DNA from: Euzebya pacifica
GTDB taxonomy: Bacteria; Actinomycetota; Nitriliruptoria; Euzebyales; Euzebyaceae
Direction: 5' to 3'
DNA: 64,000 nucleotides
Assembly (NCBI RefSeq): GCF_003344865.1
Contig: NZ_CP031165.1
Span: 1,679,910 to 1,743,909 of the forward strand
Part shown: one piece after another, positions 1 to 64,000 of the stretch
How positions within the stretch are numbered: the first letter of the stretch is position 1
Layout of the letters: every line of letters begins with the position of its first letter
The notes under the pieces: model-generated
Seen by the model: the letters and a program-made list of their open reading frames with translations, nothing else
Databases searched by the model: none
What the model was told of the DNA's origin: nothing
Program-made: the position numbers and the translations under genes

Positions 1-934
1 GCGCGTCGATCCCGTTGACCAGCGACCCGGTGGTGCCACCCCACAGGTAGGCGTAGTTCCGGTTCGGGTCGACGCCGTAGAAGATCGGGGAGTCCACGCC
101 GGTTGTGACCAGCGGGTTGTTGCGCTGCGTCTTGCGGACGTAGGCGCCCTGCCCCCCGGCCACGATGCCGAGGTTGGAGTTGTCCAGGACGGTGCCGTCC
201 CAGCTGCGGCTGTACTCGAACCCGTCGACGTTGATGACCGGCACGATCCGCACCTTCACACCGGCCAGCATCGCGGTCACCCGGGGGTTGCCGGCGAAGG
301 CCTCGTCGACCAGCCAGCGGGCGAACAGCGCAGGGTACTCCGCGGCTGGCCACTCACGGGCGTGGTGGCAGCCGTCGAAGTAGGCGATGCCGCGGCCGTC
401 GCCCTCCTCGCCCATCCAGATCTCCACACCCTTGACCTCACGACCCTCGAAGGAGCGGAGGGGCAGGGTGAACGGGCGGGCGTTGAGCGTCGCGTGCTCG
501 GCGGTGTCCCGCTCGAGCTGTTCGAAGACGGCGTGGAAATCGGCGAGGTCGCGGTAGTCGGTGACCATGCCGGGCACCGCGACCGCCGCGGCGCTGACCG
601 ATGCCGACCCGGTGGACGCCGATGCCGCCTCGTGGGCCAGCAGGTCGGCGATGCGGACCTCGTAGGGCATGCCGGTGGCCTGCAGGCGAGCCAGGTCACC
701 GGGCCACAGCAGCAGCTCGGCCCCGCCGTCGACGATGGCGTGGGTGTCGTCGAAGTTCGCCAGGGCCGCACGATGGCGGTCGGTGCGCGGGAAGGCGACG
801 ACGACCTGCAGCACGTCCTTCAGCGTCGAGGGCAGCACGCTGACCGAGCTGGCGGCCGCGGTGGTGGCCCCCATGCCGATCGCGCCCATGGAGAGTGCTG
901 CGGCGCGGAGGAACGAACGGCGGGAGATGGCCAT
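1..934 (-). CDS. Tat-exported M14 zinc carboxypeptidase, partial (C-terminus outside window)
   Basis: Secreted metallo-carboxypeptidase that should remove C-terminal residues from peptides outside the cell. The ATG at 934 is preceded by GAGGA eight bases upstream and opens a twin-arginine signal (MAISRRSFLRAA) with an alanine-rich hydrophobic stretch. The zinc motif HHAREW (H and E ligands) lies near residue 190, followed by NVDGFEYSR and VDPNRNYAYLW, which are typical M14 substrate-site segments. The reading frame runs off the left edge, so the third zinc histidine and the catalytic glutamate cannot be checked. It is the first of three M14 peptidases in 12 kb. The family call is firm; the substrate is unknown. 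Confidence 0.9.
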   Translation of the reverse strand, partial: MAISRRSFLRAAALSMGAIGMGATTAAASSVSVLPSTLKDVLQVVVAFPRTDRHRAALANFDDTHAIVDGGAELLLWPGDLARLQATGMPYEVRIADLLAHEAASASTGSASVSAAAVAVPGMVTDYRDLADFHAVFEQLERDTAEHATLNARPFTLPLRSFEGREVKGVEIWMGEEGDGRGIAYFDGCHHAREWPAAEYPALFARWLVDEAFAGNPRVTAMLAGVKVRIVPVINVDGFEYSRSWDGTVLDNSNLGIVAGGQGAYVRKTQRNNPLVTTGVDSPIFYGVDPNRNYAYLWGGTTGSLVNGIDA

Positions 935-1046
935 GGCGATGGTCCTCGAACACGAGAGGGGAATGGGGTCGCCGTGTGGTTCGCCATCGAGGTGGCTTTC
1001 TCCTGCTGAAGATCACCGCCTGCTTGAGATCACCGCGTGGTCGCCA

Positions 1047-1892
1047 TCAGAGGCTGGTGCGGACGTCCCACAGCTCGGGGAACAGCACGACGTCCAGCAT
1101 CCGTCGCAGGTAGCCGGTGCCCGAGGTGCCGCCGGTACCGCGCTTGGAGCCGATGATCCGCTCGACGGTGGTGACGTGGTTGAACCGCCACCGGCGGAAG
1201 TAGTCCTCCAGGTCGACCAGCTTCTCGGCCAGCTCGTAGGCCGACCAGTGGGCCTCGGGGTCGCGGTAGATGGTCTCCCACGCGGCCCGGACCGACTCGT
1301 GGGGCTGGTAGGGCTGGGTCCAGTCGCGGTCCAGCACCGAGGGGTCGATGTCCACGCCGTGGTCGGCCAGGAGGATCAGCACCTCGTCGTACAGGCTTGG
1401 GGTCTCCAGGTGGACCTGGAGCAGCTCGACGACCTCGGGGACGTGGCTGTGGGGCTGCAGCATCGAGGCGTTCTTGTTGCCGACGAGGAACTCGATGGCG
1501 CGGTACTGCCAGCTCTGGAAGCCCGAGGACTCGCCGAGGTCCTCGCGGAAGGTCGTGTACTCGCTGGGCGTCATCGTTCGCAGCACGTCCCACGCGCCGT
1601 TCAGCTGCTCGAAGATCCGCGCGACACGGGTCAACATCTTGAAGCTGGGCCGCATGCGCCCGTCCTTGATGGCGTCGCGCGCCGCGACGATCTCGTGGAT
1701 CGCCAGCTTCATCCACAGCTCGCTGGTCTGGTGCTGGATGATGAACAGCAGCTCGTCGTGGGCGCTCGACAACGGGGCCTGCGCGTGCAGCACCTCGTCG
1801 AGGTGCAGGTAGTCGATGTAGCTCATCCGTCCCTCGAAGCGCATGCGGGCGCCTTCGGTGGACGGGTCGTAGGGCTGCGGTGCGTCGCTCAT
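1047..1892 (-). CDS. kynA: Tryptophan 2,3-dioxygenase
   Basis: Haem enzyme that opens the indole ring of L-tryptophan to give N-formylkynurenine, the first step of the kynurenine route. The 281-residue length is normal. Family signatures are visible: [14 protein letters not shown] near the N-terminus, [14 protein letters not shown] in the middle, and [20 protein letters not shown] near the C-terminus with the histidine that binds haem in this family. The ATG at 1892 begins [11 protein letters not shown]; an upstream in-frame extension is possible but lacks family similarity. A TAGCCT hexamer sits eight bases before the ATG. No other kynurenine-pathway gene lies next to it, so the pathway is either scattered or incomplete. 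Confidence 0.95.
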
Positions 1893-1958
1893 CGGGGTCG
1901 AGGCTACGCCCCCGGGCCGCAGGGTGGGGCCCGCAACACTCCTGTCACCGTCGGGACC

Positions 1959-1964
1959 TACCAT
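1959..1964 (+). promoter_or_regulatory. Candidate -10 box (TACCAT) for a leaderless potassium-channel mRNA
   Basis: TACCAT ends seven bases before the ATG at 1972. It matches the TANNNT pattern seen at the same spacing before several other genes here. No clear -35 is visible. Confidence 0.35.
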
Positions 1965-1971
1965 CCGCGCG

Positions 1972-3054
1972 ATGATGCGGGAAGGGCAGGCCGCAAGGGC
2001 GCCGATCCGTCGGCTGCGCACCGCGGTCGTGCTGCTGCTGACCACGATCGTGGTCGGCGTCGTCGGCTACCTCGTGCTGGGTGCGCCGACCGTGGCCGAT
2101 GCGGTGTACATGGTGGCCATCACCCTGTTCACCGTCGGCTTCGGTGAGGTGTTCCCGCTGACGGAGACGGGCCGGTGGTTCACCGTCGGGTTGATCGTCG
2201 TCGGCTTCGGCTCGGCGACGTTCAGCGCGGTGTCGGCCATGGAGGTCATCGCCGACGGCCATGTGAAGGCCCTGCTGAGGAGGAACCAGATGGATCGTCG
2301 AATCGCACAGCTGCGGGGCCACGTGATCGTGTGTGGCTACGGGCGGGTGGGCCGACACCTCGTCGGTGAGCTGGCGGCGGCCGGGCACGGGTTCGTCGTG
2401 GTCGAGGCGGGCGAGGCGCGGGTCGGCGAGCTGCGGGAGGCCGAGCACCTCTACGTCGATGCCGATGCCACCGAGGAGCTGACGTTGCACGAAGCCGGGA
2501 TCGAGCGGGCAGACGCCCTGGTGGCCTGCGTGGCCGACGACGGTGACAACGTCCTGATCGTCCTCACCGCCAAGGGCCTCAACCCCGAGGTGCAGACCGT
2601 CGCCCGCGTGAAGGCCGACGAGAACGAACCGAAGCTGCGTCGGGCGGGTGCTGATCATGTCCTGGTGCCCACCGCGATCGGCGGTCGGCGGATCGCGGAG
2701 ATGTTGACCCGGCCCGCCGTGGGCGCCTACCTCGGCGAGGTCGGCGTGCACGACTTCGACTACACCGTGGCGCAGGTCACGCTGGTGGAGTCCTCCGAGC
2801 TGGTCGGCCTGACCGTCGCGGAAGCCCGACTGCGGCAGGAGCACGGCTGCTCGTTGCTGGCCCTGCAACGTCCCGGCGACCCGATGCCCGCACCCGACCC
2901 TGCACCGGGGGACCGGCTCGAGGCCGGGTCGACGCTGGTCGTCATGGGCGGGGTGGCCCATGTCGACAGGTTGCAGCGCCGCCACGGCGGCCGTGGGGTG
3001 ATGACGAAGGTGGTCAGCCGCGGCCATCGGGCAACGCCACGACGACCCCGATGA
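1972..3054 (+). CDS. Potassium channel with two transmembrane helices and an RCK (TrkA-N/TrkA-C) domain
   Basis: Ligand-gated K+ channel subunit expected to form a tetramer in the cell membrane. Residues 1-90 hold two hydrophobic helices with a pore loop reading FTVGFGE, a variant of the usual TVGYGD filter. A Rossmann RCK domain follows, starting at [15 protein letters not shown] (NAD-binding GxGxxG), then a TrkA-C-like domain near the C-terminus. The start is ATG 1972 or the adjacent ATG 1975; both fit. It is transcribed away from kynA across an 80-base gap. The C-terminal tail is basic. The filter variant conducts K+ in related two-helix channels, so K+ selectivity is likely but inferred. 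Confidence 0.88.
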
Positions 3055-3082
3055 GGCCGCCGGGCCGCCACGCCCCAACGAC

Positions 3083-3117
3083 GACGCCCGCCACGACGTG
3101 GGGTCGGGGCGGGCGTC
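3083..3117. terminator. Bidirectional hairpin terminator between convergent genes
   Basis: GACGCCCGCC pairs with GGCGGGCGTC, and an inner CGAC/GTCG pair extends the stem. It lies between the channel gene (ends 3054) and the opposing secreted-protein gene (ends 3134). There is no clear U-tract, as is common in actinobacteria. Confidence 0.65.
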
Positions 3118-3133
3118 GCGGCTTCTGGACTGT

Positions 3134-3652
3134 CTAGCTGGTCCTGAGGCTCGCGAGGGAGACGGTCAGGTCGATGTCGCCGGGGGTGGAGATGTAGTTG
3201 CGGATGTGGACCTCGAAGGTCTCGCAGTGCTTCACCTTGCCGGCGGTGGCCTGCTCGCCGTTGCCATCCAACGGGTTGAAGTTGTGGGATCCCTCCACCA
3301 GGGCCCCGTTCTTGTAGATGTCCATGTCGATGTCACCGGTGTGCTCCCAGTCGATCCGCACGCTGGGCGTCGCGGCGACGTGGTCGGGGTTGACGTCGAC
3401 CAGGATCGTGTAGACGTCGGTGGCGGCTTCCTGGAAGCCCAGCGGGTCGGGCTCGCCACCGAGGCCGAGCGGATAGGGGGACATGGCCGTCGGAGTGGGG
3501 ACGGTGTCGGTGAGACCATCGGTCTTCACGACGAAGTCCGCGGCGTCGACTTGGTCCTGGGTGCAGGGCTCGGAGACCGGAACGGGGTCTGCCCCGGCGG
3601 GGATGGCGGTCAGCAGCATGGCGACGGCGGCAAGGGACACGAGGGTGCGCAC
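3134..3652 (-). CDS. Secreted beta-sandwich protein of unknown function
   Basis: A 172-residue exported protein of unknown role. The GTG start at 3652 has AAAGG about eight bases upstream and opens a Sec signal (VRTLVSLAAVAMLL, cleavage likely after AGA). The mature part has two cysteines (SEPCTQD and KHCETFE) that could form a disulfide, and a predicted beta-rich C-terminal half (DIDMDIYKNG, HIRNYISTPGDIDLTV) resembling bacterial pre-peptidase C-terminal (PPC) domains. A similar strand pattern occurs in the divergent peptidase at 3830 (residues about 640-730). The two genes share an upstream region and may be co-expressed, but no enzymatic motif is visible. Confidence 0.7.
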   Translation of the reverse strand: MRTLVSLAAVAMLLTAIPAGADPVPVSEPCTQDQVDAADFVVKTDGLTDTVPTPTAMSPYPLGLGGEPDPLGFQEAATDVYTILVDVNPDHVAATPSVRIDWEHTGDIDMDIYKNGALVEGSHNFNPLDGNGEQATAGKVKHCETFEVHIRNYISTPGDIDLTVSLASLRTS

Positions 3653-3759
3653 GGTTGGGCCTTTCGAGATCGATCGGAGTGCCCCGGGGGTTCGCCACGG
3701 ACCGCTCGAGTTCCTGCCGAACGGAGGAAGGCATCGTTCGAGGTCCCGGCCGTAAGGAG

Positions 3760-3776
3760 ACGGACTGGGGGTCCGT
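3760..3776. promoter_or_regulatory. Perfect 6-bp dyad in a divergent promoter region
   Basis: ACGGAC and GTCCGT flank a five-base spacer in the 177-base gap between divergent genes starting at 3652 and 3830. It could be an operator; no regulator is suggested by the sequence. Confidence 0.25.
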
Positions 3777-3829
3777 ATCGCCAGGTCGTACCCTCTTCGT
3801 TTCGCCGACACCTCCAAGAAGGACAATTC

Positions 3830-6800
3830 GTGCCCCTGACTCGCCCCTCCTTGTTCGTGCTGGGAGTGCTCGCGCTCTTCCTCGCCGTCCTGCAGGCCCC
3901 ACCCGCGTCGACCCAGGAGGCCGTCGCCGAACGGGGACTCGTGGACGACATCGTCACGGCAGCCCAGCTGCCGGCCGACATCCTGGCCCAGCTCCCCGCC
4001 ACCGCCGCAGAAGCGGGTTTCGCCTACGCGCCGCGCCTGGTCGAGGTCCGCGTCTCCAACGCCGAGGAGCGCTCGGCGCTGGTCAACTCCGGTCTGGACG
4101 TGACCGAACACGCCGGCGACAACTTCCTCGAGGTCGTGCTGTACGACGCCGCGCAGGAGCAGGTCATCAACGACCTGGGGCTGGACTACCACGTCGAGAC
4201 CCCCGACCTGATCGCGCAGGAGCGGGACCGCATCCTCGCCGACGCCGCGTACTTCCAGCAGACCGACGAGAGCCCGCTGCCCAGCGGTCGCACGACCTAC
4301 CGGGTCCTGGCGGACTTCGGGGCCGAGATCGACCAGCTGGCGGCCGACAACCCCGACCTCGTCAAGCGGATCTCCGTCGGCGAGTCCATCGAGGGCCGGG
4401 ACCTGACCGGGGTCGAGATCGGCGTCGGCGTCAACGAACCCGAGGACGGCCGTCCCGTCTTCCTGATGTTCGGCAACCACCACGCCCGCGAGTGGCCGTC
4501 GGCCGAGGCCCCGATGGAGTTCGCCCACGACCTCGTCGACGACTTCAACGCCGGTGACGCCCGGGCGGTCGACCTGTTGACCCGCACGCGCGTCATCATC
4601 GTCCCCGTCTCCAACCCCGACGGCTACGAGATCTCCCGCACCCAGGGTGACCTGATCGACCTCAACGGCCTGGACGAGGGCGGCACCGTGTCGCTGCTGG
4701 CCACCCCCGGTGGCGCGTACAAGCGCAAGAACTGCCGCCTCGTCGACGGGCAGACCCAGCCCCCGGGCCCCTGTGCGCTGGCGTTCTCACCCGGTGGATT
4801 CGGCCTCGGCGTGGACCTCAACCGCAACTACGGCGCCCTCTGGGGCGGTCCGGGTGCTGCCGGCTTCATGCCCGACGCCAACGAGGTCGAGGTTGGCCTC
4901 GCCGACCCGACCTACCACGGCCCGGCCCCGTTCTCCGAGCCCGAGACCCAAGCGATCCGCACGCTGATCTCCACCCGGCAGGTCACCACGCTGATCTCCA
5001 ACCACACCTACTCCAACCTCCTGCTGCGCCCCGTCGGCGTGAACCCCTCGACCATGCACCCCGACGGGTTCCCGGTCGGGTTCGCCCCCGACGAGTGCTT
5101 CGTCCAGGAGGACGGGCTGGACAACGGCATGCAGGCGCTGGGTGAGCGCATGACCGCCCAGACCGGCTACTCCAACCAGTTCGGCTGGGAGCTCTACGAC
5201 ACCACCGGCACCACCGAGGACTACAGCTACAACGCCACCGGCGGCTACGGCTACACCTTCGAGATCGGTCCCAACCAGTTCCACCCGCCGTACGAGGAGT
5301 ACATCGCGGAGTACACCGGCAGCGCCGACGCGGCACAGGCCGTGACGCTGGACAACATGTCGGACCTCACGACCGCGGTCGGTCGCAGCTGTGGCGACAA
5401 CGTGGCTGCCGAGTCCGTCGGTGGCGGCCTGCGCGAGGCCTACTGGCTGGCGCTGGAGAACGCCGCGGACACCAGCACCCACTCGGTGCTGGAGGGCACC
5501 GCCCCCGAGGGCGCCGAGATCGGCGTCACCCGGACCGGCACCTTCCCGCTGTGGGACGGCACCCCGTTCGAGGACACCGTGACCACCACGATGACCGTCG
5601 AGGAGTCCGGTGCGTTCACCTATCACGTCAACCCCTCGACCCGTCCCTTCGTTGACGCACGTGCCTACCTGCCCGAGGGCGAGGTCGTCGAGCCGGAGGT
5701 GACCGTCCTCAGCGAGGAGCAGCGGACCGGCAACACGGCCGGCCCGGCCGTGGGCAGCGAGGACGTGCCGATCGAGGTGCCCGAGGGCGCAGACGCGCTG
5801 ATCGTGCACGTGACCGCCGACGCCCCCAACGACTACGACATCCAGCTGTTCGACCCGCAGCTCGTGGAGGTCGACTCCTCCGCCAACCAGGACACCGACG
5901 AAACGGTGGAGGCCATCAGCCCGTCGGGGATCCAGGCCGGCGAGTGGGTCGTCCGCATCAACAACTACCTGGCTGCCGGTGACTGGACGATGGACATCAC
6001 CATCGGCACGGTGCCGGAGGTCGACAGCAGCGAGGACGAGCTGCTGTTCACCCCGCGGACCGAGGAGCTGTGGACCGTCACCTGCGCCATCGACGGCGAG
6101 GTCGTGGCCACCGGCGATGTCGCGGTGGCCCGTGGCGAGTCCGCCGACCTCGGCGACTTCTGCGAGGCCGGCGTCGGCACGAACGTCACCCGACTGTCGG
6201 GCGACAGCCGCGTCACCACGGCCATCGACGTGTCCCAGGACCGGTTCCCCGAGGACGACTCGGCCGGTGCCGTCGTGCTGGCCCGTGGCGACGAGCCCTC
6301 CGGCTTCGCCGACGCGCTTGCCGGTGGCCCCCTGGCCGTCGAGACCAACGCCCCGCTGCTGATCACCAACCCCGACAGCCTGCTCGACATCGTCGCCGAG
6401 GAGATCGACCGCGTGCTGCCCGACGGTGCGACGGTGTACCTGCTGGGTGGCGAGGCCGCGCTGGCCCCGTCCATCGAGGAGGACCTCGACGCGGCCGGGT
6501 ACGAGACGGTCCGCATCGCCGGCGTCGGCCGGCACGAGACGGCGGTGGAGATCGCCGACCAGCTCGGCAACCCCGGCCTGGTGCTCGTCGCGACCGGCGG
6601 GACCTTCCCCGACGCCCTGGCCGCAAGCGCTGCGGCCGGCGCCAACGACGGTGCGGTGCTGCTGACCGGCAGCGGGGAGCCGCACCCGGCGACCACCGCC
6701 TACCTCGACGAGCACGACCCGGCCGAGGCCCTCGCGGTCGGTGGCCCCGCTGCGGCGGCCTACCCGGACCTGGAGTCCGTGGCCGGCCCCGACCGTCACG

Positions 6801-7087
6801 CCACGTCGGTGGCGGTGGCCGAGCGGCTGTTCGACCAGCCGACCGTGGCCGGTGTCGCCCGCAGCGACGCGTTCCCCGACGCGCTGTCGGGTGGTGCCCA
6901 CATCGGCGCGCTGGGCGGCCCCATGCTGCTGAGCCAGACCGACGGGCTCGACCAAGGTGTGGAGGCCTACCTCTGCGGCCTCGACGCCGACGAGGACATC
7001 TACCTCTACGGCGGCACCTCGGCCCTCGCGGCCAACGTCATGACGGCCATCCAGTCCGCCGTCGGCCCGACGGGCTGCACCAGCTAG
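3830..7087 (+). CDS. Secreted M14 carboxypeptidase with C-terminal CWB2 cell-wall-binding repeats
   Basis: A 1085-residue exported enzyme that should digest peptides while held on the cell envelope. The GTG at 3830 follows AAGAAGGA with a six-base gap, and begins a Sec signal (RPSLFVLGVLALFLAVL). The M14 domain has HHAREW near residue 217, VDLNRNYGALWGG, ISNHTYSNLLLRP and the catalytic glutamate in YTFEIGPNQFHP near residue 476. A beta-rich PPC-like region follows (about 630-730). Residues about 785-1083 hold three CWB2 repeats, recognised by RLSGDSRVTTAI, FADALAGGPLA, VYLLGGEAAL, FPDALAASAAAG and FPDALSGGAHIG. CWB2 modules attach proteins to wall polymers in other Gram-positives. A strong terminator follows. 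Confidence 0.93.
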   Translation: MPLTRPSLFVLGVLALFLAVLQAPPASTQEAVAERGLVDDIVTAAQLPADILAQLPATAAEAGFAYAPRLVEVRVSNAEERSALVNSGLDVTEHAGDNFLEVVLYDAAQEQVINDLGLDYHVETPDLIAQERDRILADAAYFQQTDESPLPSGRTTYRVLADFGAEIDQLAADNPDLVKRISVGESIEGRDLTGVEIGVGVNEPEDGRPVFLMFGNHHAREWPSAEAPMEFAHDLVDDFNAGDARAVDLLTRTRVIIVPVSNPDGYEISRTQGDLIDLNGLDEGGTVSLLATPGGAYKRKNCRLVDGQTQPPGPCALAFSPGGFGLGVDLNRNYGALWGGPGAAGFMPDANEVEVGLADPTYHGPAPFSEPETQAIRTLISTRQVTTLISNHTYSNLLLRPVGVNPSTMHPDGFPVGFAPDECFVQEDGLDNGMQALGERMTAQTGYSNQFGWELYDTTGTTEDYSYNATGGYGYTFEIGPNQFHPPYEEYIAEYTGSADAAQAVTLDNMSDLTTAVGRSCGDNVAAESVGGGLREAYWLALENAADTSTHSVLEGTAPEGAEIGVTRTGTFPLWDGTPFEDTVTTTMTVEESGAFTYHVNPSTRPFVDARAYLPEGEVVEPEVTVLSEEQRTGNTAGPAVGSEDVPIEVPEGADALIVHVTADAPNDYDIQLFDPQLVEVDSSANQDTDETVEAISPSGIQAGEWVVRINNYLAAGDWTMDITIGTVPEVDSSEDELLFTPRTEELWTVTCAIDGEVVATGDVAVARGESADLGDFCEAGVGTNVTRLSGDSRVTTAIDVSQDRFPEDDSAGAVVLARGDEPSGFADALAGGPLAVETNAPLLITNPDSLLDIVAEEIDRVLPDGATVYLLGGEAALAPSIEEDLDAAGYETVRIAGVGRHETAVEIADQLGNPGLVLVATGGTFPDALAASAAAGANDGAVLLTGSGEPHPATTAYLDEHDPAEALAVGGPAAAAYPDLESVAGPDRHATSVAVAERLFDQPTVAGVARSDAFPDALSGGAHIGALGGPMLLSQTDGLDQGVEAYLCGLDADEDIYLYGGTSALAANVMTAIQSAVGPTGCTS

Positions 7088-7106
7088 TCCGTCAGCTCCG
7101 GATCAC

Positions 7107-7140
7107 CGACGCCCCGCCGACCCACGTCGGCGGGGCGTCG
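7107..7140 (+). terminator. Strong intrinsic-type hairpin, 15-bp perfect stem
   Basis: CGACGCCCCGCCGAC and GTCGGCGGGGCGTCG form a perfect 15-bp stem with a four-base loop, 19 bases after the stop of the CWB2 peptidase. It also sits just beyond the 3' end of the opposing GNAT gene and may stop both. Confidence 0.85.
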
Positions 7141-7153
7141 TCGTCTCCCTGTG

Positions 7154-7741
7154 TCATGTGGCCGATGGGGACGTGGGGCCCCACTCCTCGCGGAGCAGCG
7201 CGTAGTCCATGCCGTCCAGCCATTCGCCCGAGCGGTGGAGTGAGTCCTTGAGCGTGTGGGCCTCGCGTCGCATGCCGACCCGCTCCATCAGACGCCAGGA
7301 CGCCTGGTTGGCGGCGAAGCAGCTGCCCTTCACGCGGCGGAGGCCGAGGTCCTCGAAGCAGAGGCGGATCAGCTCCCGGACGGCCTCGGTGGCGTAGCCG
7401 TGGCCAACGTGGTCGGGATGGAGGGCCCAGCCGATCTCGGCCTGTACGCCGGCTGCCCGATCCGCGACCTCGGCCTGGCCCCAGGCGTCCTCGACGCGCA
7501 GCATCAGGTCGCCGATCACGTGACCGTCGAGCTCGACGACGAGCGTGGCGACCAGGCGGTCGGGATCGACGAAGGCGTCCCGGTACTCCTCGACGGAGGC
7601 AGGTGCCCGTGTCAGCCAGCGGTTGACCTCCTCCAGCCGGCGAAACGCCCAGGTGGCGTCGATGTCGGCGGGGGTTGCCCGTCGGATCGACAACCGCGTG
7701 GTGCGGTACGGCCAGGGCACGGCGAGCAGCGGGTCGTCCAT
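7154..7741 (-). CDS. GNAT-family N-acetyltransferase, RimJ/RimL-like
   Basis: Cytoplasmic acetyl-CoA-dependent acetyltransferase, substrate unknown. The pattern RTTRLSIRRATPADID at the N-terminus, IGWALHPDHVGHGYATEAV (motif A, acetyl-CoA pyrophosphate loop) and LRRVKGSCFAANQASWRLME (motif B) match the RimJ/RimL branch. The ATG at 7741 gives 195 residues. A GTG at 7777 directly after the stop codon of the upstream phosphodiesterase would add 12 residues and imply translational coupling; neither start has a good ribosome site. It probably forms an operon with the glycerophosphodiesterase gene upstream on the same strand. Confidence 0.85.
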   Translation of the reverse strand: MDDPLLAVPWPYRTTRLSIRRATPADIDATWAFRRLEEVNRWLTRAPASVEEYRDAFVDPDRLVATLVVELDGHVIGDLMLRVEDAWGQAEVADRAAGVQAEIGWALHPDHVGHGYATEAVRELIRLCFEDLGLRRVKGSCFAANQASWRLMERVGMRREAHTLKDSLHRSGEWLDGMDYALLREEWGPTSPSAT

Positions 7742-7777
7742 GGGCCCATCATCGCGCTCCGGCCGATCCCGGGACAC

Positions 7778-8560
7778 CTACCGGTCGGCCGGCTCCGGGG
7801 TGGCGATCCGCCGGGGATCGTCGGTGACGATCGTGGACACCCCGTAGCGGAGCAGGCGCTCGGCGAGGCGTCGGCTGTTGACGGTCCAGGTGCGGACGAC
7901 CAAGCCGTGGTCCAGCAGTCGTCCGACCGACCGTGCGGACTGCAGCGAGGAGTGGTGGGGGTGGACCGCGGTCACGCCGAGCGCGTCCGCGTCGGCGAGG
8001 ACCCGTCGGGTGCTGCGGGCCGGCGGGGTCAGCAGCGCCGCAACCCCTCGAGGGCCCTCGGTGCGGTCGAGGAAGGTCGCCACCGAATCGGCGTCGAAGG
8101 ACGACACGGCCACGATGTCGTCATCGGTCCCCTCGGCAGCCCGAGCATCGAGCAGCGTCGCCACCGCGACGGCGGCCGCTCGGGCCGAGTCGAAGCTCGC
8201 CTCGCGCGGATCGTTCTTGACCTCGATGTTGAGGCCGAGCGTGCCGACGGCCAGGTCGAGCACCGCCTCGAGCGTGGGGACCCGGGTCCCGCCGGTCAGC
8301 TCCGCGGCGGTGATGTCCGCCGCGGTCATCTCCCGCACGGCCCGGTCCGGACCGCCGTAGGCCAGCAGGGTCTCGTCGTGGACGCAGACGAGCTCGCCGT
8401 CGGCGGACAGGCGGACGTCGAGCTCGACGGACGGCACCCCGTGCTCGATGGTCCACTCGAACCCGTCGATGGTGTTCTCCGGCGCGACGGCCTTGGCGCC
8501 ACGATGCCCCTGGACCCAGTCCGGGTAACGGCCCGTCGGTACGTGTGTTGCGGTCTCCAC
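7778..8560 (-). CDS. Glycerophosphodiester phosphodiesterase
   Basis: Cleaves glycerophosphodiesters from phospholipid turnover into sn-glycerol 3-phosphate and an alcohol. The 260-residue protein shows the family set: HRGAKAVAPENTIDGF (His-Arg and PENT), VELDVRLSADGELVCVHDE (E-x-D and the HD pair), LNIEVKND, and WTVN near the C-terminus. No signal peptide is visible, so it should act in the cytoplasm like UgpQ rather than in the periplasm like GlpQ. It lies upstream of, and adjoining, the GNAT gene, and is probably co-transcribed with it. Confidence 0.93.
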   Translation of the reverse strand: METATHVPTGRYPDWVQGHRGAKAVAPENTIDGFEWTIEHGVPSVELDVRLSADGELVCVHDETLLAYGGPDRAVREMTAADITAAELTGGTRVPTLEAVLDLAVGTLGLNIEVKNDPREASFDSARAAAVAVATLLDARAAEGTDDDIVAVSSFDADSVATFLDRTEGPRGVAALLTPPARSTRRVLADADALGVTAVHPHHSSLQSARSVGRLLDHGLVVRTWTVNSRRLAERLLRYGVSTIVTDDPRRIATPEPADR

Positions 8561-8662
8561 GGGGCAGACGCTAGCGGGGCCCGGTGTCGCGACGGCAACG
8601 GGGTGGCGACCGGCCGCAGATCCCAGTCGATCTGCGGGCCCTGTTGCAGCTGGGACAGCGGC

Positions 8663-9295
8663 TCAGCTGCGGGCCGTGGGTGCACGCCATCGGAACCGCA
8701 ACGCCAGCACGCGGATGCCGAAGACCGCGGCGACCACGATCGCCGCCGTGACGGCGTCGAGCGCGTCCTGCGGCCAGAGCACCACCACGGCGGTTGCCCC
8801 GAGTGCTGCGGGGATCGCGTAGAGGGTGCTGTCGGGCCTGAAGATCGCGGGGACGTCGCGCGCGAGCGTGTCACGGATCACGCCACCCCCGACCGCGGTG
8901 ATCACGCCGAGCAGCGCGGCGGGAACGGCACCGAGTCCGTGGTCGAGGGCCTTCGCCGTCCCGACGACGCAGAAGAGCGCCAGGCCCAGGGCGTCGAACA
9001 CCAGCACGGGCCGGCTGATGCGCTCGAGCGCCCGATGGCCCCCCAGCACGAGCACTGTCGCGATCAGCGGCACGATCAGGTAGGTCTGGTCCCGGAACGC
9101 CGCGGGCGGCGTGTCGCCGAGCAGCACGTCGCGGGTGATGCCGCCGCCGAGGGCCGTCACGATGGCGAGGGCGGCGATGCCCACGATGTCGAAGCGCTTC
9201 TGCGCCGCCAGCTGCGCGCCCGACAGCGCGAAGACGAGCACGCCGGCCAGGTCGAGCACCCGTTCCAGCGTCGGGTCGAGTCCCGGCAGCGTCAT
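8663..9295 (-). CDS. TRIC-type cation channel family (UPF0126) membrane protein
   Basis: A 210-residue integral membrane protein with about seven hydrophobic segments in two halves. Each half carries the family glycine-arginine motif: GGGITRDVLLGDTPPAAF and GGGVIRDTLARDVPAIF. This internal repeat is diagnostic of the UPF0126/YadS group, whose members resemble eukaryotic TRIC channels that pass monovalent cations. The ATG at 9295 has GGTGAGG five bases upstream. It is on the same strand as the glycerophosphodiesterase but separated by 102 bases. The physiological ion is not known from sequence. Confidence 0.9.
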   Translation of the reverse strand: MTLPGLDPTLERVLDLAGVLVFALSGAQLAAQKRFDIVGIAALAIVTALGGGITRDVLLGDTPPAAFRDQTYLIVPLIATVLVLGGHRALERISRPVLVFDALGLALFCVVGTAKALDHGLGAVPAALLGVITAVGGGVIRDTLARDVPAIFRPDSTLYAIPAALGATAVVVLWPQDALDAVTAAIVVAAVFGIRVLALRFRWRAPTARS

Positions 9296-9345
9296 GCCCT
9301 CACCGTACTCGTGGGCACGACGACCGGGACGGGTCCACCGCGCTC

Positions 9346-11661
9346 CTACCCGATCGTTGCCTCCTGGGTGGTGGCGGCGTTGCCGGCGGGATCGACCGCC
9401 AGCCAGCGGACGGTCGTGCCGTCGGGGAACGCCAGCGTCTCGCCACGCTCGCGGATGCCCGCGGCCATCCACCGGGTCGAGTCCTCCGTCGGAGTCGTGC
9501 CGTCGGTCGTGTAGTAGACGTGCGCTGGCTCCGACAGCGCGAAGGTCCAGCCCTCGCCGTCCTCGACGAGGGTCGCGGTCGGCGGCGTGTTGTCGCGGCC
9601 GTAGTCGGCGGCGATGGCCCACATCTCCGTCACGCCGCTGGCGTACTCCATGTACTCGGCTTCGGCCTGGGCCCACGACGGCTGGAAGGACCCCGAGGAC
9701 CAGGTGCGGGTCGTGGTGTTCCACACGGCACCGCCGACCTCCCAGCCGAAGGCGTAGACGTCGTGGTTGACGTACAGCTCCTCGCGGACGTTGCCGGCCG
9801 AGCTGTACAGCACGTCGGAGGACCCACCGACCTTGTCAGGCCGCACGACGGTGTCCTGGAAGACCTTGACCTGCGACAGGATCCGCTCGGCCATCTGCCA
9901 GTAGTAGGCCTCGTCGCCCAGCGGCGGCCGCGTCGGGGTCTGGCGGCCGTCGGCGATGTAGGCACCGGGCTGCCAGAACAGCTGCCCGCCGTTGGAGTGG
10001 ATGGTCATGAAGAACCGGATGTTGTCGTTGGCCTCGACGAGGTCGACGACGTTGCGGGCCTCGGGTTCGCTGAGCTCCTCGTAGCCGGCGAAGGTCGAGG
10101 ACGTGCAGGTCAGCGATGCCCCGGCGAACCCGTCGTGGACCGAGGCCACGGAGTAGGCGCGGTTGAGGTCCACACCCCAGCTGTCCCGGTAGCCGGGGTC
10201 AGCGCGTTCCTCGGGGCAGTGGTTGGTCAGGTTCTTGCGCTGCAGGTCGTAGTCGAACATCGAGTAGTGCGACCCATCGGGGTTGTTGGACGGGATCACC
10301 CAGATGTCGACGTTCTCGATGATGTCGGCGGACGTCGGGTCGGTGTCACGGTTGGCGAGCAACCGCTCGACGGCCTCCAGCGCGACCAGCGGCGGCACCC
10401 ATTCACGGGCGTGGTCCTGAGCGATGATCAGCACACCGGGCTTCGAGCCGTCGCGGTGCGCACCGATGCGGATGGCCCGGGGGGTGAAGGGGCCGCGCTC
10501 GATGTCCTTGGGTGCCGACAGGTTGTCGGTCAGGGTGACCGGGCCGGTGGGTGTGACCGTGCCGCCGTCGCCGGACGTGCGGTAGGCGTGGGCGGCGACG
10601 ACGTCACCGGCGTCGCGGTTGAGGGCCTCGATGACGTCGGCAGCGGTCGTGGTAGCAGAGGCATGGACGGTGATGTCGGTGCCGTCCACCGTTGCGGTCC
10701 CCGGGTCGGTGCCGTCGTTGGTGATGGTCACGGTGACGTCGTTGCCGCCCTCGTGGCCCCAGGCGACCGAGGAGACGACCACGGCGGAGCTGCCCGTGCC
10801 GATCGTGGCCTGGGCGTGCCGCTGGTAGCCGTTGGTCGGGTTGGGCAGCTCCACGATCTCGGCGATGTCGCTGTGCTGGGCGGCCAGCGCCTCGATGCGG
10901 TCGAACAGCTCGGTCGGGTTGCGGTAGCCGTCGACGAACCCGGACTGGTAGCCGTCGCGCTCCAGCGGGCTGTCGACCTCGTCCTCCAGCCACGTGGTGA
11001 CGGGGGCCGTGTCGGTGCCGCCCAGGGCGGAGACGACGGTGACCTCGGTCGGTTCGACCTCCACGGTCGTGAGGACGCGGTGGTACATGTACTCGCCCGA
11101 GTCGGTGAAGGCCGTCATCACCTGGGCGCCGCCGACGGGGAGGACCCCACCGTTCCAGGTCAGCAGCAGCGCCGCGCTCGCGTCGGCGAGGGTCGACTTG
11201 GCCTCCACCGACAGGAAGCCCTGGCCCTTGGTGGTGAAGTAGTCGACGCGGCCGACCGTGACCTCGTCGAGGACCATCGCCCCGCCCAGGACACTCTCGC
11301 GACGGGGGAAGTCGGCCGCGGCCGCACGGGCGTCGAGCCCCTCGCGTTCCCAGCTGAACCGGTCCTGCTCCTCGATCGGGTGCACGTCGTGAAGGGCGAG
11401 CACCGGCAGGTCGGTGTCGGCGACGACGATCTCGACCTCGAAGCCGTCCGGCACGCGTTCGACGTCGTGGGTGACGTCGAACCCGGCCTCGTTGAGGTCG
11501 TCCATCACATCGCTGCCGGGGACGTGGAACCACCGCGACTGGCGGTCGGGTGTGGCCTCGGCCGGGTTGCGGCCGTCGTCGGGCGTCGCCGCCAGCGCGG
11601 TGAGCGCAAGGACGGGGACGAGCAGGGCGGAGAGGAGCGTCAGCAGCAGGGTGCGGTTCAT
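9346..11661 (-). CDS. Secreted M14 zinc carboxypeptidase with insert and C-terminal chitobiase-like domain
   Basis: A 771-residue exported metallo-carboxypeptidase. The ATG at 11661 opens a Sec signal (MNRTLLLTLLSALLVPVLAL). Zinc motif DHAREWVPPLVALE lies near residue 417; GVDLNRAYSV, TIHSNGGQLFW and the catalytic glutamate in FGWEVGG near residue 640 follow. Upstream of the zinc site is an inserted beta-rich region (VTITNDGTDPGTATVDGT). The final 80 residues (YYTTDGTTPTEDSTRW, WLAVDPAGNAA) look like the C-terminal domain of chitobiases, often a carbohydrate-contact module. Unlike the peptidase at 3830 it has no CWB2 repeats, so it is probably released. It is divergent from the gene at 11774. 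Confidence 0.9.
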   Translation of the reverse strand: MNRTLLLTLLSALLVPVLALTALAATPDDGRNPAEATPDRQSRWFHVPGSDVMDDLNEAGFDVTHDVERVPDGFEVEIVVADTDLPVLALHDVHPIEEQDRFSWEREGLDARAAAADFPRRESVLGGAMVLDEVTVGRVDYFTTKGQGFLSVEAKSTLADASAALLLTWNGGVLPVGGAQVMTAFTDSGEYMYHRVLTTVEVEPTEVTVVSALGGTDTAPVTTWLEDEVDSPLERDGYQSGFVDGYRNPTELFDRIEALAAQHSDIAEIVELPNPTNGYQRHAQATIGTGSSAVVVSSVAWGHEGGNDVTVTITNDGTDPGTATVDGTDITVHASATTTAADVIEALNRDAGDVVAAHAYRTSGDGGTVTPTGPVTLTDNLSAPKDIERGPFTPRAIRIGAHRDGSKPGVLIIAQDHAREWVPPLVALEAVERLLANRDTDPTSADIIENVDIWVIPSNNPDGSHYSMFDYDLQRKNLTNHCPEERADPGYRDSWGVDLNRAYSVASVHDGFAGASLTCTSSTFAGYEELSEPEARNVVDLVEANDNIRFFMTIHSNGGQLFWQPGAYIADGRQTPTRPPLGDEAYYWQMAERILSQVKVFQDTVVRPDKVGGSSDVLYSSAGNVREELYVNHDVYAFGWEVGGAVWNTTTRTWSSGSFQPSWAQAEAEYMEYASGVTEMWAIAADYGRDNTPPTATLVEDGEGWTFALSEPAHVYYTTDGTTPTEDSTRWMAAGIRERGETLAFPDGTTVRWLAVDPAGNAATTQEATIG

Positions 11662-11773
11662 CGTCGCGGGGCTTCGACGCTGCCGTGCCGGTCTCCTGCA
11701 TCGTTCGTCGGGGAGGAACTTCGACGCCGACGTCGAATACAGGGGTGACGCACACCCGAGCCGGAGCCCGACC

Positions 11774-13264
11774 ATGCTGCAATCCCGTACCCGTTTCCTG
11801 ATGGCCCTCTGCCTCGTCGTGGGGCTGCTGGCCGCCACGGTGCCGGCCGGCGCGCTGCCGCTGATCCCCACCGAGGTGCCGTGGCTTGTCAAGAGCGACA
11901 ACGTGGCGTGGCACGGCAACGTCCCCGTGGACTACGCGGGTGTCGGTGGCCGGGTTGTCGACCACGCCAACGGCGGCACGTACTTCTACCTCAACGGTGG
12001 CCGCGGGGTCACGGTGTACGACATCGCCGACCCCCTGACGCCGATCCCCGTCGGCGTGCTCGAGTTCGCCTCCTCCCAGGGCGAGAACTTCGTCGTCTCC
12101 GAGGACGGCACCCGAGGGGTCCTGGCCGCAGACGGCTTCCTGCCGTTCCTGCCCAACTACGCCACCACCGGCGTGCACGTCATCGACTTCTCCGACCCGA
12201 CCGACCCGAACCTCATCGCCACGACCAACAGCTTGGTCGCCGGTCGCGGCACCGGACTCGGCACCAGCGAGCACACGGTCATGTGCCCGGACGTCGAGTG
12301 CATGTACGCCTACGGGTCGTCCACCGGCAACATCTACGACCTGACCGACGCCGAGAACGGGGTCATCACCGTCCTGGAGAAGAAGTGGAACGTCGGCCTC
12401 GACGGCACGGCGGTCGGTGGCCGTCACGCCCTCAACCGTGATGCGTCCGGCCTCGTGATCGCCGACTCCAAGCCCCGCGTGGTGCTGGCCGTCTCGTCGG
12501 ACTGGCACCCGCTGGCCAGCCCGGCCAACCCCATTCCGCTGGCCCAGGGCGGCGCGGCGGACGTCGACGCCGGCAACGTCAGCCACAACAACATGCGCAC
12601 CCTGGCCGAGGAATGGACGGCCCGTGACGTCGCCGATCCGTCCGACGCGATCGTGACGCAGACCGTCGACGTCATCGACGAGCGTTCCACCAGCCTGGTC
12701 GACGAGCGCCCGGTCCTGCGTCCCGGCGAGCTGATGATCGGCACGTCGGAGTCCAACATCAACCCGCGCTGCAGCGGCTCCAACGGGGGCATCTCCACCT
12801 GGTCGATCGCCAACTTCGACCAGGGCAGGGACATCCAGCAGCTGGAGTACTTCGCCCCGTTCAACGGCACCTACGTCGACAACGGTGCCCCGGCGGCGCA
12901 GTGGGCGGGCTGCTCCGCGCACTGGTTCGACGTGACCGATGACCTCTACGTCGCGGCGGCTTGGTACGAGCACGGCACGCGGTTCTTCCACATCGGCGCC
13001 GAGACCGGCACCATCGAGGAGGTCGGGTACTTCCAGTCCGTCAACGGCATCTCCGCCTCCAGCTACTGGGTCACCGACGAGGTCGTCTACACCGTCGACG
13101 GCGTGCGTGGCCTCGACATCCTCGTGTTCGACCGCGACGCCGATGCCCGGCCGTCGACCGCTGACCTGGCCGACAGCTGGATCGTGACGGCCAACGCCGC
13201 TGGCGAGACGTTCGAGCTCGCCCAGCAGTGGCGGACCTACTGCCGCCTCGCCGTCACCGACTGA
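11774..13264 (+). CDS. Secreted beta-propeller-like protein with LVIVD-type repeats
   Basis: A 496-residue exported protein of unknown role. The ATG at 11774 has GGAG seven bases upstream and a Sec signal (RFLMALCLVVGLLAATV). Repeats of the kind GVTVYDIADPLTPIPVGVLE, GVHVIDFSDPTDPNLIAT and RGLDILVFDRD match the LVIVD repeat that builds beta-propeller surfaces in secreted bacterial proteins. Cysteine pairs (MCPDVECMYAYG) suggest disulfides. It is divergent from the M14 peptidase at 11661. Its last 28 bases overlap the 3' end of the convergent SARP gene, an unusual arrangement. Confidence 0.75.
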   Translation: MLQSRTRFLMALCLVVGLLAATVPAGALPLIPTEVPWLVKSDNVAWHGNVPVDYAGVGGRVVDHANGGTYFYLNGGRGVTVYDIADPLTPIPVGVLEFASSQGENFVVSEDGTRGVLAADGFLPFLPNYATTGVHVIDFSDPTDPNLIATTNSLVAGRGTGLGTSEHTVMCPDVECMYAYGSSTGNIYDLTDAENGVITVLEKKWNVGLDGTAVGGRHALNRDASGLVIADSKPRVVLAVSSDWHPLASPANPIPLAQGGAADVDAGNVSHNNMRTLAEEWTARDVADPSDAIVTQTVDVIDERSTSLVDERPVLRPGELMIGTSESNINPRCSGSNGGISTWSIANFDQGRDIQQLEYFAPFNGTYVDNGAPAAQWAGCSAHWFDVTDDLYVAAAWYEHGTRFFHIGAETGTIEEVGYFQSVNGISASSYWVTDEVVYTVDGVRGLDILVFDRDADARPSTADLADSWIVTANAAGETFELAQQWRTYCRLAVTD

Positions 13265-16113
13265 CGACCCACCGACTGACGACCGACGGTCCCGACCGCG
13301 GCGTCGGCGAGGGACGCGCGCATCTGCTGCAGCGCCCTCGTGCCGTCGCCGTCGTGCGGGTCGACGTCGCCGATGCGGTCGGCCGCGTCCCCGATGAGCG
13401 CGGCCCGTGCCATCTCGCCGAACTCCCCGACGGTGTCGAGATAGGCGAGCGCCGGGGCTGCCTCCTGGATGCGGCCCACGTCCACCATCAGGTTGATGAA
13501 CGCCACGGCGACGAGCCGGGCGACATCGACCGTGCCCATCGCCAGCACGTCGTCGACGTGTTCGAGCAGCAGCCGTCGCGCACGTTCGTGATCGCCGCGC
13601 GAGCACAACGCCTCGACCTCCGCCGGGCGGGACACGGCGTAGGTCCCCGGCGGGACCTCGATGTCAGCTGCCTCGAGGAACCATGACCGCGCGTCGTCGA
13701 CGTCGCCGCGCAGCTGCTGGCTGTAGCCGAGGAACGCAAGGCTGAAGTAGTGGAGGGTCGGCGGTCCCTCGGCCGCGTACCGCTCGACCCAGGTGCGGAA
13801 GCGGGCAACGGCTTCGTCGAGCCGACCCGTGGTCATCAGGCCCGAACCGACCGCGTTCATCTCCATCAGGTGCGCCGCGTGATGGTCCCCGCGCTGCTGC
13901 AGCCACGCCACGGCCCCGGGCCCCGCGTGGAGGAGGGCCTCACCGTCCTCGTACAGGTACCAGCGGCACGCCTGCACCAACGGGTGTCCCTCGTGGCCGT
14001 ACCGCTCGACCAGGGCGTCGAACGCCGATCGGTTGCCCGACTGCATGTGGCGATGCAGCGCCCACGTCAGCCAGAACACGACGTCGTCCTCGTCCGTCGG
14101 CGCGGCCGCCAGGATCCGTTCGGCCCAGGCGCCGATCTCGCCGTGGCGGCGCAGGCTGACCTCCGCGACGAGGGGGCGCACGAGGTCCCCGGCAAGGCGG
14201 GCGTCACCGGCGTTCACCGCCCGGTCGACCGCGGCTCGCACGTTGGGCCAGATCTCGTTGAGTCGCCGCACCCCCGCCGCCTCGTCCGGGCCGGCGAGCA
14301 GGGCCCCCACGCGCGCCGTCTCGCCACGGACCCACTCGGCGTGGCGGGCCCCGGCCTCGTCCGTCTCGCCGACCTCGGCGAGGCGGGCGGCGGCGAACTG
14401 CCGAAGCGTTTCCAGCAGCCGGAAGCGACGTCCCGTCGGGGATTGGACCAGCGCAACCATCGATCGCTCGACGAGGTCGCCGAGCAGCCGGTCGACATCG
14501 ATCGCATCGAGGCCGTCGCCGGTGCCGACCGCCTCCGCGGCGGCGAGGTCGAAGGGTCCGATGAACGCGGAGAGCCGGCCGAACAGTCGCTGCTCGTCGG
14601 GCTCGAGGAGGTCGTGGGACCAGGCCACGGCGGCCTCCAGCGTCGCCTGCCGCTGCGGTCGGTCGCCCCGGTCAGCGAGCAGGCGTAGGCGGTCGCCGAG
14701 CCGGTCGAGCAGCTGCGACGGCGTCAGGCTGCGGGTGCGCGCCGCCGCGAGCTCGATCGCGAGCGGCACGCCGTCCAGCTGTCGGCACACCTCCTCGACG
14801 GTGTCCCGCTCGGCCTCGAGGTCGAGGTCCGGGGCCACGGCTCGGGCGCGCTGGACGAACAGGTCGGCGCCGTCCTCGGCCGGGTCGAGGGGTTCGACGG
14901 GATGCAGGTGCTCGCGCACCGCACCGAGCCGTTCGCGCGAGGTCGCGAGCAGGCGGGTCGTCGACGTGCCCGCGCCGAACGCGTTGACCAGCGGCGAGGC
15001 GCCTGACAGCACGTGCTCGCAGTTGTCGAGGACCACGAGCGTGGGCCGGGCAGCCACGGCCGACACGATCGCGGCCTGCAGGTCACCATCGGCGGGCTCG
15101 GTCACCCCCAGGGTCTTGGCCACGGCGTCGACGACCTCCTCCGGGCTCGACACCTGGTCGAGCTCGACCATGGCGACGCGGCCGCCGTGGGCGTCCTGCC
15201 ACGCACGGGCGACGGTGACGGCAAGGCTCGTCTTGCCGATCCCGCCCGGCCCCAGCAGGGTGACGAGCGTCGCGGTGCGCAACGCCGCGAGCACCACTTC
15301 GACGTCGGTGTCGCGGCCGACGAGATCCGGGACGGCGGGCAGGTGGTCCTGGCCCTCCGGCGCTGCCGCCGGGGTGCGCCGAACGGCTGCCACCGCCGGC
15401 GCGACCTCTCCCGCGAGGATCTGCGCCTCGAGCTGCCGAAGTCGTTCGCCCGGGTCGATCCCGAGGCCGTCGACGAGGTGGACACGGGCGCGTTGGAAGG
15501 CTGCCAGCGCATCTGCTTGCCGATCGCTCCGCGCCAGCGCGAGCATCAGCGCCGCCCACAGGCCCTCGCGGAACGGATGGATCTCCGTGAGCTCGGTCAG
15601 CGTCCCGACGGCGGTCCGGGGATCGTCGTCTGCGAGACGGGTCAGCTGCTGCTCCGTCGCGTCGAGCCACCGTTCCTGCAGTCCGTCGACGGCGGGCTGC
15701 AGCCCGGCGGGCTCCAGCCCTGCGAGTGGTGGCCCGGCCCACAACGCCAGCGCGCCGGCCGCGTCGCCATCGGCCGCGAGCTGGATGAAGCGCGTGACGT
15801 CCACGTCCACGGTGGGCTCGAGCCGGTAGGCCGCGCCGACCCTGGCGATCGCGTCGGCGCCGAGGGCCTTGCGCAGCGTGGACACGTATCCCTGGAGGAT
15901 CTTGGGAGCAGTGCCCGGCGGCTCCTCACCCCAGACCAGGTCGACCAGTCGTGACACGGTGACCGGGTTGCCGTGGTCGAGCGACAGCGCCGCGAGGACC
16001 AGCCGGCACTTGGGCGGCCCGACGTCCAGCGCCGTCCCGTCGACATCCACCGCCCGGACCCCGCCGAGCAGTCGGACCTGTGTCCCTCGCGGGGTCTCGT
16101 GCGCCGGATCCAT
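13237..16113 (-). CDS. SARP/AfsR-type transcriptional activator with NTPase domain
   Basis: Large cytoplasmic regulator of 958 residues. Residues 10-95 form an OmpR-like winged helix (VRLLGGVRAVDVDGTAL), residues 100-245 a bacterial transcriptional activation domain (FREGLWAALMLALARSDR), then an NB-ARC/STAND ATPase with P-loop LLGPGGIGKTSL near residue 290 and VVLDNCEHV as Walker B, and a C-terminal helical TPR-like region. Such proteins switch on neighbouring gene clusters when the sensor part is triggered. It is divergent from the DUF4386-ABC operon at 16279, its likely target. The C-terminus contains VGRQSVGRQS from a 15-bp tandem duplication and overlaps the convergent gene. Confidence 0.9.
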   Translation of the reverse strand: MDPAHETPRGTQVRLLGGVRAVDVDGTALDVGPPKCRLVLAALSLDHGNPVTVSRLVDLVWGEEPPGTAPKILQGYVSTLRKALGADAIARVGAAYRLEPTVDVDVTRFIQLAADGDAAGALALWAGPPLAGLEPAGLQPAVDGLQERWLDATEQQLTRLADDDPRTAVGTLTELTEIHPFREGLWAALMLALARSDRQADALAAFQRARVHLVDGLGIDPGERLRQLEAQILAGEVAPAVAAVRRTPAAAPEGQDHLPAVPDLVGRDTDVEVVLAALRTATLVTLLGPGGIGKTSLAVTVARAWQDAHGGRVAMVELDQVSSPEEVVDAVAKTLGVTEPADGDLQAAIVSAVAARPTLVVLDNCEHVLSGASPLVNAFGAGTSTTRLLATSRERLGAVREHLHPVEPLDPAEDGADLFVQRARAVAPDLDLEAERDTVEEVCRQLDGVPLAIELAAARTRSLTPSQLLDRLGDRLRLLADRGDRPQRQATLEAAVAWSHDLLEPDEQRLFGRLSAFIGPFDLAAAEAVGTGDGLDAIDVDRLLGDLVERSMVALVQSPTGRRFRLLETLRQFAAARLAEVGETDEAGARHAEWVRGETARVGALLAGPDEAAGVRRLNEIWPNVRAAVDRAVNAGDARLAGDLVRPLVAEVSLRRHGEIGAWAERILAAAPTDEDDVVFWLTWALHRHMQSGNRSAFDALVERYGHEGHPLVQACRWYLYEDGEALLHAGPGAVAWLQQRGDHHAAHLMEMNAVGSGLMTTGRLDEAVARFRTWVERYAAEGPPTLHYFSLAFLGYSQQLRGDVDDARSWFLEAADIEVPPGTYAVSRPAEVEALCSRGDHERARRLLLEHVDDVLAMGTVDVARLVAVAFINLMVDVGRIQEAAPALAYLDTVGEFGEMARAALIGDAADRIGDVDPHDGDGTRALQQMRASLADAAVGTVGRQSVGRQSVTARRQ
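13255..13283. repeat. 15-bp-period tandem duplication at overlapping 3' ends
   Basis: CACCGACTGACGAC occurs at 13255-13268 and 13270-13283. It contains the stop of the upstream plus-strand gene and encodes the doubled VGRQS near the C-terminus of the minus-strand SARP regulator. It may have created the 28-base convergent overlap. Confidence 0.7.
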
Positions 16114-16278
16114 GGCACCAAGCGTGACATGTCCGTCGGGCGTGCACCCACGTGGACCGGATCTGGACCGGCCCCTCGACCAGCCGTGCACCGGCCGTGC
16201 ACCGCTCGTGCACCGCCTCGTCGCACGGTTCGCATCACCGCAGGACCACCCCGCCCCACAACCAGGAGGAGCGCTGCC

Positions 16279-17034
16279 ATGACCACCACCCTCGACGTCC
16301 GAGCCATCGACGATCGCACGACCGCCCCACCGCATCGACCCCAACGGCTTGCCCGCCTCGCGGGGCTCCTCTACCTGCTCGTGCTGGTGGCGGGAGCGCC
16401 GCCGGAGCTCCTTGTCCGCGTCCCCATCGCCGCGGAGGAGGGCACGAGCGCCATCGCTGCGGCCATCCGCGACGGTGCCGACCTGTTCCGGCTCGCCGCG
16501 CTGAGTGACCTGGTCAACATCGTCGCGTTCCTCGGCGTCGCGCTGGTGCTGTACGGCCTGCTCCGCAGCGTCCACGCCGGCGCTGCTCGGGCCATGCTCG
16601 CCTTCAACGCCGTCTCGGTGGCGATCATGGCGCTGAACACCGTCAACCACCTCGCCGCCTGGTGGTTCGCCACGAACGCCGACCTGGCCGCATCGCTGGG
16701 CAGCGAAACCGCAGACGGGCTCGCCGCGACGTTCCTCGAGCTGCACGGCATCGGGTTCTCGATCGCGGAGGTCTTCTTCGGCCTGTGGCTGTTCCCCCTC
16801 GGCTGGATGCTGTGGCGAACCCGTGCCGTCCCACGGCCGATCGCCGGCCTGCTGATGATCGGCACTGTCGGCTATCTCGCGAACTCCGCCGCCACGTTCC
16901 TGTCGCCGGACCTCAGCCACGCGCTGACCCCGCTGTTCACGACCCCGCCCGCCCTGGCCGAGATCGCGCTGCTGCTGTGGCTGCTGGTGAAGGGCCTCGC
17001 GCTGCCGCGCACCACCACGAAGGTGGCCGCCTGA
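16279..17034 (+). CDS. DUF4386-family membrane protein
   Basis: A 251-residue integral membrane protein, about six to seven hydrophobic segments (for example LLYLLVLVAGAPPELL, VNIVAFLGVALVLYGLL, LTPLFTTPPALAEIALLLWLL). The pattern RLARLAGLLYLL, a conserved long second loop and GLWLFPLGWMLWRT match DUF4386, whose function is not known. AGGAGG-like sequence lies nine bases before the ATG. It is first in a three-gene operon: its stop overlaps the ATG of the ABC ATPase (ATGA), so it may be an accessory part of the exporter. It is divergent from the SARP regulator. Confidence 0.8.
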   Translation: MTTTLDVRAIDDRTTAPPHRPQRLARLAGLLYLLVLVAGAPPELLVRVPIAAEEGTSAIAAAIRDGADLFRLAALSDLVNIVAFLGVALVLYGLLRSVHAGAARAMLAFNAVSVAIMALNTVNHLAAWWFATNADLAASLGSETADGLAATFLELHGIGFSIAEVFFGLWLFPLGWMLWRTRAVPRPIAGLLMIGTVGYLANSAATFLSPDLSHALTPLFTTPPALAEIALLLWLLVKGLALPRTTTKVAA

Positions 17035-17978
17035 TGAAGGCCGACCCCGCCATCACCGTCACCGGCCTCGTGAAGCGCTACGACAGCCGGGCCGTGGTCG
17101 ACGAGGTGTCCCTCACCGTCGAGCAGGGCGAGATCTTCGCCATCGTGGGCCCCAACGGCGCCGGCAAGAGCACGACGATCGAGACGATCGCGGGGCTGCG
17201 CACCCCCGACGCCGGGACGGTTCGCGTCTTCGGGCACGACCCGATCGGGGACCGGACCGCGGTTCGCGGGCTGCTCGGCGTCCAGCTCCAGGAGAGCAGC
17301 TTCCAGGACAAGCTGACCGCTCGCGAGATCGTCGACACCTACGCGGGGCTGTATCAAGACCCGCTGGACAGCGGCGAGCTGCTGGACCGTCTGGGCCTCG
17401 GCCCCTCCGCCGGTACTCGCTACGCCAAGCTGTCCGGCGGGCAGCAGCAGCGCGTGTCGATCGCGGTCGCCCTGGTGGGGCGGCCGCGGGTGGTCATCCT
17501 CGACGAGCTGACCACGGGCCTGGACCCGCAGTCGCGCCGCGAGACGTGGGGCCTCGTCGAGGACCTCCGCGACGACGACGTCACCGTGCTGCTGGTCACG
17601 CACTTCATGGAGGAGGCCGAGCGCCTCGCCGATCACGTCGCCCTGATCGACCGTGGCCGCGTCGTTGCAAGCGACACTCCCGCCGGGCTCATCGGCGACG
17701 CCGGCCTGGCGCAGCAGCTGCGGTTCACCACCGCCGCGGCGCTGGACGAGGACTGGATCCTCCGACTGCCGGAGGTCTCCGCAGTCGCTCGCGACCGGCA
17801 CGAGTTCGTCGTCACCGGTGACGAACGGATGCTCTTCTCGGTCGTGTCGCTGCTCGGGGCGCACGACATCGTCCCCGATCGCCTGCAGGTCGACCAGCCG
17901 ACGCTGGACGACGCCTTCGTGGCCATCACCGGCCGCCTGCTCGACACCGACCACACCACCCTGGAGGCAGCCCGATGA
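17034..17978 (+). CDS. ABC transporter ATP-binding protein (DrrA/CcmA-like)
   Basis: Cytoplasmic ATPase that should power the membrane partner encoded next. The 314-residue protein has Walker A GPNGAGKSTT near residue 42, Q-loop LQESSFQD, signature LSGGQQQRVS, Walker B RVVILDELTTGLD and the H-loop VTHFME. The length and a C-terminal extension of about 90 residues ending PTLDDAFVAITGR match drug and lipid exporters of the DrrA type. It overlaps the genes on both sides by ATGA, so translation is coupled. Substrate is unknown; export of an antibiotic, lipid or polymer is possible given the adjacent SARP activator. Confidence 0.93.
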   Translation: MKADPAITVTGLVKRYDSRAVVDEVSLTVEQGEIFAIVGPNGAGKSTTIETIAGLRTPDAGTVRVFGHDPIGDRTAVRGLLGVQLQESSFQDKLTAREIVDTYAGLYQDPLDSGELLDRLGLGPSAGTRYAKLSGGQQQRVSIAVALVGRPRVVILDELTTGLDPQSRRETWGLVEDLRDDDVTVLLVTHFMEEAERLADHVALIDRGRVVASDTPAGLIGDAGLAQQLRFTTAAALDEDWILRLPEVSAVARDRHEFVVTGDERMLFSVVSLLGAHDIVPDRLQVDQPTLDDAFVAITGRLLDTDHTTLEAAR

Positions 17979-18718
17979 ACGCGTTCGCGACACTCAGCCG
18001 CACCCAGGCCAAGGTCTTCCTCCGCGAACCCGTCGTGGTGGCCTTCGGCCTCGTCTTCCCCGCCGTCCTGCTGCTGCTCATCGGCAACGTGTTCCCCGGC
18101 GCCACCGAGGTCAACGCCCAGCTCGGCAACCGGAGCCTAGTCGAGATCTACGCCCCCGCGACCGCCGTCATGGCCCTGCTCACCCTCGGCATCGCGATGC
18201 TGCCGCAGGCCCTTGGCCTCGATCGGGAGCGCGGCATCCTCCGCCGGATGTCGGCGAGGCCGGCCCACCCCCGGCTGCTGGTCGCCGCACACCTCGTGGT
18301 GCAGGCCGTCGCCGTCACGCTCGCCACGCTGGCCGCGGTGCTGGTCGGTGCCCTCGCCTTCGCGCTGCCGTTGCCCCAGCACCCGGTCTGGTTCGTCGTG
18401 GCCTTCGCCCTGTCGACCGCGGCGCTGCTGGCCGTCGGCGTCCTGATCGGGGCGCTCGTCCCCACCGCGCAGGCGGGCGTTGGGACCGGGATGCTCGTGT
18501 ACTTCCCGATGCTGTTCTTCGCGGGCATCTACCTGCCGCTGGAGGTCATGCCGGAGGGCCTGCGGACCGTCAGCAGCTGGACGCCGGCAGGGGCGGCCGT
18601 GGACGCCCTCGGCGACGCGTGGGCAGGTACCCCACCCTCGGTCACCAGCCTGCTGGTGCTGGTCATCTCGGCGGTCGTGGCTGGGGGACTCGCAACGCGC
18701 TCCTTCCGCTGGGAGTGA
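17975..18718 (+). CDS. ABC-2 type transporter permease
   Basis: A 247-residue integral membrane permease with six hydrophobic segments (VVVAFGLVFPAVLLLLIG, AVMALLTLGIAMLPQ, VVAFALSTAALLAVGVLIGA, LVVISAVVAGGL among them) of the ABC-2/DrrB type. It pairs with the ATPase encoded just upstream, which it overlaps by four bases. A mid-protein PMLFFAGIYLPLEVMP segment is typical of the family. As the last gene of the operon it is followed by a GC-rich inverted repeat (ACCGACC/GGTCGGT, 18735-18762) that may terminate transcription. Confidence 0.92.
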   Translation: MNAFATLSRTQAKVFLREPVVVAFGLVFPAVLLLLIGNVFPGATEVNAQLGNRSLVEIYAPATAVMALLTLGIAMLPQALGLDRERGILRRMSARPAHPRLLVAAHLVVQAVAVTLATLAAVLVGALAFALPLPQHPVWFVVAFALSTAALLAVGVLIGALVPTAQAGVGTGMLVYFPMLFFAGIYLPLEVMPEGLRTVSSWTPAGAAVDALGDAWAGTPPSVTSLLVLVISAVVAGGLATRSFRWE

Positions 18719-18761
18719 GCGCGACGGGCATCGCACCGACCGGAGGGTCGCTGGCGGTCGG

Positions 18762-18767
18762 TATTCT
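18762..18767 (+). promoter_or_regulatory. Candidate -10 box (TATTCT), leaderless start
   Basis: TATTCT ends exactly six bases before the GTG at 18774, placing the transcript start at or next to the start codon. The gene has no ribosome-binding site, which supports a leaderless mRNA. Confidence 0.5.
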
Positions 18768-18773
18768 CGCCCC

Positions 18774-19934
18774 GTGATCATCTCCCTCGCTGCCGCAGCC
18801 GTGTCTGCCGACGGGGGCGGCTCCGGGTCGCTCGCGCTCCTGGTCGTCTACGTCGCCGTGGCGATCGGCGTGTCGTTCCTCTGCTCGATCATGGAGGCGG
18901 TGCTGCTCAGCGTCACACCCGCCTACATCGGTGCGTTGGAGCCGACGAAGCCCGCGGTTGCGGCGCGGTTGCGCGAGCTGAAGGACGACGTGGACCGACC
19001 GCTCGCGGCGATCCTGACGCTCAACACCGTCGCCCACACCATCGGTGCAGCCGGTGCCGGTGCAGAGGCCGCTGCCTACTTCGGCAACGGGGCGATCGGC
19101 GTGTTCTCCGCCGTCCTGACGCTGGCTATCCTCGTCCTGAGCGAGATCATCCCCAAGACCGTGGGGGCGGTGTACTGGCGTGGCCTGGCACCCCTGGTGA
19201 GCCAGCTGCTGAAGCCGCTGATCTACCTGCTGTACCCGCTGGTGGTCATGTCGCAGTGGTTCGCGAAGCTGCTCACCCGCGGGCAGAAGAAGAGCGACGT
19301 CAGCCGTGAGGAGCTGGCGGCGCTGGCCGACATCGGGGCAGAGGAAGGCGTCTTCGGCGCGCGGGAGGCCGGGCTGTTCAAGAGCCTCCTCCGGTTCGAG
19401 AGCCTCGCCGCCTCCGACGTCATGACCCCTCGCACCGTCGTGGTGGCGTTCCCCGAGGACGGCACGGCCCAGGACGTGATGGACGCGAACCGTCCGTTCT
19501 CCCGCTACCCGGTCTTCTCGGGAAGCCGAGACGACATCACGGGCTACGTCCTGCTCAGCGACGCGCTGACCAAGGTCGCCGACGATGCGCACGACACACC
19601 GCTGTCGGGCCTGCGTCGCGACCTGCTCCACGTGCCCGAGGACGAGTCGGTCCTCGAGGTCTTCGAGCACCTCGTGGAGGGCGGCGAACACATCGCGCTG
19701 GTCGTCGACGAGTACGGCGGGACGGCCGGCGTCGTCACCATGGAGGACATCATCGAGACGCTCCTGGGCCTGGAGATCACCGACGAGACCGACGAGACCG
19801 AGGACATGCAGGTCCTGGCTCGAAGCCAGTGGCTCGCACGTGCATCACGGCTGGGGCTGGTCGACGACAAGGAGCGGGAGGCGACCATCCGCCTGGGCCT
19901 CACCGGCGGCGAGCCGCCGCACAGCGGTACCTGA
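18774..19934 (+). CDS. CNNM-domain (DUF21) and CBS-domain membrane protein, hemolysin/CorC family
   Basis: A 386-residue membrane protein. Residues 1-185 hold the DUF21/CNNM transmembrane region (for example SFLCSIMEAVLLS, LAILVLSEIIPKTVGAVYW, the conserved EIxPK segment), followed by two CBS domains (SDVMTPRTVVVAFPEDGTAQ and ALVVDEYGGTAGVVTMEDIIE) that bind adenine nucleotides. Related proteins take part in Mg2+ or Co2+ movement. It lacks the usual C-terminal CorC_HlyC domain and ends in a short tail after the CBS pair. The GTG start is supported by the -10 box six bases upstream. Confidence 0.88.
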   Translation: MIISLAAAAVSADGGGSGSLALLVVYVAVAIGVSFLCSIMEAVLLSVTPAYIGALEPTKPAVAARLRELKDDVDRPLAAILTLNTVAHTIGAAGAGAEAAAYFGNGAIGVFSAVLTLAILVLSEIIPKTVGAVYWRGLAPLVSQLLKPLIYLLYPLVVMSQWFAKLLTRGQKKSDVSREELAALADIGAEEGVFGAREAGLFKSLLRFESLAASDVMTPRTVVVAFPEDGTAQDVMDANRPFSRYPVFSGSRDDITGYVLLSDALTKVADDAHDTPLSGLRRDLLHVPEDESVLEVFEHLVEGGEHIALVVDEYGGTAGVVTMEDIIETLLGLEITDETDETEDMQVLARSQWLARASRLGLVDDKEREATIRLGLTGGEPPHSGT

Positions 19935-19955
19935 CGTCGAGGCGGTTCGAGGCGC

Positions 19956-20099
19956 GTGGCTGATCCGAACCCTCCGGCCGGCGGCGCTCCCGACCCGGTG
20001 AGCGTGGACGGGCTCGTCGCCGACCTGCGTGCCCTCGCGGCGGCCTCAACGGGTAGGTCGGCTGGGCCGCTACCGGCGAGCGGCCCCGAACCGAAATGA
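19956..20099 (+). CDS. Possible small protein, 47 residues
   Basis: Candidate short gene in the 243-base gap before the PAS-GGDEF-EAL gene. GTG at 19956 follows GAGG closely and encodes MADPNPPAGGAPDP, an amphipathic VDGLVADLRALAAA helix and a Gly/Pro/Ser-rich tail, ending at TGA 20099. Codon use looks actinobacterial, but short open frames are common in high-GC DNA, so this is tentative. Confidence 0.25.
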   Translation: MADPNPPAGGAPDPVSVDGLVADLRALAAASTGRSAGPLPASGPEPK

Positions 20100-20177
20100 T
20101 TGTGATTCAGTACGGCAGGGGACCATGCGTCCTGTCGGACACGGGTCGGAGGGCGGCTCGGCGGCGGGAGGCGAGCG

Positions 20178-22673
20178 ATGGCAAGAACAGGTACGGCGCT
20201 GGAGGCTGGGTTGGCTGGACGCGCCGGGGCGGCGCGTGCAGACGATGCGCTCGGCTTCGCGGCCATGATGGTGGCGGAGGCGGAGGAACGCTTTCGGCTC
20301 ACCCTGGAGCATGCCCCCATCGGCATGGCGATCATCGAGCTCGATGGCCAGATCCGCGACGTGAACAGGGAGCTGTCGCGGATCCTCGGCCGAACGCCCG
20401 ACGAGCTGCGTGCCGTGCGCTACGAGGACTTCGCCCACCCCGACGACGATGCCCCGCCGATCTATCGCGAGCTCGCGCCGGGGGCGCAGGAGTTCCACCG
20501 GGCCGAGAAGCGCTACGTCCGTCCCGACGGGTCGATCGTGTGGGCCGAGCTCACCGGCATGATCGTCCGTCGTCCCGACAGCGCTCCGTTGCACATCGTC
20601 GCCCTGCTCCGAGACCTGACCGAGCGGCGGACGTGGGAACGGTCCCTGCGCGAGCAGGACCTGCGCCTTCGTGCGCTGGCGGACGGCAGCACGGACTTCT
20701 TCGTCTACCGGGTCAGCCTGGAGCCCGAGCTGTCCTACGACTACTTGAGCGAGGCCGTCGAGGCCGTGAGCGGTTACACGGTCGCTGAGCTCGAGGCCAA
20801 CCCCATGCTGATCTTCGAGCGCGTCCATCCCGAGGACCTGCCGTTGATGCGGGCACGGATGACCGAGCAACGCATGGGAGGGACGGACGTCACGTACCGC
20901 TTCAGGCATCGCGATGGCCACCAGATCTGGATCAAGGCCAGGAGCGCCCCCGTCGTGGTCGACGGACGAATCGTGGCCATGGACGGGATCGCCACCGATG
21001 TGACTGCACAGATGCAGGCACGGCAGCAGAAGGCGTGGTTCTCACGACTGGTGGCGAACTCCAGCCACGTCATCCTGGCGATCGACGGACACGGCGTGAT
21101 CCAGCAGGCCTCGCCCAGCGTCGAGACCGTCCTCGGCTGGACAACGGAGGAGACGGTCGGCGACAGCCTGTGGGCGGGGATGCACCACGAGGACATCGCC
21201 GTCAACAAGGACCATTTCGTCAACGGCCGGGTCGGTCAGGTCACACGGGTTCGCATGCGACACCGGTCGGGAGCCTGGCGATGGATGGAGGCGCAGGCCG
21301 CGTCGATGGACGAAGACGCCGAGGCCCGGGGCATCGTGGTCACCCTCCGCGACATCACCGACCAAGCCGCTGCGGAGGCAGCGCTGGCCCGGCAGGCGGT
21401 CACCGATGGCCTGACGCGGCTCCCCAACCGCACCCTGCTCCGGGACCGAATCTCGCGGGCGATCGCGCGCCGTGAGCAGAACGGCACGACCGTTGGCGTC
21501 CTGACGGTCAACCTCGACCGCTTCCACACCGTGAACATGGACCTCGGCCACGAGGCGGGAGACCGCGTGCTGATCGAGGCCGGCGCCAGGCTCACCGCGC
21601 TGGTCCCACCGAACCAGACGGTCGGGAGGTTCGCGGCCGACGAGCTCGTCGTGTGTGCCGAGGGGCCCGACGTCGACCACGTCTTCGACGTGGCAGAACG
21701 CGTTCGGTTGGCGCTTGCACGACCGTTCGTCGTCGGTGAGGACGAGATCGTCCTGTCCGGCAGCGTCGGGGTCGCCGTGGTCGAGGATGCCGGCGACACG
21801 GTCGACGACGCCCTGGCGCGGTCCGCGCTCGCGCTGCGGGAGGCGAAGGCCAACGGGGGTGACGCGGTCCACGTGTTCGGGGTCGAGCTCAGGGAACGAG
21901 CACGACGGCGACGCGAGATCGAGCGGGGCCTCAGGACGGCGCTGGAGAACCAGGAGTTCGCACTCCACTACCAGCCGATCGTCGATGTCAGGGACGGCCG
22001 GCCGGTCAGCGTCGAAGCGCTGCTCCGCTGGTTCCATCCCGAACGGGGACCGATCGGGCCCGACGATTTCGTCCCGGTCGCCGAGGACATCGGGTTGATC
22101 GCCGACATCGGCGACTGGGTCATCGACGAGGCCGCCTGCGGGCAGCTGGCGCGCTGGCGGCAACAGCCCGGACTGGACGACCTGACCGTGTCGATCAACG
22201 TCGCCGCCCAGCAGCTCGACGACGAGGCGTTCGCGACCCGCCTGCAACGGACCATCGACTCCCATGGGCTTCATCCGGCCGACATCGTGCTGGAGGTGAC
22301 CGAGTCTGCGGCGGTGTCGGGCGACCACCTCGCGCGGCTGGAGGACGCAGCCGAGCTTGGTGTCGGCATCGCCATCGATGACTTCGGCACGCACTACTCC
22401 TCGTTGTCCCATATCACCCGGCTGCCCGTGGACTACATCAAGATCGACCGGTCGTTCACGAGCGGGGTGACCGGCGACCGGGGGAAGCGAGCGATCATCA
22501 TGGCGGTTGCACAGCTGGCCAGGGGGCTGCGTCTCGCCACCGTGGCGGAGGGCGTGGAGACCCAGGAGCAGGCTGACGACATCGCGCTGCTCGGCATCGA
22601 TCGGGCACAGGGGTACCTCTACAGCCGTCCTGTGCCGGCGACGGAGATCGAGGAGCTCAGCCGTTCGATGTGA
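20178..22673 (+). CDS. PAS-PAS-PAS-GGDEF-EAL protein with degenerate GGDEF; probable c-di-GMP phosphodiesterase
   Basis: An 831-residue cytoplasmic sensor. GGAGG lies six bases before the ATG. Three PAS domains cover roughly residues 38-155, 165-290 and 290-410 (for example FRLTLEHAPIGMAIIELDG). The cyclase domain (TDGLTRLPNRTLLRDRI) has GRFAADEL near residue 486 where active enzymes have GGDEF, so it should not make c-di-GMP and may instead bind GTP as a regulator. The EAL domain looks complete: VEALLRW near residue 612, INVAAQQL, EVTESAAVSG, AIDDFGTHYSSL, YIKIDRSF and AEGVETQEQ. The prediction is a signal-gated phosphodiesterase. It stands alone, with no partner gene visible. Confidence 0.92.
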   Translation: MARTGTALEAGLAGRAGAARADDALGFAAMMVAEAEERFRLTLEHAPIGMAIIELDGQIRDVNRELSRILGRTPDELRAVRYEDFAHPDDDAPPIYRELAPGAQEFHRAEKRYVRPDGSIVWAELTGMIVRRPDSAPLHIVALLRDLTERRTWERSLREQDLRLRALADGSTDFFVYRVSLEPELSYDYLSEAVEAVSGYTVAELEANPMLIFERVHPEDLPLMRARMTEQRMGGTDVTYRFRHRDGHQIWIKARSAPVVVDGRIVAMDGIATDVTAQMQARQQKAWFSRLVANSSHVILAIDGHGVIQQASPSVETVLGWTTEETVGDSLWAGMHHEDIAVNKDHFVNGRVGQVTRVRMRHRSGAWRWMEAQAASMDEDAEARGIVVTLRDITDQAAAEAALARQAVTDGLTRLPNRTLLRDRISRAIARREQNGTTVGVLTVNLDRFHTVNMDLGHEAGDRVLIEAGARLTALVPPNQTVGRFAADELVVCAEGPDVDHVFDVAERVRLALARPFVVGEDEIVLSGSVGVAVVEDAGDTVDDALARSALALREAKANGGDAVHVFGVELRERARRRREIERGLRTALENQEFALHYQPIVDVRDGRPVSVEALLRWFHPERGPIGPDDFVPVAEDIGLIADIGDWVIDEAACGQLARWRQQPGLDDLTVSINVAAQQLDDEAFATRLQRTIDSHGLHPADIVLEVTESAAVSGDHLARLEDAAELGVGIAIDDFGTHYSSLSHITRLPVDYIKIDRSFTSGVTGDRGKRAIIMAVAQLARGLRLATVAEGVETQEQADDIALLGIDRAQGYLYSRPVPATEIEELSRSM

Positions 22674-22842
22674 GCCCCCCCCGGGTCATCCCAGCAGCCA
22701 GCTGGATCGACCCACCCACACCAGAAACCAACTCGGACCTGTCCAACCCGGCCTGACACGTACCGAGGCCGGATCCACTGTCACACCCACCCTGTTGAAT
22801 CGTCCTAGAGGTCAATCCAACCAGGGGCAAGGGGTGGTCGTG

Positions 22843-24339
22843 ATGGGGCAGGCAGCGGTCGTGGCGGAACCAGCGCGGGAGGGAATCGCGCGGGTCAGCG
22901 AGGAGGTGGCCGCCCACGAGGCGCGGGTCGAGCGGCTCGTCGACGAGCTGACGGGGCTGTTCTCGACCCTGTCGGCCGGTGAGGCACGCTTCGTGGCGCT
23001 CGTAGGCGAGTTCGACGAGCTGGGTGGGTGGGCCGACGGGCAGACGCGGACGTGCGCCCACTGGCTGAACTGGAAGCTCGGGATCGCGATGCCGGCGGCC
23101 CGCGAGCGGGTGCGGGTGGCTCGGGCCCTGCGCGAGCTGCCGAGGTTGGCCGGCGCGTTCGGAGAGGGACGGCTGTCGTACAGCAAGGTCCGGGCGGTCA
23201 CGCGGGTGGCGACGCAGGCGACCGAGGAGACGCTGCTCGGGTTCGCGTTGTACGCCACCGCGGCGCAGCTCGAGCGGATCTGCCGGACCTGGCGACAGGT
23301 CCGCGCCGCCAGCGAGCCGGACGCCGAGCTCCGACAGCGCGCGACACAGCGGTTCGACGTCGTCCTCACCGACGACGGGATGATGGACGTGGCTGCGTCA
23401 CTGCCGACCGATGTGGGGGTCGTGGTCGCGCAGGCGCTGACGAAGGCGTCGACGCAGCTGTTCGCCGACAGGGGACCGGAGGGGGAGGGGGAGGACCGTC
23501 GGATCGAGGCGCTGCGGGTGATCTGCGAGTCGTTCCTCGCGGGCGGATCGTCGGGGACGTCGTCCGCCGACATCTGGCAGGTCGTGGTCTCCACCAGCGC
23601 CGACGCGCTCGCAAGGGCCGCCGAGCAGGACGGACGGTGCGAGGGGGGCGGGCCGACCGACGTCGATGGGTCCGACGACGGGGACCGGACGACGGACGAC
23701 GAGGCCTTGCACGTGGCTGACCACGGGCTCGGCCAGGTCGAGGACGGACCGGTGCTGGCACGGTCGGTGCTGTCCCGGTTGGCATGCGACGCCGTCCTCG
23801 TCGGGATGGTGACGGCCCGGGACTCCGGCGACGGCACGGGTCAGCCCATCGGTATCGGCAGGCGTCGTCGGACGATCCCCGGGTGGCTCCGCAAGCTGGT
23901 CCACCAGCGTGACCCCGGCTGCCGCTTCCCGGGATGTCCCAACACCCGCTGGACCGATGCCCACCACATCATCCACTGGGCGGCCGGGGGCAGGACCGAC
24001 CTCGACAACCTGGTGCGACTCTGTCGCTTCCACCACACCAGCGTCCATCAGCTCGGGATCGGGATCGGCCGGTCGGTGGCTGACCGCTCGTGGGCCTTCA
24101 CGACGGCCGACGGCCACCCGATCGAGCCGCCACGGCTCCGCGCTGCGGACGGGGCGCTCGAGCCGGGCCGGGGCCTGGGCTCGTGGGAGGGCGACCCGGC
24201 CAGAATGGGTCCCATCGTCGACGCGCTGGTCCTCGCGTCAGCCGCCCACGACCGGTCCGGGGCCGTCCCCGACGTTTCCGCGGAAACATCCGAACCGCTC
24301 GGCCGGCAGGTCAGGGACCCGGCCGCGTGCGTCGCGTGA
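22843..24339 (+). CDS. DUF222 and HNH endonuclease protein (13E12 repeat family), intact copy
   Basis: A 498-residue protein of the actinobacterial 13E12 group. Residues about 20-320 form the DUF222 region (LVDELTGLFSTLSAGEARF, MPAARERVRVARALRELP). The C-terminal HNH nuclease motif reads CRFPGCPNTRWTDAHHIIHW then DNLVRLCRFHHTSVH. The ATG at 22843 has an AAGGGG eight bases upstream; GTG 22834 or 22840 are alternatives. Members occur in several nearly identical copies per genome and are thought to be mobile or recombination-prone, but their activity is not established. A second, broken copy lies 14.3 kb away, with a near-identical block of 918 bp. The gene is convergent with the SDR gene. Confidence 0.9.
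   Translation: MGQAAVVAEPAREGIARVSEEVAAHEARVERLVDELTGLFSTLSAGEARFVALVGEFDELGGWADGQTRTCAHWLNWKLGIAMPAARERVRVARALRELPRLAGAFGEGRLSYSKVRAVTRVATQATEETLLGFALYATAAQLERICRTWRQVRAASEPDAELRQRATQRFDVVLTDDGMMDVAASLPTDVGVVVAQALTKASTQLFADRGPEGEGEDRRIEALRVICESFLAGGSSGTSSADIWQVVVSTSADALARAAEQDGRCEGGGPTDVDGSDDGDRTTDDEALHVADHGLGQVEDGPVLARSVLSRLACDAVLVGMVTARDSGDGTGQPIGIGRRRRTIPGWLRKLVHQRDPGCRFPGCPNTRWTDAHHIIHWAAGGRTDLDNLVRLCRFHHTSVHQLGIGIGRSVADRSWAFTTADGHPIEPPRLRAADGALEPGRGLGSWEGDPARMGPIVDALVLASAAHDRSGAVPDVSAETSEPLGRQVRDPAACVA
22894..23811 (+). repeat. Near-identical 918-bp repeat, copy 1 (DUF222 region)
   Basis: Matches 37197-38114 base for base without gaps at a constant offset of 14303, with only scattered substitutions. 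Similarity falls sharply at both edges although homologous sequence continues. This suggests recent gene conversion. Confidence 0.9.
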
Positions 24340-24375
24340 GCCGACGGTGGCCGGGATGCAGCCACGAGCCGGCCG

Positions 24376-25167
24376 TCAGCGACTGATGATGGCCTCGATC
24401 GCCGCGACAACCGCGGTGGTGCGTTGGTCGTCCATCCCGCTCGGGTGGGGATCGGCGAACCGGCGCGCGTCGTTGTCGTAGTACATGCCGGAGGCGTCGG
24501 CGAAGTCGTCGCCGGTGGCCGCCCGGACCAGGACACCCACGCCGATGCCGACGTCGTTGCCCTCGATGCCGAATCCGTCCTGCACCATCTTCGTCGCGAG
24601 GAGCGACCCGGGGTTGACGGCGACCACGACCGGCCCGTCCTGCCCGAGCTCCTGCGCCAGGTGGCGCGTCCACATGGTGATGGCCAGCTTGCTCTGGGCG
24701 TAGGCGGCCCGGTCGTCCAGCCGACGGCCACCGCCCAGGGCCTCGAGGTCAACGGGTGCCTGCGCGGCGGAGGAGAGGTTGACCACACGCCCGTGGCGCG
24801 GGAGGGAGGGGAGGAGGCGTCGGGTCAGCAGATAGGGCGCGATGGTGTTGACCACGAACCGCACGTCGAGCCCGTCGTCGGTGATCGGGCGGTCGGTGGT
24901 CAGCACACCAGCGTTGTTGACGAGTACCTCCACACCGAGGCCCTGTGCGTCCGTGGCGAGCGCGGACACCTGGGCGAGGTCGGCCAGGTCGGCTCGGAGG
25001 GTGCCGACCACGGAACCTGCCCGCGCGCCCTCCACGGCCTGCCGGGCGGCCTGCAGCTTCTCGGCGTTCCGGCCGTGCAGCACCAGGTCGTGGCCTTGCT
25101 CGGCCAGCTCCTGGGCGGTGGCAAGGCCGATGCCGTCGGTCGCGCCGGTGATCATGATCGTGGTCAT
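24376..25167 (-). CDS. Short-chain dehydrogenase/reductase (SDR)
   Basis: NAD(P)-dependent oxidoreductase of 263 residues, cytoplasmic. Cofactor motif [10 protein letters not shown] is at residue 7, VNNAGVL in the middle, VNLSSAAQ with the catalytic serine, and YAQSK with the catalytic Tyr and Lys. The later part ([26 protein letters not shown]) resembles the retinol-dehydrogenase-like SDR branch. Substrate unknown. It lies 65 bases downstream of the NmrA-like gene on the same strand and probably shares its transcript, with the AraC regulator divergent upstream. Confidence 0.9.
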
Positions 25168-25232
25168 CTGCTGGTCCTGGGTTGCGGGGTGGACGTCGGG
25201 CCGAGCAACAACGACTGTCCTGCGATCCTTCC

Positions 25233-26084
25233 CTACCGCTGCGCTGCCAGACCGGAGAAGTACTCGTCCCAGCCGATGTGGTTGCGTCCGGTCGCTGCTC
25301 GGTAGTCGCTCGGTCGGTCGGCGGCGCCCTCGCGGATGCCTTGGTAGATGCCGGCGATGATCGTGCCCATGAACTCGCCCAGCTCGGCGATCCGGTCGGC
25401 CCGGTACTCCTCGACCGACATCGGCGTGTAGGTCAGGTCGGTGCCGAACGCGTCGTTGAGGTGGGCGGCCAGCTCGGCCTGTGTCAGGGCCTGGCCGTGC
25501 AGGTCGTAGGTGTGACCGTTGTGGTCGTCGGAGGTCATCATCCGGGCGTAGGCGTGCGCCAGCTCGGGTCGGGTCGTGTACCCGCAGCGACCGTCGCCCG
25601 CGCTGTTACTGATCCCACCGGCCAGCACGTAGCGGTCGAGGTACTCGACGTCGGGTTCGATGTAGATGCCGTTGCGGCCGATGGCCCAGTCCAGACCGCT
25701 GTCGCGGACGTCCTGCTCCGTCTGGCGGTTGCTCCGTACGACCGGGGTGAAGGCGGTTCCCTCCTCCGCACCCTGGATGCTGGTGTAGACGATCTTGCGG
25801 GCCCCGGCCGCACGGGCGGCCTCGATCACGTTGCGGTGCTGGCCGATCCGCTTGTCCGGTGCGTCCATCCCCGAGACGAGCAGCACCACGTCCACGCCCA
25901 CGAGCGACGTTTCGAGGGCGTCGCGCTGTTCGTAGTCGCCGGGTCGGATCTCGACACCGAGATGGGCCGCCCGCTCCGGTGTCCGGGCAAGGCCGATCAC
26001 GTCGTCGGCCGGCAGCAGCTCCAGGCACGCCTTCACGATCTCTGCGCCGAGCCTGCCGCTCGTGGACGTCACTGCCACCTTCAT
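25233..26084 (-). CDS. NmrA-like / QorB-type NAD(P)-binding oxidoreductase
   Basis: A 283-residue atypical SDR. The ATG at 26084 has GAGGAGA six bases upstream and begins [17 protein letters not shown], a GxxGxxG-type nucleotide site. Segments [28 protein letters not shown], and [20 protein letters not shown] follow the quinone oxidoreductase 2 (QorB) and NmrA pattern. These proteins either reduce quinones with NADPH or act as redox sensors without activity. Context with an SDR gene downstream and an AraC regulator upstream suggests a small redox or detoxification operon. Confidence 0.85.
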
Positions 26085-26245
26085 CGCGTCTCTCCTCGGT
26101 CTCACCGGGTGTTGTGTCGAACCTGACTGTGACGCGGGATGGGGACACCCGCAGGGTCGGAACACGACAGCCGGGGGTCGTATCCCGTCGCCGTCGATCG
26201 TCGGCGATCCGTGGTGTCGGGCCGTGCTCGGTGGGGCCGTCGTAC

Positions 26246-26251
26246 TAGGGT
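26246..26251 (+). promoter_or_regulatory. Candidate -10 box (TAGGGT) for the AraC regulator
   Basis: TAGGGT ends eight bases before the ATG at 26260; an overlapping TACTAG lies three bases further up. Spacing implies a leaderless or nearly leaderless message. Confidence 0.4.
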
Positions 26252-26259
26252 GACCGGAG

Positions 26260-27150
26260 ATGGCCGGATCCCACCGCTCGCCGGAGCCGACGCCGGTCGA
26301 GGTCTCCTACGCACCCCAGCGGGGATTCAGGGCGACGCCGGTGGAGGTCCTCGACCGGTCGAGGGTGCTGGCGCGACACGGTCCCCAGGCGGCCAGGCGC
26401 CAGCGCCTCGGGTTCCACCTCTTGATGATCGGCACCGAGGGTCACGGCACGCACATCGTGGACTACGAGCCCGTGGACATGGCCGTCGGCACGTGCGTGC
26501 GCGTCCATCCGGGGCAGGTGCAGCAGTTCGTCACCGAGCCGGAGTTCGAAGCGGCCATGGTCGTGTGGCCGGTCGACGCGCACCCCGCCGACCCGTCAGC
26601 GCCCGCGTGGTTTCCCGGCAGTGGCGCCGCGACCAGCTGGCGGCTGGAGGGTGCCTTTCGCGCCAAGGTGCTCGACTGGATCCAGGAGCTGCGTGAGGAG
26701 CAGGCCCGCTTCGATGGGCTGCCCCGTTCGCACGAGCTCCTGCAGACCCTGCTGAAGGCCCTGCTGCTGCGCATGGCCATCGCCTTCCCGGAGTCGGTTC
26801 CGGACGCGGGCAAGCTTCCGCAGCCCTACCTGGAGCTGCGCGAGCACTTGGAGGCGCACGTGTCCCAGCGGCCGACGGTGGCCGAGCTGGCCCGTGACCT
26901 CGGCTACAGCACCCGCACCCTCGATCGAGCCTGTCAGGCCGTGCAGGACCGGACCGCCAAGCAGGTCGTGGACGAACGGGTGGCCCTGGAGATCCGGCGG
27001 CTGCTGACCCACACGGACCGGTCGCTGGCCGCCATCGCGTCCGAGTTCGACTTCAGCGATCCGTCGAACTTCTCGAAGTTCGTCAAGCGGCACCTCGGGA
27101 GCCTGCCGGGACAGATCCGCGACGAGGTCACGCGGGACGAAACCGGCTGA
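26260..27150 (+). CDS. AraC-family transcriptional regulator
   Basis: DNA-binding regulator of 296 residues. The N-terminal half (residues 20-120) is cupin-like (GFHLLMIGTEGHGTHIVDYE, VHPGQVQQF) and should sense a small ligand. The C-terminal 100 residues form the double helix-turn-helix: VAELARDLGYSTRTLDRACQ and SLAAIASEFDFSDPSNFSKF. It is divergent from the NmrA-SDR pair across a 175-base gap, the usual layout for a regulator and its target operon. Ligand unknown. Confidence 0.88.
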   Translation: MAGSHRSPEPTPVEVSYAPQRGFRATPVEVLDRSRVLARHGPQAARRQRLGFHLLMIGTEGHGTHIVDYEPVDMAVGTCVRVHPGQVQQFVTEPEFEAAMVVWPVDAHPADPSAPAWFPGSGAATSWRLEGAFRAKVLDWIQELREEQARFDGLPRSHELLQTLLKALLLRMAIAFPESVPDAGKLPQPYLELREHLEAHVSQRPTVAELARDLGYSTRTLDRACQAVQDRTAKQVVDERVALEIRRLLTHTDRSLAAIASEFDFSDPSNFSKFVKRHLGSLPGQIRDEVTRDETG

Positions 27151-27152
27151 CC

Positions 27153-27443
27153 TCAGGTGCGGTGCCGCTGAGTCCTGACCGCGGTGCAGGCCCGGATCAA
27201 CCGGCGCACCCCGAACGTCAACGCCGCCCCGACGCCGAGGAACAACAGCGGCTTGATCAGTGCCGCGATCGCGAGGGCATCGGCGGGGCCGTCCTCGGCG
27301 TTGCCGGGCGTGGCGGTCGCCGGTTCTCCGCCGACGAACGCGTCCAGGACCTCCACGCCGGCGATCACCACCACCGCCGCGACGATCACGATGATGATCG
27401 GCCAGGCGTTGCGGGCCACCCATCCCTTCGGTGTTGCGGTCAC
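27153..27443 (-). CDS. Small membrane protein of unknown function
   Basis: A 96-residue protein with two hydrophobic helices (AWPIIIVIVAAVVVIAGV and IAALIKPLLFLGVGAALTF) joined by an acidic, Ala/Thr/Pro-rich loop, and a basic C-terminus. GTG at 27443 has GGAGG five bases upstream and overlaps the stop of the preceding gene (GTGA), so it is translated together with the cytochrome-like protein and is probably part of the same complex. No homologous family is recognised. Confidence 0.65.
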   Translation of the reverse strand: MTATPKGWVARNAWPIIIVIVAAVVVIAGVEVLDAFVGGEPATATPGNAEDGPADALAIAALIKPLLFLGVGAALTFGVRRLIRACTAVRTQRHRT

Positions 27444-27949
27444 GAGGGCCTCCGGTTCGGAAGGATTCGACCCACGTTGCGCTTGATCCACGGCCAGTGC
27501 ATCGCCAAGTGGACACCGACGAGCACGATGAGGAGGTTGCTGCTGGCGTCGTGAACGGTTGACCAGAAGGTGCTGGTCGTTGGGTTGAACCCGAGGTCGG
27601 GCAGGAGCGCTTCGGAGACGAGGAATCCCGAGTAGACGGCGACGACCATGCCGATGAAGATGACGATGTCGAACGCGCGGTTGAAGCGCACGGTGCCACT
27701 CCGTCGGCGTCCCGAACGGCGGAAGACCTCTCGGACCCACGCCCAGTCCAGCACGATGTGGCTGATGAAGATCGGGATGAACACCAGGGTGGCGTACTCG
27801 TGGAACGGGATGCCGGTCGACTGCGGCGCCGACAGCGCGACGTAGCCGACCAGCAGGGCCACATCGACCCACACCCGTGTCCTGAGCGACGCCCGCGCGG
27901 TTGTCCGCGCGGGGGTCGGCCCAGCGATTGCCTCGTCCACGTCGGTCAC
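27440..27949 (-). CDS. DUF4405 / cytochrome b561-like membrane protein
   Basis: A 169-residue membrane protein with four hydrophobic helices. Histidines sit inside or at the ends of the helices (FHEYATLVFIPIFISHIV and VHDASSNLLIVLVGVHLAMHW), the pattern of haem-b ligation seen in DUF4405 and ferric-reductase-like proteins. It could carry electrons across the membrane to or from a periplasmic partner. GTG at 27949 overlaps the stop of the lipoprotein gene upstream (GTGA) and is preceded by AGAGGAG; a GTG at 27940 is an alternative. Its 3' end overlaps the small membrane protein gene by four bases. Confidence 0.78.
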   Translation of the reverse strand: MTDVDEAIAGPTPARTTARASLRTRVWVDVALLVGYVALSAPQSTGIPFHEYATLVFIPIFISHIVLDWAWVREVFRRSGRRRSGTVRFNRAFDIVIFIGMVVAVYSGFLVSEALLPDLGFNPTTSTFWSTVHDASSNLLIVLVGVHLAMHWPWIKRNVGRILPNRRPS

Positions 27950-29004
27950 TCCTCTGGGAACAGGAAGGGCGTGACGAAGTCGATCGCGCCGGTCATGCCG
28001 AGGTCCGGGAAGGCATCGATGAGTCCCTGCTTGAACGCCTCGGCCGTGTCGACGGTGGCGAGCAGCTCGCCGGCGGTGGCCAGCCATTCGATGTTGGCGT
28101 CGAACACGCTGGAGTCGCTGGGTACGCCGTGTCCGGGGAGCACGATCGAGTCGCCGTTGTCGGCGAGCTCCTGCAGCGCTGCGGTCCACGTGTCGGCCGG
28201 CCCGGCCAGGATCAGGTGGATGCCGCTGTAGACGATGTCACCGGTCGCGACGACCCCGGCCTCGGGAACGCGGACGACCAGCTGGACCTCGGCTTCGGCG
28301 TCCGTCACCTCTGTCAGCTCGAACTCGACCCCGTCGATCTCGATCGTGCCGGGTTCAATAACCTCGGGGACGACGTAGGTCCCGGCGATGGCCTCCGAGC
28401 CGAAGTCGCCCTGCTTCTCCTCGACCTCCGCGTCGCCGTTGGCGGCGATCGCCGCAGACACGGCGTCCAGGGCGAAGACCGGCAGGTCGGCGAAGGCCTC
28501 GCTGCCGAGGAAATGGTCGGGGTGGGCGTGGGTGATGAAGACCCGGTCGATCGGCTTGCCCAAGCTGTCGGCGTAGGCGCGGAAGTCGGTGGCGTTGGGC
28601 AGCAGGAACTGGGTGTCGATGACCACCAGGGCGTTCGTGGTCTCGATGATGTGGGTGGAGTTGGCGAACGCCATCTCGGGCGGGGTCAGGCTGTGCACGA
28701 CCAGGTCCCCGATGGGTTGGACGGTGACGGCCAGCCCGCTGTCCCGAATCATGGACTCCGCGGTCGTCTCGGATGCGGTCGTCTCGGATGCGGTCGTCTC
28801 GGATGCGCTCGTCTCGGATGCGGTCGTCTCGGACGTGGTCGCTTCCGAGGCGGTCGGGTCGGGATCCGTCGTCGCGGTGTCGGTGGCCGCGGTCTCCGCG
28901 GCGACGCTGGCGGTGGTGTTCGGGTCGGCGTCCGTCGCGCAGGCGGCGGCGACGAGTGAGAGGGTCAGGGCGAGGACAAGTGCGGACAGTGGCCGGGGGA
29001 TCAT
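27946..29004 (-). CDS. Lipoprotein with metallo-beta-lactamase fold
   Basis: A 352-residue exported lipoprotein: signal LVLALTLSLVAAAC ends in a lipobox. A flexible linker rich in SETTA repeats (residues about 45-85) joins the anchor to a metallo-hydrolase domain with THAHPDHFLGS (HxHxDH), a metal aspartate in TGDIVYSG and a histidine in LPGHGVP. The domain resembles the SoxH/quinoprotein-relay type of MBL proteins, which act outside the membrane. It is first of three genes joined by GTGA overlaps with a haem-type membrane protein, hinting at an extracytoplasmic redox or hydrolytic step coupled to the membrane. Substrate unknown. Confidence 0.85.
   Translation of the reverse strand: MIPRPLSALVLALTLSLVAAACATDADPNTTASVAAETAATDTATTDPDPTASEATTSETTASETSASETTASETTASETTAESMIRDSGLAVTVQPIGDLVVHSLTPPEMAFANSTHIIETTNALVVIDTQFLLPNATDFRAYADSLGKPIDRVFITHAHPDHFLGSEAFADLPVFALDAVSAAIAANGDAEVEEKQGDFGSEAIAGTYVVPEVIEPGTIEIDGVEFELTEVTDAEAEVQLVVRVPEAGVVATGDIVYSGIHLILAGPADTWTAALQELADNGDSIVLPGHGVPSDSSVFDANIEWLATAGELLATVDTAEAFKQGLIDAFPDLGMTGAIDFVTPFLFPEE
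28763..28852 (-). repeat. 15-bp tandem repeats coding a SETTA linker
   Basis: GTCGTCTCGGATGCG repeats three times exactly from 28763, followed by three increasingly diverged units to 28852. The unit is a multiple of three, so copy number can vary without breaking the lipoprotein frame. Confidence 0.85.
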
Positions 29005-29118
29005 GGTCGTCTCCTGGAGCGGGGGCGTTGCGGCTTGATCAACACCCTGCGCACCCCCGACGTGTCGGGAAGGGTCCGTGAAGGACACCCGATGGTCATA
29101 ACCGGTCATGGTCGTGCA

Positions 29119-29140
29119 CGGTCAGCTCGTGACCTGACCG
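29119..29140. terminator. Small inverted repeat downstream of merR-like gene
   Basis: CGGTCAG and CTGACCG pair around an eight-base loop in the 199-base gap between the MerR-type gene (ends 29204) and the lipoprotein gene (starts 29004), both on the minus strand. It may terminate the former; no poly-U follows. Confidence 0.3.
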
Positions 29141-29203
29141 CTACGGGCAGACCAGACAGGCCGCAAGCGCCTGCTGCTCCGGTGCTCGAGAGAGGCCTCG
29201 TTG

Positions 29204-29599
29204 TCAGCCACGCGGCTCGATGATGCTGCAGAAGCCCTCGCACGCCTGCGGGTCCTGCTCGGCGGCGCGGGCGGCCAGGGAACGGAGGTGATCCCGCGTC
29301 GCCCGCAGCTCCCGTATGCGGCCATCCACTTCGGTCAGGCGTTCGGCGACGGCACTGGCGACGTGTTCACACGGTGCTTGGCCGTCGTCTGCGACCTCGA
29401 GGATCTGGCGGATCTGGGCGAGGGTGAGGCCGGCGGTCTGGGACCGCCGGATGAACTTGACGCGCTCGGCGGCCACGTCGTCGTAATCGCGATAGCCCGA
29501 TGCGGTTCGCGCTGGTGCGGGCAGGAGTCCCTCCCCTTCCCAGTAGCGGATCGTTTTGGTCGTCACAGTGGTGCGCTTCGCGAGTTCGCCGATCTTCAT
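29204..29599 (-). CDS. MerR-family heavy-metal-responsive regulator
   Basis: A 131-residue activator that twists its promoter when it binds metal. Winged helix IGELAKRTTVTTKTIRYW is at the N-terminus, then GYRDYDDVAAERVKFIRR and a dimerisation helix. Three cysteines lie where metal-sensing MerR proteins hold theirs: APCEHV (Cys 77) and ACEGFCSI (Cys 120 and 124). The CxxxC spacing differs from classical Hg(II) MerR (Cys-x8-Cys) and from CueR. It is divergent from the thioredoxin-like/alkylmercury lyase genes and a dyad operator lies between them, so it is the likely controller of the cassette. Metal preference is inferred from context to be mercury. Confidence 0.9.
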   Translation of the reverse strand: MKIGELAKRTTVTTKTIRYWEGEGLLPAPARTASGYRDYDDVAAERVKFIRRSQTAGLTLAQIRQILEVADDGQAPCEHVASAVAERLTEVDGRIRELRATRDHLRSLAARAAEQDPQACEGFCSIIEPRG

Positions 29600-29611
29600 G
29601 GATCCGACCAC

Positions 29612-29643
29612 TTGACCTTCCTGTTGGGTGGAAGGTTTACCGT
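29612..29643 (+). promoter_or_regulatory. MerR-type operator/promoter with over-long spacer
   Basis: TTGACC (-35) is followed by the perfect dyad ACCTTCC-N8-GGAAGGT and then TACCGT as -10. The spacer is 20 bp, longer than the 19 bp usual for MerR promoters; that over-length is what the regulator corrects. The dyad arms equal those of CueR/copA operators. It drives the genes from 29686. Coordinates may be off by one base. Confidence 0.75.
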
Positions 29644-29685
29644 AGCCCGGTAGGTAGTCACCCGTCACCCGGGAGGAACGAATCC

Positions 29686-30021
29686 ATGCACGTCGAGTTG
29701 CTCTACTTCGACGGCTGCCCGAGCTGGGCCACGGCGGACCAGCGCCTTCGAGAGGTGGCTCTGGCCCGGGGCCTGGAGGTCCATCGACGGCTGGTCACCA
29801 CCCAGGACGAGGCGGAACGAACCAATTTCCGAGGGTCCCCGACCATCCTCATCAACGGGCGCGACCCGTTCGCCACGGGGGACGAGCCCCCCGGCCTGTC
29901 GTGCCGGATCTTCCAGACGCCCGAGGGCCCCGCGGGGTCGCCGACCGTGGCGCAGCTGCACCAGGCCCTCGGCTCGGCCGGCCCTCCCGGCGGCCCCGAC
30001 GCCGAGAACCAGACGACATGA
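29686..30021 (+). CDS. Small thioredoxin-like protein of the mercury cassette
   Basis: A 111-residue protein with a thioredoxin fold signature. LLYFDGCPSWATAD near residue 4 has one active-site cysteine (GCPSW) in place of CxxC, and GSPTILINGRDPF has the cis-proline strand. A second cysteine pair candidate is LSCRIF near residue 84. Proteins of this kind accompany alkylmercury lyase genes in actinobacteria, and some use selenocysteine at the GCPSW position; here the codon is TGC. It may pass or reduce thiol-bound mercury. GGGAGG precedes the ATG, and the stop overlaps the next ATG (ATGA). Confidence 0.8.
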   Translation: MHVELLYFDGCPSWATADQRLREVALARGLEVHRRLVTTQDEAERTNFRGSPTILINGRDPFATGDEPPGLSCRIFQTPEGPAGSPTVAQLHQALGSAGPPGGPDAENQTT

Positions 30022-31253
30022 CCGCCCACACCTCGGGGGTTCCGCACCGTCCGGGTCCGATCGGGCGGACCGTCCGGCTGGCCCTCGGCGTCGTGTCGCT
30101 GCAGGCAGCGGTCGGTGCGGTTCTCGCGTTGGTCGATGGTGTGTCCGGCCCGCCGAGGACCAGCGACACCGGTCTGGTGATCGCGGTCCTGATCGCCCTC
30201 TGGCTGACCCCGACCGTGTTCGATGTGGGGCTCGGGACCCGGCTCGGCAACCGTTGGCGGTTTGCCGTGGCGGGGGGCATCGGTCTCGTCACGTTTGTCG
30301 GGCTCGCGCTCGGTGCCGCCGGGACCGGCTTCAGCATCGGCGTCCTGGTCTGGGTCGCGGTCACCCTCGGCTGGCTCGGTGTGGCCTTCCTCGTGGCAGT
30401 CGTGCTGCGCACACCCGGGTGTGAGATGCGCTCCCTGCAGCACCTCGCCAGCGTCGTGCGGTCTGAGGACCGGGAGTTCGTCGCGTGTCCCGGCCCGCTC
30501 CAGCCACTCGATGAATGGGAAGCGCGCACGACCGGTCGCGCCGTCCCCTATGCACAGGAGGTACAGCACATGCGATTCACCACCCCAGCCGCCCACGAAC
30601 TCGTGGCGGCACTCGGTCGGGCCGCGGGCCAGCTGGACGAGCCTCAGCGCCGCGTCGCCCTCGCCATCTATCGGCTGCTCGCCGACCGGGCGCAAGTGGC
30701 GCCAGAGGGCATAGCGGACGCCACCGGCATCAACGCCACGACGATCGAATCGTGGCTCGACGAGTGGCCGGGCGTCTTCCGTGATCCCGACGGTCGCGTC
30801 GTTGGGTTCTGGGGCCTCGCGCTGTCGCCGCTCAGTCCGCGATACGAGCTGGTCGATCACCACACCGGCGTCTCCGTCGGGTACGCGTGGTGCGCGTGGG
30901 ACACGCTGTTCCTGCCCTCGTTGCTCGGGCGCACGCTGGACGTCACCGCCTCCGACGGGGCCTCGGGGGCGCCCATCAGGCTCACCGTCGCCCCCGATGG
31001 GGTCCGGACACTCGACCCCGCGAACACCGTCGTCAGCTTCCAGGCCCCCACCGACGAGTGGGACGAGGACATACTGACGTCGTTCTGCCACGAGGTGCTC
31101 TTCTTCGCCGATGGTGCCGCGGCTGAGGGGTGGATGGCCGAACGCGACGACGAGCTCTTCACGCTGTCGGCCGAGGCGGCCTTCGACATCGGTCGGCGGT
31201 GGGTCAAGGAGCGGTACGGCGAAGCCCTGCTGACCGCGGATCGCGAGCGGTAG
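30018..31253 (+). CDS. merB: Alkylmercury lyase fused to an N-terminal four-helix membrane domain
   Basis: A 411-residue protein. Residues 185-411 are organomercurial lyase, which splits the carbon-mercury bond: Cys292 and Asp295 in WCAWDTLFLP and Cys357 in SFCHEVLFF match catalytic Cys96, Asp99 and Cys159 of MerB. Residues 1-184 are an unrelated membrane domain with four hydrophobic helices (about 17-41, 49-68, 76-98, 100-125) and cysteines in PGCEMRS and ACPGPL. Free MerB is normally about 212 residues and soluble. An internal AGGAGG and ATG at 30570 could also yield soluble lyase. ATGA overlap couples it to the thioredoxin-like gene. The membrane domain's function, perhaps uptake, is inference. 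Confidence 0.9.
   Translation: MTAHTSGVPHRPGPIGRTVRLALGVVSLQAAVGAVLALVDGVSGPPRTSDTGLVIAVLIALWLTPTVFDVGLGTRLGNRWRFAVAGGIGLVTFVGLALGAAGTGFSIGVLVWVAVTLGWLGVAFLVAVVLRTPGCEMRSLQHLASVVRSEDREFVACPGPLQPLDEWEARTTGRAVPYAQEVQHMRFTTPAAHELVAALGRAAGQLDEPQRRVALAIYRLLADRAQVAPEGIADATGINATTIESWLDEWPGVFRDPDGRVVGFWGLALSPLSPRYELVDHHTGVSVGYAWCAWDTLFLPSLLGRTLDVTASDGASGAPIRLTVAPDGVRTLDPANTVVSFQAPTDEWDEDILTSFCHEVLFFADGAAAEGWMAERDDELFTLSAEAAFDIGRRWVKERYGEALLTADRER
30556..30572 (+). promoter_or_regulatory. Internal ribosome-binding site and in-frame ATG for a soluble MerB
   Basis: Perfect AGGAGG at 30556-30561, an eight-base spacer, then ATG at 30570, in frame with the fusion. The ATG begins MRFTTPAAHELVAALG, just where free MerB proteins start. 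It is a stronger initiation site than most in this window. Confidence 0.7.
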
Positions 31254-31309
31254 CGATCTGGCCTCTCTGGGTAAGTCGGGACTGACCGCGAACACCTCTG
31301 CGAGGACCC

Positions 31310-32668
31310 ATGAAGGACGACATGTACGACTTGATCGTGATCGGCGCCGGCATGGCCGGGGTCAACGCCGCGAACAAGTGCGGCGCCGCCGGCTGGCGGG
31401 TCGCCATCGTCGATGAGCTGCCCTATGGCGGGACCTGCGCACTACGGGGGTGTGACCCCAAGAAGATCCTCCGGCGCGCCGCGGAGATCATCGACGCCGC
31501 TCACCTGATGGAGGGCCGGGGAGTCCACGTCGGCGACCTGGCCATCGACTGGGCGGGACTGATGGACCACAAGCACGGGTTCACCGACTCCGTCCCGGAG
31601 AACATGGAGGAGGGGCTGCACGGCAACGACGTCGAGACCCTGCACGGCACCGCTACGTTCACGAGCGCCGACACGATCGAGGTCGACGGCCGTCCCCTCA
31701 CGAGCGAGTGGTTCCTCGTCGCCACCGGTGCGACCCCCCGCTCCTTGCCGTTCCAAGGCGCTGAGCACCTGATCGACAGCACTGACTTCCTTCACCTCGA
31801 CGCCCTCCCCGGCAGAGTGCTGTTCGTCGGCGGCGGGTTCGTCTCCATGGAGTTCGCGCACATCGCCGCGCGGGCCGGTGCCGAGGTCGTCGTCGTGGAC
31901 CGGGGCCAGCGGCCCTTGAAGGGCTTCGACCCCGACCTCGTCGACGTGCTCGTGGACCGCAGCCGTCAGATCGGCATCGACGTTCGCACCGGCACCAGCG
32001 TCCAGTCGGTGGAGGCATCCGGGTCGGGCTTCGTCGTCGAGCTGGGCGACGACAGCAGAACGGACCGGGTCGAGGCCGATGTGGTCGTCCACGGCGCGGG
32101 CCGAGTACCCGCCCTCGACCGCTTGGGACTGGACGCAGCAGGCGTGACCCACGACGAGCGTGGCATCCGCGTGCACCCCCACCTGCAGAGCACCAGCAAC
32201 CCGCGGGTCTGGGCTGCTGGGGACGCCGCCGACACCCCCGGGCTGCCGCTCACCCCTGTCGCGGTGTTCGAGGGAAAGGTCGCGGCATCCAACATGCTGA
32301 AGGGCACCCAGACCGTCCCCGACTACGACGGTGTCGCCACGGGCGTGTTCACGATCCCCGAGCTGACACGGGTCGGCACGAGTGAAGCCGACGCCCGAGA
32401 CCGTTTGGGCGACCGCCTTCGCGTCCGGCACACCGACACGAGTGGCTGGTACTCCAGCTATCGGGTGGGCGAGACCCACTCCGCCGCCAAGGTCCTGATC
32501 GACACGGACTCCGACACGATCGTCGGCGCGCACCTCCTGGGCCCCGAGTACGGCGAGATCACCGCGGTGTTCGCGCTGGCCATCAGCCAGCGGCTGACCA
32601 CCCGGCAGCTGAAGTCCATGGACCCCGTCTATCCCACGGTCGCCTCCGACATCGGATCCATGCTGTGA
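31310..32668 (+). CDS. FAD-dependent disulfide oxidoreductase, mercuric-reductase-like
   Basis: A 452-residue flavoprotein of the lipoamide dehydrogenase/mercuric reductase class. FAD motif IVIGAGMAGVNAA, redox disulfide GGTCALRGCDPKK, NAD(P) motif FVGGGFVSMEFAHIAARAGA and GDAADTPGLPLTPVA are present. Compared with MerA it lacks the N-terminal NmerA domain, and the C-terminus ends TVASDIGSML with no Cys-Cys pair; the His-Glu dyad of lipoamide dehydrogenases is also absent (YPTVASD instead of HPT..E). Position after the lyase suggests it reduces Hg(II) or regenerates thiols for it, but chemistry must differ from classical MerA. GAGG precedes the ATG by five bases. Confidence 0.85.
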   Translation: MKDDMYDLIVIGAGMAGVNAANKCGAAGWRVAIVDELPYGGTCALRGCDPKKILRRAAEIIDAAHLMEGRGVHVGDLAIDWAGLMDHKHGFTDSVPENMEEGLHGNDVETLHGTATFTSADTIEVDGRPLTSEWFLVATGATPRSLPFQGAEHLIDSTDFLHLDALPGRVLFVGGGFVSMEFAHIAARAGAEVVVVDRGQRPLKGFDPDLVDVLVDRSRQIGIDVRTGTSVQSVEASGSGFVVELGDDSRTDRVEADVVVHGAGRVPALDRLGLDAAGVTHDERGIRVHPHLQSTSNPRVWAAGDAADTPGLPLTPVAVFEGKVAASNMLKGTQTVPDYDGVATGVFTIPELTRVGTSEADARDRLGDRLRVRHTDTSGWYSSYRVGETHSAAKVLIDTDSDTIVGAHLLGPEYGEITAVFALAISQRLTTRQLKSMDPVYPTVASDIGSML

Positions 32669-32796
32669 GTGGCCGACCCTCGGGGCTGTTGGGGACTGGG
32701 TGGCCCATTACAGCCGACTCCGATGCACGGCAGCGCGGTCGCGGGTTCGACCTGTAGCGTCCACGTCAGAGACGCCCCCGTGAAGGCGGTGAGGGA

Positions 32797-35733
32797 GTGG
32801 GCGCGTACGTGGCGGTGCTGGGTCCCATGGCCGCGACCGTGGACGGCCACCAGGCCGCGCTCGGCACGCCCAAGCAGCGGCTTGCGCTCGCGGTGCTGCT
32901 CGCGGCCGACCGCAAGCCCGTCCCGATCGACACCCTCGTGGACAGGGTCTGGCCCGAGGCGCCACCGGCACGGGCGCACCACAGCTTGCAGCAGTACGCC
33001 TCCAGGTTGCGCAGCGTGCTGGAACCCGACCGGAAACATGGGGAGCCGTCGACGGTGCTGCCGAGGGCGGGAGGGGGCTACGCCGCACTGGTCGACACCG
33101 ACCTGATGGCGCTCGACACCCTCCTCCGCGAAGGGAGGTTCGCACTCGAGGACGGACGGAACAACGACGCGATCCACGCGTGGACAGCGGCCGAGAAGCT
33201 GTGGCGGGGCCGGGCCTACGCCGACCTCGCCGGCGAGCCGTTCGCCGATGCCGAGGCCCGGCGCCTCGAGGAACGACGACTGTCGACCGTGCGGCGCCGC
33301 CTGGACATGACGCTGCGGCTTGGGCGTCACGACGACGCGGTCGACGAGCTGCGCGCCCTCGTCGGCGAACACCCCCTCGACGAGCCGTTGTGGTCGCTGC
33401 AGGTCCGTGCGCTGCACGGACAGGGTCGGCGTGCGGACGCGCTGAAGGCGTTCGAGCAAGCCCGGGAGGCCCTCCGTGACGGCCTTGGGTTGGACCCGGG
33501 GGAGGATCTGCAGGCCGCGCAACGGGCCGTTTTGCTTGGCGACGCCGCTCGGGGGGTGACCGAACCGACAATCGTCAGCAGGCATGCCGACGACGCCACC
33601 CCCACCACGGCTACTGGCCTGCCCGCCTATCGCACCAGCTTCGTTGGCCGTGCCGACGAGATCGCCGCCCTCAACCGACAGCTCACCCCCGGCGCGATCA
33701 TCACCCTGACGGGCATGGGTGGGATCGGCAAGACCCGGCTGGCCGTGGAGGTCGCTCGGGTCGCCGGAGCGAGGTTCCGGGACGGAGTCGCGTTCGCCGA
33801 GCTGGCGCCGCACACCGATCAAGCCAGCGTCCACGCGGCCGTGCGGGAGGCGATCGGCGTGGCGGAGCACCCCTCTCGCCCACCCGCCGAAACGCTCGTC
33901 ACCGCCATGACCGACCGTGCGCACCTATTGGTCATCGACAACGCCGAACACGTCGCGGCTCCCGTCAGCGCCCTCGTGGATCGGATGGCCACGGCCAGCC
34001 CGGATACCGCCGTCCTTGTCACGAGCCGCGAGCCCCTCAGGGTGCCCGGGGAGCAGGTCTGGCCGCTCGGTCCGCTGCCAGCAGGGGGCGACGGCGATGC
34101 CGCGACTGAGCTGCTGCGGCAGCGTGGCCACTCCGCGAACGTCGCCCTGGGGAACGACGACGCCCTGCCCCGTCTGGCCGAGCGGCTGGACGGGATGCCG
34201 CTGGCCATCGAGGTCGTCGCGCCCTGGGCCCGTCACATGGCGATCGCCGACATCGTGGAGAACCTGTCCGACTTGCTCGCGCTGGAGGCGTCCGGGGACG
34301 GAAGTGGCAACGCGATCGCCGCCACCATCCGCGGCAGCGAGAAGCTGCTGGACCCACCCCACCAGGTGGCGTTCGCGCAACTCGGGGTGCTGGCAAGCGA
34401 CTTCGGCGTGGAGGGCGCGATGGCGGTGCTGGATGCGCCGACCCGGGCGGCGGCGTTCGCGGTCATCGGTCGGCTGGCGGACGCCTCCCTGTTGGAGGTA
34501 TCGACCGGATCGGGGAGCAGCCGATACCGGATGCTGGAGCCCGTGCGCCAGTACGCCGTGTGGCGGCTCGGCGAAGTGGGAGAGGAGGTGGCGGTTCGTG
34601 ACCGTCACCTCGCGCACTACGCCTCGCTGGCCCGAGGGGTTCGCGACGCCACGAGCACCCCCGAGCAGCCGGCCCGGTTCGCCGACGCGCACCGGGAGCG
34701 CCTCAACATCCGCGCCGCGCACGAGTGGGCGCTGGCGTCGGGCGCCGCGGACGAGGCGGCGCGGCTGGTCAGCGACCTCGCGTGGTTCTGGCTCACGACG
34801 GTCAACCCCCACGAGCTGCGGGACCGGGCCGAGCGCACCCTGGCGGCAGGACCGATCGGGCGCGCCAAGGCGCGGCTGCTGATCGCGCTGACGCAGTCGC
34901 TCACCCACATGGGTCGGGTGCGGGACGCGTTCACTCGCGGCCGTGAAGCCGTCGCCGCGGCCGAGCAGGTCGGCGAACGGCGGCTGCTCGGGATGGCTCG
35001 CACGACCGCGGGCAGGGCGGCGAGCGGTGCGCTGGACTGGGCCGAGGCGGAGCGGCAGATCCGGTTGGCCCGCGAGGATTTCCGGGCGGCCGGGAGCCGA
35101 CGGGGCGAGGCCGACGCCCTCCTGGCATTGGCGGTCAACACCCCGCAGCCATTCGAGGAGGCACTGGCGCTGGCGGACGAGGCGTGGGCGGTGCTCGACC
35201 ACTCCAACGCCTACGTCGATGCCGCTCGCAGCCATCTGCACGCCATCAAGGCCATGAGCGACGGGCGTCGCACCGACGCCCTCGCCGCGTGTGAGCGGGT
35301 CCGCGTCGCAAGTGCCTCATTGGGGATGGACGGCAGCATGATCACCAGCAGCGACTTCATCGAGGCCGCCGCCTTGACCGCTGGGGGCGAGCTCGAGGCG
35401 GCACGACGCGCCGTTCGCCGTGGCTTGATGAGCATGCAGCACATCGACAACGCCTACAGCCACCACGCCTGCGGCCGCGCGATCGCCACGGTGCTGTTGG
35501 CGATGGGCGAGCCAGCGCTGGCAGCCAAGGCCTGTGGGGTTCTCGCGACGGTGGCCGACACGATCCCGGTGAACCCGCACTTCGTGGCCCCCGAGCGGAA
35601 CGAGGCCCTGATCGCGCGGCTGAGGGAGACGCTCGGCGCGGAGGCCTACGACGCGTTGGCGGCCGACGGCGCCGCGACCATGAACTTGCCGGTGCTGATC
35701 GAGGTGTACCGCGACGTCGAGGCCCGGGCCTGA
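32797..35733 (+). CDS. SARP/AfsR-type regulator with NTPase and TPR-like domains
   Basis: A 978-residue cytoplasmic regulator, the second of its kind here. Residues 5-90 resemble the OmpR-type DNA-binding domain (VAVLGPMAATVDGHQAALG, LQQYASRLRSVL), 95-245 the activation domain, then an NB-ARC NTPase (ITLTGMGGIGKTRLAVEVAR, LLVIDNAEHV, LVTSREPLRVPGE) and a long helical C-terminal region. The start is GTG 32797 with only a weak ribosome site. The nearest genes are the mercury cassette upstream and an opposing MDMPI-fold gene three bases downstream, so the target is not obvious. It shares architecture but not close sequence with the regulator at 13237. Confidence 0.88.
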   Translation: MGAYVAVLGPMAATVDGHQAALGTPKQRLALAVLLAADRKPVPIDTLVDRVWPEAPPARAHHSLQQYASRLRSVLEPDRKHGEPSTVLPRAGGGYAALVDTDLMALDTLLREGRFALEDGRNNDAIHAWTAAEKLWRGRAYADLAGEPFADAEARRLEERRLSTVRRRLDMTLRLGRHDDAVDELRALVGEHPLDEPLWSLQVRALHGQGRRADALKAFEQAREALRDGLGLDPGEDLQAAQRAVLLGDAARGVTEPTIVSRHADDATPTTATGLPAYRTSFVGRADEIAALNRQLTPGAIITLTGMGGIGKTRLAVEVARVAGARFRDGVAFAELAPHTDQASVHAAVREAIGVAEHPSRPPAETLVTAMTDRAHLLVIDNAEHVAAPVSALVDRMATASPDTAVLVTSREPLRVPGEQVWPLGPLPAGGDGDAATELLRQRGHSANVALGNDDALPRLAERLDGMPLAIEVVAPWARHMAIADIVENLSDLLALEASGDGSGNAIAATIRGSEKLLDPPHQVAFAQLGVLASDFGVEGAMAVLDAPTRAAAFAVIGRLADASLLEVSTGSGSSRYRMLEPVRQYAVWRLGEVGEEVAVRDRHLAHYASLARGVRDATSTPEQPARFADAHRERLNIRAAHEWALASGAADEAARLVSDLAWFWLTTVNPHELRDRAERTLAAGPIGRAKARLLIALTQSLTHMGRVRDAFTRGREAVAAAEQVGERRLLGMARTTAGRAASGALDWAEAERQIRLAREDFRAAGSRRGEADALLALAVNTPQPFEEALALADEAWAVLDHSNAYVDAARSHLHAIKAMSDGRRTDALAACERVRVASASLGMDGSMITSSDFIEAAALTAGGELEAARRAVRRGLMSMQHIDNAYSHHACGRAIATVLLAMGEPALAAKACGVLATVADTIPVNPHFVAPERNEALIARLRETLGAEAYDALAADGAATMNLPVLIEVYRDVEARA

Positions 35734-35736
35734 GCG

Positions 35737-36378
35737 TCAGTAGACCGGAAAGACGGGCTCGGCCCGTTCGGCGCGAGTGAGTGCGCGGATGACGGCGAGG
35801 TCGCCGTGCCGCGCCCGGGCGGTCCGTGTCAGCAGGTCCACCAGGACGTCAACGACGGTGGCGTCCGGCGTAACCGTGACGCCCACGCTGCAGGCGACGT
35901 CATCGGCATGGATCACGACCTCGCACAACCGGCTGCTGGCGAAGTCACCAACGCGCATCGCGAACGGCCATGCCGGCCGGAGGTCGAGCACGTCCCTCTC
36001 GTCAAGGGTGGGCGCATGGCCGGCGAGGCGGGAGACGTCGCCGTTCAAGCGCACACAGATCACGTCCGGACCCTTCCCGGCGCGCGCGTTGGCGTGGGCG
36101 ACCATCGCCTCGTTGTCCGCGTCAGGCAGCTGGCCGACCACCGTGGGGTAGTGCTCGCCCGGCACCAGCCGGACGGCTGGGTCGTGGAGACGTGGCCCGT
36201 CGAGGAGCTTGGCGAACCAGGCCAGTCCCACCTGGATGTGCGCGACGAGTCCGCCAACCGTGAAGGGCGGGCAGGCCGATGCCTTGTCCCAGGACGACGG
36301 CACGGCGGGGTCGTCCAGCAGGGCTCGTAGCGACCCACAGGCGGTGAGGAGGTGGGGGAGGATCGGTTCGTCGGTCAT
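35737..36378 (-). CDS. MDMPI/DinB-fold protein (maleylpyruvate isomerase family)
   Basis: A 213-residue cytoplasmic protein. The N-terminal region has CPPFTVGGLVAHIQVGLAWFAKLL with the helix histidine used for metal binding in the DinB/mycothiol-dependent maleylpyruvate isomerase fold, and CEVVIHADDVACSVG gives the second H-x3-D-type site. These proteins usually carry out mycothiol-dependent reactions or bind metal; the actual reaction cannot be told. The ATG at 36378 starts MTDEPILPH. Its stop is three bases from that of the opposing SARP gene. Confidence 0.75.
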   Translation of the reverse strand: MTDEPILPHLLTACGSLRALLDDPAVPSSWDKASACPPFTVGGLVAHIQVGLAWFAKLLDGPRLHDPAVRLVPGEHYPTVVGQLPDADNEAMVAHANARAGKGPDVICVRLNGDVSRLAGHAPTLDERDVLDLRPAWPFAMRVGDFASSRLCEVVIHADDVACSVGVTVTPDATVVDVLVDLLTRTARARHGDLAVIRALTRAERAEPVFPVY

Positions 36379-36553
36379 GACGGCATCATCTCGCGACTGG
36401 CGCAACGCCTGCTGGGTCGATCTCATGTCGACGTCGGCGTGGTGGCGTTGAGCGAACCGCCCAGCGCCCGTCAAGCGGGCCAGCGCATGGTGGCCCCAGC
36501 CCGGACAGGCCGAACGACGAGTGTCGGCCGTCCTCGACAGGAAGGGGCACGCC

Positions 36554-36988
36554 ATGGCAGTTGTCGATGAATCGATCACGATCAACCGGCCGGTGGAGGA
36601 GGTTTTCGCGTTCCGCGTTGACCCGGACAACGCGGCGCTCATCAACTCCTCGGTCGTCGAGATGAGGTCGGACCCGCCGGGCAAGGGCGCCCGGGCCCAC
36701 GCGACGCTCAGGGTCCTGGGCCGCACCTTCGACGTCGAGCTCGAGACGGCGGAGTACGACGAGAACGAACGGGTCGTCCTGCGGACCATCACCGCACCCA
36801 TGGCGGTCGAGGCCACCTACACCTACGAGGCGGTCAGCGGTGGAACCCGCTTCACCATCCACCAGGAGATCGAGGACGTGCCGGGGTTCTGGGGCAACCT
36901 CGCCATTTCGGTCGTGACCAAGATGTACACCCACAAGGTTCGTGCGGACATGAAGTCCACCAAGGACCTCCTCGAGTCGCAGTCGTGA
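36554..36988 (+). CDS. SRPBCC-family protein (START/Bet v1-like)
   Basis: A 144-residue cytoplasmic protein with the helix-grip fold: ESITINRPVEEVFAFRVDPDN at the start (polyketide cyclase/dehydrase type), beta strands ARAHATLRVLGRTFDVELE, and a closing C-terminal helix. Members bind hydrophobic ligands or act as toxin-like or cyclase proteins; no specific role can be given. GGAAGGGG lies seven bases before the ATG. It is divergent from the MDMPI-fold gene across 175 bases. Confidence 0.75.
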   Translation: MAVVDESITINRPVEEVFAFRVDPDNAALINSSVVEMRSDPPGKGARAHATLRVLGRTFDVELETAEYDENERVVLRTITAPMAVEATYTYEAVSGGTRFTIHQEIEDVPGFWGNLAISVVTKMYTHKVRADMKSTKDLLESQS

Positions 36989-37021
36989 AGTCCGGCATCA
37001 CCTGTCCCCAGGCTGAGCTGG

Positions 37022-37085
37022 TCAGCGGCTGATGACCGCCTCGATCGCTACTCGGCCAGCCGGGTCCTGGCCGATCTCGATGTCG
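37022..37085 (-). pseudogene. Possible relic of an SDR gene 3' end
   Basis: The minus strand here reads AIEAVISR then TGA, matching the AIEAIISR-stop at the end of the SDR gene at 24376, with similar bases around it. It ends where similarity to the DUF222 upstream region starts. The match is short and may be chance. Confidence 0.25.
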
Positions 37086-37146
37086 CACCCCCAGTGTTGA
37101 ATTGCTCTTGAAGATCAATCGTTTCGACGGCGAGAGGGTGGTCGTG

Positions 37147-38620
37147 GTGGCTCAGACGGCAGCGGTGAGGGAGCCGGTGGTGGAGGGGGTGCCCCTGTCA
37201 GCGAGGAGGTGGCCGCCCACGAGGCGCGGGTCGAGCGGCTCGTCGACGAGCTGACGGGGCTGTTCTCTACCTTGTCGGCCGGTGAGGCACGCTTCGTGGC
37301 GCTCGTCGGCGAGTTCGACGAGCTGGGTGGCTGGGCGGACGGGCAGACGCGGACGTGCGCCCATTGGTTGAACTGGAAGCTTGGGATCGCGATGCCGGCG
37401 GCCCGCGAGCGGGTGCGGGTGGCCAGGGCCCTGCGCGAGCTGCCGAGGTTGGCCGGCGCGTTCGGGGAGGGACGGCTGTCGTACAGCAAGGTCCGGGCGG
37501 TCACGCGGGTGGCGACGCAGGCGACCGAGGAGACGCTGCTCGGGTTCGCGTTGTACGCCACCGCGGCGCAGCTCGAGCGGATCTGCCGGACCTGGCGACA
37601 GGTCCGCGCCGCCGGCGAGCCGGACGCCGAGCTCCGACAGCGCGCGACACAGCGGTTCGACGTCGTCCTCACCGACGACGGGATGATGGACGTGGCTGCG
37701 TCACTGCCGACCGATGTGGGGGTCGTGGTCGCGCAGGCGCTGGCGAAGGCGTCGACGCAGCTGTTCGCCGACAGGGGACCGGAGGGGGAGGGGGAGGAGC
37801 GTCGGATCGAGGCGCTGCGGGTGATCTGCGAGTCGTTCCTCGCGGGCGGATCGTCGGGGACGTCGTCCGCCGACATCTGGCAGGTCGTGGTCTCCACCAG
37901 CGCCGACGCGCTCGCACGGGCCGCCGAGCAGGACGGACGGTGCGAGGGGCGCGGGCCGTCCGAGGCCGATGGACCGGACGACGGGGACCGGACGACGGAC
38001 GACGAGGCCTTGCACGTGGCTGACCACGGCCTCGGCCAGGTCGAGGACGGGCCGGTGCTGGCACGGTCGGTGCTGTCCCGGGTGGCGTGCGACGCCGTCC
38101 TCGTCGGGATGGTGCTGGGCCGGCGCGGTGGCGGTGGCAACGACGAACCGGTCGGTATCGGCAGGCGTCGTCGAACCATTCCCGGCTGGTCCATCAGCGT
38201 GATGCGGGATGCCAGTTCCCCGGATGCGCCAACACCAAGTGGACCGACGTGCACCACATCATTCACTGGGCGGCCGGGGGGCGGACGGACCTGAATAACC
38301 TCATCCGGTTGTGCCGGTTCCACCACACGAGCGTCCACCGGTTCGGGATCGGCATCGGGCAGTCCTTGACCGATCGGTCGTGGGTCTTCGCCACGGCGGA
38401 TGGCCACGTGATCGAACCGCCCACGTTGGCCGGTTCGGCGGACACGCTCGAGCCCGGCGTCGGGCTCGGGCTGTGGGAGGGTGATCCGGCCCGGATGAGC
38501 CACATCATCGACGCGCTGGTGCTCGCGATGGCCGAGCATGGCCCGGCAGACGCGCCAGATGTTTCCGCGGAAACACCTGACGGCGGACTGACCGTCATGG
38601 GCCCAGGTTCGACGATGTAA
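37147..38620 (+). pseudogene. DUF222/HNH gene, second copy, broken by two frameshifts
   Basis: Copy of the gene at 22843. Relative to it, one base is lost before the shared GTCAGCGAG (near 37190), moving the original start (GTG 37147) out of frame, and 13 bases are lost in the segment before the HNH domain (near 38188), so the frame ends early at 38294. The HNH part continues in another frame to 38620 with CQFPGCANTKWTDVHHIIHW and CRFHHTSVH intact. A GTG at 37209 could still yield the DUF222 half alone (361 residues). Upstream sequence from about 37082 also resembles that of copy 1. Confidence 0.85.
37197..38114 (+). repeat. Near-identical 918-bp repeat, copy 2
   Basis: Gap-free match to 22894-23811. 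Downstream of 38114 the two genes remain homologous but diverge clearly, including the whole HNH region. Confidence 0.9.
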
Positions 38621-38691
38621 CACACACGGCAGGAATCCTGGGCGGGACGTCCAAGCCCCACGGAGACCAGACCGATCCCGAGGGCCCCCCT

Positions 38692-40451
38692 TTGTCACGT
38701 TCGAGCCTGCGTCTTCTCATCCTCCTAGCCGTCGTCGTATCGCTGATGCCGGGTGCTCCCACATGGGCGAGCAACGGACCGGACCTCCCCGACGATCCCT
38801 ACCTGGACCAGCAGTACGGACTCGAGCTGCACCGGGTTGCCGGCGCCTGGTCAACGGCCGATGGGTCCGGGTGACGGTGGCGGTGATCGACACTGGGGTG
38901 GACCTTGATCACCCGGACCTGTCGGCCAACGTCGTGCAGGGTACGAACTTCGTGGGATGCCCCGAGGAGGTGGATGGCTGCGGCAGCGGGGACTGGCAGG
39001 ACGGGCGCGATGGTCACGAAGCCGGCAGCGACCACGGCACTCATGTCGCCGGCATCATCGCGGCGACGGCCAACAACGGCATCGGCGTGGCTGGTGTCGC
39101 GCCCGGGGCCACGATCCTCCCCATCCGCGTGATAGATGACAGCGGCAGCACGAACGCGACCACCATTCGCCAAGCGATAACGTGGGCCGCCGACAACGGG
39201 GCCGACGTGATCAACATGTCGATCGCCGGTCGTCCGGTGATCGACTACGAGACGTTCTCGCGCGAGTTCGCCCACGCCCGCGCCAACGACGTCCTCGTCA
39301 TCGCCGGGACTGGCAACGACTCGGCCGCTCCGTGCGCCTCACCGGCCATGGACACCGGTGCGGTGTGCGTGGCCAGCGTGGATCGGCGGGGCTTCCGGCC
39401 GTCACACACCAACACCGCGATCCAGCCAGAGATGCACTCCCTGGTCGGCGCCGGCGGAGGGGACGGCGACCTTCTGTCCATCGCTGACAACGACTGGTGC
39501 GGGGAGGCGGTGCTCTCGACCGTGCCGGTGGAGCAACCGCTCGTGGCGCGGTGCGATCGGCCGGCCAACGCCGGCTACACCGAGTTCAGCGGCACTTCCA
39601 TGGCGTCGCCCCACGTGGCGGGTGTGGCCGCGCTGGTCCGTTCCGCCGGCTGCTCGGCCGACGAGACCCTGGAGCTTCTGGAGACAACCGCCTACAGCCC
39701 GATCGACGACGTCCGTGAGGGCTGGGACCCCAGCTACGGCCACGGGATCGCCGATGCGACCGCTGCGGTCGCGGCAGCCATGGACGTGTGCACCGGCCCC
39801 GTCACCGGCCAGCCGCTGCTGGACCCGGCGTCGCCATGCGCGACCGCGGTCAACCATGACCTGTCCCGCGGAGTTCCTGAGTCCTGGTCGACCCACGTGG
39901 CCGCGAACCCGACCGGATCGAGCACTTGGGCCGCCGACGTCGATGAGCGGGACCGCGCCGGATTGTGGACCGACGCAAGCGTGGAGGGCGTCAAGGACGA
40001 CCTGCTGACCTCGGCCACCTACCTCGTCGGCCCCGAGTCGCTGTTGACCTTCGACCACCGCTTCGCCTTCGCTCGCGATTCGGACCCGACGATGAACCAC
40101 GATGGGGGTGTGCTGGAGATCCAGGCCGACGGCGGCGACTGGGCCCCGGTCCCTGAATCGGCCTACCGACGCGGGGGCCCCAATGGCAGGCTGCGTGGGG
40201 CCGACACCAGCGACACGCCCGCGGCAGGCAGCGTTGGCTGGACCGCCACCGACGGCGGATACCAACATGCCCTGCTCGACATCCGGCAGGAGTGGATCGA
40301 CCTGTCAGCCTGGGACGGTCAGGAGGTGCGGTTCCGCTGGCGCCTGTCGCTCGGGACGCTGCCCACCGGCGAGATCTTCTACCCGGGTATGTACTGGTGG
40401 CTGTACGACGTCAACCTCTCCGGCCTGCCCATCCCTGACTGCGAGCCGTGA
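38692..40451 (+). pseudogene. Secreted subtilisin-like serine protease (S8) with a frameshift
   Basis: Exported serine protease of about 586 residues if the frame is restored. A TTG start at 38692 (GAGGG six bases upstream) opens a signal peptide (RLLILLAVVVSLMPGAPTWA) and a short segment PDDPYLDQQYGLELHRVAGAW, then the frame meets TGA at 38872 in GGGTCCGGGTGACGG. One extra G there would join GSG to VTVAVIDTGVDLDHPDL, which carries the catalytic Asp. The rest is intact: DHGTHVAGIIAA (His), SGTSMASPHVAG (Ser), and a C-terminal beta-rich domain of about 220 residues. A sequencing slip, a true mutation, or programmed frameshifting are all possible. Confidence 0.85.
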
Positions 40452-40507
40452 CTTCGCCCAGGGCGTTGGGCCCGGAGCGCAACCCGCACGAGTGCAGCTC
40501 AGCGACA

Positions 40508-40562
40508 TGCGCGAGGCGGGACTTGAACCCGCACACCCGTGAGGGCACTGGGACCTAAACCC
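40508..40562. repeat. Distal attachment site: 55-bp direct repeat of tRNA-Leu 3' half
   Basis: Perfect 55-bp copy of 45600-45654 in the same orientation. It covers the anticodon arm through the 3' end of tRNA-Leu, but the 5' half of the tRNA is missing, so it is not a gene. It marks the far end of the integrated element. Confidence 0.92.
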
Positions 40563-40663
40563 GATCTGAGGGGTGTCGCGTGGATCCGTTGCGTGCCGCG
40601 ACGTGCCGCTGACCTGCGGTTTCTTGGAACGGCATTGCCAGTGGTGACGCCCAGATTCTTTCG

Positions 40664-40695
40664 CTGTCACATCTTTCGTGACAGATCCGTGACAG
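40664..40695. promoter_or_regulatory. Candidate integrase arm-type sites, distal end
   Basis: Three copies of GTGACAG: one inverted at 40664-40670, and two direct at 40678-40684 and 40689-40695. The direct pair with its 11-bp period recurs near the other end at 45520-45537. Confidence 0.5.
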
Positions 40696-40705
40696 GAAAC
40701 GGGGT

Positions 40706-41113
40706 TCAGCCGAGGTGGTCGAGCGCCTCGTGGACCGACCAGACGGCAACCGGCGGATCCGCCAGCTCCAGGAGGTCATTGTCGCCGGTGACGAGCGCAT
40801 CGGCGTCGGCAGCGATGGCGAGGGCGAGCAGGAAGTCGTCCTTCGGGTCGCGGACGAGGGCGCGAGGGTCGACCGGGTCGGGCAGCATGATCGCGCGGTC
40901 GTCGATGATGTCGAGCAACCGGCTTGCCTCTTCTTGGTCGATGAAGCGGGCCATTCGCTCGCGACCGAAGACGTCGCGGATCTCCTCGATCACCTGTTGG
41001 CACATCACGAGGTCGAACCGATCGGTTTCCTGCCAGGCATCGATCAAGCGGGCTGGGGCGCCGAATGCGATGACCGAGCTGATGAACAGGTTCGTGTCGA
41101 TGACGAGTCGCAC
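40706..41113 (-). CDS. PIN-domain ribonuclease toxin
   Basis: A 135-residue putative toxin with a PIN nuclease fold (COG1569-like). Acidic metal ligands are placed as expected: RLVIDTNLFISS (first Asp), VIEEIRDVF (Glu), and PKDDFLLALAIAADADALVTGD (two further Asp). Such enzymes cleave RNA and stop growth when their antitoxin is lost. GTG at 41113 directly abuts the stop of the antitoxin-like gene (TGAGTG), so the pair is translated together. It is the gene nearest the distal attachment site. Confidence 0.88.
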   Translation of the reverse strand: MRLVIDTNLFISSVIAFGAPARLIDAWQETDRFDLVMCQQVIEEIRDVFGRERMARFIDQEEASRLLDIIDDRAIMLPDPVDPRALVRDPKDDFLLALAIAADADALVTGDNDLLELADPPVAVWSVHEALDHLG

Positions 41114-41461
41114 TCAGCCGCGCTTCGCTCTTTGCTCGGCACGGTGTGCCCGGACCTCTTCAACGGCGAGCTGCATCGCTTCCTCCTCGGTCAGTCCCGA
41201 CCGCGTCCGGATGTTGTCCAGCATCTCCGCGATGTCGGCGTTGAACTGCTCCCAAGCAGCCTGCTTGGAGATCCCGAGGGCTTCACCGATCTCGGCCCAG
41301 GAGTGCCCTTCCTTCCGGGCCGTTGCAACGGCATCGCGCCGCCACTCCGAGATCTGCTTCGCCGACGTCCCTATCGAAGCGAGCACTCCAAGGGGGCCGT
41401 CTGCCTTGCTGGCGACGGAGACGGTGGTCCCGTCGTCATCGTGGGTGAGGACCGTGCTCAT
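41114..41461 (-). CDS. HTH-containing antitoxin-like protein for the PIN toxin
   Basis: A 115-residue small protein upstream of, and abutting, the PIN toxin gene, the standard order for antitoxin then toxin. The central part (GHSWAEIGEALGISKQAAWEQF) is a helix-turn-helix, and the acidic/basic C-terminal helix (LTEEEAMQLAVEEVRAHRAE) could cover the toxin. The ATG at 41461 has a TAGACT box seven bases upstream, so the pair likely has its own promoter and self-represses. Function is inferred from context. Confidence 0.75.
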   Translation of the reverse strand: MSTVLTHDDDGTTVSVASKADGPLGVLASIGTSAKQISEWRRDAVATARKEGHSWAEIGEALGISKQAAWEQFNADIAEMLDNIRTRSGLTEEEAMQLAVEEVRAHRAEQRAKRG

Positions 41462-41468
41462 GCCGTCA

Positions 41469-41474
41469 AGTCTA
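41469..41474 (-). promoter_or_regulatory. Candidate -10 box (TAGACT) of the HTH/PIN pair
   Basis: On the minus strand TAGACT ends seven bases before the ATG at 41461. No ribosome site intervenes, suggesting a leaderless transcript. Confidence 0.4.
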
Positions 41475-41627
41475 CCTGACGGCCGTGGTGTTGTGGAGGA
41501 CAACTGCTCCATCGGGAAGGGCCCCGGGCTGCCGCCGCTCCCCAGACTTTCCAAGCTGCGTGAAGGAACTGGGGGGGGCGTCGAAGACCGTCATCGACAG
41601 TCCCCTCTGCCCAGGAGCAACCAACCA

Positions 41628-42305
41628 ATGCACCGTCCTCTGCTCGCACTGCTGACCCTGGTCCTCGCGCTCTTGGGGGCTCCCGCGGGAGCGGCCTCCG
41701 ACACGACGACGATTTCCGACCCGTGCGGCGGCACGCCAATCGGCACCAGCGCCGTCGCCCCCGGGCAGGACGTCTGCACGGTCTCGATGACAACGCTGCA
41801 AGCCGGCGTCGACGAGGTCACGGGCGAGCCGCTGACGACCATCCTCGCGGTCACGATGGAGCTCGCCGGGGACCCGCAGGAACTGCCCAGCGCCTTCCTG
41901 ACCGTCTGGTCGGCCGGGGACTGCGGCTTCATCCCCTACCAGACCGACAACGGCGGGCTCGCGGAGTCGGGGTCGCTGTCCGTCCACTGCGGCGAGGCGA
42001 CAAGACGATGCCTCCCTCGCAACCTCCTCTGCGACGTGACCTACGAGTTCGAGGCCGAATACCCGGTCGACATCACGTTCGGTCCCAACACGGTCACCTG
42101 GACGATCACCTTCGATGGCGAGCTCGGCGCGGCCTTCAGCGAGCTGCACCGAGAGGGGTCGCCCCTGGGCTTCGGTGGCATCACCACCGCCGGCCCGTCG
42201 TGGGCCTTCGACACGCCGCTGGCCACGTTCGCGTGCAGCACCGATGGCGGCTGCGTGGAGCCGGTGGGTGACTTCGTCGTCGGTGGCGCGACCCACCATG
42301 TGTGA
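41628..42305 (+). CDS. Secreted cysteine-containing protein of unknown function
   Basis: A 225-residue exported protein inside the integrated element. The ATG at 41628 opens a clean Sec signal (PLLALLTLVLALLGAPAGAA). The mature part has eight or so cysteines (DPCGGT, QDVCTVS, GDCGF, VHCGEATRRCLPRNLLCD, FACSTDGGCV), likely disulfide-bonded, and is beta-rich (TVTWTITFDGELG). No family is recognised. It is the only cargo gene that is not obviously part of a toxin-antitoxin pair; a surface or defence role is speculation. Confidence 0.7.
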   Translation: MHRPLLALLTLVLALLGAPAGAASDTTTISDPCGGTPIGTSAVAPGQDVCTVSMTTLQAGVDEVTGEPLTTILAVTMELAGDPQELPSAFLTVWSAGDCGFIPYQTDNGGLAESGSLSVHCGEATRRCLPRNLLCDVTYEFEAEYPVDITFGPNTVTWTITFDGELGAAFSELHREGSPLGFGGITTAGPSWAFDTPLATFACSTDGGCVEPVGDFVVGGATHHV

Positions 42306-42319
42306 GGAGGGCAACGAGC

Positions 42320-42344
42320 CCGCCACTGCAGCTCGCGGTGGCGG
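42320..42344 (+). terminator. Hairpin after the secreted-protein gene
   Basis: CCGCCAC and GTGGCGG form a 7-bp perfect stem with an 11-base loop, 15 bases after the stop at 42305. It separates this gene from the Phd/RelE operon. Confidence 0.5.
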
Positions 42345-42390
42345 TCTGGCGCTCGACATCTCGTAGGCCGTATCGGGCACAGCAGCCAAT

Positions 42391-42410
42391 GTGTACGTGA
42401 TTGTGTACAC
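42391..42410 (+). promoter_or_regulatory. YefM/Phd-like autoregulatory operator
   Basis: Two GTGTAC elements at 42391-42396 and 42403-42408, 12 bp centre to centre, the second within the palindrome GTGTACAC. The TGTACA core and spacing resemble the E. coli yefM operator, and the site lies eight bases before the antitoxin ATG. Confidence 0.65.
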
Positions 42411-42417
42411 TTCTGCT

Positions 42418-42699
42418 ATGTCGAAGACTGTCCCCGTCCGGGAGTTCCGCCAGCAGTTGGCCGAACTCCTCGATGAGGTGGCTGACCGCCGCGAGCACGT
42501 CACCGTGACCCGTCACGGCCGCCCCGCGGCGGTGCTGATCCCAGTCGCCGAATATGACGCACTGGAGGAGACGGCCGACATCTTGTCTGACGACAGCATG
42601 CTCGATGCGATCCAACGAGGACTTGCCGATCTGGCCGCGGATGACATGGTGCCGCTGGAGGACGTCCGAGCCGAGCTCGCCGCGAAGCACCACGAGTAG
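42418..42699 (+). CDS. Phd/YefM-family antitoxin
   Basis: A 93-residue antitoxin and probable self-repressor. MSKTVPVREFRQQLAELLDEV is the typical Phd/YefM DNA-binding start, followed by VTVTRHGRPAAVLIPVAEYDALEET; the acidic C-terminal half should wrap the toxin. The ATG at 42418 is preferred over a frame opening at 42391, which would place the operator inside the gene. The toxin gene begins on the next base after its stop codon. Confidence 0.92.
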   Translation: MSKTVPVREFRQQLAELLDEVADRREHVTVTRHGRPAAVLIPVAEYDALEETADILSDDSMLDAIQRGLADLAADDMVPLEDVRAELAAKHHE

Positions 42700-42960
42700 A
42701 TGCCCCGGGTCGTACTGGCCCGCTCCGCGCGGGATGCGCTGCTGGCGCTCGACCACCTGTTGGCAGAGGCGATCCTCAACGCACTTGCCGTGCTCGGGCG
42801 CGACCCCGATGTGGGGCACCGGCTCCGGGGCCGGCTCACGGGACTCCGCTCGTATCGGGTCGGCGCGTACCGGATCATCTACGAGCTGCGTCAAGACGCA
42901 ACGGTCCGCGTGCTTGCGATCCGCCACCGTGGTCAGGCCTGGGAGACGGCTTCTCGCTGA
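42700..42960 (+). CDS. RelE/ParE-family toxin
   Basis: An 86-residue toxin, probably a ribosome-dependent mRNA nuclease of the RelE/YoeB kind. LARSARDALLALDHLL, LRGRLTGLRSYRVGAYRIIYELR and VRVLAIRHRGQAW match the RelE/ParE fold, with basic residues in the centre and near the C-terminus. It starts directly after the antitoxin stop (TAGATG), so the two are co-translated. A GC-rich inverted repeat follows at 43120. Confidence 0.9.
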   Translation: MPRVVLARSARDALLALDHLLAEAILNALAVLGRDPDVGHRLRGRLTGLRSYRVGAYRIIYELRQDATVRVLAIRHRGQAWETASR

Positions 42961-43119
42961 TCGTCTTCGGTCTCGCCCTGGGTGCCGTGTGGAGCCAAGC
43001 GCCAAGGAGCCGTCGGTCCTCGCTCGGTCTCGATGCACATGTCGGCGAGATCATCGAGCGAACAGCGTCACAGGCGCTCAACGACAGCACACAGACTTGC
43101 ACTTCGCCGAGTGACACAA

Positions 43120-43151
43120 CCTATGGGAGCCCCTCGGGCGGCCCCCATGGG
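43120..43151. terminator. Imperfect inverted repeat between two TA modules
   Basis: CCTATGGG and CCCATGGG pair with one G-T mismatch around a GC-rich loop, in the 236-base gap between the RelE-type toxin and the next gene. It may end the Phd/RelE transcript. Nothing else is recognised in this gap. Confidence 0.3.
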
Positions 43152-43196
43152 ACGATGCGCCTCGCTGCATGGTCCCCGCGACTACCATCCGAGGTG

Positions 43197-43547
43197 ATGA
43201 GCGACGGCCCCGTTCTGCGCAAGGACGTCTCTCCGGAGATTCCGGAGGACGTTGACGACGCGCGGCTAGGGAAGGCGAGCGGGATCCTGACGCTGCCGCT
43301 GAGTGTGGCGTGGAGCGATGTCGATCGGCGCTATGACCTCGATGATCGCTACGACCGGGCGCGGGTCTACGAGCAGGTGCTGGCGGAGGGGACGGCCGAG
43401 GACGTGCGGCGGTTCATCCACGTCGATGATGTGATCGATCTCTGGGACGACCTCTGGCTGCCCGCTGCGGTGGAGTTGGCGTGGGCCCGATGGCTCCTAC
43501 AGCATCGCGGGGTCACCCTCGCGGTCCGCCATCCGCGGGCAGGGTGA
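43197..43547 (+). CDS. Unknown protein preceding AbiEii-type toxin, possible antitoxin
   Basis: A 116-residue acidic protein with no family recognised. It is rich in Asp and Trp (SVAWSDVDRRYDLDDRYDRA, VDDVIDLWDDLWLPAAVELAW), predicted mostly helical. It ends 16 bases before the nucleotidyltransferase gene on the same strand, the position an antitoxin normally takes. A TACCAT box eight bases before the ATG at 43197 may drive both. Lack of an obvious DNA-binding motif distinguishes it from AbiEi. Confidence 0.6.
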   Translation: MSDGPVLRKDVSPEIPEDVDDARLGKASGILTLPLSVAWSDVDRRYDLDDRYDRARVYEQVLAEGTAEDVRRFIHVDDVIDLWDDLWLPAAVELAWARWLLQHRGVTLAVRHPRAG

Positions 43548-43563
43548 TCCCAAGGGGTCGTCG

Positions 43564-44220
43564 GTGGGCCTGAGTCCGTTCCAGGAGCGGCTGGCGGTGA
43601 TGATCGCGAGCCTCCCGGCCGCGGATGGATTTGCGCTCGCCGGTGGCTCGGGTCTTGCGGCTCACGGGTTGCTCGAGCGTCGCACGCGAGACCTCGACTA
43701 CTTCGGTCGCCCGGTCGACGCCGACAGGGTTCAGGCGCTGGCCGCCGCCATCGCCACCACATGCGATGACCTAGGGCTTACAGTCACCCGCGAGCGGGAT
43801 GGCGGCACCTTCGTCCGGCTCGTGGTGGCCGGTGCTGAGGAGGCATGCGAGGTGGACGTCGCGGTTGACTACCGCCATCTCGACGTCGTCGCGACGCCCT
43901 ACGGTCCTGCCCTCGACGTCGAGGAGCTCGCGGCCAACAAGGTCCTCGCGATCTTCGACCGGGCGGCGCCACGCGACTACGTGGACCTCGCCAGCCTCGT
44001 CCACCGGGTGCCGGTGAGGGAGGCGATCGAGCTGGCACAGCAGAAGGACCCGGGGTTGGACCTTCAGGTCCTCGATGCCGCGCTCGAACGCGTGACGAGG
44101 ATCAGGGCGCAGGACCTCGGCCTGTCAGAGGGCGCGCGGGAGGAGCTTCTTGATGAGGTGGGCCGCTGGCGCGGCATCGTGACCCAGCTCCAACGGCCGG
44201 GTCCAGAGTTCGGTCTGTGA
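43564..44220 (+). CDS. AbiEii-family nucleotidyltransferase toxin
   Basis: A 218-residue nucleotidyltransferase-like protein. The GTG start opens MGLSPFQERLAVMIASL; the active-site region is FALAGGSGLAAHGLL then RRTRDLDYF (GS..DxD), EVDVAVDYRH gives the third acidic residue, and LAANKVLAIFDRAAPRDYVDL is the Lys/Asp region conserved in AbiEii. Related toxins transfer nucleotides to tRNA or other targets to stop growth and abort phage infection. It follows the unknown small gene by 16 bases and ends just before the opposing integrase gene. Confidence 0.88.
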   Translation: MGLSPFQERLAVMIASLPAADGFALAGGSGLAAHGLLERRTRDLDYFGRPVDADRVQALAAAIATTCDDLGLTVTRERDGGTFVRLVVAGAEEACEVDVAVDYRHLDVVATPYGPALDVEELAANKVLAIFDRAAPRDYVDLASLVHRVPVREAIELAQQKDPGLDLQVLDAALERVTRIRAQDLGLSEGAREELLDEVGRWRGIVTQLQRPGPEFGL

Positions 44221-44228
44221 CCCGGCCG

Positions 44229-45458
44229 CTACTCACCCAGCAGTAGGCGGGCCAGCGTGTCGGCCTGCTGGCGGTCGTCGGCGGGGAGGGCGTGGGCGTA
44301 GGTGTCGAGGGTCATGCCGACGCTGGCGTGGCCGAGGCGGCGGGAGAGGGTCTTCACCTCGTGCCAGCCCGTCGCCTGGCGCAGGGCGGCGGTGGCGTAG
44401 GAGTGGCGGACGTCGTGGAGGCGGATCTTGGGCAGATCTGCCAGGCGGACGTGCCGCTCGAACCACTTGGAGACTCGCTCGGGGTTGATGAGCGTTCCGT
44501 CCGGCCACGTGAAGACCACGTCCGGCCTGGCGACGCCCCGCGAGTCGGCGGGCTCGTGCGGCCAGAGCGGGCCGGCCATCAGCTGCAGTTCCTGCTGCTG
44601 CTTTCGATGTGCCTTCAGCGCCTTCACCGTCAGCGGGTCCAGCGCCAGCGTCCTCGCCGATGCCTCGGACTTCGGTCGCGGCTTCCAGACCGGCTTGCCG
44701 CCGATCGCCCCGAGCGTCTGGTTCACCGTCGCCAGCCCGTTGACCAGGTCCAGGTCGGGCCAGCACAGCCCCAACGCCTCACCACGGCGCAGCCCTGTCG
44801 TGGCGTACAGCAGCCACAGCGCGTACAGCTCATCGTCCTCGACGTGGCGGATGAACGAGCGCAAGTCCTCCAGCGTCCACACCTCGGTCTTGGGCTTGGC
44901 CGCCCGCGGTGGGTCGACGAGGTCAACGACGTTGCGGACCACCCGGTCCCAGCGCACCGCGTCGGCCAGCGCCTTGTGGAGGATCCCGTGGACGTTGGCC
45001 AGCGTCTTGGCCGACAGGCCCTTCCCGCGCTTCCCGCCGGACCGTTCGAGCTCGGTGTAGGCCCGCTCGAGGTGCGAGGCCGTCAGGTCCTGCAGTCGCA
45101 CCCCGCCGATCTGTGGCGCGATGTAGGCGCGCACGTAGTCGCAGTACTGCTGCCACGTCGCCACCCCGACCCGGCCCCGCGACCGCCGGCCGGCATCCGC
45201 CGACCCCGGCGCCTTGGACGGCAGCCACTCGTCGGTCAGGAACTGCGCCACGGTCACCGTATCGCGCGGCACGATCACGCCGCCGTCGGCCTGGACCATC
45301 AGGTCGCGCAGCGCCTTGGCCGCCTCGCGCTCGAACTCGAAGCCCTGCTTGCGCTGCTGCCGCCGCCCACCCGTCACCGGATCGGGCGGCAGATCGCACA
45401 CGTAGCCCCACCGCCGCGCCCCACGCGACGTCCGGTACGCATACACCGAACCCTGCAC
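44229..45458 (-). CDS. Tyrosine recombinase (phage-type integrase)
   Basis: A 409-residue site-specific recombinase that should insert and excise the element at tRNA-Leu. The N-terminal arm-binding part (SVYAYRTSRGARRWGYV) is followed by a SAM-like core-binding domain (VATWQQYCDYVRAYIAPQIG) and the catalytic domain with Arg in TTGLRRGEALGL, His-x-x-Arg in HDVRHSYATAAL, and His and Tyr in LGHASVGMTLDTYAH. The GTG start at 45458 has TAGGGT seven bases upstream. It sits 141 bases from the tRNA attachment site, the usual position. All catalytic residues are present, so it may be active. Confidence 0.95.
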   Translation of the reverse strand: MQGSVYAYRTSRGARRWGYVCDLPPDPVTGGRRQQRKQGFEFEREAAKALRDLMVQADGGVIVPRDTVTVAQFLTDEWLPSKAPGSADAGRRSRGRVGVATWQQYCDYVRAYIAPQIGGVRLQDLTASHLERAYTELERSGGKRGKGLSAKTLANVHGILHKALADAVRWDRVVRNVVDLVDPPRAAKPKTEVWTLEDLRSFIRHVEDDELYALWLLYATTGLRRGEALGLCWPDLDLVNGLATVNQTLGAIGGKPVWKPRPKSEASARTLALDPLTVKALKAHRKQQQELQLMAGPLWPHEPADSRGVARPDVVFTWPDGTLINPERVSKWFERHVRLADLPKIRLHDVRHSYATAALRQATGWHEVKTLSRRLGHASVGMTLDTYAHALPADDRQQADTLARLLLGE

Positions 45459-45465
45459 ATCGCGG

Positions 45466-45471
45466 ACCCTA
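45466..45471 (-). promoter_or_regulatory. Candidate -10 box (TAGGGT) of the integrase gene
   Basis: On the minus strand TAGGGT ends seven bases before the GTG at 45458. Confidence 0.45.
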
Positions 45472-45517
45472 CGCCGGGGGTGCGACAGCCGTCACGGGCG
45501 AACCTCGCGCCAGATTC

Positions 45518-45537
45518 TCGTGACAGATCCGTGACAC
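45518..45537. promoter_or_regulatory. Candidate integrase arm-type sites, tRNA end
   Basis: TCGTGACAGATCCGTGACA repeats exactly the sequence at 40676-40694. It holds two GTGACA units 11 bp apart and lies between the integrase gene and the tRNA attachment site. Confidence 0.5.
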
Positions 45538-45599
45538 GGAACCCGAAACTGGGACACCATCTCCACAACGCAGAACAGCAAAACCGCAGGTCAGGCGTG

Positions 45600-45683
45600 T
45601 GCGCGAGGCGGGACTTGAACCCGCACACCCGTGAGGGCACTGGGACCTAAACCCAGCGCGTCTGCCAATTCCGCCACTCGCGC
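45600..45683 (-). tRNA. tRNA-Leu (anticodon UAG)
   Basis: Complete cloverleaf: acceptor GCGCGAG pairs with CTCGCGC, loop TTTAGGT gives anticodon TAG, and there is a long variable arm typical of leucine tRNA. CCA is not encoded. Bases 45600-45654 form the attachment-site repeat shared with 40508-40562. Confidence 0.95.
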
Positions 45684-45737
45684 GTACGCGCCACGGTACC
45701 GCCGGTCGCGCTGCTCGGCTCCGCGTCGGGACCCGTG

Positions 45738-48209
45738 TCAGCGACCGATGGGCAGCCGGTAGGGGCCGGCGTCGTCGACGGCAGAGACGACCAGGAAGTG
45801 CACGCCCTCGCCCAGCCCGAGGAGGGGCAGGGGAGGGTTGCCACCGCCGTCGGTGGTCGCCAGGACCGCGCCGTCCGACGCGACCACGCGAAGCAGGCCG
45901 TCGAAGTCCGCCTCCAGCCGCACCTGGGCCGGCGGCGGGTTGCCCGGGCCGACGATGACCTCGTAGACGTCCGGCAGGTCCGGCGCGCGCAGCTGGCCAC
46001 CCTCCGGCGTCAGCAGCACGGGCTGGACGAGATCGACCAGGACCTGTACCCGACCGGCCACGTCCGCACCGAGGTCGCTCGTCACGACGACGTACTCGCC
46101 CGCGGTGACCGGCAGGTCGATCAGGGCGTCCTGGCCGGCGACGCCGCCGCCCTCGTCGTCGCTCGCTGCCAACAGCGCCCCGTCCGCCGTCCACACGCTG
46201 GCCATCGGGTCCACCGCCCCGTCGGCGCTGCGGACCAGCACCCGCAGCACCCCGGCCTGATCGGCGGTGAACGGAAGGGCGACCGCCTCGCCCTCCTCCA
46301 GATCCACCACACCCCCTGCTGGGTCGACCGTCCGGGACACCGAACCCGGGTCGATGATGTCGGCGGGGTCCAGCGCCGAGGACACCGGCGGCTGCGGCCG
46401 TTGCTGTCCGAACGCCAACGGGCTGACGGTGTACTCCAGCTGTTCGGCACCCGCCGACCCCACGAACACCCAGAACACGCCGGGTCCGAGCGCGGCCAGG
46501 TCCATCTCGATCCCGCCGCCCCCGGAGTTGCCGTCGACGAACGTGCCCACCTCGTCCACCGCTCGCAGGGTCACCTCGGAACCCGTATCGACGCGGATCC
46601 CCCGTGCCGCGCCCGGCTGGATCGCCACCCGGTAGACGTCGACGTCGTGCACGTCGCCGAGCGACTCACCGGTCGGCTCGCCGGGCAGGTCCTGCACCTC
46701 CACCAGCTGCAACGACACGCTGAGGGGACCGGGTTCGTCCATCAGGCCGGCCAGCCGCAGCTCGTAGGCACCCGGCGGGGCATCGGGCAGGTCCATCAGG
46801 ACGTCCAGCCCGCCCGAGCCGTCGTCGTCGGCCAGCAGTAGCTCCCCTTCGTGGAAGAGCCCGGCCACCGGGTCGACATCGCCGTTGCCAGCGGTGGACA
46901 CCCGGATCGCCTGCCCGGGTCCCTCGACGGTGAACGTCAGCGCCGTCGACGCCCGCCCCGGCAACCCGATCTCCAGCACCGTGCCCGGCTGGATCTCGGC
47001 CCGTTCGCCCGGGGACTCGAGCAGGGCCAGCTCGGTGCCGTCCACGCCGTCGAAGAACGGCACCTCGTCGTCCGCGCCTTCGGGCACGGTGTCGTCGTCC
47101 ACCGGCTGGTCGGTTTCTGGGGTGGCGTCGGCCAGGTCGCCCTCGTCCCCACCGCCACGCACGAGGACGAAGAGGGTCACCAGGGCGATCACGACGACCA
47201 GCCCGACACCCAACCCGAGCAGCCGTGGGTCCCGACCGGACTGCCGCGACGACGGAGGCGATGTTGGCGGAGATGGTGGGGGAGGAGGAGGGCTCGACCG
47301 CGTCACCTCCGACGCCGACGACGTCGGGGTCACCTGCTCGGGGGGAGAAGCGGGGTCGACCGGCACGGCAGCAGCGAGCTCGCCGCTTCGGCCCTCGCGC
47401 ACGGCGGCCAGCGCCGCCGCCATCTCAGCCGCCGAGGCGAACCGGGCCGCCGGGTCCTTGGCCATCGCCCGCTCGAGCACCGCCGACAGGCCGGTCCCGC
47501 CGTCATCGAACGTGGGTACCGGATCGGTGACGATGCGCCGGATGAGCGGCACGACCGACTGGTCGGTGTCGGAGGCGAACGGCGGACGGCCCGTCACCAG
47601 CGTGTGGATCGTCGACCCCAGCGCGTACACGTCCGACGCCACCGTCGGCGGATCCCCGTCCAGCAGCTCGGGCGCCGCATGGTCAAGCGTCGCCGTCACC
47701 ACCCCCGTCGTGGTCTGCTGGCCGCCGGCGATGCGGGCGATGCCGAAGTCGACCAGGCGCGGGTCGCCGTAGCGGCCGACCATGACGTTGGCGGGCTTCA
47801 CGTCGCGGTGCAGGATCCCCTCGGCGTGCGCCGCCTCCAGGGCGTCGCCCAGGGCCATGCCGATGCGCGTCGCCTCCTCCACGGTGAAGCGTCGCCCCTC
47901 CTCCAGGGCGTCCTGCAGCGACCCGCCCGAGAAGAAGGGCATCAGCAGGTACGGCCGGCCGTCACCCGTCGTCCCCGCATCCAGGACGGTGGCGATCGCC
48001 GGGTGCTCGCTGAGCGTTCCCATCGCCCGGATCTCCCGCTGGAACCGTGCCAGCGCCGTCTCGTCGGGTCGTGCATCGAGCACCTTGACCGCGACCGTCC
48101 GGTCGAACGCCGGCTGCTGCGCCCGATAGACCACCGCGAAGCCGCCACGGCCGACCTCCTGGGCGTCGACGACACCGTCGATCCCGAGCTCGCGCCGACC
48201 GTCGTCCAT
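45738..48209 (-). CDS. Receptor-type serine/threonine protein kinase
   Basis: An 823-residue membrane kinase of the PknB class. Kinase domain at residues 8-280: GRGGFAVVYRA (ATP loop), AVKVLD (Lys), HRDVKPANVMVG near residue 135, DFGIAR and HAAPELL. A proline-rich juxtamembrane segment (SSPPPPPPSPPTSPPSS) leads to one transmembrane helix (LLGLGVGLVVVIALVTLFVLV, about 329-349). The extracellular half holds about four PPC-like beta-sandwich repeats (for example DADDVLRVLV-type strands, LTFTVEGPGQAIRVS, ALPFTADQAGVLRVLV), probably a sensor. The ATG at 48209 is chosen. It is divergent from the coiled-coil/EcsC genes. Confidence 0.92.
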   Translation of the reverse strand: MDDGRRELGIDGVVDAQEVGRGGFAVVYRAQQPAFDRTVAVKVLDARPDETALARFQREIRAMGTLSEHPAIATVLDAGTTGDGRPYLLMPFFSGGSLQDALEEGRRFTVEEATRIGMALGDALEAAHAEGILHRDVKPANVMVGRYGDPRLVDFGIARIAGGQQTTTGVVTATLDHAAPELLDGDPPTVASDVYALGSTIHTLVTGRPPFASDTDQSVVPLIRRIVTDPVPTFDDGGTGLSAVLERAMAKDPAARFASAAEMAAALAAVREGRSGELAAAVPVDPASPPEQVTPTSSASEVTRSSPPPPPPSPPTSPPSSRQSGRDPRLLGLGVGLVVVIALVTLFVLVRGGGDEGDLADATPETDQPVDDDTVPEGADDEVPFFDGVDGTELALLESPGERAEIQPGTVLEIGLPGRASTALTFTVEGPGQAIRVSTAGNGDVDPVAGLFHEGELLLADDDGSGGLDVLMDLPDAPPGAYELRLAGLMDEPGPLSVSLQLVEVQDLPGEPTGESLGDVHDVDVYRVAIQPGAARGIRVDTGSEVTLRAVDEVGTFVDGNSGGGGIEMDLAALGPGVFWVFVGSAGAEQLEYTVSPLAFGQQRPQPPVSSALDPADIIDPGSVSRTVDPAGGVVDLEEGEAVALPFTADQAGVLRVLVRSADGAVDPMASVWTADGALLAASDDEGGGVAGQDALIDLPVTAGEYVVVTSDLGADVAGRVQVLVDLVQPVLLTPEGGQLRAPDLPDVYEVIVGPGNPPPAQVRLEADFDGLLRVVASDGAVLATTDGGGNPPLPLLGLGEGVHFLVVSAVDDAGPYRLPIGR

Positions 48210-48340
48210 GGCCGGCAGTCTCGCACGTTGCCGTCGGTCACGGGCGTCCGTCCACACCCTGTAACCGACCCGTCCGATGATCGCGCTATCGTCCCCGGCG
48301 GGGAGCCGACGTTCGCCGGTAGGGATCGAGGAGGCAAGGC

Positions 48341-49918
48341 GTGGGGGTCGAGGTCGACGCAGCGGGCTGGCTGCCGATCCTGCTCGCCGTCGCCACGGGC
48401 AGCGTGACGGTCACGCGGTTCCTGCCCTGGAACCGCCGGCAGGTCGAGGCGGCCCGAGAGGCCGTGCAGGCGACCCGCAGCCGTGTGCGCCGCGACTACC
48501 ACGACCTCGATGCGCGCTGGACCCGCTTGCGCAACGAGGCCCTCGTGGCCGTCGCTGACCTTGCCGACGGTGACGGCTTCGCCCGGCAGCTCGAGGGCGA
48601 GACCGACATGGCGCAGCGCTGGGTCGACTGGGCCACCGAGGGGCTCGTCGCCCTCGACACCCGTTGGGACCCTGCCACCCTGGAGGATGTCGACGCGCTC
48701 AACGACGCTGGGCAGCGATGGCAGGAGCTGGCCCGCGGCACCCGAACCGGCCTGACCCGCCTCGACGAGCTGCAGCAGACGCTGGAAGAAATGGCCGCCG
48801 CCCGCGACAGCTGCGCACGGATCCTCCGCGACATCGACGACCGCATGACGCAGGCCCGCCACGCCGTGGAGATCACCCGCACCAACGGCTACGACGTCGC
48901 CGAGCTGCACCTCGTCCTCGACCGGGCGACCGGGGACGTCGACCGCGGACGGGTCGAGCTGGAGGCCAACCGGCTGGCCGAGGCCACCAAGGCGCTGGAG
49001 CGAGCCGCCGACGCCGTCGAGCGGGCCACCGGCACCGCCCGCCGCATGCCCGAGCTGCACCACACCCTCCTCCAGCGGCTCACCGCCCTGCGACGGCAGG
49101 TGGGGGAGGCGGACCGCACCGTCCAGCGGATCGTCGACACCGTCGAGGGCCACGCCCGGCGGTTCGTGACCGACGTCTGGGACGCGGTCGCCGACGCTCC
49201 CGCGCAGGCCCGCGAACGCCGCGACGCCGCCCGTGCCGACCTGGTCGCCGCCGAGGCGGCGATGGCCGACGACGTCCAGCGGTTCCTCGACGCCGAACAG
49301 TCCATGGACGCCGTCGACGCCGACCTCGAGCAGCTCGAGTGGATCCGGGCCGGCGTGGCGACGTTCGAAGCCGACCTTCGGGCCGTCATCGCCGAGTACC
49401 CCCGGGCCCACGCCGCTGCCCGTGACAGCATCGCCCGGGCCCGCACCTTCATGGACGTCCGACAGGGGGACGTCAACCCGGGCCGCCGGGCCAACCTCGA
49501 CCGGGCTGCGCAGGTCCTGGCGGACGCCGAGCGCATCGCCGCCGACGGTCGTGGGGACCCCCAGGACGTCATCGATCGGCTGGGCGAGGTCATCCGCTTC
49601 ACCGACCAGGTGCTGCACGGCGCCCGCAGCGATGCCCAGCAACGCGACGCCTACCGCACCCACGTCGCCCGCCTGGTACGCGATGCGCAGCGCAGCGTCC
49701 GCCGTGCGCATTCCGCTGCCGGATTCGGGCTCATCGGCTGGGGTGCACGGGCGAAGGTGTCGCTGTCCACCGCCGAGGACGCTCTCCGCGAGGCCAACGC
49801 GGTCCTCGGCAGCGACCCCTCCCGTGCGGAGTACCTGGCCCTGCAGGCAGGCGACATCGCCGCCCAGATCCTCCACGAGCACCGCCGTCGCAGCAACGGC
49901 CCGCAGATCTTCCGATGA
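48341..49918 (+). CDS. Long coiled-coil protein with N-terminal membrane helix
   Basis: A 525-residue protein of unknown function. GGAGG lies about seven bases before the GTG start. One hydrophobic helix (GWLPILLAVATGSVTV) anchors it near the N-terminus; nearly all of the rest is predicted helical and coiled-coil, rich in Ala, Arg, Asp and Glu (LVLDRATGDVDRGRVELEAN, RRDAARADLVAAEAAMADDV). This resembles bacterial septum- or envelope-associated coiled-coil proteins in shape only. Its place between a receptor kinase (divergent) and an EcsC-like gene suggests an envelope-related scaffold, possibly a kinase substrate. Confidence 0.7.
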   Translation: MGVEVDAAGWLPILLAVATGSVTVTRFLPWNRRQVEAAREAVQATRSRVRRDYHDLDARWTRLRNEALVAVADLADGDGFARQLEGETDMAQRWVDWATEGLVALDTRWDPATLEDVDALNDAGQRWQELARGTRTGLTRLDELQQTLEEMAAARDSCARILRDIDDRMTQARHAVEITRTNGYDVAELHLVLDRATGDVDRGRVELEANRLAEATKALERAADAVERATGTARRMPELHHTLLQRLTALRRQVGEADRTVQRIVDTVEGHARRFVTDVWDAVADAPAQARERRDAARADLVAAEAAMADDVQRFLDAEQSMDAVDADLEQLEWIRAGVATFEADLRAVIAEYPRAHAAARDSIARARTFMDVRQGDVNPGRRANLDRAAQVLADAERIAADGRGDPQDVIDRLGEVIRFTDQVLHGARSDAQQRDAYRTHVARLVRDAQRSVRRAHSAAGFGLIGWGARAKVSLSTAEDALREANAVLGSDPSRAEYLALQAGDIAAQILHEHRRRSNGPQIFR

Positions 49919-49979
49919 CCCGCGGGACCCACCGACGACGGGACCGGATCGCGTTCACCATCGGTTCAACGAGACCGCT

Positions 49980-49985
49980 TAGGGT
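49980..49985 (+). promoter_or_regulatory. Candidate -10 box (TAGGGT) of the EcsC-like gene
   Basis: TAGGGT ends exactly six bases before the GTG at 49992; no ribosome-binding site is present, consistent with a leaderless transcript. Confidence 0.5.
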
Positions 49986-49991
49986 GGCGGG

Positions 49992-50885
49992 GTGACGCTG
50001 CGAGACCTCGACCACTACGAGCGACGGGCCGTCCACGACATCCGGGCCTGGGCCGCGGGTGATCGCGGCCGGCTCGACGGGGTTGCGCGCACCCTCGGCA
50101 TGGCCTCCGGACGGGTCAACAAGCCGGTCGAGTGGCTGGTCGACCGGGTGATGGACGACCCCAAGGTGGGCGAGGCGCTGCGCGCGGCGCTGGAACGCGC
50201 CAACGAGAGCCTGTCGCGCTACATGGCTGCCACCACCCCCGTGGAACCGGCGGCCGCAGCCTACGGGCTCGACCACGTCGACGACATCGCCGACCTGCAC
50301 CTGCGGACGATCGACGCGCAGCTCGCCTCACTGCGGCGCAGCCACCGCAACGTCTTCCTCGCCATGGGGGCGGCCGAGGGAGCAGCAGGGTTCGCCGGCA
50401 CACCTGCCGCCGTCGCCGCGTTCGTCGCCAGCATCCCGGCGATGCAGGCCGCCTCGCTGCGTGCCGTCTCCGACGTCTCCCGCCACACCGGCTTCGATCC
50501 CAACGACTTCGCCGAACGGCAGTTCGTGGCGGAGGTGGCGTTACGGTCCATGGAGCTCGGTGGCCGGGGGACCGAGGACACCGTGCACCGCCTCGTCGGC
50601 CTCGGCGAGCAGATCGCCACCCGCCAGACCCTGGACCAGCTGCAGCAGTACGCCATCGTCGGCGCCCTGCGCGACCGCGCCCAGAAGATGGGCATCGCCC
50701 TGACCAAACGTCGCGCCGCCGCCATGCTCCCCGTCGTGGGTGCTGCGGTCGGCGCCGGCTTCAACGCCGTGCACGCCGACCGCCTCCTCGGTGGCGCCTC
50801 GGTGCTGTTCCGCGCCCGACACCTGTCCCGTCGCCACGGGCTGGACCTCAGCGACCTGATCGGTCCGATGGAGCCAGCCGCGTAG
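49992..50885 (+). CDS. EcsC-family protein
   Basis: A 297-residue protein of the EcsC family. Hydrophobic segment NVFLAMGAAEGAAGFAGTPAAVAAFVASIPAMQAAS, written here only by its parts, together with TGFDPNDFAERQFV and GIALTKRRAAAMLPVVGAAVGAGF match the family, named from the ecs locus of Bacillus, where its role is unclear. The protein is likely membrane-associated. It follows the coiled-coil gene by 73 bases with its own -10 box. Confidence 0.8.
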   Translation: MTLRDLDHYERRAVHDIRAWAAGDRGRLDGVARTLGMASGRVNKPVEWLVDRVMDDPKVGEALRAALERANESLSRYMAATTPVEPAAAAYGLDHVDDIADLHLRTIDAQLASLRRSHRNVFLAMGAAEGAAGFAGTPAAVAAFVASIPAMQAASLRAVSDVSRHTGFDPNDFAERQFVAEVALRSMELGGRGTEDTVHRLVGLGEQIATRQTLDQLQQYAIVGALRDRAQKMGIALTKRRAAAMLPVVGAAVGAGFNAVHADRLLGGASVLFRARHLSRRHGLDLSDLIGPMEPAA

Positions 50886-50922
50886 CACCCGCAGTCCCTC
50901 CCCTCCGAAGAGGTCCATTCCA

Positions 50923-53382
50923 GTGACATCCGTATCCCGGCGCGCCTTCCTCCGCGGGTCCGCCGCCGCCGTCAGCGTTGCCACCGTCAGCCCCGCCGCC
51001 CTCGCGGCCGCTGGCCTGACCGCCCCCGCCTTCGCGCAGCAGACCACCGACGCCGGTGAGGACTGGGTCCGCGTCTACCTCGTCGTCATCGACGGCCTGC
51101 GGCCCGACGAGGTCGTGCAGATGCCCACGCTGAACCAGCTGGCGACCGACGGCTGGTACTACCCCAACAGCCGGGCGCAGATGATCGCCGAGACCACCCC
51201 GAACCACGTGTCGATGATCACCGGCATGCGGGTCGACCGCCACGGCATGCCCGGCAACGACGTGGCCTACGTCGATGACAACATCGGGGTCACCCCGCGG
51301 TACCTGCAGACCGACACGCTGTACTCCCTCATCGCCCGGCAGGCGCCGGACATGGTCGCCACCGCCGCGACGTCCAAGGAGTACATCGTGCAGATGACCA
51401 AGCACATGCGGGTCGACCGGGGCACCGAGGACGCCGACGCCACCAACGATCCGTTCATCGTGCCCGTCTCCGGTCACGCCATCGACGCCGAGGTCGGACC
51501 GGATGCGCTGGCCCAGTCGACCGATCTCGACCCCGACTTCGGGTGGATGTCGCTCGGCGACGTCGACCGCGTCGGCCACACCGACCTGAGCGGCGCCACC
51601 GGCCTGCCGCCGGTGGCCCGGACCCTGTCTCTCCAGACCGCCGACCTGCACGTCGGTCGGCTCGTCAGCGCCCTGCAGGACGCCGGCCGGTGGGACAACA
51701 CGGTGATGATCGTCACGGCCGACCACTCCATGGACTGGTCGACACCGGACTCCATCGTGTCGTTGTCCGCGACGTTCGACGAGGACGCCGATCTGGCCGG
51801 CCGCTACGACGTGGCCCAGAACGGTGGGGCCGGCATCTACTGGCTGCGCTCGCCTGACGCCGACGGGGCCGACGAACGGCTGAAGGCCATGCGCAACATC
51901 GCCATGGCCACCGACGGGGTCACCGAGGCCTGGTACACCCGGCCCAACCCCGCCGACGGCGGTACGGACTTCTGGGTCGGCGTGACCCGCCCCGACTGGG
52001 GGCTGACCGGCGACCGCACCGGCGACCTGGTCGTGTTCGTCGCCGACGGCTACCGGCTGACCGAACCGGCGCAGGCGTCCAACCCCATCCCCGGCAACCA
52101 CGGGCACGTCGCGACGCTGCCGATCCCGCAGATCATCGCCGGCGGCTGGGACGGCCTGAACGCCAACGACGACGTCCCGGGCGGCGAGGCCGAGGACGTC
52201 GCTGACGACGTCCGGTTGGAGGGGCAGGGCGAGAACATCGACATCGCCCCGACGGTCGCGTGGCTGCTGAACCTCAACCCGCCCCCCGGCGGCTACGACG
52301 GCCGGGTCCTCTCCGAGGCGTTCGCCCGCCGTCCCGACCCCCGTGTCCCCGTCGTCGACGTGCCCAACGTGCCCCGGTACCGCGAGGCCGCCGGGGACAG
52401 CCGCCAGGCCACCAGCGTCGCGCTGTCGATGATGGCGTTCCCAGAGGCCACCGACGCGGACGGCAACCCCGTGGTGTCCACCGTCGTGCTGGCCTCCGGC
52501 GACACGTTCCCCGACGCGCTGGCCGCGACCCCGCTGGCCGTGGCGTCCGGCGGCCCGCTGCTGCTCACCCCCTCCCAAGCGCTCGACAGCGCCGTGGCGG
52601 CGGAGATCCAGCGACTGTCACCGACGACCGTCTACCTCGTCGGTGGCGAGACGGCGCTGTCCCCTGCCGTCGAGTCCGCCGTGGCCGGCCTGGGCGTGGA
52701 GACCGTGACGCGGCTCGCGGGTGACTCCCGCTACGGGACGGCGGCGGCGATCGCGGCCGAGCTGGTCGGCGGTGCGGCTGGTCCCGCCCTGCCCGGCTTC
52801 GGCCAGGACGCTGGCGGTGCCGGTCCCGACGTGATCCTGGCGTCCGGGGAGAACTTCCCCGACGCGCTGGCCGCGGGGCCGCTGGCTGCCGTCGGCGGTC
52901 GCGTCATCCTGCTGACGCGTCCTGACGAGCTGCCGGAGGCGACTGCCGCGGCGCTGGCGTCGTTGGCCCCTTCGCGGGTGATCGTGGCCGGGGGGCCGGC
53001 GGCGGTCTCCGATGCGGTGCTGGAGGCGCTGGCTGCTGATGCGGACGTCGAGCGGCTCGGTGGCGACGGGCGGTTCGACACCGCCGCGCTGCTGATGGAG
53101 CGGACGATCCGCGAGGGCGGGCTGACCGACCTGGCGTTCGTGGTCAGCGGCGACGGGTTCGCCGACGCGCTGGCGGCGGGGGCGACGGTCGGGCTGATGG
53201 GCGGGATGCTGGTCCCGCTGTCACCGGCGGGACTGCGCAGCTCGGGCGGAGCCGGTGAGGTGCTGCTGGAGCGGGCTGACGGGCTGGTCGAGGTCGTCTG
53301 GGTCGGCGGGACGGCGGCGTTGCCGACGGACCTGCGTGACCAGGTGGAGGCGCGGATCCTGCTGACCCGCAGCCGGACCTAG
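50923..53382 (+). CDS. Tat-exported alkaline-phosphatase-superfamily phosphodiesterase with CWB2 repeats
   Basis: An 819-residue exported hydrolase. Tat signal SRRAFLRGSAAAVSVATVS starts the protein (GTG 50923). The type I phosphodiesterase/nucleotide pyrophosphatase domain (about 50-450) has metal and nucleophile residues in VIDGLRPDE, AETTPNHVSM (Thr), DRVGHTD, VTADHSMDW and PGNHGHVATLP. Residues about 485-815 hold three CWB2 repeats (AAGDSRQATSVALS, FPDALAATPLAVASGGPLLL, VYLVGGETALSPAVE, FADALAAGATVGLMGG), so the enzyme should sit on the cell wall and release phosphate from nucleotides or diesters. Its stop codon overlaps that of the opposing gene. Confidence 0.92.
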   Translation: MTSVSRRAFLRGSAAAVSVATVSPAALAAAGLTAPAFAQQTTDAGEDWVRVYLVVIDGLRPDEVVQMPTLNQLATDGWYYPNSRAQMIAETTPNHVSMITGMRVDRHGMPGNDVAYVDDNIGVTPRYLQTDTLYSLIARQAPDMVATAATSKEYIVQMTKHMRVDRGTEDADATNDPFIVPVSGHAIDAEVGPDALAQSTDLDPDFGWMSLGDVDRVGHTDLSGATGLPPVARTLSLQTADLHVGRLVSALQDAGRWDNTVMIVTADHSMDWSTPDSIVSLSATFDEDADLAGRYDVAQNGGAGIYWLRSPDADGADERLKAMRNIAMATDGVTEAWYTRPNPADGGTDFWVGVTRPDWGLTGDRTGDLVVFVADGYRLTEPAQASNPIPGNHGHVATLPIPQIIAGGWDGLNANDDVPGGEAEDVADDVRLEGQGENIDIAPTVAWLLNLNPPPGGYDGRVLSEAFARRPDPRVPVVDVPNVPRYREAAGDSRQATSVALSMMAFPEATDADGNPVVSTVVLASGDTFPDALAATPLAVASGGPLLLTPSQALDSAVAAEIQRLSPTTVYLVGGETALSPAVESAVAGLGVETVTRLAGDSRYGTAAAIAAELVGGAAGPALPGFGQDAGGAGPDVILASGENFPDALAAGPLAAVGGRVILLTRPDELPEATAAALASLAPSRVIVAGGPAAVSDAVLEALAADADVERLGGDGRFDTAALLMERTIREGGLTDLAFVVSGDGFADALAAGATVGLMGGMLVPLSPAGLRSSGGAGEVLLERADGLVEVVWVGGTAALPTDLRDQVEARILLTRSRT

Positions 53383-53615
53383 CTGTCTGCGACGTCCTTG
53401 GAGGCGCCGGCGTCCTTGAAGGTCTCGGTGGCCAGGGCGATCCACATGGCCTGGTGGGCCTTGGTGTCGCCGGTGATGGCCGCCAGGGCGGTGAAGACGT
53501 GGTCGAAGCCGAACTCGGCGAGCAGGACGTCCACGGCGTGGTCGACGTCGAGTGCGTGCTTGACCACGACTGCGACGGTGCGGTTGATGCTCTCGGTGCG
53601 AAGTGCGTTGTTCAT
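53379..53615 (-). CDS. Small protein of unknown function
   Basis: A 78-residue, mostly helical protein (INRTVAVVVKHALDVDHAVD, GDTKAHQAMWIALATETFKD), no family recognised. The ATG at 53615 is chosen over an upstream start at 53627. It converges on the CWB2 phosphodiesterase gene, and the two TAG stop codons share the palindrome CTAG (53379-53382). Codon use is in line with neighbours, which supports it as real. Confidence 0.5.
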   Translation of the reverse strand: MNNALRTESINRTVAVVVKHALDVDHAVDVLLAEFGFDHVFTALAAITGDTKAHQAMWIALATETFKDAGASKDVADS

Positions 53616-53675
53616 CACCCAGCCCAACGACGGGCACCTCCCTGCGTGACGGTCGCGTGACAGAATTGTTGGTCG

Positions 53676-54632
53676 ATGCCCTGGTCCCCTCGTCCGCGCC
53701 TGTTCGCCGCCTTGCTGGCGGTGCTCACCATGGCCTGCGCCGGGGCCGGTACCACAGTGGCCTCCGAACCCGCCCCTGTGGTCGTGGAGCCCACGGTGGT
53801 TGCTCCCACCGAGGTGGCGCCCCGGCCGTCAGCGGTCGTCCCCGACCGGTCCCGTCCGCTGGTGCCGCCCGTCGACCCCGGTTCCCCGGTGCTGTCGGCT
53901 CCGCCCGCGTCGGCTCCGGCTGACGGGTCGACCCCGTCGCCGGTGGGGACGGAGACGGCCTCCGACGAGGTCGCCGTCGTCCAGCAGCGGCTGACCGAGC
54001 TGCGCTACTACGACGGGCCCGCCGACGGCGTGGTCGGGCGTGCGACCATCACCGCGCTGCAGGCCTTCCAGAAGGTCCAGGGGCTGACCGTCGACGGGGC
54101 GATCGGCCCCGAGACGCTGGCGGCTCTGGACGACCCGGTCCTGCCGGAGGTCCACGCGGGCGCGGCCACCCAGATCAACATCGACCTCGACCGCCAGGTC
54201 ATGGTCGCCGTCGTCGAGGGCCGTGTGGCGCGGATCATGCCGATCTCCAGCGGCAACGGCGACCCGTACTCCCTGCCCGGCGGCATACGGGCCGAGTCCT
54301 TGACCCCGGTCGGGACGTTCACGATCGAGCGGCGCATCCAGGGGACCGTCAACGCCCACTTCGGGACGCTCTACGACCCGATGTACTTCCACCAGGGGTG
54401 GGCCATCCACGGCTCCAACAACGTCCCGGCGGTACCGGCCTCGCACGGCTGCGTGCGCCTGCCACGGGCCGATGCGGAGTGGCTGTACTCCGTGGCGGAC
54501 GTCGGTACCCCGGTGACCGTGGTCGGGGGGCTCAACGCCTTCGACCCGGCTGCAGGGGAGACGGCCGGGACAACCGAGCCCGCGGGCGATCCGGGCCCGC
54601 CCCCCGAGCCGCCGTCGGACAACGACTTCTAG
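53676..54632 (+). CDS. Exported L,D-transpeptidase with peptidoglycan-binding domain
   Basis: A 318-residue envelope enzyme that should form 3-3 crosslinks in peptidoglycan or attach proteins to it. An N-terminal hydrophobic signal (LFAALLAVLTMACAG, weak lipobox) and a Pro/Val-rich spacer precede a PG_binding_1 domain (EVAVVQQRLTELRYYDG, ITALQAFQKVQGLTVDGAIG), then the YkuD domain (INIDLDRQVMVAVVEG) with HGSNNVPAVPASHGCVRLP, holding the catalytic His, Cys (near residue 257) and Arg. The C-terminus is Gly/Pro-rich. It stands alone; an 18-bp tandem repeat lies directly after it. Confidence 0.93.
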   Translation: MPWSPRPRLFAALLAVLTMACAGAGTTVASEPAPVVVEPTVVAPTEVAPRPSAVVPDRSRPLVPPVDPGSPVLSAPPASAPADGSTPSPVGTETASDEVAVVQQRLTELRYYDGPADGVVGRATITALQAFQKVQGLTVDGAIGPETLAALDDPVLPEVHAGAATQINIDLDRQVMVAVVEGRVARIMPISSGNGDPYSLPGGIRAESLTPVGTFTIERRIQGTVNAHFGTLYDPMYFHQGWAIHGSNNVPAVPASHGCVRLPRADAEWLYSVADVGTPVTVVGGLNAFDPAAGETAGTTEPAGDPGPPPEPPSDNDF

Positions 54633-54668
54633 TTCGGTCAGCCACGCGGTTTCGGTCAGCCACGCGGT
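54633..54668. repeat. 18-bp tandem repeat, two units
   Basis: TTCGGTCAGCCACGCGGT occurs twice in direct succession right after the L,D-transpeptidase stop codon. Confidence 0.9.
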
Positions 54669-54707
54669 CGACGGCGAGCCGCCGATGGACCGTGACCGTG
54701 TCAGGCC

Positions 54708-54713
54708 TAGGCT
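54708..54713 (+). promoter_or_regulatory. Candidate -10 box (TAGGCT), leaderless start
   Basis: TAGGCT ends exactly six bases before the ATG at 54720. Confidence 0.45.
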
Positions 54714-54719
54714 GACCTC

Positions 54720-55259
54720 ATGGACGAGATCATCACGCGTCGGTTGGTCGAGCGGTTCGCGACCGGCCTCGACGAGGCCGGCCTCGGCTGGACAGCTGAC
54801 GATGGAGGAGGGACCCGGCCGTCGACGCACGTCGTCTTCACCCGACGTCCGGAGCCATGGATCCGCGAGTGGCTCGTGGTCGTCCCGTTCGAACGCTACG
54901 ACCACTTCAGGGTCGAGCTCGGCGCCTCGTTGGGTTCCGACCCTGACGTGCGATGCCCCGACTACCTCGTGTTCGCCCCCGGCGGTCGTCCGAGTGCGGA
55001 GAACCTCGACGCCAGGACGTGCGACATCATGGTCGACCTGTACGAGCTCTTCGGACCGCCGGACCCCGATGAGGTCCTTCCGTGGGGCTTCAACGGCATC
55101 GTCGACCACGACACGCTGCGCGCGCCACGGGTCGCCCCGGTCCCCCCGGAGCTCGCAGAGACGCAGCTACCGGAGCTGGTGCGCCACGCGATCGACAAGG
55201 TCGTGCGGTTCGGCGAGCCGTGGCTCTCCGAACTCAGGGCGGCGACCCGTCCCGGTTGA
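54720..55259 (+). CDS. Conserved-looking cytoplasmic protein of unknown function
   Basis: A 179-residue soluble protein with no signal or membrane helix and no recognised family. It has an alpha/beta look (THVVFTRRPEPWIREWLVVV, DIMVDLYELFGPPDPDEV, LVRHAIDKVVRFGEPWL). The leaderless-type -10 box before the ATG supports expression. It converges on the SRAP gene. Confidence 0.6.
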   Translation: MDEIITRRLVERFATGLDEAGLGWTADDGGGTRPSTHVVFTRRPEPWIREWLVVVPFERYDHFRVELGASLGSDPDVRCPDYLVFAPGGRPSAENLDARTCDIMVDLYELFGPPDPDEVLPWGFNGIVDHDTLRAPRVAPVPPELAETQLPELVRHAIDKVVRFGEPWLSELRAATRPG

Positions 55260-55307
55260 GTAGGCCGGCGTCCGGAACCGCCGTCGCTGGCCAGGACCAC
55301 GAACGGG

Positions 55308-56081
55308 TCAGAACAGCGAGGTCTGCTCGGCGTCGTCCTCGGCCGGATCGGTGTCGACGGTGGTGACCAGGCTGGCCGGCAGGTCCTGGTCGTCCTCGGC
55401 GAGGGGTTCCAGCAGCTCGGGGGAGTTGTTGGCGACGCTGTTGACGCGGGTGGACACGCGGTAGCGCTCTACGGCGTCGTCGGGGGCGGGGGCGAGCAGC
55501 TCGCGGACGTCGCCCATGTCGGCCTGCGGGTCCAGCCACGTCTCCCACTGCTCCCGCTCCAGCACGACGGGCATGCGGTCGTGGATGGGGGAGAGGACCT
55601 CGTTGGCGGACGTCGTCAGCACCGAGCAGGTCAGCAGGCGGGTGTCGTTCTCGCGGTCACGCCAGGACGACCAGATGCCGGCGTAGACCATCGGGTTGCC
55701 GTCGGTGCGGCGGACGAACCAGGGCAGGCGGCGGCCGCGCTTGGTGCCGTCGTCGACCTTCTCCCACTCGTAGAAGCCGTCGGCGGGGAGCAGGCATCGC
55801 CGTTGCTCGACGCTCTCGGCGAACGCCTTCTTCACCGTGACCGTCTCGGACCGGGCGTTGATCATCCGTGCGCCGATGCTGCGGTCCTTGGCCCAGAAGG
55901 GGACCAGGCCCCAGCGGAACTCGGTGAGGACCATCTGGCCGTCGTAGCGCACCACCGCGGGGACGGGGTCGGTGGGGGCGACGTTGTAGCTGGGTGGCAC
56001 GTCGTCGACCTGCCGATCGTCGATCACGAAGAACTTGACCAGCCCCTCGGCCGTCGTCGTGGCCACGTACCGTCCGCACAT
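55308..56081 (-). CDS. SRAP-family protein (YedK/HMCES), abasic-site DNA-protein crosslink
   Basis: A 257-residue protein that shields abasic sites in single-stranded DNA by covalent linkage. The catalytic Cys2 is retained (MCGRYV), with SYNVAPT (Asn), LLPADGFYEWEK (Glu) and PIHDRMPVVL (His) all in place. The usual length and a short acidic C-terminal tail (DPAEDDAEQTSLF) are present. The start must be ATG 56081 because Cys2 becomes the nucleophile after Met removal. A TACGGT box six bases upstream suggests a leaderless transcript. Confidence 0.95.
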   Translation of the reverse strand: MCGRYVATTTAEGLVKFFVIDDRQVDDVPPSYNVAPTDPVPAVVRYDGQMVLTEFRWGLVPFWAKDRSIGARMINARSETVTVKKAFAESVEQRRCLLPADGFYEWEKVDDGTKRGRRLPWFVRRTDGNPMVYAGIWSSWRDRENDTRLLTCSVLTTSANEVLSPIHDRMPVVLEREQWETWLDPQADMGDVRELLAPAPDDAVERYRVSTRVNSVANNSPELLEPLAEDDQDLPASLVTTVDTDPAEDDAEQTSLF

Positions 56082-56087
56082 GGGCCC

Positions 56088-56093
56088 ACCGTA
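56088..56093 (-). promoter_or_regulatory. Candidate -10 box (TACGGT) of the SRAP gene
   Basis: On the minus strand TACGGT ends exactly six bases before the ATG at 56081, the same spacing as before the P-type ATPase gene at 57467. Confidence 0.5.
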
Positions 56094-56140
56094 CCCAGTT
56101 GAAAGAAACCGATGTCACAGGGTCGTGGGATGGTGGCGCC

Positions 56141-56566
56141 ATGGAAACGCAACGGACGTGTACCGGATGCGGGAAACGGTTGCCCGTGACGATGTTCGGA
56201 TGGCGGGATCGTCCGGCCGGCCTCCGCCGAGGACGGTGTTCGGACTGCGTGGCCGGCGTCAAGCGAACGTGGTACGAGTCGCGTCGCCGTCTTCATCGGG
56301 AGGAGAATCGGCTGGCCCGTCGGCGACGGTACGAAGTGAACTCAGCCATCATTGCGGCGGCGAAGGACGTCCCCTGCACGGACTGTGGGCAACGATTTAC
56401 CCCCGAACAGCTGGACTTCGATCACGTGTCGGGTCAGAAGTCGTTCAACATCGGTGCGTCCCGCCACCAGGTCTCGGAGTCGCGTCTTCGCGCCGAGATC
56501 GCCAAGTGCGAGGTCGTCTGTGCCGTCTGTCACAGGATTCGGACGCACGATCGGAGTGCACGATGA
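56141..56566 (+). CDS. Zinc-ribbon HNH-like endonuclease, first of a pair
   Basis: A 141-residue protein. N-terminal CTGCGKRLP and CSDC form a zinc ribbon, then a basic helical region (RRRLHREENRLARRRRY), then an HNH-type fold: CTDCGQ, LDFDHVSGQK (the HNH histidine), and CAVCHRIRTHD. Such genes are common in phages and as free-standing homing-type nucleases. The ATG at 56141 is preferred; a TTG at 56099 would extend it. Its stop overlaps the start of the paralogous next gene (ATGA). Confidence 0.75.
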   Translation: METQRTCTGCGKRLPVTMFGWRDRPAGLRRGRCSDCVAGVKRTWYESRRRLHREENRLARRRRYEVNSAIIAAAKDVPCTDCGQRFTPEQLDFDHVSGQKSFNIGASRHQVSESRLRAEIAKCEVVCAVCHRIRTHDRSAR

Positions 56567-57024
56567 AACGTTGCTCCCAGTGTGGACTGGACAAGCCGCT
56601 GGACGCGTTCCATCGGCACCGGCAGAAGCACGACGGTCGGCAGACGGTGTGCAAGGACTGCAAGCGGGCGTACAACGCGACCTACTACCGACGGAACAAG
56701 GCCCGGCACAGCGCGATGCGACGGGCAAACGCGCTGCGTCTCAGGGCAGCGATCAACGACATGATCGCCACAGCCAAGGCCAAACCATGCGCCGACTGCG
56801 GTGAGGCGTTTCCGAGGTATGCGATGGACCTCGACCACGTCCGCGGGGTCAAGGCCGGGGATGCTTCCGTCATCAGGCGGATGGGCCTCGAACGAGCACG
56901 GGCCGAGATCGCGAAATGCGAGCCCGTGTGTGCGGCCTGTCACAGGCTGCGAACACGTCATCGTGAGCGGCGACGCGGCCGACTCGAGACGGCGGGATGG
57001 AGTTGTAGGCCCCCGGGGACTTGA
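56563..57024 (+). CDS. Zinc-ribbon HNH-like endonuclease, second of a pair, overlapping tRNA-Lys
   Basis: A 153-residue paralogue of the gene before it, with the same plan: CSQCGLDKPLDAFHRH and CKDCKRAY as zinc ribbon, a basic region, CADCGEAF, MDLDHVRGVKAG (HNH histidine) and CAACHRLRTRH. It begins in the ATGA overlap. The last 19 bases lie antisense to the 3' end of tRNA-Lys (57006-57078), so its C-terminal residues WSCRPPGT are read from tRNA sequence. This suggests insertion or rearrangement at the tRNA gene. Confidence 0.75.
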   Translation: MKRCSQCGLDKPLDAFHRHRQKHDGRQTVCKDCKRAYNATYYRRNKARHSAMRRANALRLRAAINDMIATAKAKPCADCGEAFPRYAMDLDHVRGVKAGDASVIRRMGLERARAEIAKCEPVCAACHRLRTRHRERRRGRLETAGWSCRPPGT

Positions 57025-57078
57025 ACCCCGAACCTGCGGATTAAGAGTCCGATGCTCTGCCAGTTGAGCTAGAGGCCC
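57006..57078 (-). tRNA. tRNA-Lys (anticodon CUU)
   Basis: Acceptor GGGCCTC pairs with GGGGCCT (two G-U pairs), loop CTCTTAA gives anticodon CTT, T-arm CGGGG-TTCAAGT-CCCCG is perfect. CCA is not encoded. Confidence 0.93.
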
Positions 57079-57150
57079 GTGAACGGATCGAGGAGTGTAG
57101 CGTCCCGATTCCATTCGTCCCAACCGAGCGGGAACTCGGGTGGGGAGAAG

Positions 57151-57225
57151 GGTGATCGACGGGATTCGAACCCGCGGCCTCCGCGACCACAACGCGGCGC
57201 TCTAACCAACTGAGCTACGACCACC
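57151..57225 (-). tRNA. tRNA-His (anticodon GUG)
   Basis: Acceptor GTGGTCG with CGATCAC, loop TTGTGGT gives anticodon GTG, and the extra G-1 pairs with discriminator C73 as expected for histidine tRNA. Confidence 0.94.
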
Positions 57226-57327
57226 ATGGACACCCCACGAGGTGGGGTGGACCGGGCATGATACAGCCCGCTCGGCCGCATGGCACTTCCTTGCACCGAC
57301 ACTGCATACTGTCCGTCCGACCCCCCT

Positions 57328-57400
57328 GCCCCAGTAGCTCAGGGGACAGAGCAGCGGGCTTCTATCCCGTCGGTCGTGGGTTCGAATCCTACCTGGGGCG
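57328..57400 (+). tRNA. tRNA-Arg (anticodon UCU)
   Basis: Acceptor GCCCCAG with CTGGGGC, loop CTTCTAT gives anticodon TCT, T-arm GTGGG-TTCGAAT-CCTAC. Reads AGA, a rare codon in this high-GC DNA. Confidence 0.93.
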
Positions 57401-57454
57401 CCAGCCGGTCAACGTCGTCGCGAGGCTGATGATGCGTCACCGCGAACCGGCCTC

Positions 57455-57460
57455 TACGGT
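57455..57460 (+). promoter_or_regulatory. Candidate -10 box (TACGGT) of the P-type ATPase gene
   Basis: TACGGT ends exactly six bases before the ATG at 57467; there is no ribosome-binding site. Confidence 0.5.
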
Positions 57461-57466
57461 TTCGCC

Positions 57467-59389
57467 ATGGCCGACGCCTGCTGCGGACCCGACGCCGCCC
57501 CGACACCCGACACCGGTCCCGAGGGCACCAACGTCGCGATGGCCACCGAGGGCCCCGGACGCCTCCGCGACGTCCGCGAGCTCAGGCTGGCGGCCCTCGC
57601 CGGGTTGCTGCTCGCCGCCGGGTGGCTGCTCGGGCGGGCGGACGCAACCCTCCCCTCCACCCTGGGCCTGGTTGGCGCGCTGGTCGTCGGCGGGTCGACG
57701 TTCGTCCCGGAAAGCATCAGGGGACTGCGTCACGGCCGGCTCGGTGTCGGCACCCTGATGACGATCGCCGCCATCGGTGCGGTCCTCCTCGGCGAGCTGG
57801 GGGAGGCTGCGAGCCTGGCGTTCCTCTTCTCCATCTCCGAGGGCCTGGAGGGCTACGCGGTGGCCCGTACCCGCCAGGGCCTGCGCTCGCTGCTGGCCCT
57901 GACGCCGCCCCGGGCCGAGGTCGTCCGCGCCGACGGCACCGTCGAGGTCGACCCCGCCGAGCTCGTGGTCGGCGACGTCCTCGTCGTCCGGCCCGGCGGC
58001 CGGTTCGCCACCGACGGAACCGTGGTCGAGGGCCGCTCCGCCGTCGACACCGCCGCCATCACGGGCGAGTCCGTCCCCGTCGAGGTCGGACCGGGCGACA
58101 CCGTCTTCGCCGCTACCATCAACGGTGGCGGCGTCCTCGAGGTCCGCGTCAGCGCCACGACGGCCGACAACTCCCTGGCCCGCATCGTCCGCATCGTGGA
58201 AGAGGCCAAGGACCGCCAGGGCACCACCCAACGGCTCGCCGACCGGTTCGCCCGCCCCCTCGTCCCGGGCGTCATGGTCCTTGCCGCCGCCATCGCCGTC
58301 GTGGGGGCGCTGCTCGGCGACCCCGCCGTGTGGATCGAACGGGCCCTCGTCGTCCTCGTGGCCGCAGCCCCGTGCGCGATGGCCCTGTCGGTGCCCGTGG
58401 CGGTCGTGGCGGCGATCGGTGGGGCCAGCCGCAGCGGCATCCTGGTCAAGGGCGGCATCGCCCTCGAGGCGCTCGGCGGCGTCGGGGCGGTGGCGCTGGA
58501 CAAGACCGGCACCCTGACCCGCAACGAGCCGCGTGTCATCGAGGTGGTCACCGTCCCCGGCGCGACCCGGGAAGAGGTGCTCGAGGCTGCCGCCGCCGTC
58601 GAGGCACGCAGCGAACACCCCCTTGCCGCCGCGATCGTCGCCGCGGCACCCCGGCTGGTCCCGTCCGCCAACACCATCGCCGTGGTGGGCAGCGGCCTGA
58701 CCGGCACCGTCGGGAACCGGGCCGTCCGGGTCGGCCGTCCGGGCTACGTGCCCGTCGACGGCCTCGCCGAGCACGTCGCCCGGCTGCAGGCCGCCGGGGC
58801 CACCACGGTGGCGGTCGAGATCGACGGCCGGACGGCCGGCCTGATCGGCGTGCGGGACGAGCTGCGGGCAGAGGCCCCAGAGGCCGTCGCCGACCTCCAC
58901 CGCATGGGCCTCGACGTATCGATGCTCACGGGCGACAAGCCCCTGACGGCGCAGGCGCTCGCCGCCGCGGCGGGGATCGGCTCGGTCTACGCCGACCTGC
59001 GGCCGGAGGACAAGGCCAGCCGGATCGAGCAGCTGCGGACCGACGGCCCGGTCGCCATGGTCGGTGACGGCATCAACGACGCACCCGCGCTGGCCGTGGC
59101 CGACGTCGGCATCGCCATGGGCGCCATGGGTACCGACGTGGCCATCGAGACCGCCGACGTGGCGCTGATGGGTGAGGACCTTAGCCACCTGCCCTCGGCC
59201 ATCGTCCACGCCCGCCGGGCCCGCCGGATCATGCGGCAGAACCTGGTGATGTCGGCCGCCATCATCGCCGTGCTCGTCCCCCTTTCGGCGGCCGGGGCCC
59301 TCGGCCTGGCGACCGTCGTGGCCGTCCACGAGCTGGCCGAGGTCGTCGTCATCGCCAACGGGGTCAGGGCGGGCCGGTCCCGCGGGTGA
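57467..59389 (+). CDS. Heavy-metal translocating P-type ATPase (CtpG/CadA-like)
   Basis: A 640-residue membrane pump that should export a divalent heavy metal. Core motifs: TGESVPVE, transmembrane AAAPCAMALSVP near residue 300, DKTGTLT with the phosphorylated Asp near residue 345, SEHPLAAAI, and GDGINDAPALA. The intramembrane motif is APC, where copper pumps have CPC. The last helix reads HELAEVVVIANG, like mycobacterial CtpG. There is no N-terminal HMA domain; instead a short metal-binding-looking start MADACCGPDAAP. It overlaps or closely precedes the desulfurase-like gene, so the two may share a transcript. Metal identity is not certain. Confidence 0.92.
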   Translation: MADACCGPDAAPTPDTGPEGTNVAMATEGPGRLRDVRELRLAALAGLLLAAGWLLGRADATLPSTLGLVGALVVGGSTFVPESIRGLRHGRLGVGTLMTIAAIGAVLLGELGEAASLAFLFSISEGLEGYAVARTRQGLRSLLALTPPRAEVVRADGTVEVDPAELVVGDVLVVRPGGRFATDGTVVEGRSAVDTAAITGESVPVEVGPGDTVFAATINGGGVLEVRVSATTADNSLARIVRIVEEAKDRQGTTQRLADRFARPLVPGVMVLAAAIAVVGALLGDPAVWIERALVVLVAAAPCAMALSVPVAVVAAIGGASRSGILVKGGIALEALGGVGAVALDKTGTLTRNEPRVIEVVTVPGATREEVLEAAAAVEARSEHPLAAAIVAAAPRLVPSANTIAVVGSGLTGTVGNRAVRVGRPGYVPVDGLAEHVARLQAAGATTVAVEIDGRTAGLIGVRDELRAEAPEAVADLHRMGLDVSMLTGDKPLTAQALAAAAGIGSVYADLRPEDKASRIEQLRTDGPVAMVGDGINDAPALAVADVGIAMGAMGTDVAIETADVALMGEDLSHLPSAIVHARRARRIMRQNLVMSAAIIAVLVPLSAAGALGLATVVAVHELAEVVVIANGVRAGRSRG

Positions 59390-59412
59390 GCCGCGTGGCA
59401 GCATGTGCGCAC

Positions 59413-60591
59413 ATGCCTGCTTCCTTCGACCTTGCCGACGTCCGCTCCCGCTTCCCTGCCCTGCAGGTCGACCCCGAGGCCATCCACGCCGATGCGCCCG
59501 GCGGCACCCAGATGGTCGACGTGTCCCTGGACGCCATGCGGGACGCAGCCATCCGCCTGAACGCCAACCAGCACGCCCCGTTCCGGGCCAGCGCCCAGGT
59601 CGACGCGCTCAACGACCGCGCCCGCCAGACCTTCGGCGCGTTCCTCGGCAGCGAACCCGAGGGCATCGTCTTCGGCGCCAACATGACGACGCTGGCCTTC
59701 CACCTCTCCCATGCCCTCGACGAGCTGCTGGCCACCGGTGGCGACATCGTCTGCACCCGGCTGGACCACGATGCCAACGTCTCCCCGTGGCTGGGCCTCG
59801 CCGAGCGGACCGGCTCGACCGTGCGCTTCGTCGACATCACTGCCGACGGCCGCATCGACGTCGACTCCATCGAGCAGGTCGTCACCGAGCGGACCAAGCT
59901 GATCACGTTCCCGCTGGCCTCCAACGCCTTCGGCACGATCGTCGACCCGGCGCCGTTCGTGGAGGCTGCCCGGCGCGTGGGCGCCCTGACGATCATGGAC
60001 GCCGTGCACGGCGCACCGCACCTGACCATCGACCGTCGTGCCCTCGGCGTCGACGTCGTCTTCTGCTCGCCCTACAAGTTCTTCGGCCCGCACCACGGCG
60101 TCATGGCCGCCGACCCGGCGCTGCTGGCCCGCCTGAGCCCCGACAAGGTCCGTCCGAGCCCCGACACCGGCGCCGAGCGGTGGCAGACCGGCACGGCCAG
60201 CTTCGAGCACATCGCCGCCTCCACCGCCGCCGTGGACTACATGGTCGACGACATCGGCATGGACGCCATCGCCACCCACGAGCGCGACCTGGCCGAGCGG
60301 TTCCTCGCCGGCCTGGCCCAGCGGCCGGCCTGGACGCTGCACGGTCCGGCCGACGTCGACGGCCGCACCCCGACGTTCGCCATCACCCACGAGACCCTGG
60401 ACCCCGCGAAGGTTGCGTCCGGCCTCGGCGACCGTGGCATCCGCGTCTACGCCGGCCACTACTACGCCATCGAGCCGATGCGGGCCACGGGTCTGCTCGA
60501 CAACGGCGGGGCGGTGCGGATCGGCTTCGTGCACTACCACGGTGCCGACGACGTCGACCGGGTCCTGGCCGCCCTCGACGAGCTGGGCTAG
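59413..60591 (+). CDS. PLP-dependent cysteine desulfurase-like protein
   Basis: A 392-residue fold-type I PLP enzyme of the SufS/NifS/kynureninase class. FDLADVRSRFPALQVDPEAI begins the family region, DAPGGTQ follows, IMDAVHGAPH holds the cofactor Asp and His, and SPYKFFGPHHGV the Schiff-base Lys near residue 222. The segment that bears the catalytic Cys in SufS is not recognised (the C-terminal part reads AGHYYAIEPMRATGLLDNGG), so it is more like the VC1184/aminotransferase-V subgroup. ATG 59413 is chosen; GTG 59386 would overlap the upstream stop. Confidence 0.85.
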   Translation: MPASFDLADVRSRFPALQVDPEAIHADAPGGTQMVDVSLDAMRDAAIRLNANQHAPFRASAQVDALNDRARQTFGAFLGSEPEGIVFGANMTTLAFHLSHALDELLATGGDIVCTRLDHDANVSPWLGLAERTGSTVRFVDITADGRIDVDSIEQVVTERTKLITFPLASNAFGTIVDPAPFVEAARRVGALTIMDAVHGAPHLTIDRRALGVDVVFCSPYKFFGPHHGVMAADPALLARLSPDKVRPSPDTGAERWQTGTASFEHIAASTAAVDYMVDDIGMDAIATHERDLAERFLAGLAQRPAWTLHGPADVDGRTPTFAITHETLDPAKVASGLGDRGIRVYAGHYYAIEPMRATGLLDNGGAVRIGFVHYHGADDVDRVLAALDELG

Positions 60592-60598
60592 GTCGCCC

Positions 60599-61525
60599 GT
60601 GGCCGGTCCGCTGGACCGTCTGCGCCGCGCGCTCGGTCGACCATCGAACGACGACACGAACGAACCGGAATGGCCACGTGCCACCGGGCCGGCGCTGACG
60701 GTTGAGGTGCTGGGCCGCGGGCATCGCCGGGGCGAGTACCTCGAGCTCGTGCCGCTGGACGGGCACGAGCACCTCGGGGCCCTGCTCTCGGTCCGTCGGG
60801 AGGGTCCGTCCCTGCGACGTCCGGGTGACCTGGCCGCCGCGACCGACGAACCGTTGCACCGCATCACCGAGCTGACCGTCGTGCAGGCCGGGGCGCTGGA
60901 GCACCGCGACTCCCTGGGCCACCGCGGCACGCTGTCTGCCCCGGCGACACGGCTGGCATCGGCCGGCGCCGGGATCGTCAGCGAGATCGGCCCCGACCGA
61001 CACCTGCGTCGCGACGGCGGCATGCTCGACGTGCTCACCATCCGCTGGGCGCAGATGTCCGCGGTGACCCCGACCGTGCGCATCGGCGAGGCCCCACCCG
61101 CGCGTCGGCAGGGACGGAGCGAGGTACGAGTGCTGCTCGGCAAGCCCGACGGCTCACCGACCGCAGCCGGTCTGCTGGCGCTGCATGTCCGGGTGGCCGC
61201 CGGCGCAACCGTCGACGTCGAGGTGCCGCCCGATGGTGACCTGGTGCTCGTCGGGCTCGCGGGCGACGCCCTGGTCGGCGAGGCGCTCGTCCCCATCCGG
61301 GAACAGGAAGTCGCCCGACGGATCGACGACGGCACCAGGTTGACGGTGGCAACCCGCCTCGAGGGTGACGACACCACCGACCTGCTGGTGCTGGTCACCC
61401 CCGAACCGGACCGGGACTGGGTGCACGAACGCGGCCTCGTGGCCGACGACGCCGTCGACCTCGCCGAGGTTCGGAAACGGTCCGTCGACGGCGCCTTCGG
61501 GCGGTTGCCGCGCATGGACGGCTGA
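60599..61525 (+). CDS. Pirin-like cupin protein lacking metal ligands
   Basis: A 308-residue protein with two cupin-like halves. [20 protein letters not shown] and [20 protein letters not shown] match the pirin pattern ([17 protein letters not shown]), and the second half ([20 protein letters not shown]) follows pirin C-terminal domain order. The metal ligands of pirin (HPHRG and the His of VHSE) are missing here, so it probably does not bind iron. Pirins act as redox sensors or quercetin dioxygenases. GTG at 60599 lies eight bases after the preceding stop codon, suggesting co-transcription. Confidence 0.6.
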
Positions 61526-61607
61526 CCGGCCGAACCTGCCGCCTGACGCTGCGGAGTCCTGTCGCGGCCGGGCGTCGCCGACCACCTGCATCCGGCATGA
61601 TCGACTC

Positions 61608-63248
61608 ATGACGCACGAACGCGCAGGACAGCCCGCCCAGCCCGAGGACCTCGTCGACGTCGCCCACCTGGTGACCGCGTACTACACCGGGGTGCCCGAC
61701 CCGGACGTGGTCGACCAGCAGGTGGCGTTCGGCACCAGCGGCCATCGCGGGACGTCGCTGACGACGTCGTTCAACGAGGCGCACATCCTCGCCACCACCC
61801 AGGCGATCTGTGAGTACCGCCGCGAGCAGGGCATCGACGGCCCGCTGTTCATCGGCCGGGACACCCACGCCCTCAGCGAACCGGCATGGGCGACGGCGCT
61901 GGAGGTGCTGGCCGGCAACGGCGTGACCACCATGGTCGATGCGGCGGACCGCTTCACCCCGACGCCCGGCCTGTCCCACGCCATCCTGCGGGCCAACGCG
62001 TCACGCGGGACCCATCAGGGCCAGGCCGACGGCATCGTCGTCACGCCGTCCCACAACCCGCCCACCGACGGGGGGTTCAAGTACAACCCGCCCCACGGCG
62101 GGCCGGCCGACACCGACGCCACGTCGGTGATCGCGGCGCGGGCCAACGAGATCGTCCGCGACGGCCTGGGCGACGTGAAACGGGTCGCCTTCGCCGAGGC
62201 CCGGTCCGCAGCGAACGCCTACGACTACATGGGCACCTACGTCGACGACCTGCCTGCCGTGGTGGACATCGACGCGATCCGCGACGCAGGGGTGCGCATC
62301 GGTGCCGACCCGCTGGGTGGCGCGGCGGTGGACTACTGGGGGGCGATCGCCGAGCGGCACGGCCTGGACCTGACGGTCGTCAACCCGCTGGTGGACCCGA
62401 CGTGGCGGTTCATGACCCTCGACTGGGACGGGAAGATCCGGATGGACTGCTCCTCGCCGTCGGCGATGGCCAGCCTGGTCGCGCAGAAGGATGCCTACGA
62501 CGTCGCCACCGGCAACGACGCCGACGCCGATCGCCACGGCATCGTCACGCCCGACGCCGGTCTGATGAACCCCAACCACTTCCTCGCCGTGGCCATCCAG
62601 CACCTCTTCGGTGGCGCCCGACCGGGGTGGCCGGAGACGGCGCGGATCGGCAAGACGCTGGTGTCCTCCTCGATGATCGACCGGGTCGCGGCGGGACTCG
62701 GGCGGCCGATGGTCGAGGTGCCCGTCGGCTTCAAGTGGTTCGTGCCCGGATTGATCGACTCCTCCTTCGGCTTCGGGGGAGAGGAGTCGGCCGGCGCGTC
62801 GTTCCTGCGGATGGACGGCACGACGTGGACGACGGACAAGGACGGGATCATCCTCTGCCTGCTGGCCGCGGAGATCATCGCGCGGACCGGCCGCAGCCCC
62901 AGCGAGCACTACGCCGACCTCGTCGAGCAGCACGGCGCCCCGGCGTACGCCCGCATCGACGCCCCGGCGACCCGTGAGCAGAAGGCCGCGCTCAAGCAGC
63001 TGTCCGCGGATGCGGTGACGGCCACCACACTGGCGGGGGAGGAGATCACCGCCAAGCTGACCGAGGCGCCGGGCAACGGCGAGGCCATCGGCGGCCTCAA
63101 GGTCACGACGGCGTCGGCGTGGTTCGCCGCGCGGCCATCGGGGACCGAGGACGTCTACAAGATCTACGCCGAGTCCTTCCGCGGCGCCGACCACCTGGCG
63201 GAGGTGCAGGCCGCCGCGAAGGACGTGGTGTCCGCGGCCATCGGCTGA
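61608..63248 (+). CDS. pgm: Phosphoglucomutase (alpha-D-glucose phosphate-specific)
   Basis: Interconverts glucose 1-phosphate and glucose 6-phosphate in the cytoplasm, feeding glycogen, trehalose and cell-wall sugar synthesis. The 546-residue length is normal. FGTSGHRG starts the family, [17 protein letters not shown] holds the phosphoserine (near residue 148), [10 protein letters not shown] binds Mg2+, GFGGEESAG the sugar loop, and [16 protein letters not shown] the phosphate-binding loop. The ATG at 61608 follows a CATGAT box six bases away. It stands alone, followed by tRNA-Gly on the other strand. Confidence 0.97.
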
Positions 63249-63264
63249 CCTGCGGTTCTGCTGG

Positions 63265-63335
63265 AGCGGGTGAGGGGAATCGAACCCCTGTAGCTAGCTT
63301 GGAAGGCTAGGGTTCTACCATTGAACTACACCCGC
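63265..63335 (-). tRNA. tRNA-Gly (anticodon UCC)
   Basis: Acceptor GCGGGTG with CACCCGC, anticodon arm CTAGC-CTTCCAA-GCTAG gives TCC, and U73 as discriminator, as usual for glycine tRNA. Confidence 0.95.
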
Positions 63336-63499
63336 GGGGGAGGGGAGTGTAGCGCGTCGCCCGGGCCAGTCCGAACCGGTTGCGGCCGCCGTGTTCCTGA
63401 TCGGTCCCGACACCTTCTGGACAGGTCGGGTTTGGCAATGTCGGTTTCCAGCCATCCTTCGCCCAACTGGGTACGAACCTGAAAGGGCGGGACGCCTCC

Positions 63500-64000
63500 A
63501 TGGCAAAGGGAAAGACGAGACCGATGGAAGAACTGACGCGCCGACACGCGATGTGGATCGCCCGAGCGATGGCTCGCACCGACGGCAGCCCCCTCACCGC
63601 GAACGACATCGTGGCCCTCGAAGAGGCCTGCGTACCCCGCCGGGTCGAGGCAGGCGAAGTGCTGATCGCCAGCGGCGACGTGGTCGACGAGGTCCACATC
63701 GTCCGTGACGGCGCGGTCCACCTGACCGTCCGCAACCCCACGCTCGGCCGCCAGACCATCGGCCTGGTCGAACCCGGCGGCGTCATCGGTGACGTGGCGG
63801 TGTTCCTCGGCCACACGATGCCGTTCGACGCGATCGCCGACAGCGACTCCACCGTCCTGACAATCACCCGCGAACGCCTCCTGTCTCTCCTCGCAGGGTC
63901 GCCGTCGCTGTCGCTGCGCTGGATCACCTCGGTGTCCAAGCGACACGACGAGATCCAGCGTCGGCTGGTCACGCTGCTGACCAAGGACCTGTCCGCCCAG
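63500..64000 (+). CDS. Cyclic-nucleotide-binding regulator (Crp/Fnr-like), partial
   Basis: Start of a gene that runs off the right edge; 167 residues are visible. ATG 63500 begins MAKGKTRPMEELTRRH. The cNMP-binding beta-roll is clear: VPRRVEAGEVLIASGDVVDE, VHIVRDGAVHLTVRNP, VEPGGVIGDVAVFLGHTMPF (the phosphate-binding cassette position) and VLTITRERLLSLLAGSPSLS. The Glu and Arg that bind the cAMP phosphate (GExx..RSA) are replaced (GDVAVFLGHTMPF), so the ligand may differ. The following RWITSVSKRHDEIQRRLVTL helix leads to the region where a DNA-binding domain would follow, not in this window. Confidence 0.8.
   Translation, partial: MAKGKTRPMEELTRRHAMWIARAMARTDGSPLTANDIVALEEACVPRRVEAGEVLIASGDVVDEVHIVRDGAVHLTVRNPTLGRQTIGLVEPGGVIGDVAVFLGHTMPFDAIADSDSTVLTITRERLLSLLAGSPSLSLRWITSVSKRHDEIQRRLVTLLTKDLSAQ

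Follow-up and report, generated by a model that had tools for sequence, protein, structure and literature searches.

Fusion of a MerB-type lyase domain to a predicted four-helix membrane partner of mer loci in Euzebya pacifica

The window, a stretch of 64,000 nucleotides of the Euzebya pacifica contig NZ_CP031165.1, carries on its forward strand a reading frame (30018-31253) that is open throughout and encodes 411 amino acids. As the original prediction had proposed, it joins a membrane domain in frame to a MerB-type lyase. The gene lies in a cassette with the following features:

29204-29599, reverse strand: divergent MerR-family regulator with Cys 77, 120 and 124; best score CadR/ZntR-like, below the equivalog cut-offs
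29612-29642, forward strand: MerR-type operator/promoter, dyad TTGACCTTCC-N8-GGAAGGTTTACCG
29686-30021, forward strand: thioredoxin-like homologue of the DF-family (seleno)proteins; the stop codon overlaps the fusion start (ATGA)
30018-31253, forward strand: fusion gene, membrane domain plus MerB-type lyase
30018-30539, forward strand: membrane-partner domain, residues 1-174, with four predicted helices, two invariant cysteines (Cys135, part of a GCE motif, and Cys157) and an L/I-D-x-W-E motif
30540-30569, forward strand: junction, residues 175-184, probably a translated former intergenic stretch
30556-30562, forward strand: internal Shine-Dalgarno AGGAGGT, complementary over its whole length to the anti-SD of the genome
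30570-31253, forward strand: MerB domain, possible free product of 227 aa; C292, D295 and C357 intact, Asp at the C117 equivalent
31310-32668, forward strand: FAD/NAD(P) disulfide reductase with redox motif TCALRGC, without a C-terminal Cys pair

The C-terminal part of the fusion protein is matched by Pfam MerB (PF03243) with E=2.2e-26 and 92.7 bits, above the gathering cut-off of 27. HTH_15 also matches the protein (E=1.6e-5), slightly below its cut-off, and the NCBIfam MerB equivalog NF009710 gives 141.5 bits, under its cut-off of 193. The alignment with PDB MerB (1s6l/3f2g, E about 1e-22) covers YAWCAWD and SFCHEV of the fusion and places C96, D99 and C159 of MerB at C292, D295 and C357. 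The catalytic residues named by the original prediction are therefore in place; what it did not mention is the equivalent of C117, which is Asp in the fusion and in several relatives. Only four cysteines are present in the whole protein, at 135, 157, 292 and 357. Christakis et al. (PMC8261052) take C117 as the fourth MerB signature and use '117alt' for a MerB-like variant class; by these criteria the putative lyase of the fusion is a '117alt' MerB-like variant. Compared with MerB of R831b (1s6l), it has the same catalytic domain with these three residues and an N-terminal HTH-like region, and is set apart by the preceding membrane domain, the Asp at C117 and the score below the equivalog cut-off.

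The membrane part shows four helices in hydropathy within residues 1-184, which AlphaFold2 places at 14-42, 51-71, 77-100 and 105-130 with moderate confidence (pLDDT 66.5, pTM 0.54). C135 and C157, the sole cysteines of this domain, both lie C-terminal to helix 4. The numbers of Lys and Arg in loops 0 to 3 (3/1/3/0) suggest, by the positive-inside rule, that both ends of the domain would lie in the cytosol, a topology that would leave MerB hanging on the membrane's inner face. Searches of Pfam, NCBIfam and PDB sequences with the domain or its profile gave no match, and Foldseek against PDB with two models gave nothing at E<=0.001. A possible identity with DUF6410 (PF19948) was dropped, as one relative reached only 17.1 bits against a gathering score of 25 and the window domain itself was unmatched.

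Genes for MerR, DF and the FAD reductase are also found together on plasmids of Iamia, Cryobacterium, Microbacterium and Pimelobacter, with no merB listed between them. In the window, the fusion is located between DF and the reductase, and in a genome of the same genus (G022, locus L002) MerB occupies the same place without a membrane part, fused to DF (1192-2172, 326 aa). This DF-MerB fusion resembles the window in cassette, regulator, operator dyad and reductase, and its lyase is 63% identical, but it is the thioredoxin-like DF, instead of a membrane domain, that is joined to MerB; no membrane gene was detected in the G022 genome. The dyad TTGACCTTCC-N8-GGAAGGTTTAC is kept between the window and L002, and is present in L004 with one or two changes. 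A sigma-70 scan limited to 16-18 nt spacers gave no promoter; MerR promoters have spacers longer than 16-18 nt. Rfam had no match in 29000-33000.

The reductase is 66% identical to its Iamia plasmid homologue and 58% to that of Cryobacterium. Its identity as MerA was rejected on a TIGR02053 score of 262 bits, where the cut-off is 454, and on the lack of Cys near the C-terminus, and no MerA scored above cut-off in the genome of the window. The DF gene scores 67.5 bits against NF049942 over its full length, where the curated cut-off is 70. The SAO-type MerB-like lyase SaoL and the DF-family selenoproteins of NCBIfam resemble the window in that a DF-like thioredoxin protein adjoins an organometal lyase; unlike them, the DF homologue of the window has Cys, not Sec, and its MerB has no SaoL match. 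On plasmid loci (L086-L090) the DF protein is sometimes annotated as 'alkylmercury lyase', though it has no MerB domain. The reverse strand at 27946-29109 encodes a lipoprotein-like protein in which HAHPDH forms a motif of the metallo-beta-lactamase type and short S/T/E-rich repeats follow one another near the N-terminus.

Residues 175-184 look like a translated former intergenic or ribosome-binding stretch. The original prediction had counted 184 residues into the membrane part; its four helices and two cysteines stand, but conservation of the membrane family stops near residue 174. GC3 is 0.71 over residues 171-184, 0.85 in the membrane part and 0.88 in MerB. At the junction, AGGAGG (30556) is followed at 8 nt spacing by an in-frame ATG at 30570, and this ATG encodes Met185, which aligns with the Met at which stand-alone MerBs start. 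The arrangement AGGAGG-N8-ATG has no other occurrence in the 64 kb of the window, against an expectation of 0.24. With spacings of 5-11 there are five occurrences against 1.83 expected, and at that rate the expected number of such in-frame sites no more than 90 nt away from any given point is about 0.0004. The 3' end of the genome's 16S rRNA (ACCTCCTTTCT) pairs with AGGAGGT at 7/7 positions, and the RNA around the ATG is weakly folded (-5.4 kcal/mol), like other gene starts, the gene-wide mean being -12.2. The internal start signals noticed at the outset are thus present as described. Because the fusion kept the MerB start, a tethered and a free lyase are both plausible, and these signals suggest that one gene probably makes the two.

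A second membrane-MerB fusion was found neither in 396 actinomycetote genomes, nor in 539 merB-bearing plasmid records, nor in one GTDB genome pattern scan, and no report of a membrane-fused MerB was found in the open-licence literature. The original prediction had held that a lack of homologous fusions would count against it; no further fusion came up, yet elsewhere the two halves recur side by side. Relatives of the membrane domain stand beside merB as genes of their own in Acidimicrobiia MAGs, in two other actinomycetotes and on plasmids of Tsukamurella and Nocardioides. Many of them share 4 nt with the gene that follows, and a thioredoxin-like DF gene is a frequent companion. A search with the membrane domain alone recovered stand-alone relatives in two actinomycetote genomes. 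In one of these (L015), the membrane gene begins 2 nt after a thioredoxin-like gene that is itself downstream of merB; a genome scan found consecutive genes for MerR, MerB, thioredoxin-like DF and the membrane protein in an Acidimicrobiia MAG (L031), and L032 has the order MerB, DF, membrane gene that is seen in L015 and L031. In Acidimicrobiia 2-3 nt separate DF from the membrane gene; in the window the two overlap. A more distant relative (L035, genome G216) has the order MerB, membrane gene, DF. With this relative as bait we found merA-merB-membrane gene with a 4-nt overlap on the Tsukamurella plasmid, and membrane gene-hypothetical-merB with 4-nt overlaps on the Nocardioides plasmid. A joint profile search added two loci in G104, both adjoining merB, one of which seems frame-broken near the C-terminal motif. 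Both the plasmid loci and those of G104 were reached with the membrane sequence, and not MerB, as bait; the window's own membrane sequence found nothing credible among plasmids (two matches, E 5 and 7).

All eight aligned members have G13, R20, G24, P65, C135-E136, C157 and D165 in common, and profile comparison (E=2e-6) joins the two membrane subgroups, for the most part through the C-terminal motif. The members in L030 and L014 lie away from merB. The latter (1489-2013, reverse strand) adjoins genes for a SAM-dependent methyltransferase and an ABC-2 permease-like protein, and its genome (G091) has MerB on another contig. MerB is present in 5/5 of the sampled actinomycetote genomes with a convincing membrane member versus 48/396 overall (P about 2e-5), a value biased by the fact that one of the five is the starting genome and another was found by looking beside MerB. 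Most of the weak profile matches among the 396 genomes look generically hydrophobic, a short match on the opposite strand in G026 was not counted as a member, and viral contigs contained no relatives of the membrane domain. The family is rare, and most MerBs operate without a membrane partner.

We are confident that the gene is a real fusion of a recurrent mer partner with MerB. In the simplest history, loss of a stop codon between two tightly coupled genes would have created the in-frame fusion, inside which MerB's former ribosome site and start codon persist, so that a membrane-tethered lyase and some free lyase would be made. The membrane part would keep MerB at the membrane's inner face, the place where lipophilic organomercurials would arrive; the invariant cytosol-side Cys pair would bind R-Hg+ and hand it to the cysteines of MerB, and the DF thioredoxin-like protein and the neighbouring FAD reductase would handle, and presumably reduce, the released Hg(II). 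Taken as a whole, this explanation, a four-helix mer partner fused to MerB with the old start retained and a thiol relay, seems to us somewhat better than evenly supported. It is a more tentative proposal that the membrane protein may be a new, MerB-dedicated mer component, a cytosol-facing dithiol dock channelling organomercurials to the lyase, in which case the fusion would provide docked and free lyase.

The fusion could also result from neutral loss of a stop codon, the lyase coming mostly from the internal start and the tether having no function of its own. That it was found once, that it retains a strong internal start and that its short linker resembles former spacer DNA all agree with such an origin. 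However, several lineages have conserved the membrane partner next to merB, so that it probably acts with MerB also as a separate protein, and the frame stays open and family-conserved; we consider neutral loss rather unlikely.

Less likely still is that the membrane part imports organomercury or Hg(II) in the manner of MerT, MerC or MerE, coupling uptake to cleavage. Like these, it is a small helical membrane protein of a mer operon, with four predicted helices and a Cys pair, and uptake of organomercury was indeed what the original prediction expected of it. That expectation is not sustained: neither Pfam nor NCBIfam profiles of MerT and MerC match the domain, and no aligned member of the family has a cysteine in its predicted helices, whereas MerT and MerE need the Cys pair in helix 1 (PMC5715351) and the window has both cysteines after helix 4. 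A thiol dock fits better than transport, given that the Cys pair on which known transporters rely is located within helix 1.

Finally, that a sequencing or assembly error masks a stop between what are two adjacent genes, as the membrane gene and merB are everywhere else, is very improbable, since the genome is assembled in 2 contigs, conservation of the family up to about residue 170 runs in the MerB frame, and an indel is excluded because both other frames have no stop near the junction, being open to 30714 and 30784, so that the error would have to be a substituted base within a small set of codons.

The preferred reading, a recurrent membrane partner fused to MerB, would bear on mercury detoxification more widely. 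No dedicated membrane partner of MerB was found in the searched families or in open-licence papers, and the fusion points to one. It would imply that the lyase acts together with an unannotated protein whose gene accompanies merB on plasmids and in several lineages of actinobacteria, so that a fusion in a marine-type actinobacterium would expose a membrane component that has been overlooked in bacterial mercury detoxification. It also raises a testable question, namely by which route organomercurials reach the enzyme and where in the cell MerB is placed. This is of relevance for genomes with MerB but without MerA, about half of MerB-bearing genomes (PMC8261052).

Another MerB-like gene was observed in the same genome, on the reverse strand at G000:C1:450885-451244 (about 2886-3245 of locus L064), with the equivalents of C96 and D99 kept (NCAWDAFG). 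In Actinomycetota, the MerB places number about 66 and roughly 20 carry an in-frame TGA, among which L064 alone was inspected; there the TGA stands at the place of C159 (IAFT-TGA-LTMAPFRSEEH), making the gene a candidate selenocysteine lyase.

Follow-up and report, generated by a model that had tools for sequence, protein, structure and literature searches.

HNH gene pair at the tRNA-Lys locus of Euzebya pacifica

The analysed stretch of DNA, referred to below as the window, covers 64,000 nt (G000:C1:1679910-1743909) of the 6.37-Mb genome of the actinobacterium Euzebya pacifica. Between a divergently oriented SRAP gene and the tRNA-Lys(CTT) gene, it contains two zinc-ribbon–HNH genes that are coupled by an ATGA overlap. 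The locus is organized as follows:

55308..56081, minus strand: SRAP (HMCES/YedK-like) gene on the opposite flank of the proposed insertion site (Pfam PF02586, E 2.5e-74)
56141..56566, plus strand: HNH1, 141 aa, from the ATG to the stop codon (open reading frame; PHROG 2255 match)
~56159-56248 and ~56375-56533, plus strand: ribbon cysteines and HNH core of HNH1
56563..56566, plus strand: ATGA start/stop overlap of 4 nt coupling HNH1 and HNH2 (from the sequence)
56563..57024, plus strand: HNH2, a paralogue of HNH1, 153 aa, from the ATG to the stop codon (open reading frame; PHROG 2255 match; AlphaFold model)
56572-56661 and 56788-56943, plus strand: ribbon and HNH core of HNH2
57005..57024, plus strand: 3' end of HNH2 overlapping the antisense of the tRNA-Lys 3' end by 20 nt (open reading frame and ARAGORN coordinates)
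57005..57078, minus strand: tRNA-Lys(CTT) with the T-loop TTCAAGT, the proposed targeted and immune gene (ARAGORN; alignment with 19 relatives)
57150..57224, minus strand: tRNA-His(GTG), a conserved neighbour (ARAGORN; relatives)
57328..57403, plus strand: tRNA-Arg(TCT), a conserved neighbour (ARAGORN; relatives)

The initial annotation had described two overlapping zinc-ribbon HNH genes running into tRNA-Lys, and this is borne out by the 4-nt overlap of the reading frames and by the position of the HNH2 stop codon, which lies 20 nt into the tRNA gene on its antisense strand. The shared domain order that it reported is likewise seen in both proteins, where a Cys4 ribbon (CxxC...CxxC) is followed by a basic helical segment and by CxxC...LDxDH...CxxCH. 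HNH1 and HNH2 are 37–40% identical to each other, and a search of the genome with HNH1 returned only these two matches. The G+C content of the pair is 64.6%, compared with 70.6% in the window. Elsewhere in the window, the open reading frames at 22471-24336 and 37101-38291 match one and the same stretch of the related genome G002 (75–77%), and PF01844 HNH motifs occur at 23956-24048 and 38222-38338; these two frames may be paralogues flanking a segment that is rearranged relative to G002.

Protein family and predicted structure

Both proteins match the PHROG family 2255 (HNH endonucleases) over their full length, including the ribbon and the HNH domain (E 3e-26 for HNH1 and 1e-29 for HNH2). The residues C76, C79, D91, H92, C123, C126 and H127 are kept in all 15 aligned family members. 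With Pfam PF01844 the two proteins score 14.8 and 12.2 bits, which is below the curated cut-off of 21.4 bits. The AlphaFold2 model of HNH2 (pLDDT 88.8) consists of the ribbon, a 42-residue helix (31–72) and an HNH fold. Fold and sequence searches of the PDB returned no match at E 0.001 or better. The first matches in a viral fold library were HNH proteins of the actinophages Finemlucis and TunaTartare, and in TunaTartare and Vetrix, the latter being the closest record to Finemlucis, the HNH genes are situated in tRNA clusters. Neither protein was matched by PADLOC.

The tRNA-Lys locus in related genomes

A search with HNH2 across 61 genomes found matches in twelve of them, including all four members of the genus, which carry the pair, six others of the order, which carry a single gene, and two of the class. 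We further compared 20 genomes of the order in which tRNA-Lys(CTT) and its neighbourhood lie on the contig. An HNH gene directly adjoins tRNA-Lys in ten of them (four pairs and six singles) and is absent from nine; in G016, the remaining genome, the gene has decayed and carries an internal deletion. In the empty state, tRNA-Lys and SRAP are adjacent, lying 4–39 nt apart in G005, G007, G009 and G029. The HNH gene thus behaves as an optional gene between conserved genes, as it also does in the phage alleles described below. In four order genomes, a permease-like gene (named by sequence) lies between SRAP and tRNA-Lys (L102 2879-4150, L094 3047-4411, L095 3728-4927 and L096 ~2791-3951), and the interval therefore accepts other genes too.

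The conserved divergent layout prompted us to consider SRAP, a protein that acts in DNA damage, as the partner of a resident pair of DNA-repair nucleases for which tRNA-Lys would simply be the next gene. Indeed, SRAP adjoins the HNH gene in eight of the ten occupied order genomes. However, the HNH gene stays at tRNA-Lys in all ten, including G010, where a permease separates it from SRAP, and G024, where no SRAP match was found. Because of these two genomes we conclude that the HNH gene follows tRNA-Lys rather than SRAP, and we rejected a SRAP partnership as the main cause.

Presence in all relatives with the same overlap had been named in the initial annotation as a sign of ancient fixed genes. 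Presence does hold in all four species of the genus, but the overlap between HNH2 and tRNA-Lys does not, measuring 20 nt in the window and 41, 6 and −1 nt in the other three species, and across the order nine of the 20 genomes lack the gene and one has it decayed. The varying overlap also bears on the suggestion that the tail of HNH2 is tRNA-derived. Since its length is not conserved, the tail is tRNA-derived only insofar as the reading frame enters the tRNA gene, and this is probably incidental.

Sequence divergence and age of the pair

Comparison of the DNA of G000 (E. pacifica) and G002, the nearest species, revealed 90–97% identity on the SRAP side and across the 200 nt at tRNA-Lys, whereas the HNH pair is only 60–73% identical; syntenic genes of G002 that match over most of their length are mainly 70–96% identical. 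Pairwise protein identities among the four species of the genus are 50–55% for HNH1 and 50–54% for HNH2, a star-like pattern unlike that of the species. Such low identity between conserved flanks reflects either allele exchange or very fast evolution. In the phylogenetic tree, which rests on few columns and has many open forks, HNH1 and HNH2 of the genus each form their own clade, and the isotype of the neighbouring tRNA changes 34 times among 80 labelled rows (a raw, uncontrolled count).

These data can also be read as an old, vertically inherited pair, selfish or domesticated, that no longer homes and whose low identity comes from rapid evolution rather than replacement. The pair, its gene order and, by coordinates, the ATGA coupling are common to all four members of the genus, the two paralogues keep to separate clades, and fast evolution could also yield the local pattern of divergence. 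On the other hand, the catalytic columns are intact in all eight copies, and the HNH genes of G000 and G002 resemble each other no more than they resemble those of the other species despite flanks of 90–97% identity. We regard this reading as rather unlikely; it concerns the present activity of the pair, not its origin, and is compatible with the reading that we prefer. The pair in the window is best read as an old occupant of tRNA-Lys; in related species the gene is retained, decayed or missing.

Association with tRNA genes across bacteria and viruses

Using a profile built from 15 family members, we collected 50 further genome loci and ten more from a search of 396 genomes across the phylum (18 genomes with matches), yielding 60 loci in total. 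A tRNA gene lies within 150 nt of the HNH gene in 46 of these 60 loci (42 of 56 when four loci that are also in the seed alignment are set aside), and 14 anticodons are represented. The tRNA is located downstream of the HNH gene in 42 loci (29 on the same strand and 13 on the opposite strand), and in 24 loci the HNH stop codon falls inside the tRNA. The sources of the family loci include Actinobacteria, Acidobacteria, Chloroflexi, Saccharibacteria, Gemmataceae, Roseithermus, an alphaproteobacterium and an archaeon. As a control, we examined 38 ordinary PF01844 HNH loci (eight from E. pacifica and 30 others) and found no tRNA within 350 nt of any of them, compared with 46 of 60 family loci by this measure. 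In a Saccharibacteria MAG (L124 4515-5321), a tandem pair of family genes lies upstream of, and overlaps, tRNA-Thr(CGT), a possible parallel to the pair in the window.

Among viruses, 494 loci encode a relative, and in the best 80 of them a tRNA was found within 150 nt in 26 cases. In all five annotated phage records examined for the family, the gene is situated in a tRNA cluster; the E. coli plasmid relative that was inspected, one of seven, has no tRNA nearby. With 54 of the best 80 viral loci and 14 of the 60 genome loci lacking a tRNA within 150 nt, the family is broader than its tRNA habit.

The same collection weighs against the repair partnership, as SRAP is present in only four of the 60 family loci, three of them from the order of Euzebya, versus 46 with a nearby tRNA; we consider that explanation highly improbable. 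It also bears on a possible origin by integrase-mediated insertion at the tRNA-Lys 3' end, with the HNH genes as the last remains of a prophage or another integrative element. The 3' ends of tRNA genes are classical integrase sites, relatives of the HNH genes occur in phages, and the G+C content of the pair differs from that of the window. However, a Pfam scan of ten neighbouring proteins found no integrase or phage gene, and we rejected an integrase-borne tRNA-integrating element as a candidate. Moreover, the HNH gene recurs as an isolated gene at 14 anticodons in many phyla, mostly in the order gene then tRNA, and in the phage alleles described in the following section the HNH unit is inserted alone. 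An integrative remnant is hence a very unlikely source of the pair.

Occupied and empty tRNA alleles

The insertion of family members into tRNA genes can be followed in pairs of occupied and empty phage alleles. In Leo04 and Sushi23, the HNH gene lies inside tRNA-Thr(TGT), for which Pepperwood provides the empty allele; in TunaTartare, it lies inside tRNA-Arg(ACG), with Faust as the empty allele; and in Bonray, it lies inside tRNA-Lys(CTT), with empty alleles in ArcherS7 and Issimir. As the Leo04 and Sushi23 insertions possibly represent one event, we count three events as independent. The inserted units are 445–701 nt long and consist of the HNH unit alone. In the four occupied phages, the 3' part of the resident tRNA gene resumes at tRNA position 50, 51 or 53, which corresponds to the start of the T-arm. 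The Bonray unit measures 596 nt by script, a figure that includes a short segment of divergent sequence lying upstream of the tRNA, and the alignment places its left edge at approximately position 29.

Each of the four occupied alleles contains a complete tRNA with the same anticodon and a different T-arm. There are two ways in which this tRNA is made up. In Leo04 and TunaTartare, the resident 5' half is fused to an incoming 3' half whose T-stem is altered, while in Bonray and Sushi23 a whole different tRNA with the same anticodon is supplied and both resident halves are left behind. In a further pair, P7 versus PBES02, the HNH gene is located at the extreme 3' end of an intact tRNA-Ser and nothing is split.

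A mirror layout was found in a virus (L178) and in an acidobacterial chromosome (L122), where a 5' tRNA half is followed by the HNH gene, a complete tRNA-Arg(CCT) or tRNA-Gln(CTG), and a 3' fragment. The outer halves of L122 show seven of seven acceptor-stem pairs, and ARAGORN recognized a tRNA at 67 of 440 junctions when they were joined (zero in the shifted control); joining the outer halves of L178 gave a tRNA at none of the junctions. A strict search for split tRNAs was positive in two of 93 loci, which is not significant on its own (shuffled-pair control mean 0.62, maximum 4) and implies that tRNA remnants are rarely detectable; one of the two, L154, is probably a chance hit. No tRNA remnant is visible beside the HNH pair in the window. 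Of 148 Smith-Waterman tests for tRNA halves, 20 scored above every one of 200 shuffles, but we prefer the allele pairs to this result because related tRNAs abound in phage tRNA clusters.

Two candidate pairs were not counted. Vetrix and BigCheese are too divergent for the insertion to be placed, and the insert distinguishing ArcherS7 from Issimir at tRNA-Thr encodes a different, ribbon-less HNH protein. This ribbon-less gene is present in Bonray (L259 3934-4308) and ArcherS7 (L265 1512-1886) as an optional 348-bp insert at the 3' end of tRNA-Thr(TGT) that is absent in Issimir; its class may share the tRNA habit.

Candidate immunity marks

The tRNA-Lys T-loop TTCGAGT occurs in eight of the nine HNH-free relatives (the exception being G015) and in none of the ten HNH-bearing ones, with G016 left out, although the corresponding p-value (Fisher, 1.2e-4) overstates the evidence because the genomes are related. 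The single difference between the P7 tRNA-Ser and its empty allele also falls within the T-loop. From the sequences, the altered T-arm or T-loop of an occupied tRNA is a possible immunity mark.

Within the Microbacterium genus, 23 of 149 genomes have a family relative. We compared the 30 loci most similar to the G295 query and found that the tRNA-Arg(TCT) anticodon-arm type TCGATCTTCTAAG is present in all five occupied loci and in three of the 25 unoccupied ones, one of which has a single base difference. The association with the HNH gene is suggestive only. The three HNH-free genomes with the altered arm, G556, G443 and G447 (L349, L351 and L363; the one-base difference is in G447), revealed no HNH remnant and are perhaps former carriers or a clade signal. 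Both the T-loop and the anticodon-arm associations could reflect clade effects.

Comparison with known systems

The closest known system is SegB of phages T4 and T6, which, like the present family, is free-standing and found beside tRNA genes of many isotypes (PMC13096335). As described in the consulted parts of that survey, which covers phage and archaeal-virus proteins, SegB of T-even phages is a GIY-YIG enzyme that is enriched beside tRNAs and cuts within tRNA genes at the motif RAWTSGAAC, the reverse complement of the T-loop (PMC13096335). SegB differs from the zinc-ribbon HNH family in its GIY-YIG domain, and those parts of the survey do not describe a replacement-tRNA architecture for it (PMC13096335). 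No GIY-YIG domain was found among the Pfam or PHROG hits of the window proteins, and the model comprises ribbon, helix and HNH.

Among the coding genes in the tRNA arrays of mycobacteria and phages, HNH genes are the most widespread, and their role in the diversity of the tRNA repertoire has been suggested with reference to Pope et al. 2014, according to excerpts of three accounts (PMC5966550, PMC6582537, PMC6409571). The same excerpts concern phages, plasmids and some mycobacteria, and describe neither insertion inside tRNA genes nor replacement halves, nor chromosomal copies that stand singly at ordinary tRNA genes in different phyla (PMC5966550, PMC6582537, PMC6409571). F-CphI of the DHHRN family, a homing endonuclease of phages, resembles the pair in being free-standing and in having a CxxC...CxxC zinc site, and its occupied allele is immune in what the consulted part of the source terms 'collaborative homing' (PMC6083498). 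By the same partial source, that family requires a DHDH centre and Cx2C followed by N, and targets psbA rather than a tRNA gene (PMC6083498). Neither of those motifs was found in the window proteins, which have D-H-V (LDFDHV or LDLDHV) and CxxCH instead. For T4 endonuclease VII, a resolvase with a different motif, there is a weak and non-significant fold match to the HNH part (1e7l, E 0.8). Across a literature search judged mostly by titles and abstract openings, we found no account of an HNH gene that is inserted within a tRNA gene and brings parts of a replacement tRNA.

Synthetic cleave-and-rescue elements combine a nuclease with a recoded copy of its target gene. The likeness of the present family to them is one of logic only, the synthetic elements being engineered.

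Proposed mechanism and implications

The comparative sequence data suggest that the family, including the pair in the window, probably consists of free-standing zinc-ribbon HNH homing endonucleases that target and rescue tRNA genes. Judging by the insertion boundaries, the HNH protein would cut a tRNA gene either close to where the T-arm begins or within the anticodon arm. Repair of the break from an occupied allele would then copy the nuclease gene into the tRNA gene, as the differences between the phage alleles suggest. The unit supplies either a whole isoacceptor-matched tRNA or a tRNA half whose T-stem is changed. The cell or phage thereby retains the tRNA, and the replacement may have become resistant to cutting. 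Finally, the leftover tRNA halves would decay, leaving the HNH gene against an intact tRNA gene. The pair in the window may represent an old unit of this kind between tRNA-Lys(CTT) and SRAP, its two coupled proteins perhaps acting as two subunits for an asymmetric site.

The pattern of alleles expected from a tRNA-targeting homing HNH with a replacement tRNA is well supported by the compared sequences, while the biochemical process is a proposal. The initial view, in which a small nuclease unit arrived at a tRNA gene and is maintained by it in the manner of free-standing homing endonucleases, is partly supported, in kind, by the empty sites, the adjacency to tRNA genes across phyla and the phage insertions inside tRNA genes with a replacement part; the presence of the pair in all four members of the genus speaks on the other side. 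For the broader proposition we lean towards a natural cleave-and-rescue selfish element that spans domains, in which the HNH protein attacks the tRNA T-arm, inserts its gene and supplies an isoacceptor-matched recoded tRNA or half, with the window pair as an old example.

T4 SegB and the HNH genes of tRNA arrays had previously prompted the idea of targeting tRNA genes. If the proposed explanation is true, this HNH lineage would have overcome the chief difficulty of a homing endonuclease, that of reconciling a conserved target with host survival, because it attacks tRNA genes and brings the repair along. It would account for the scattered HNH genes at tRNA genes, for tRNAs that are split or duplicated in phage arrays and for some replacement of bacterial tRNA genes. 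In phages, in many bacterial phyla and in an archaeal record, the most universal of genes would then serve as a landing pad, and tRNA genes would be slowly rewritten in the process.
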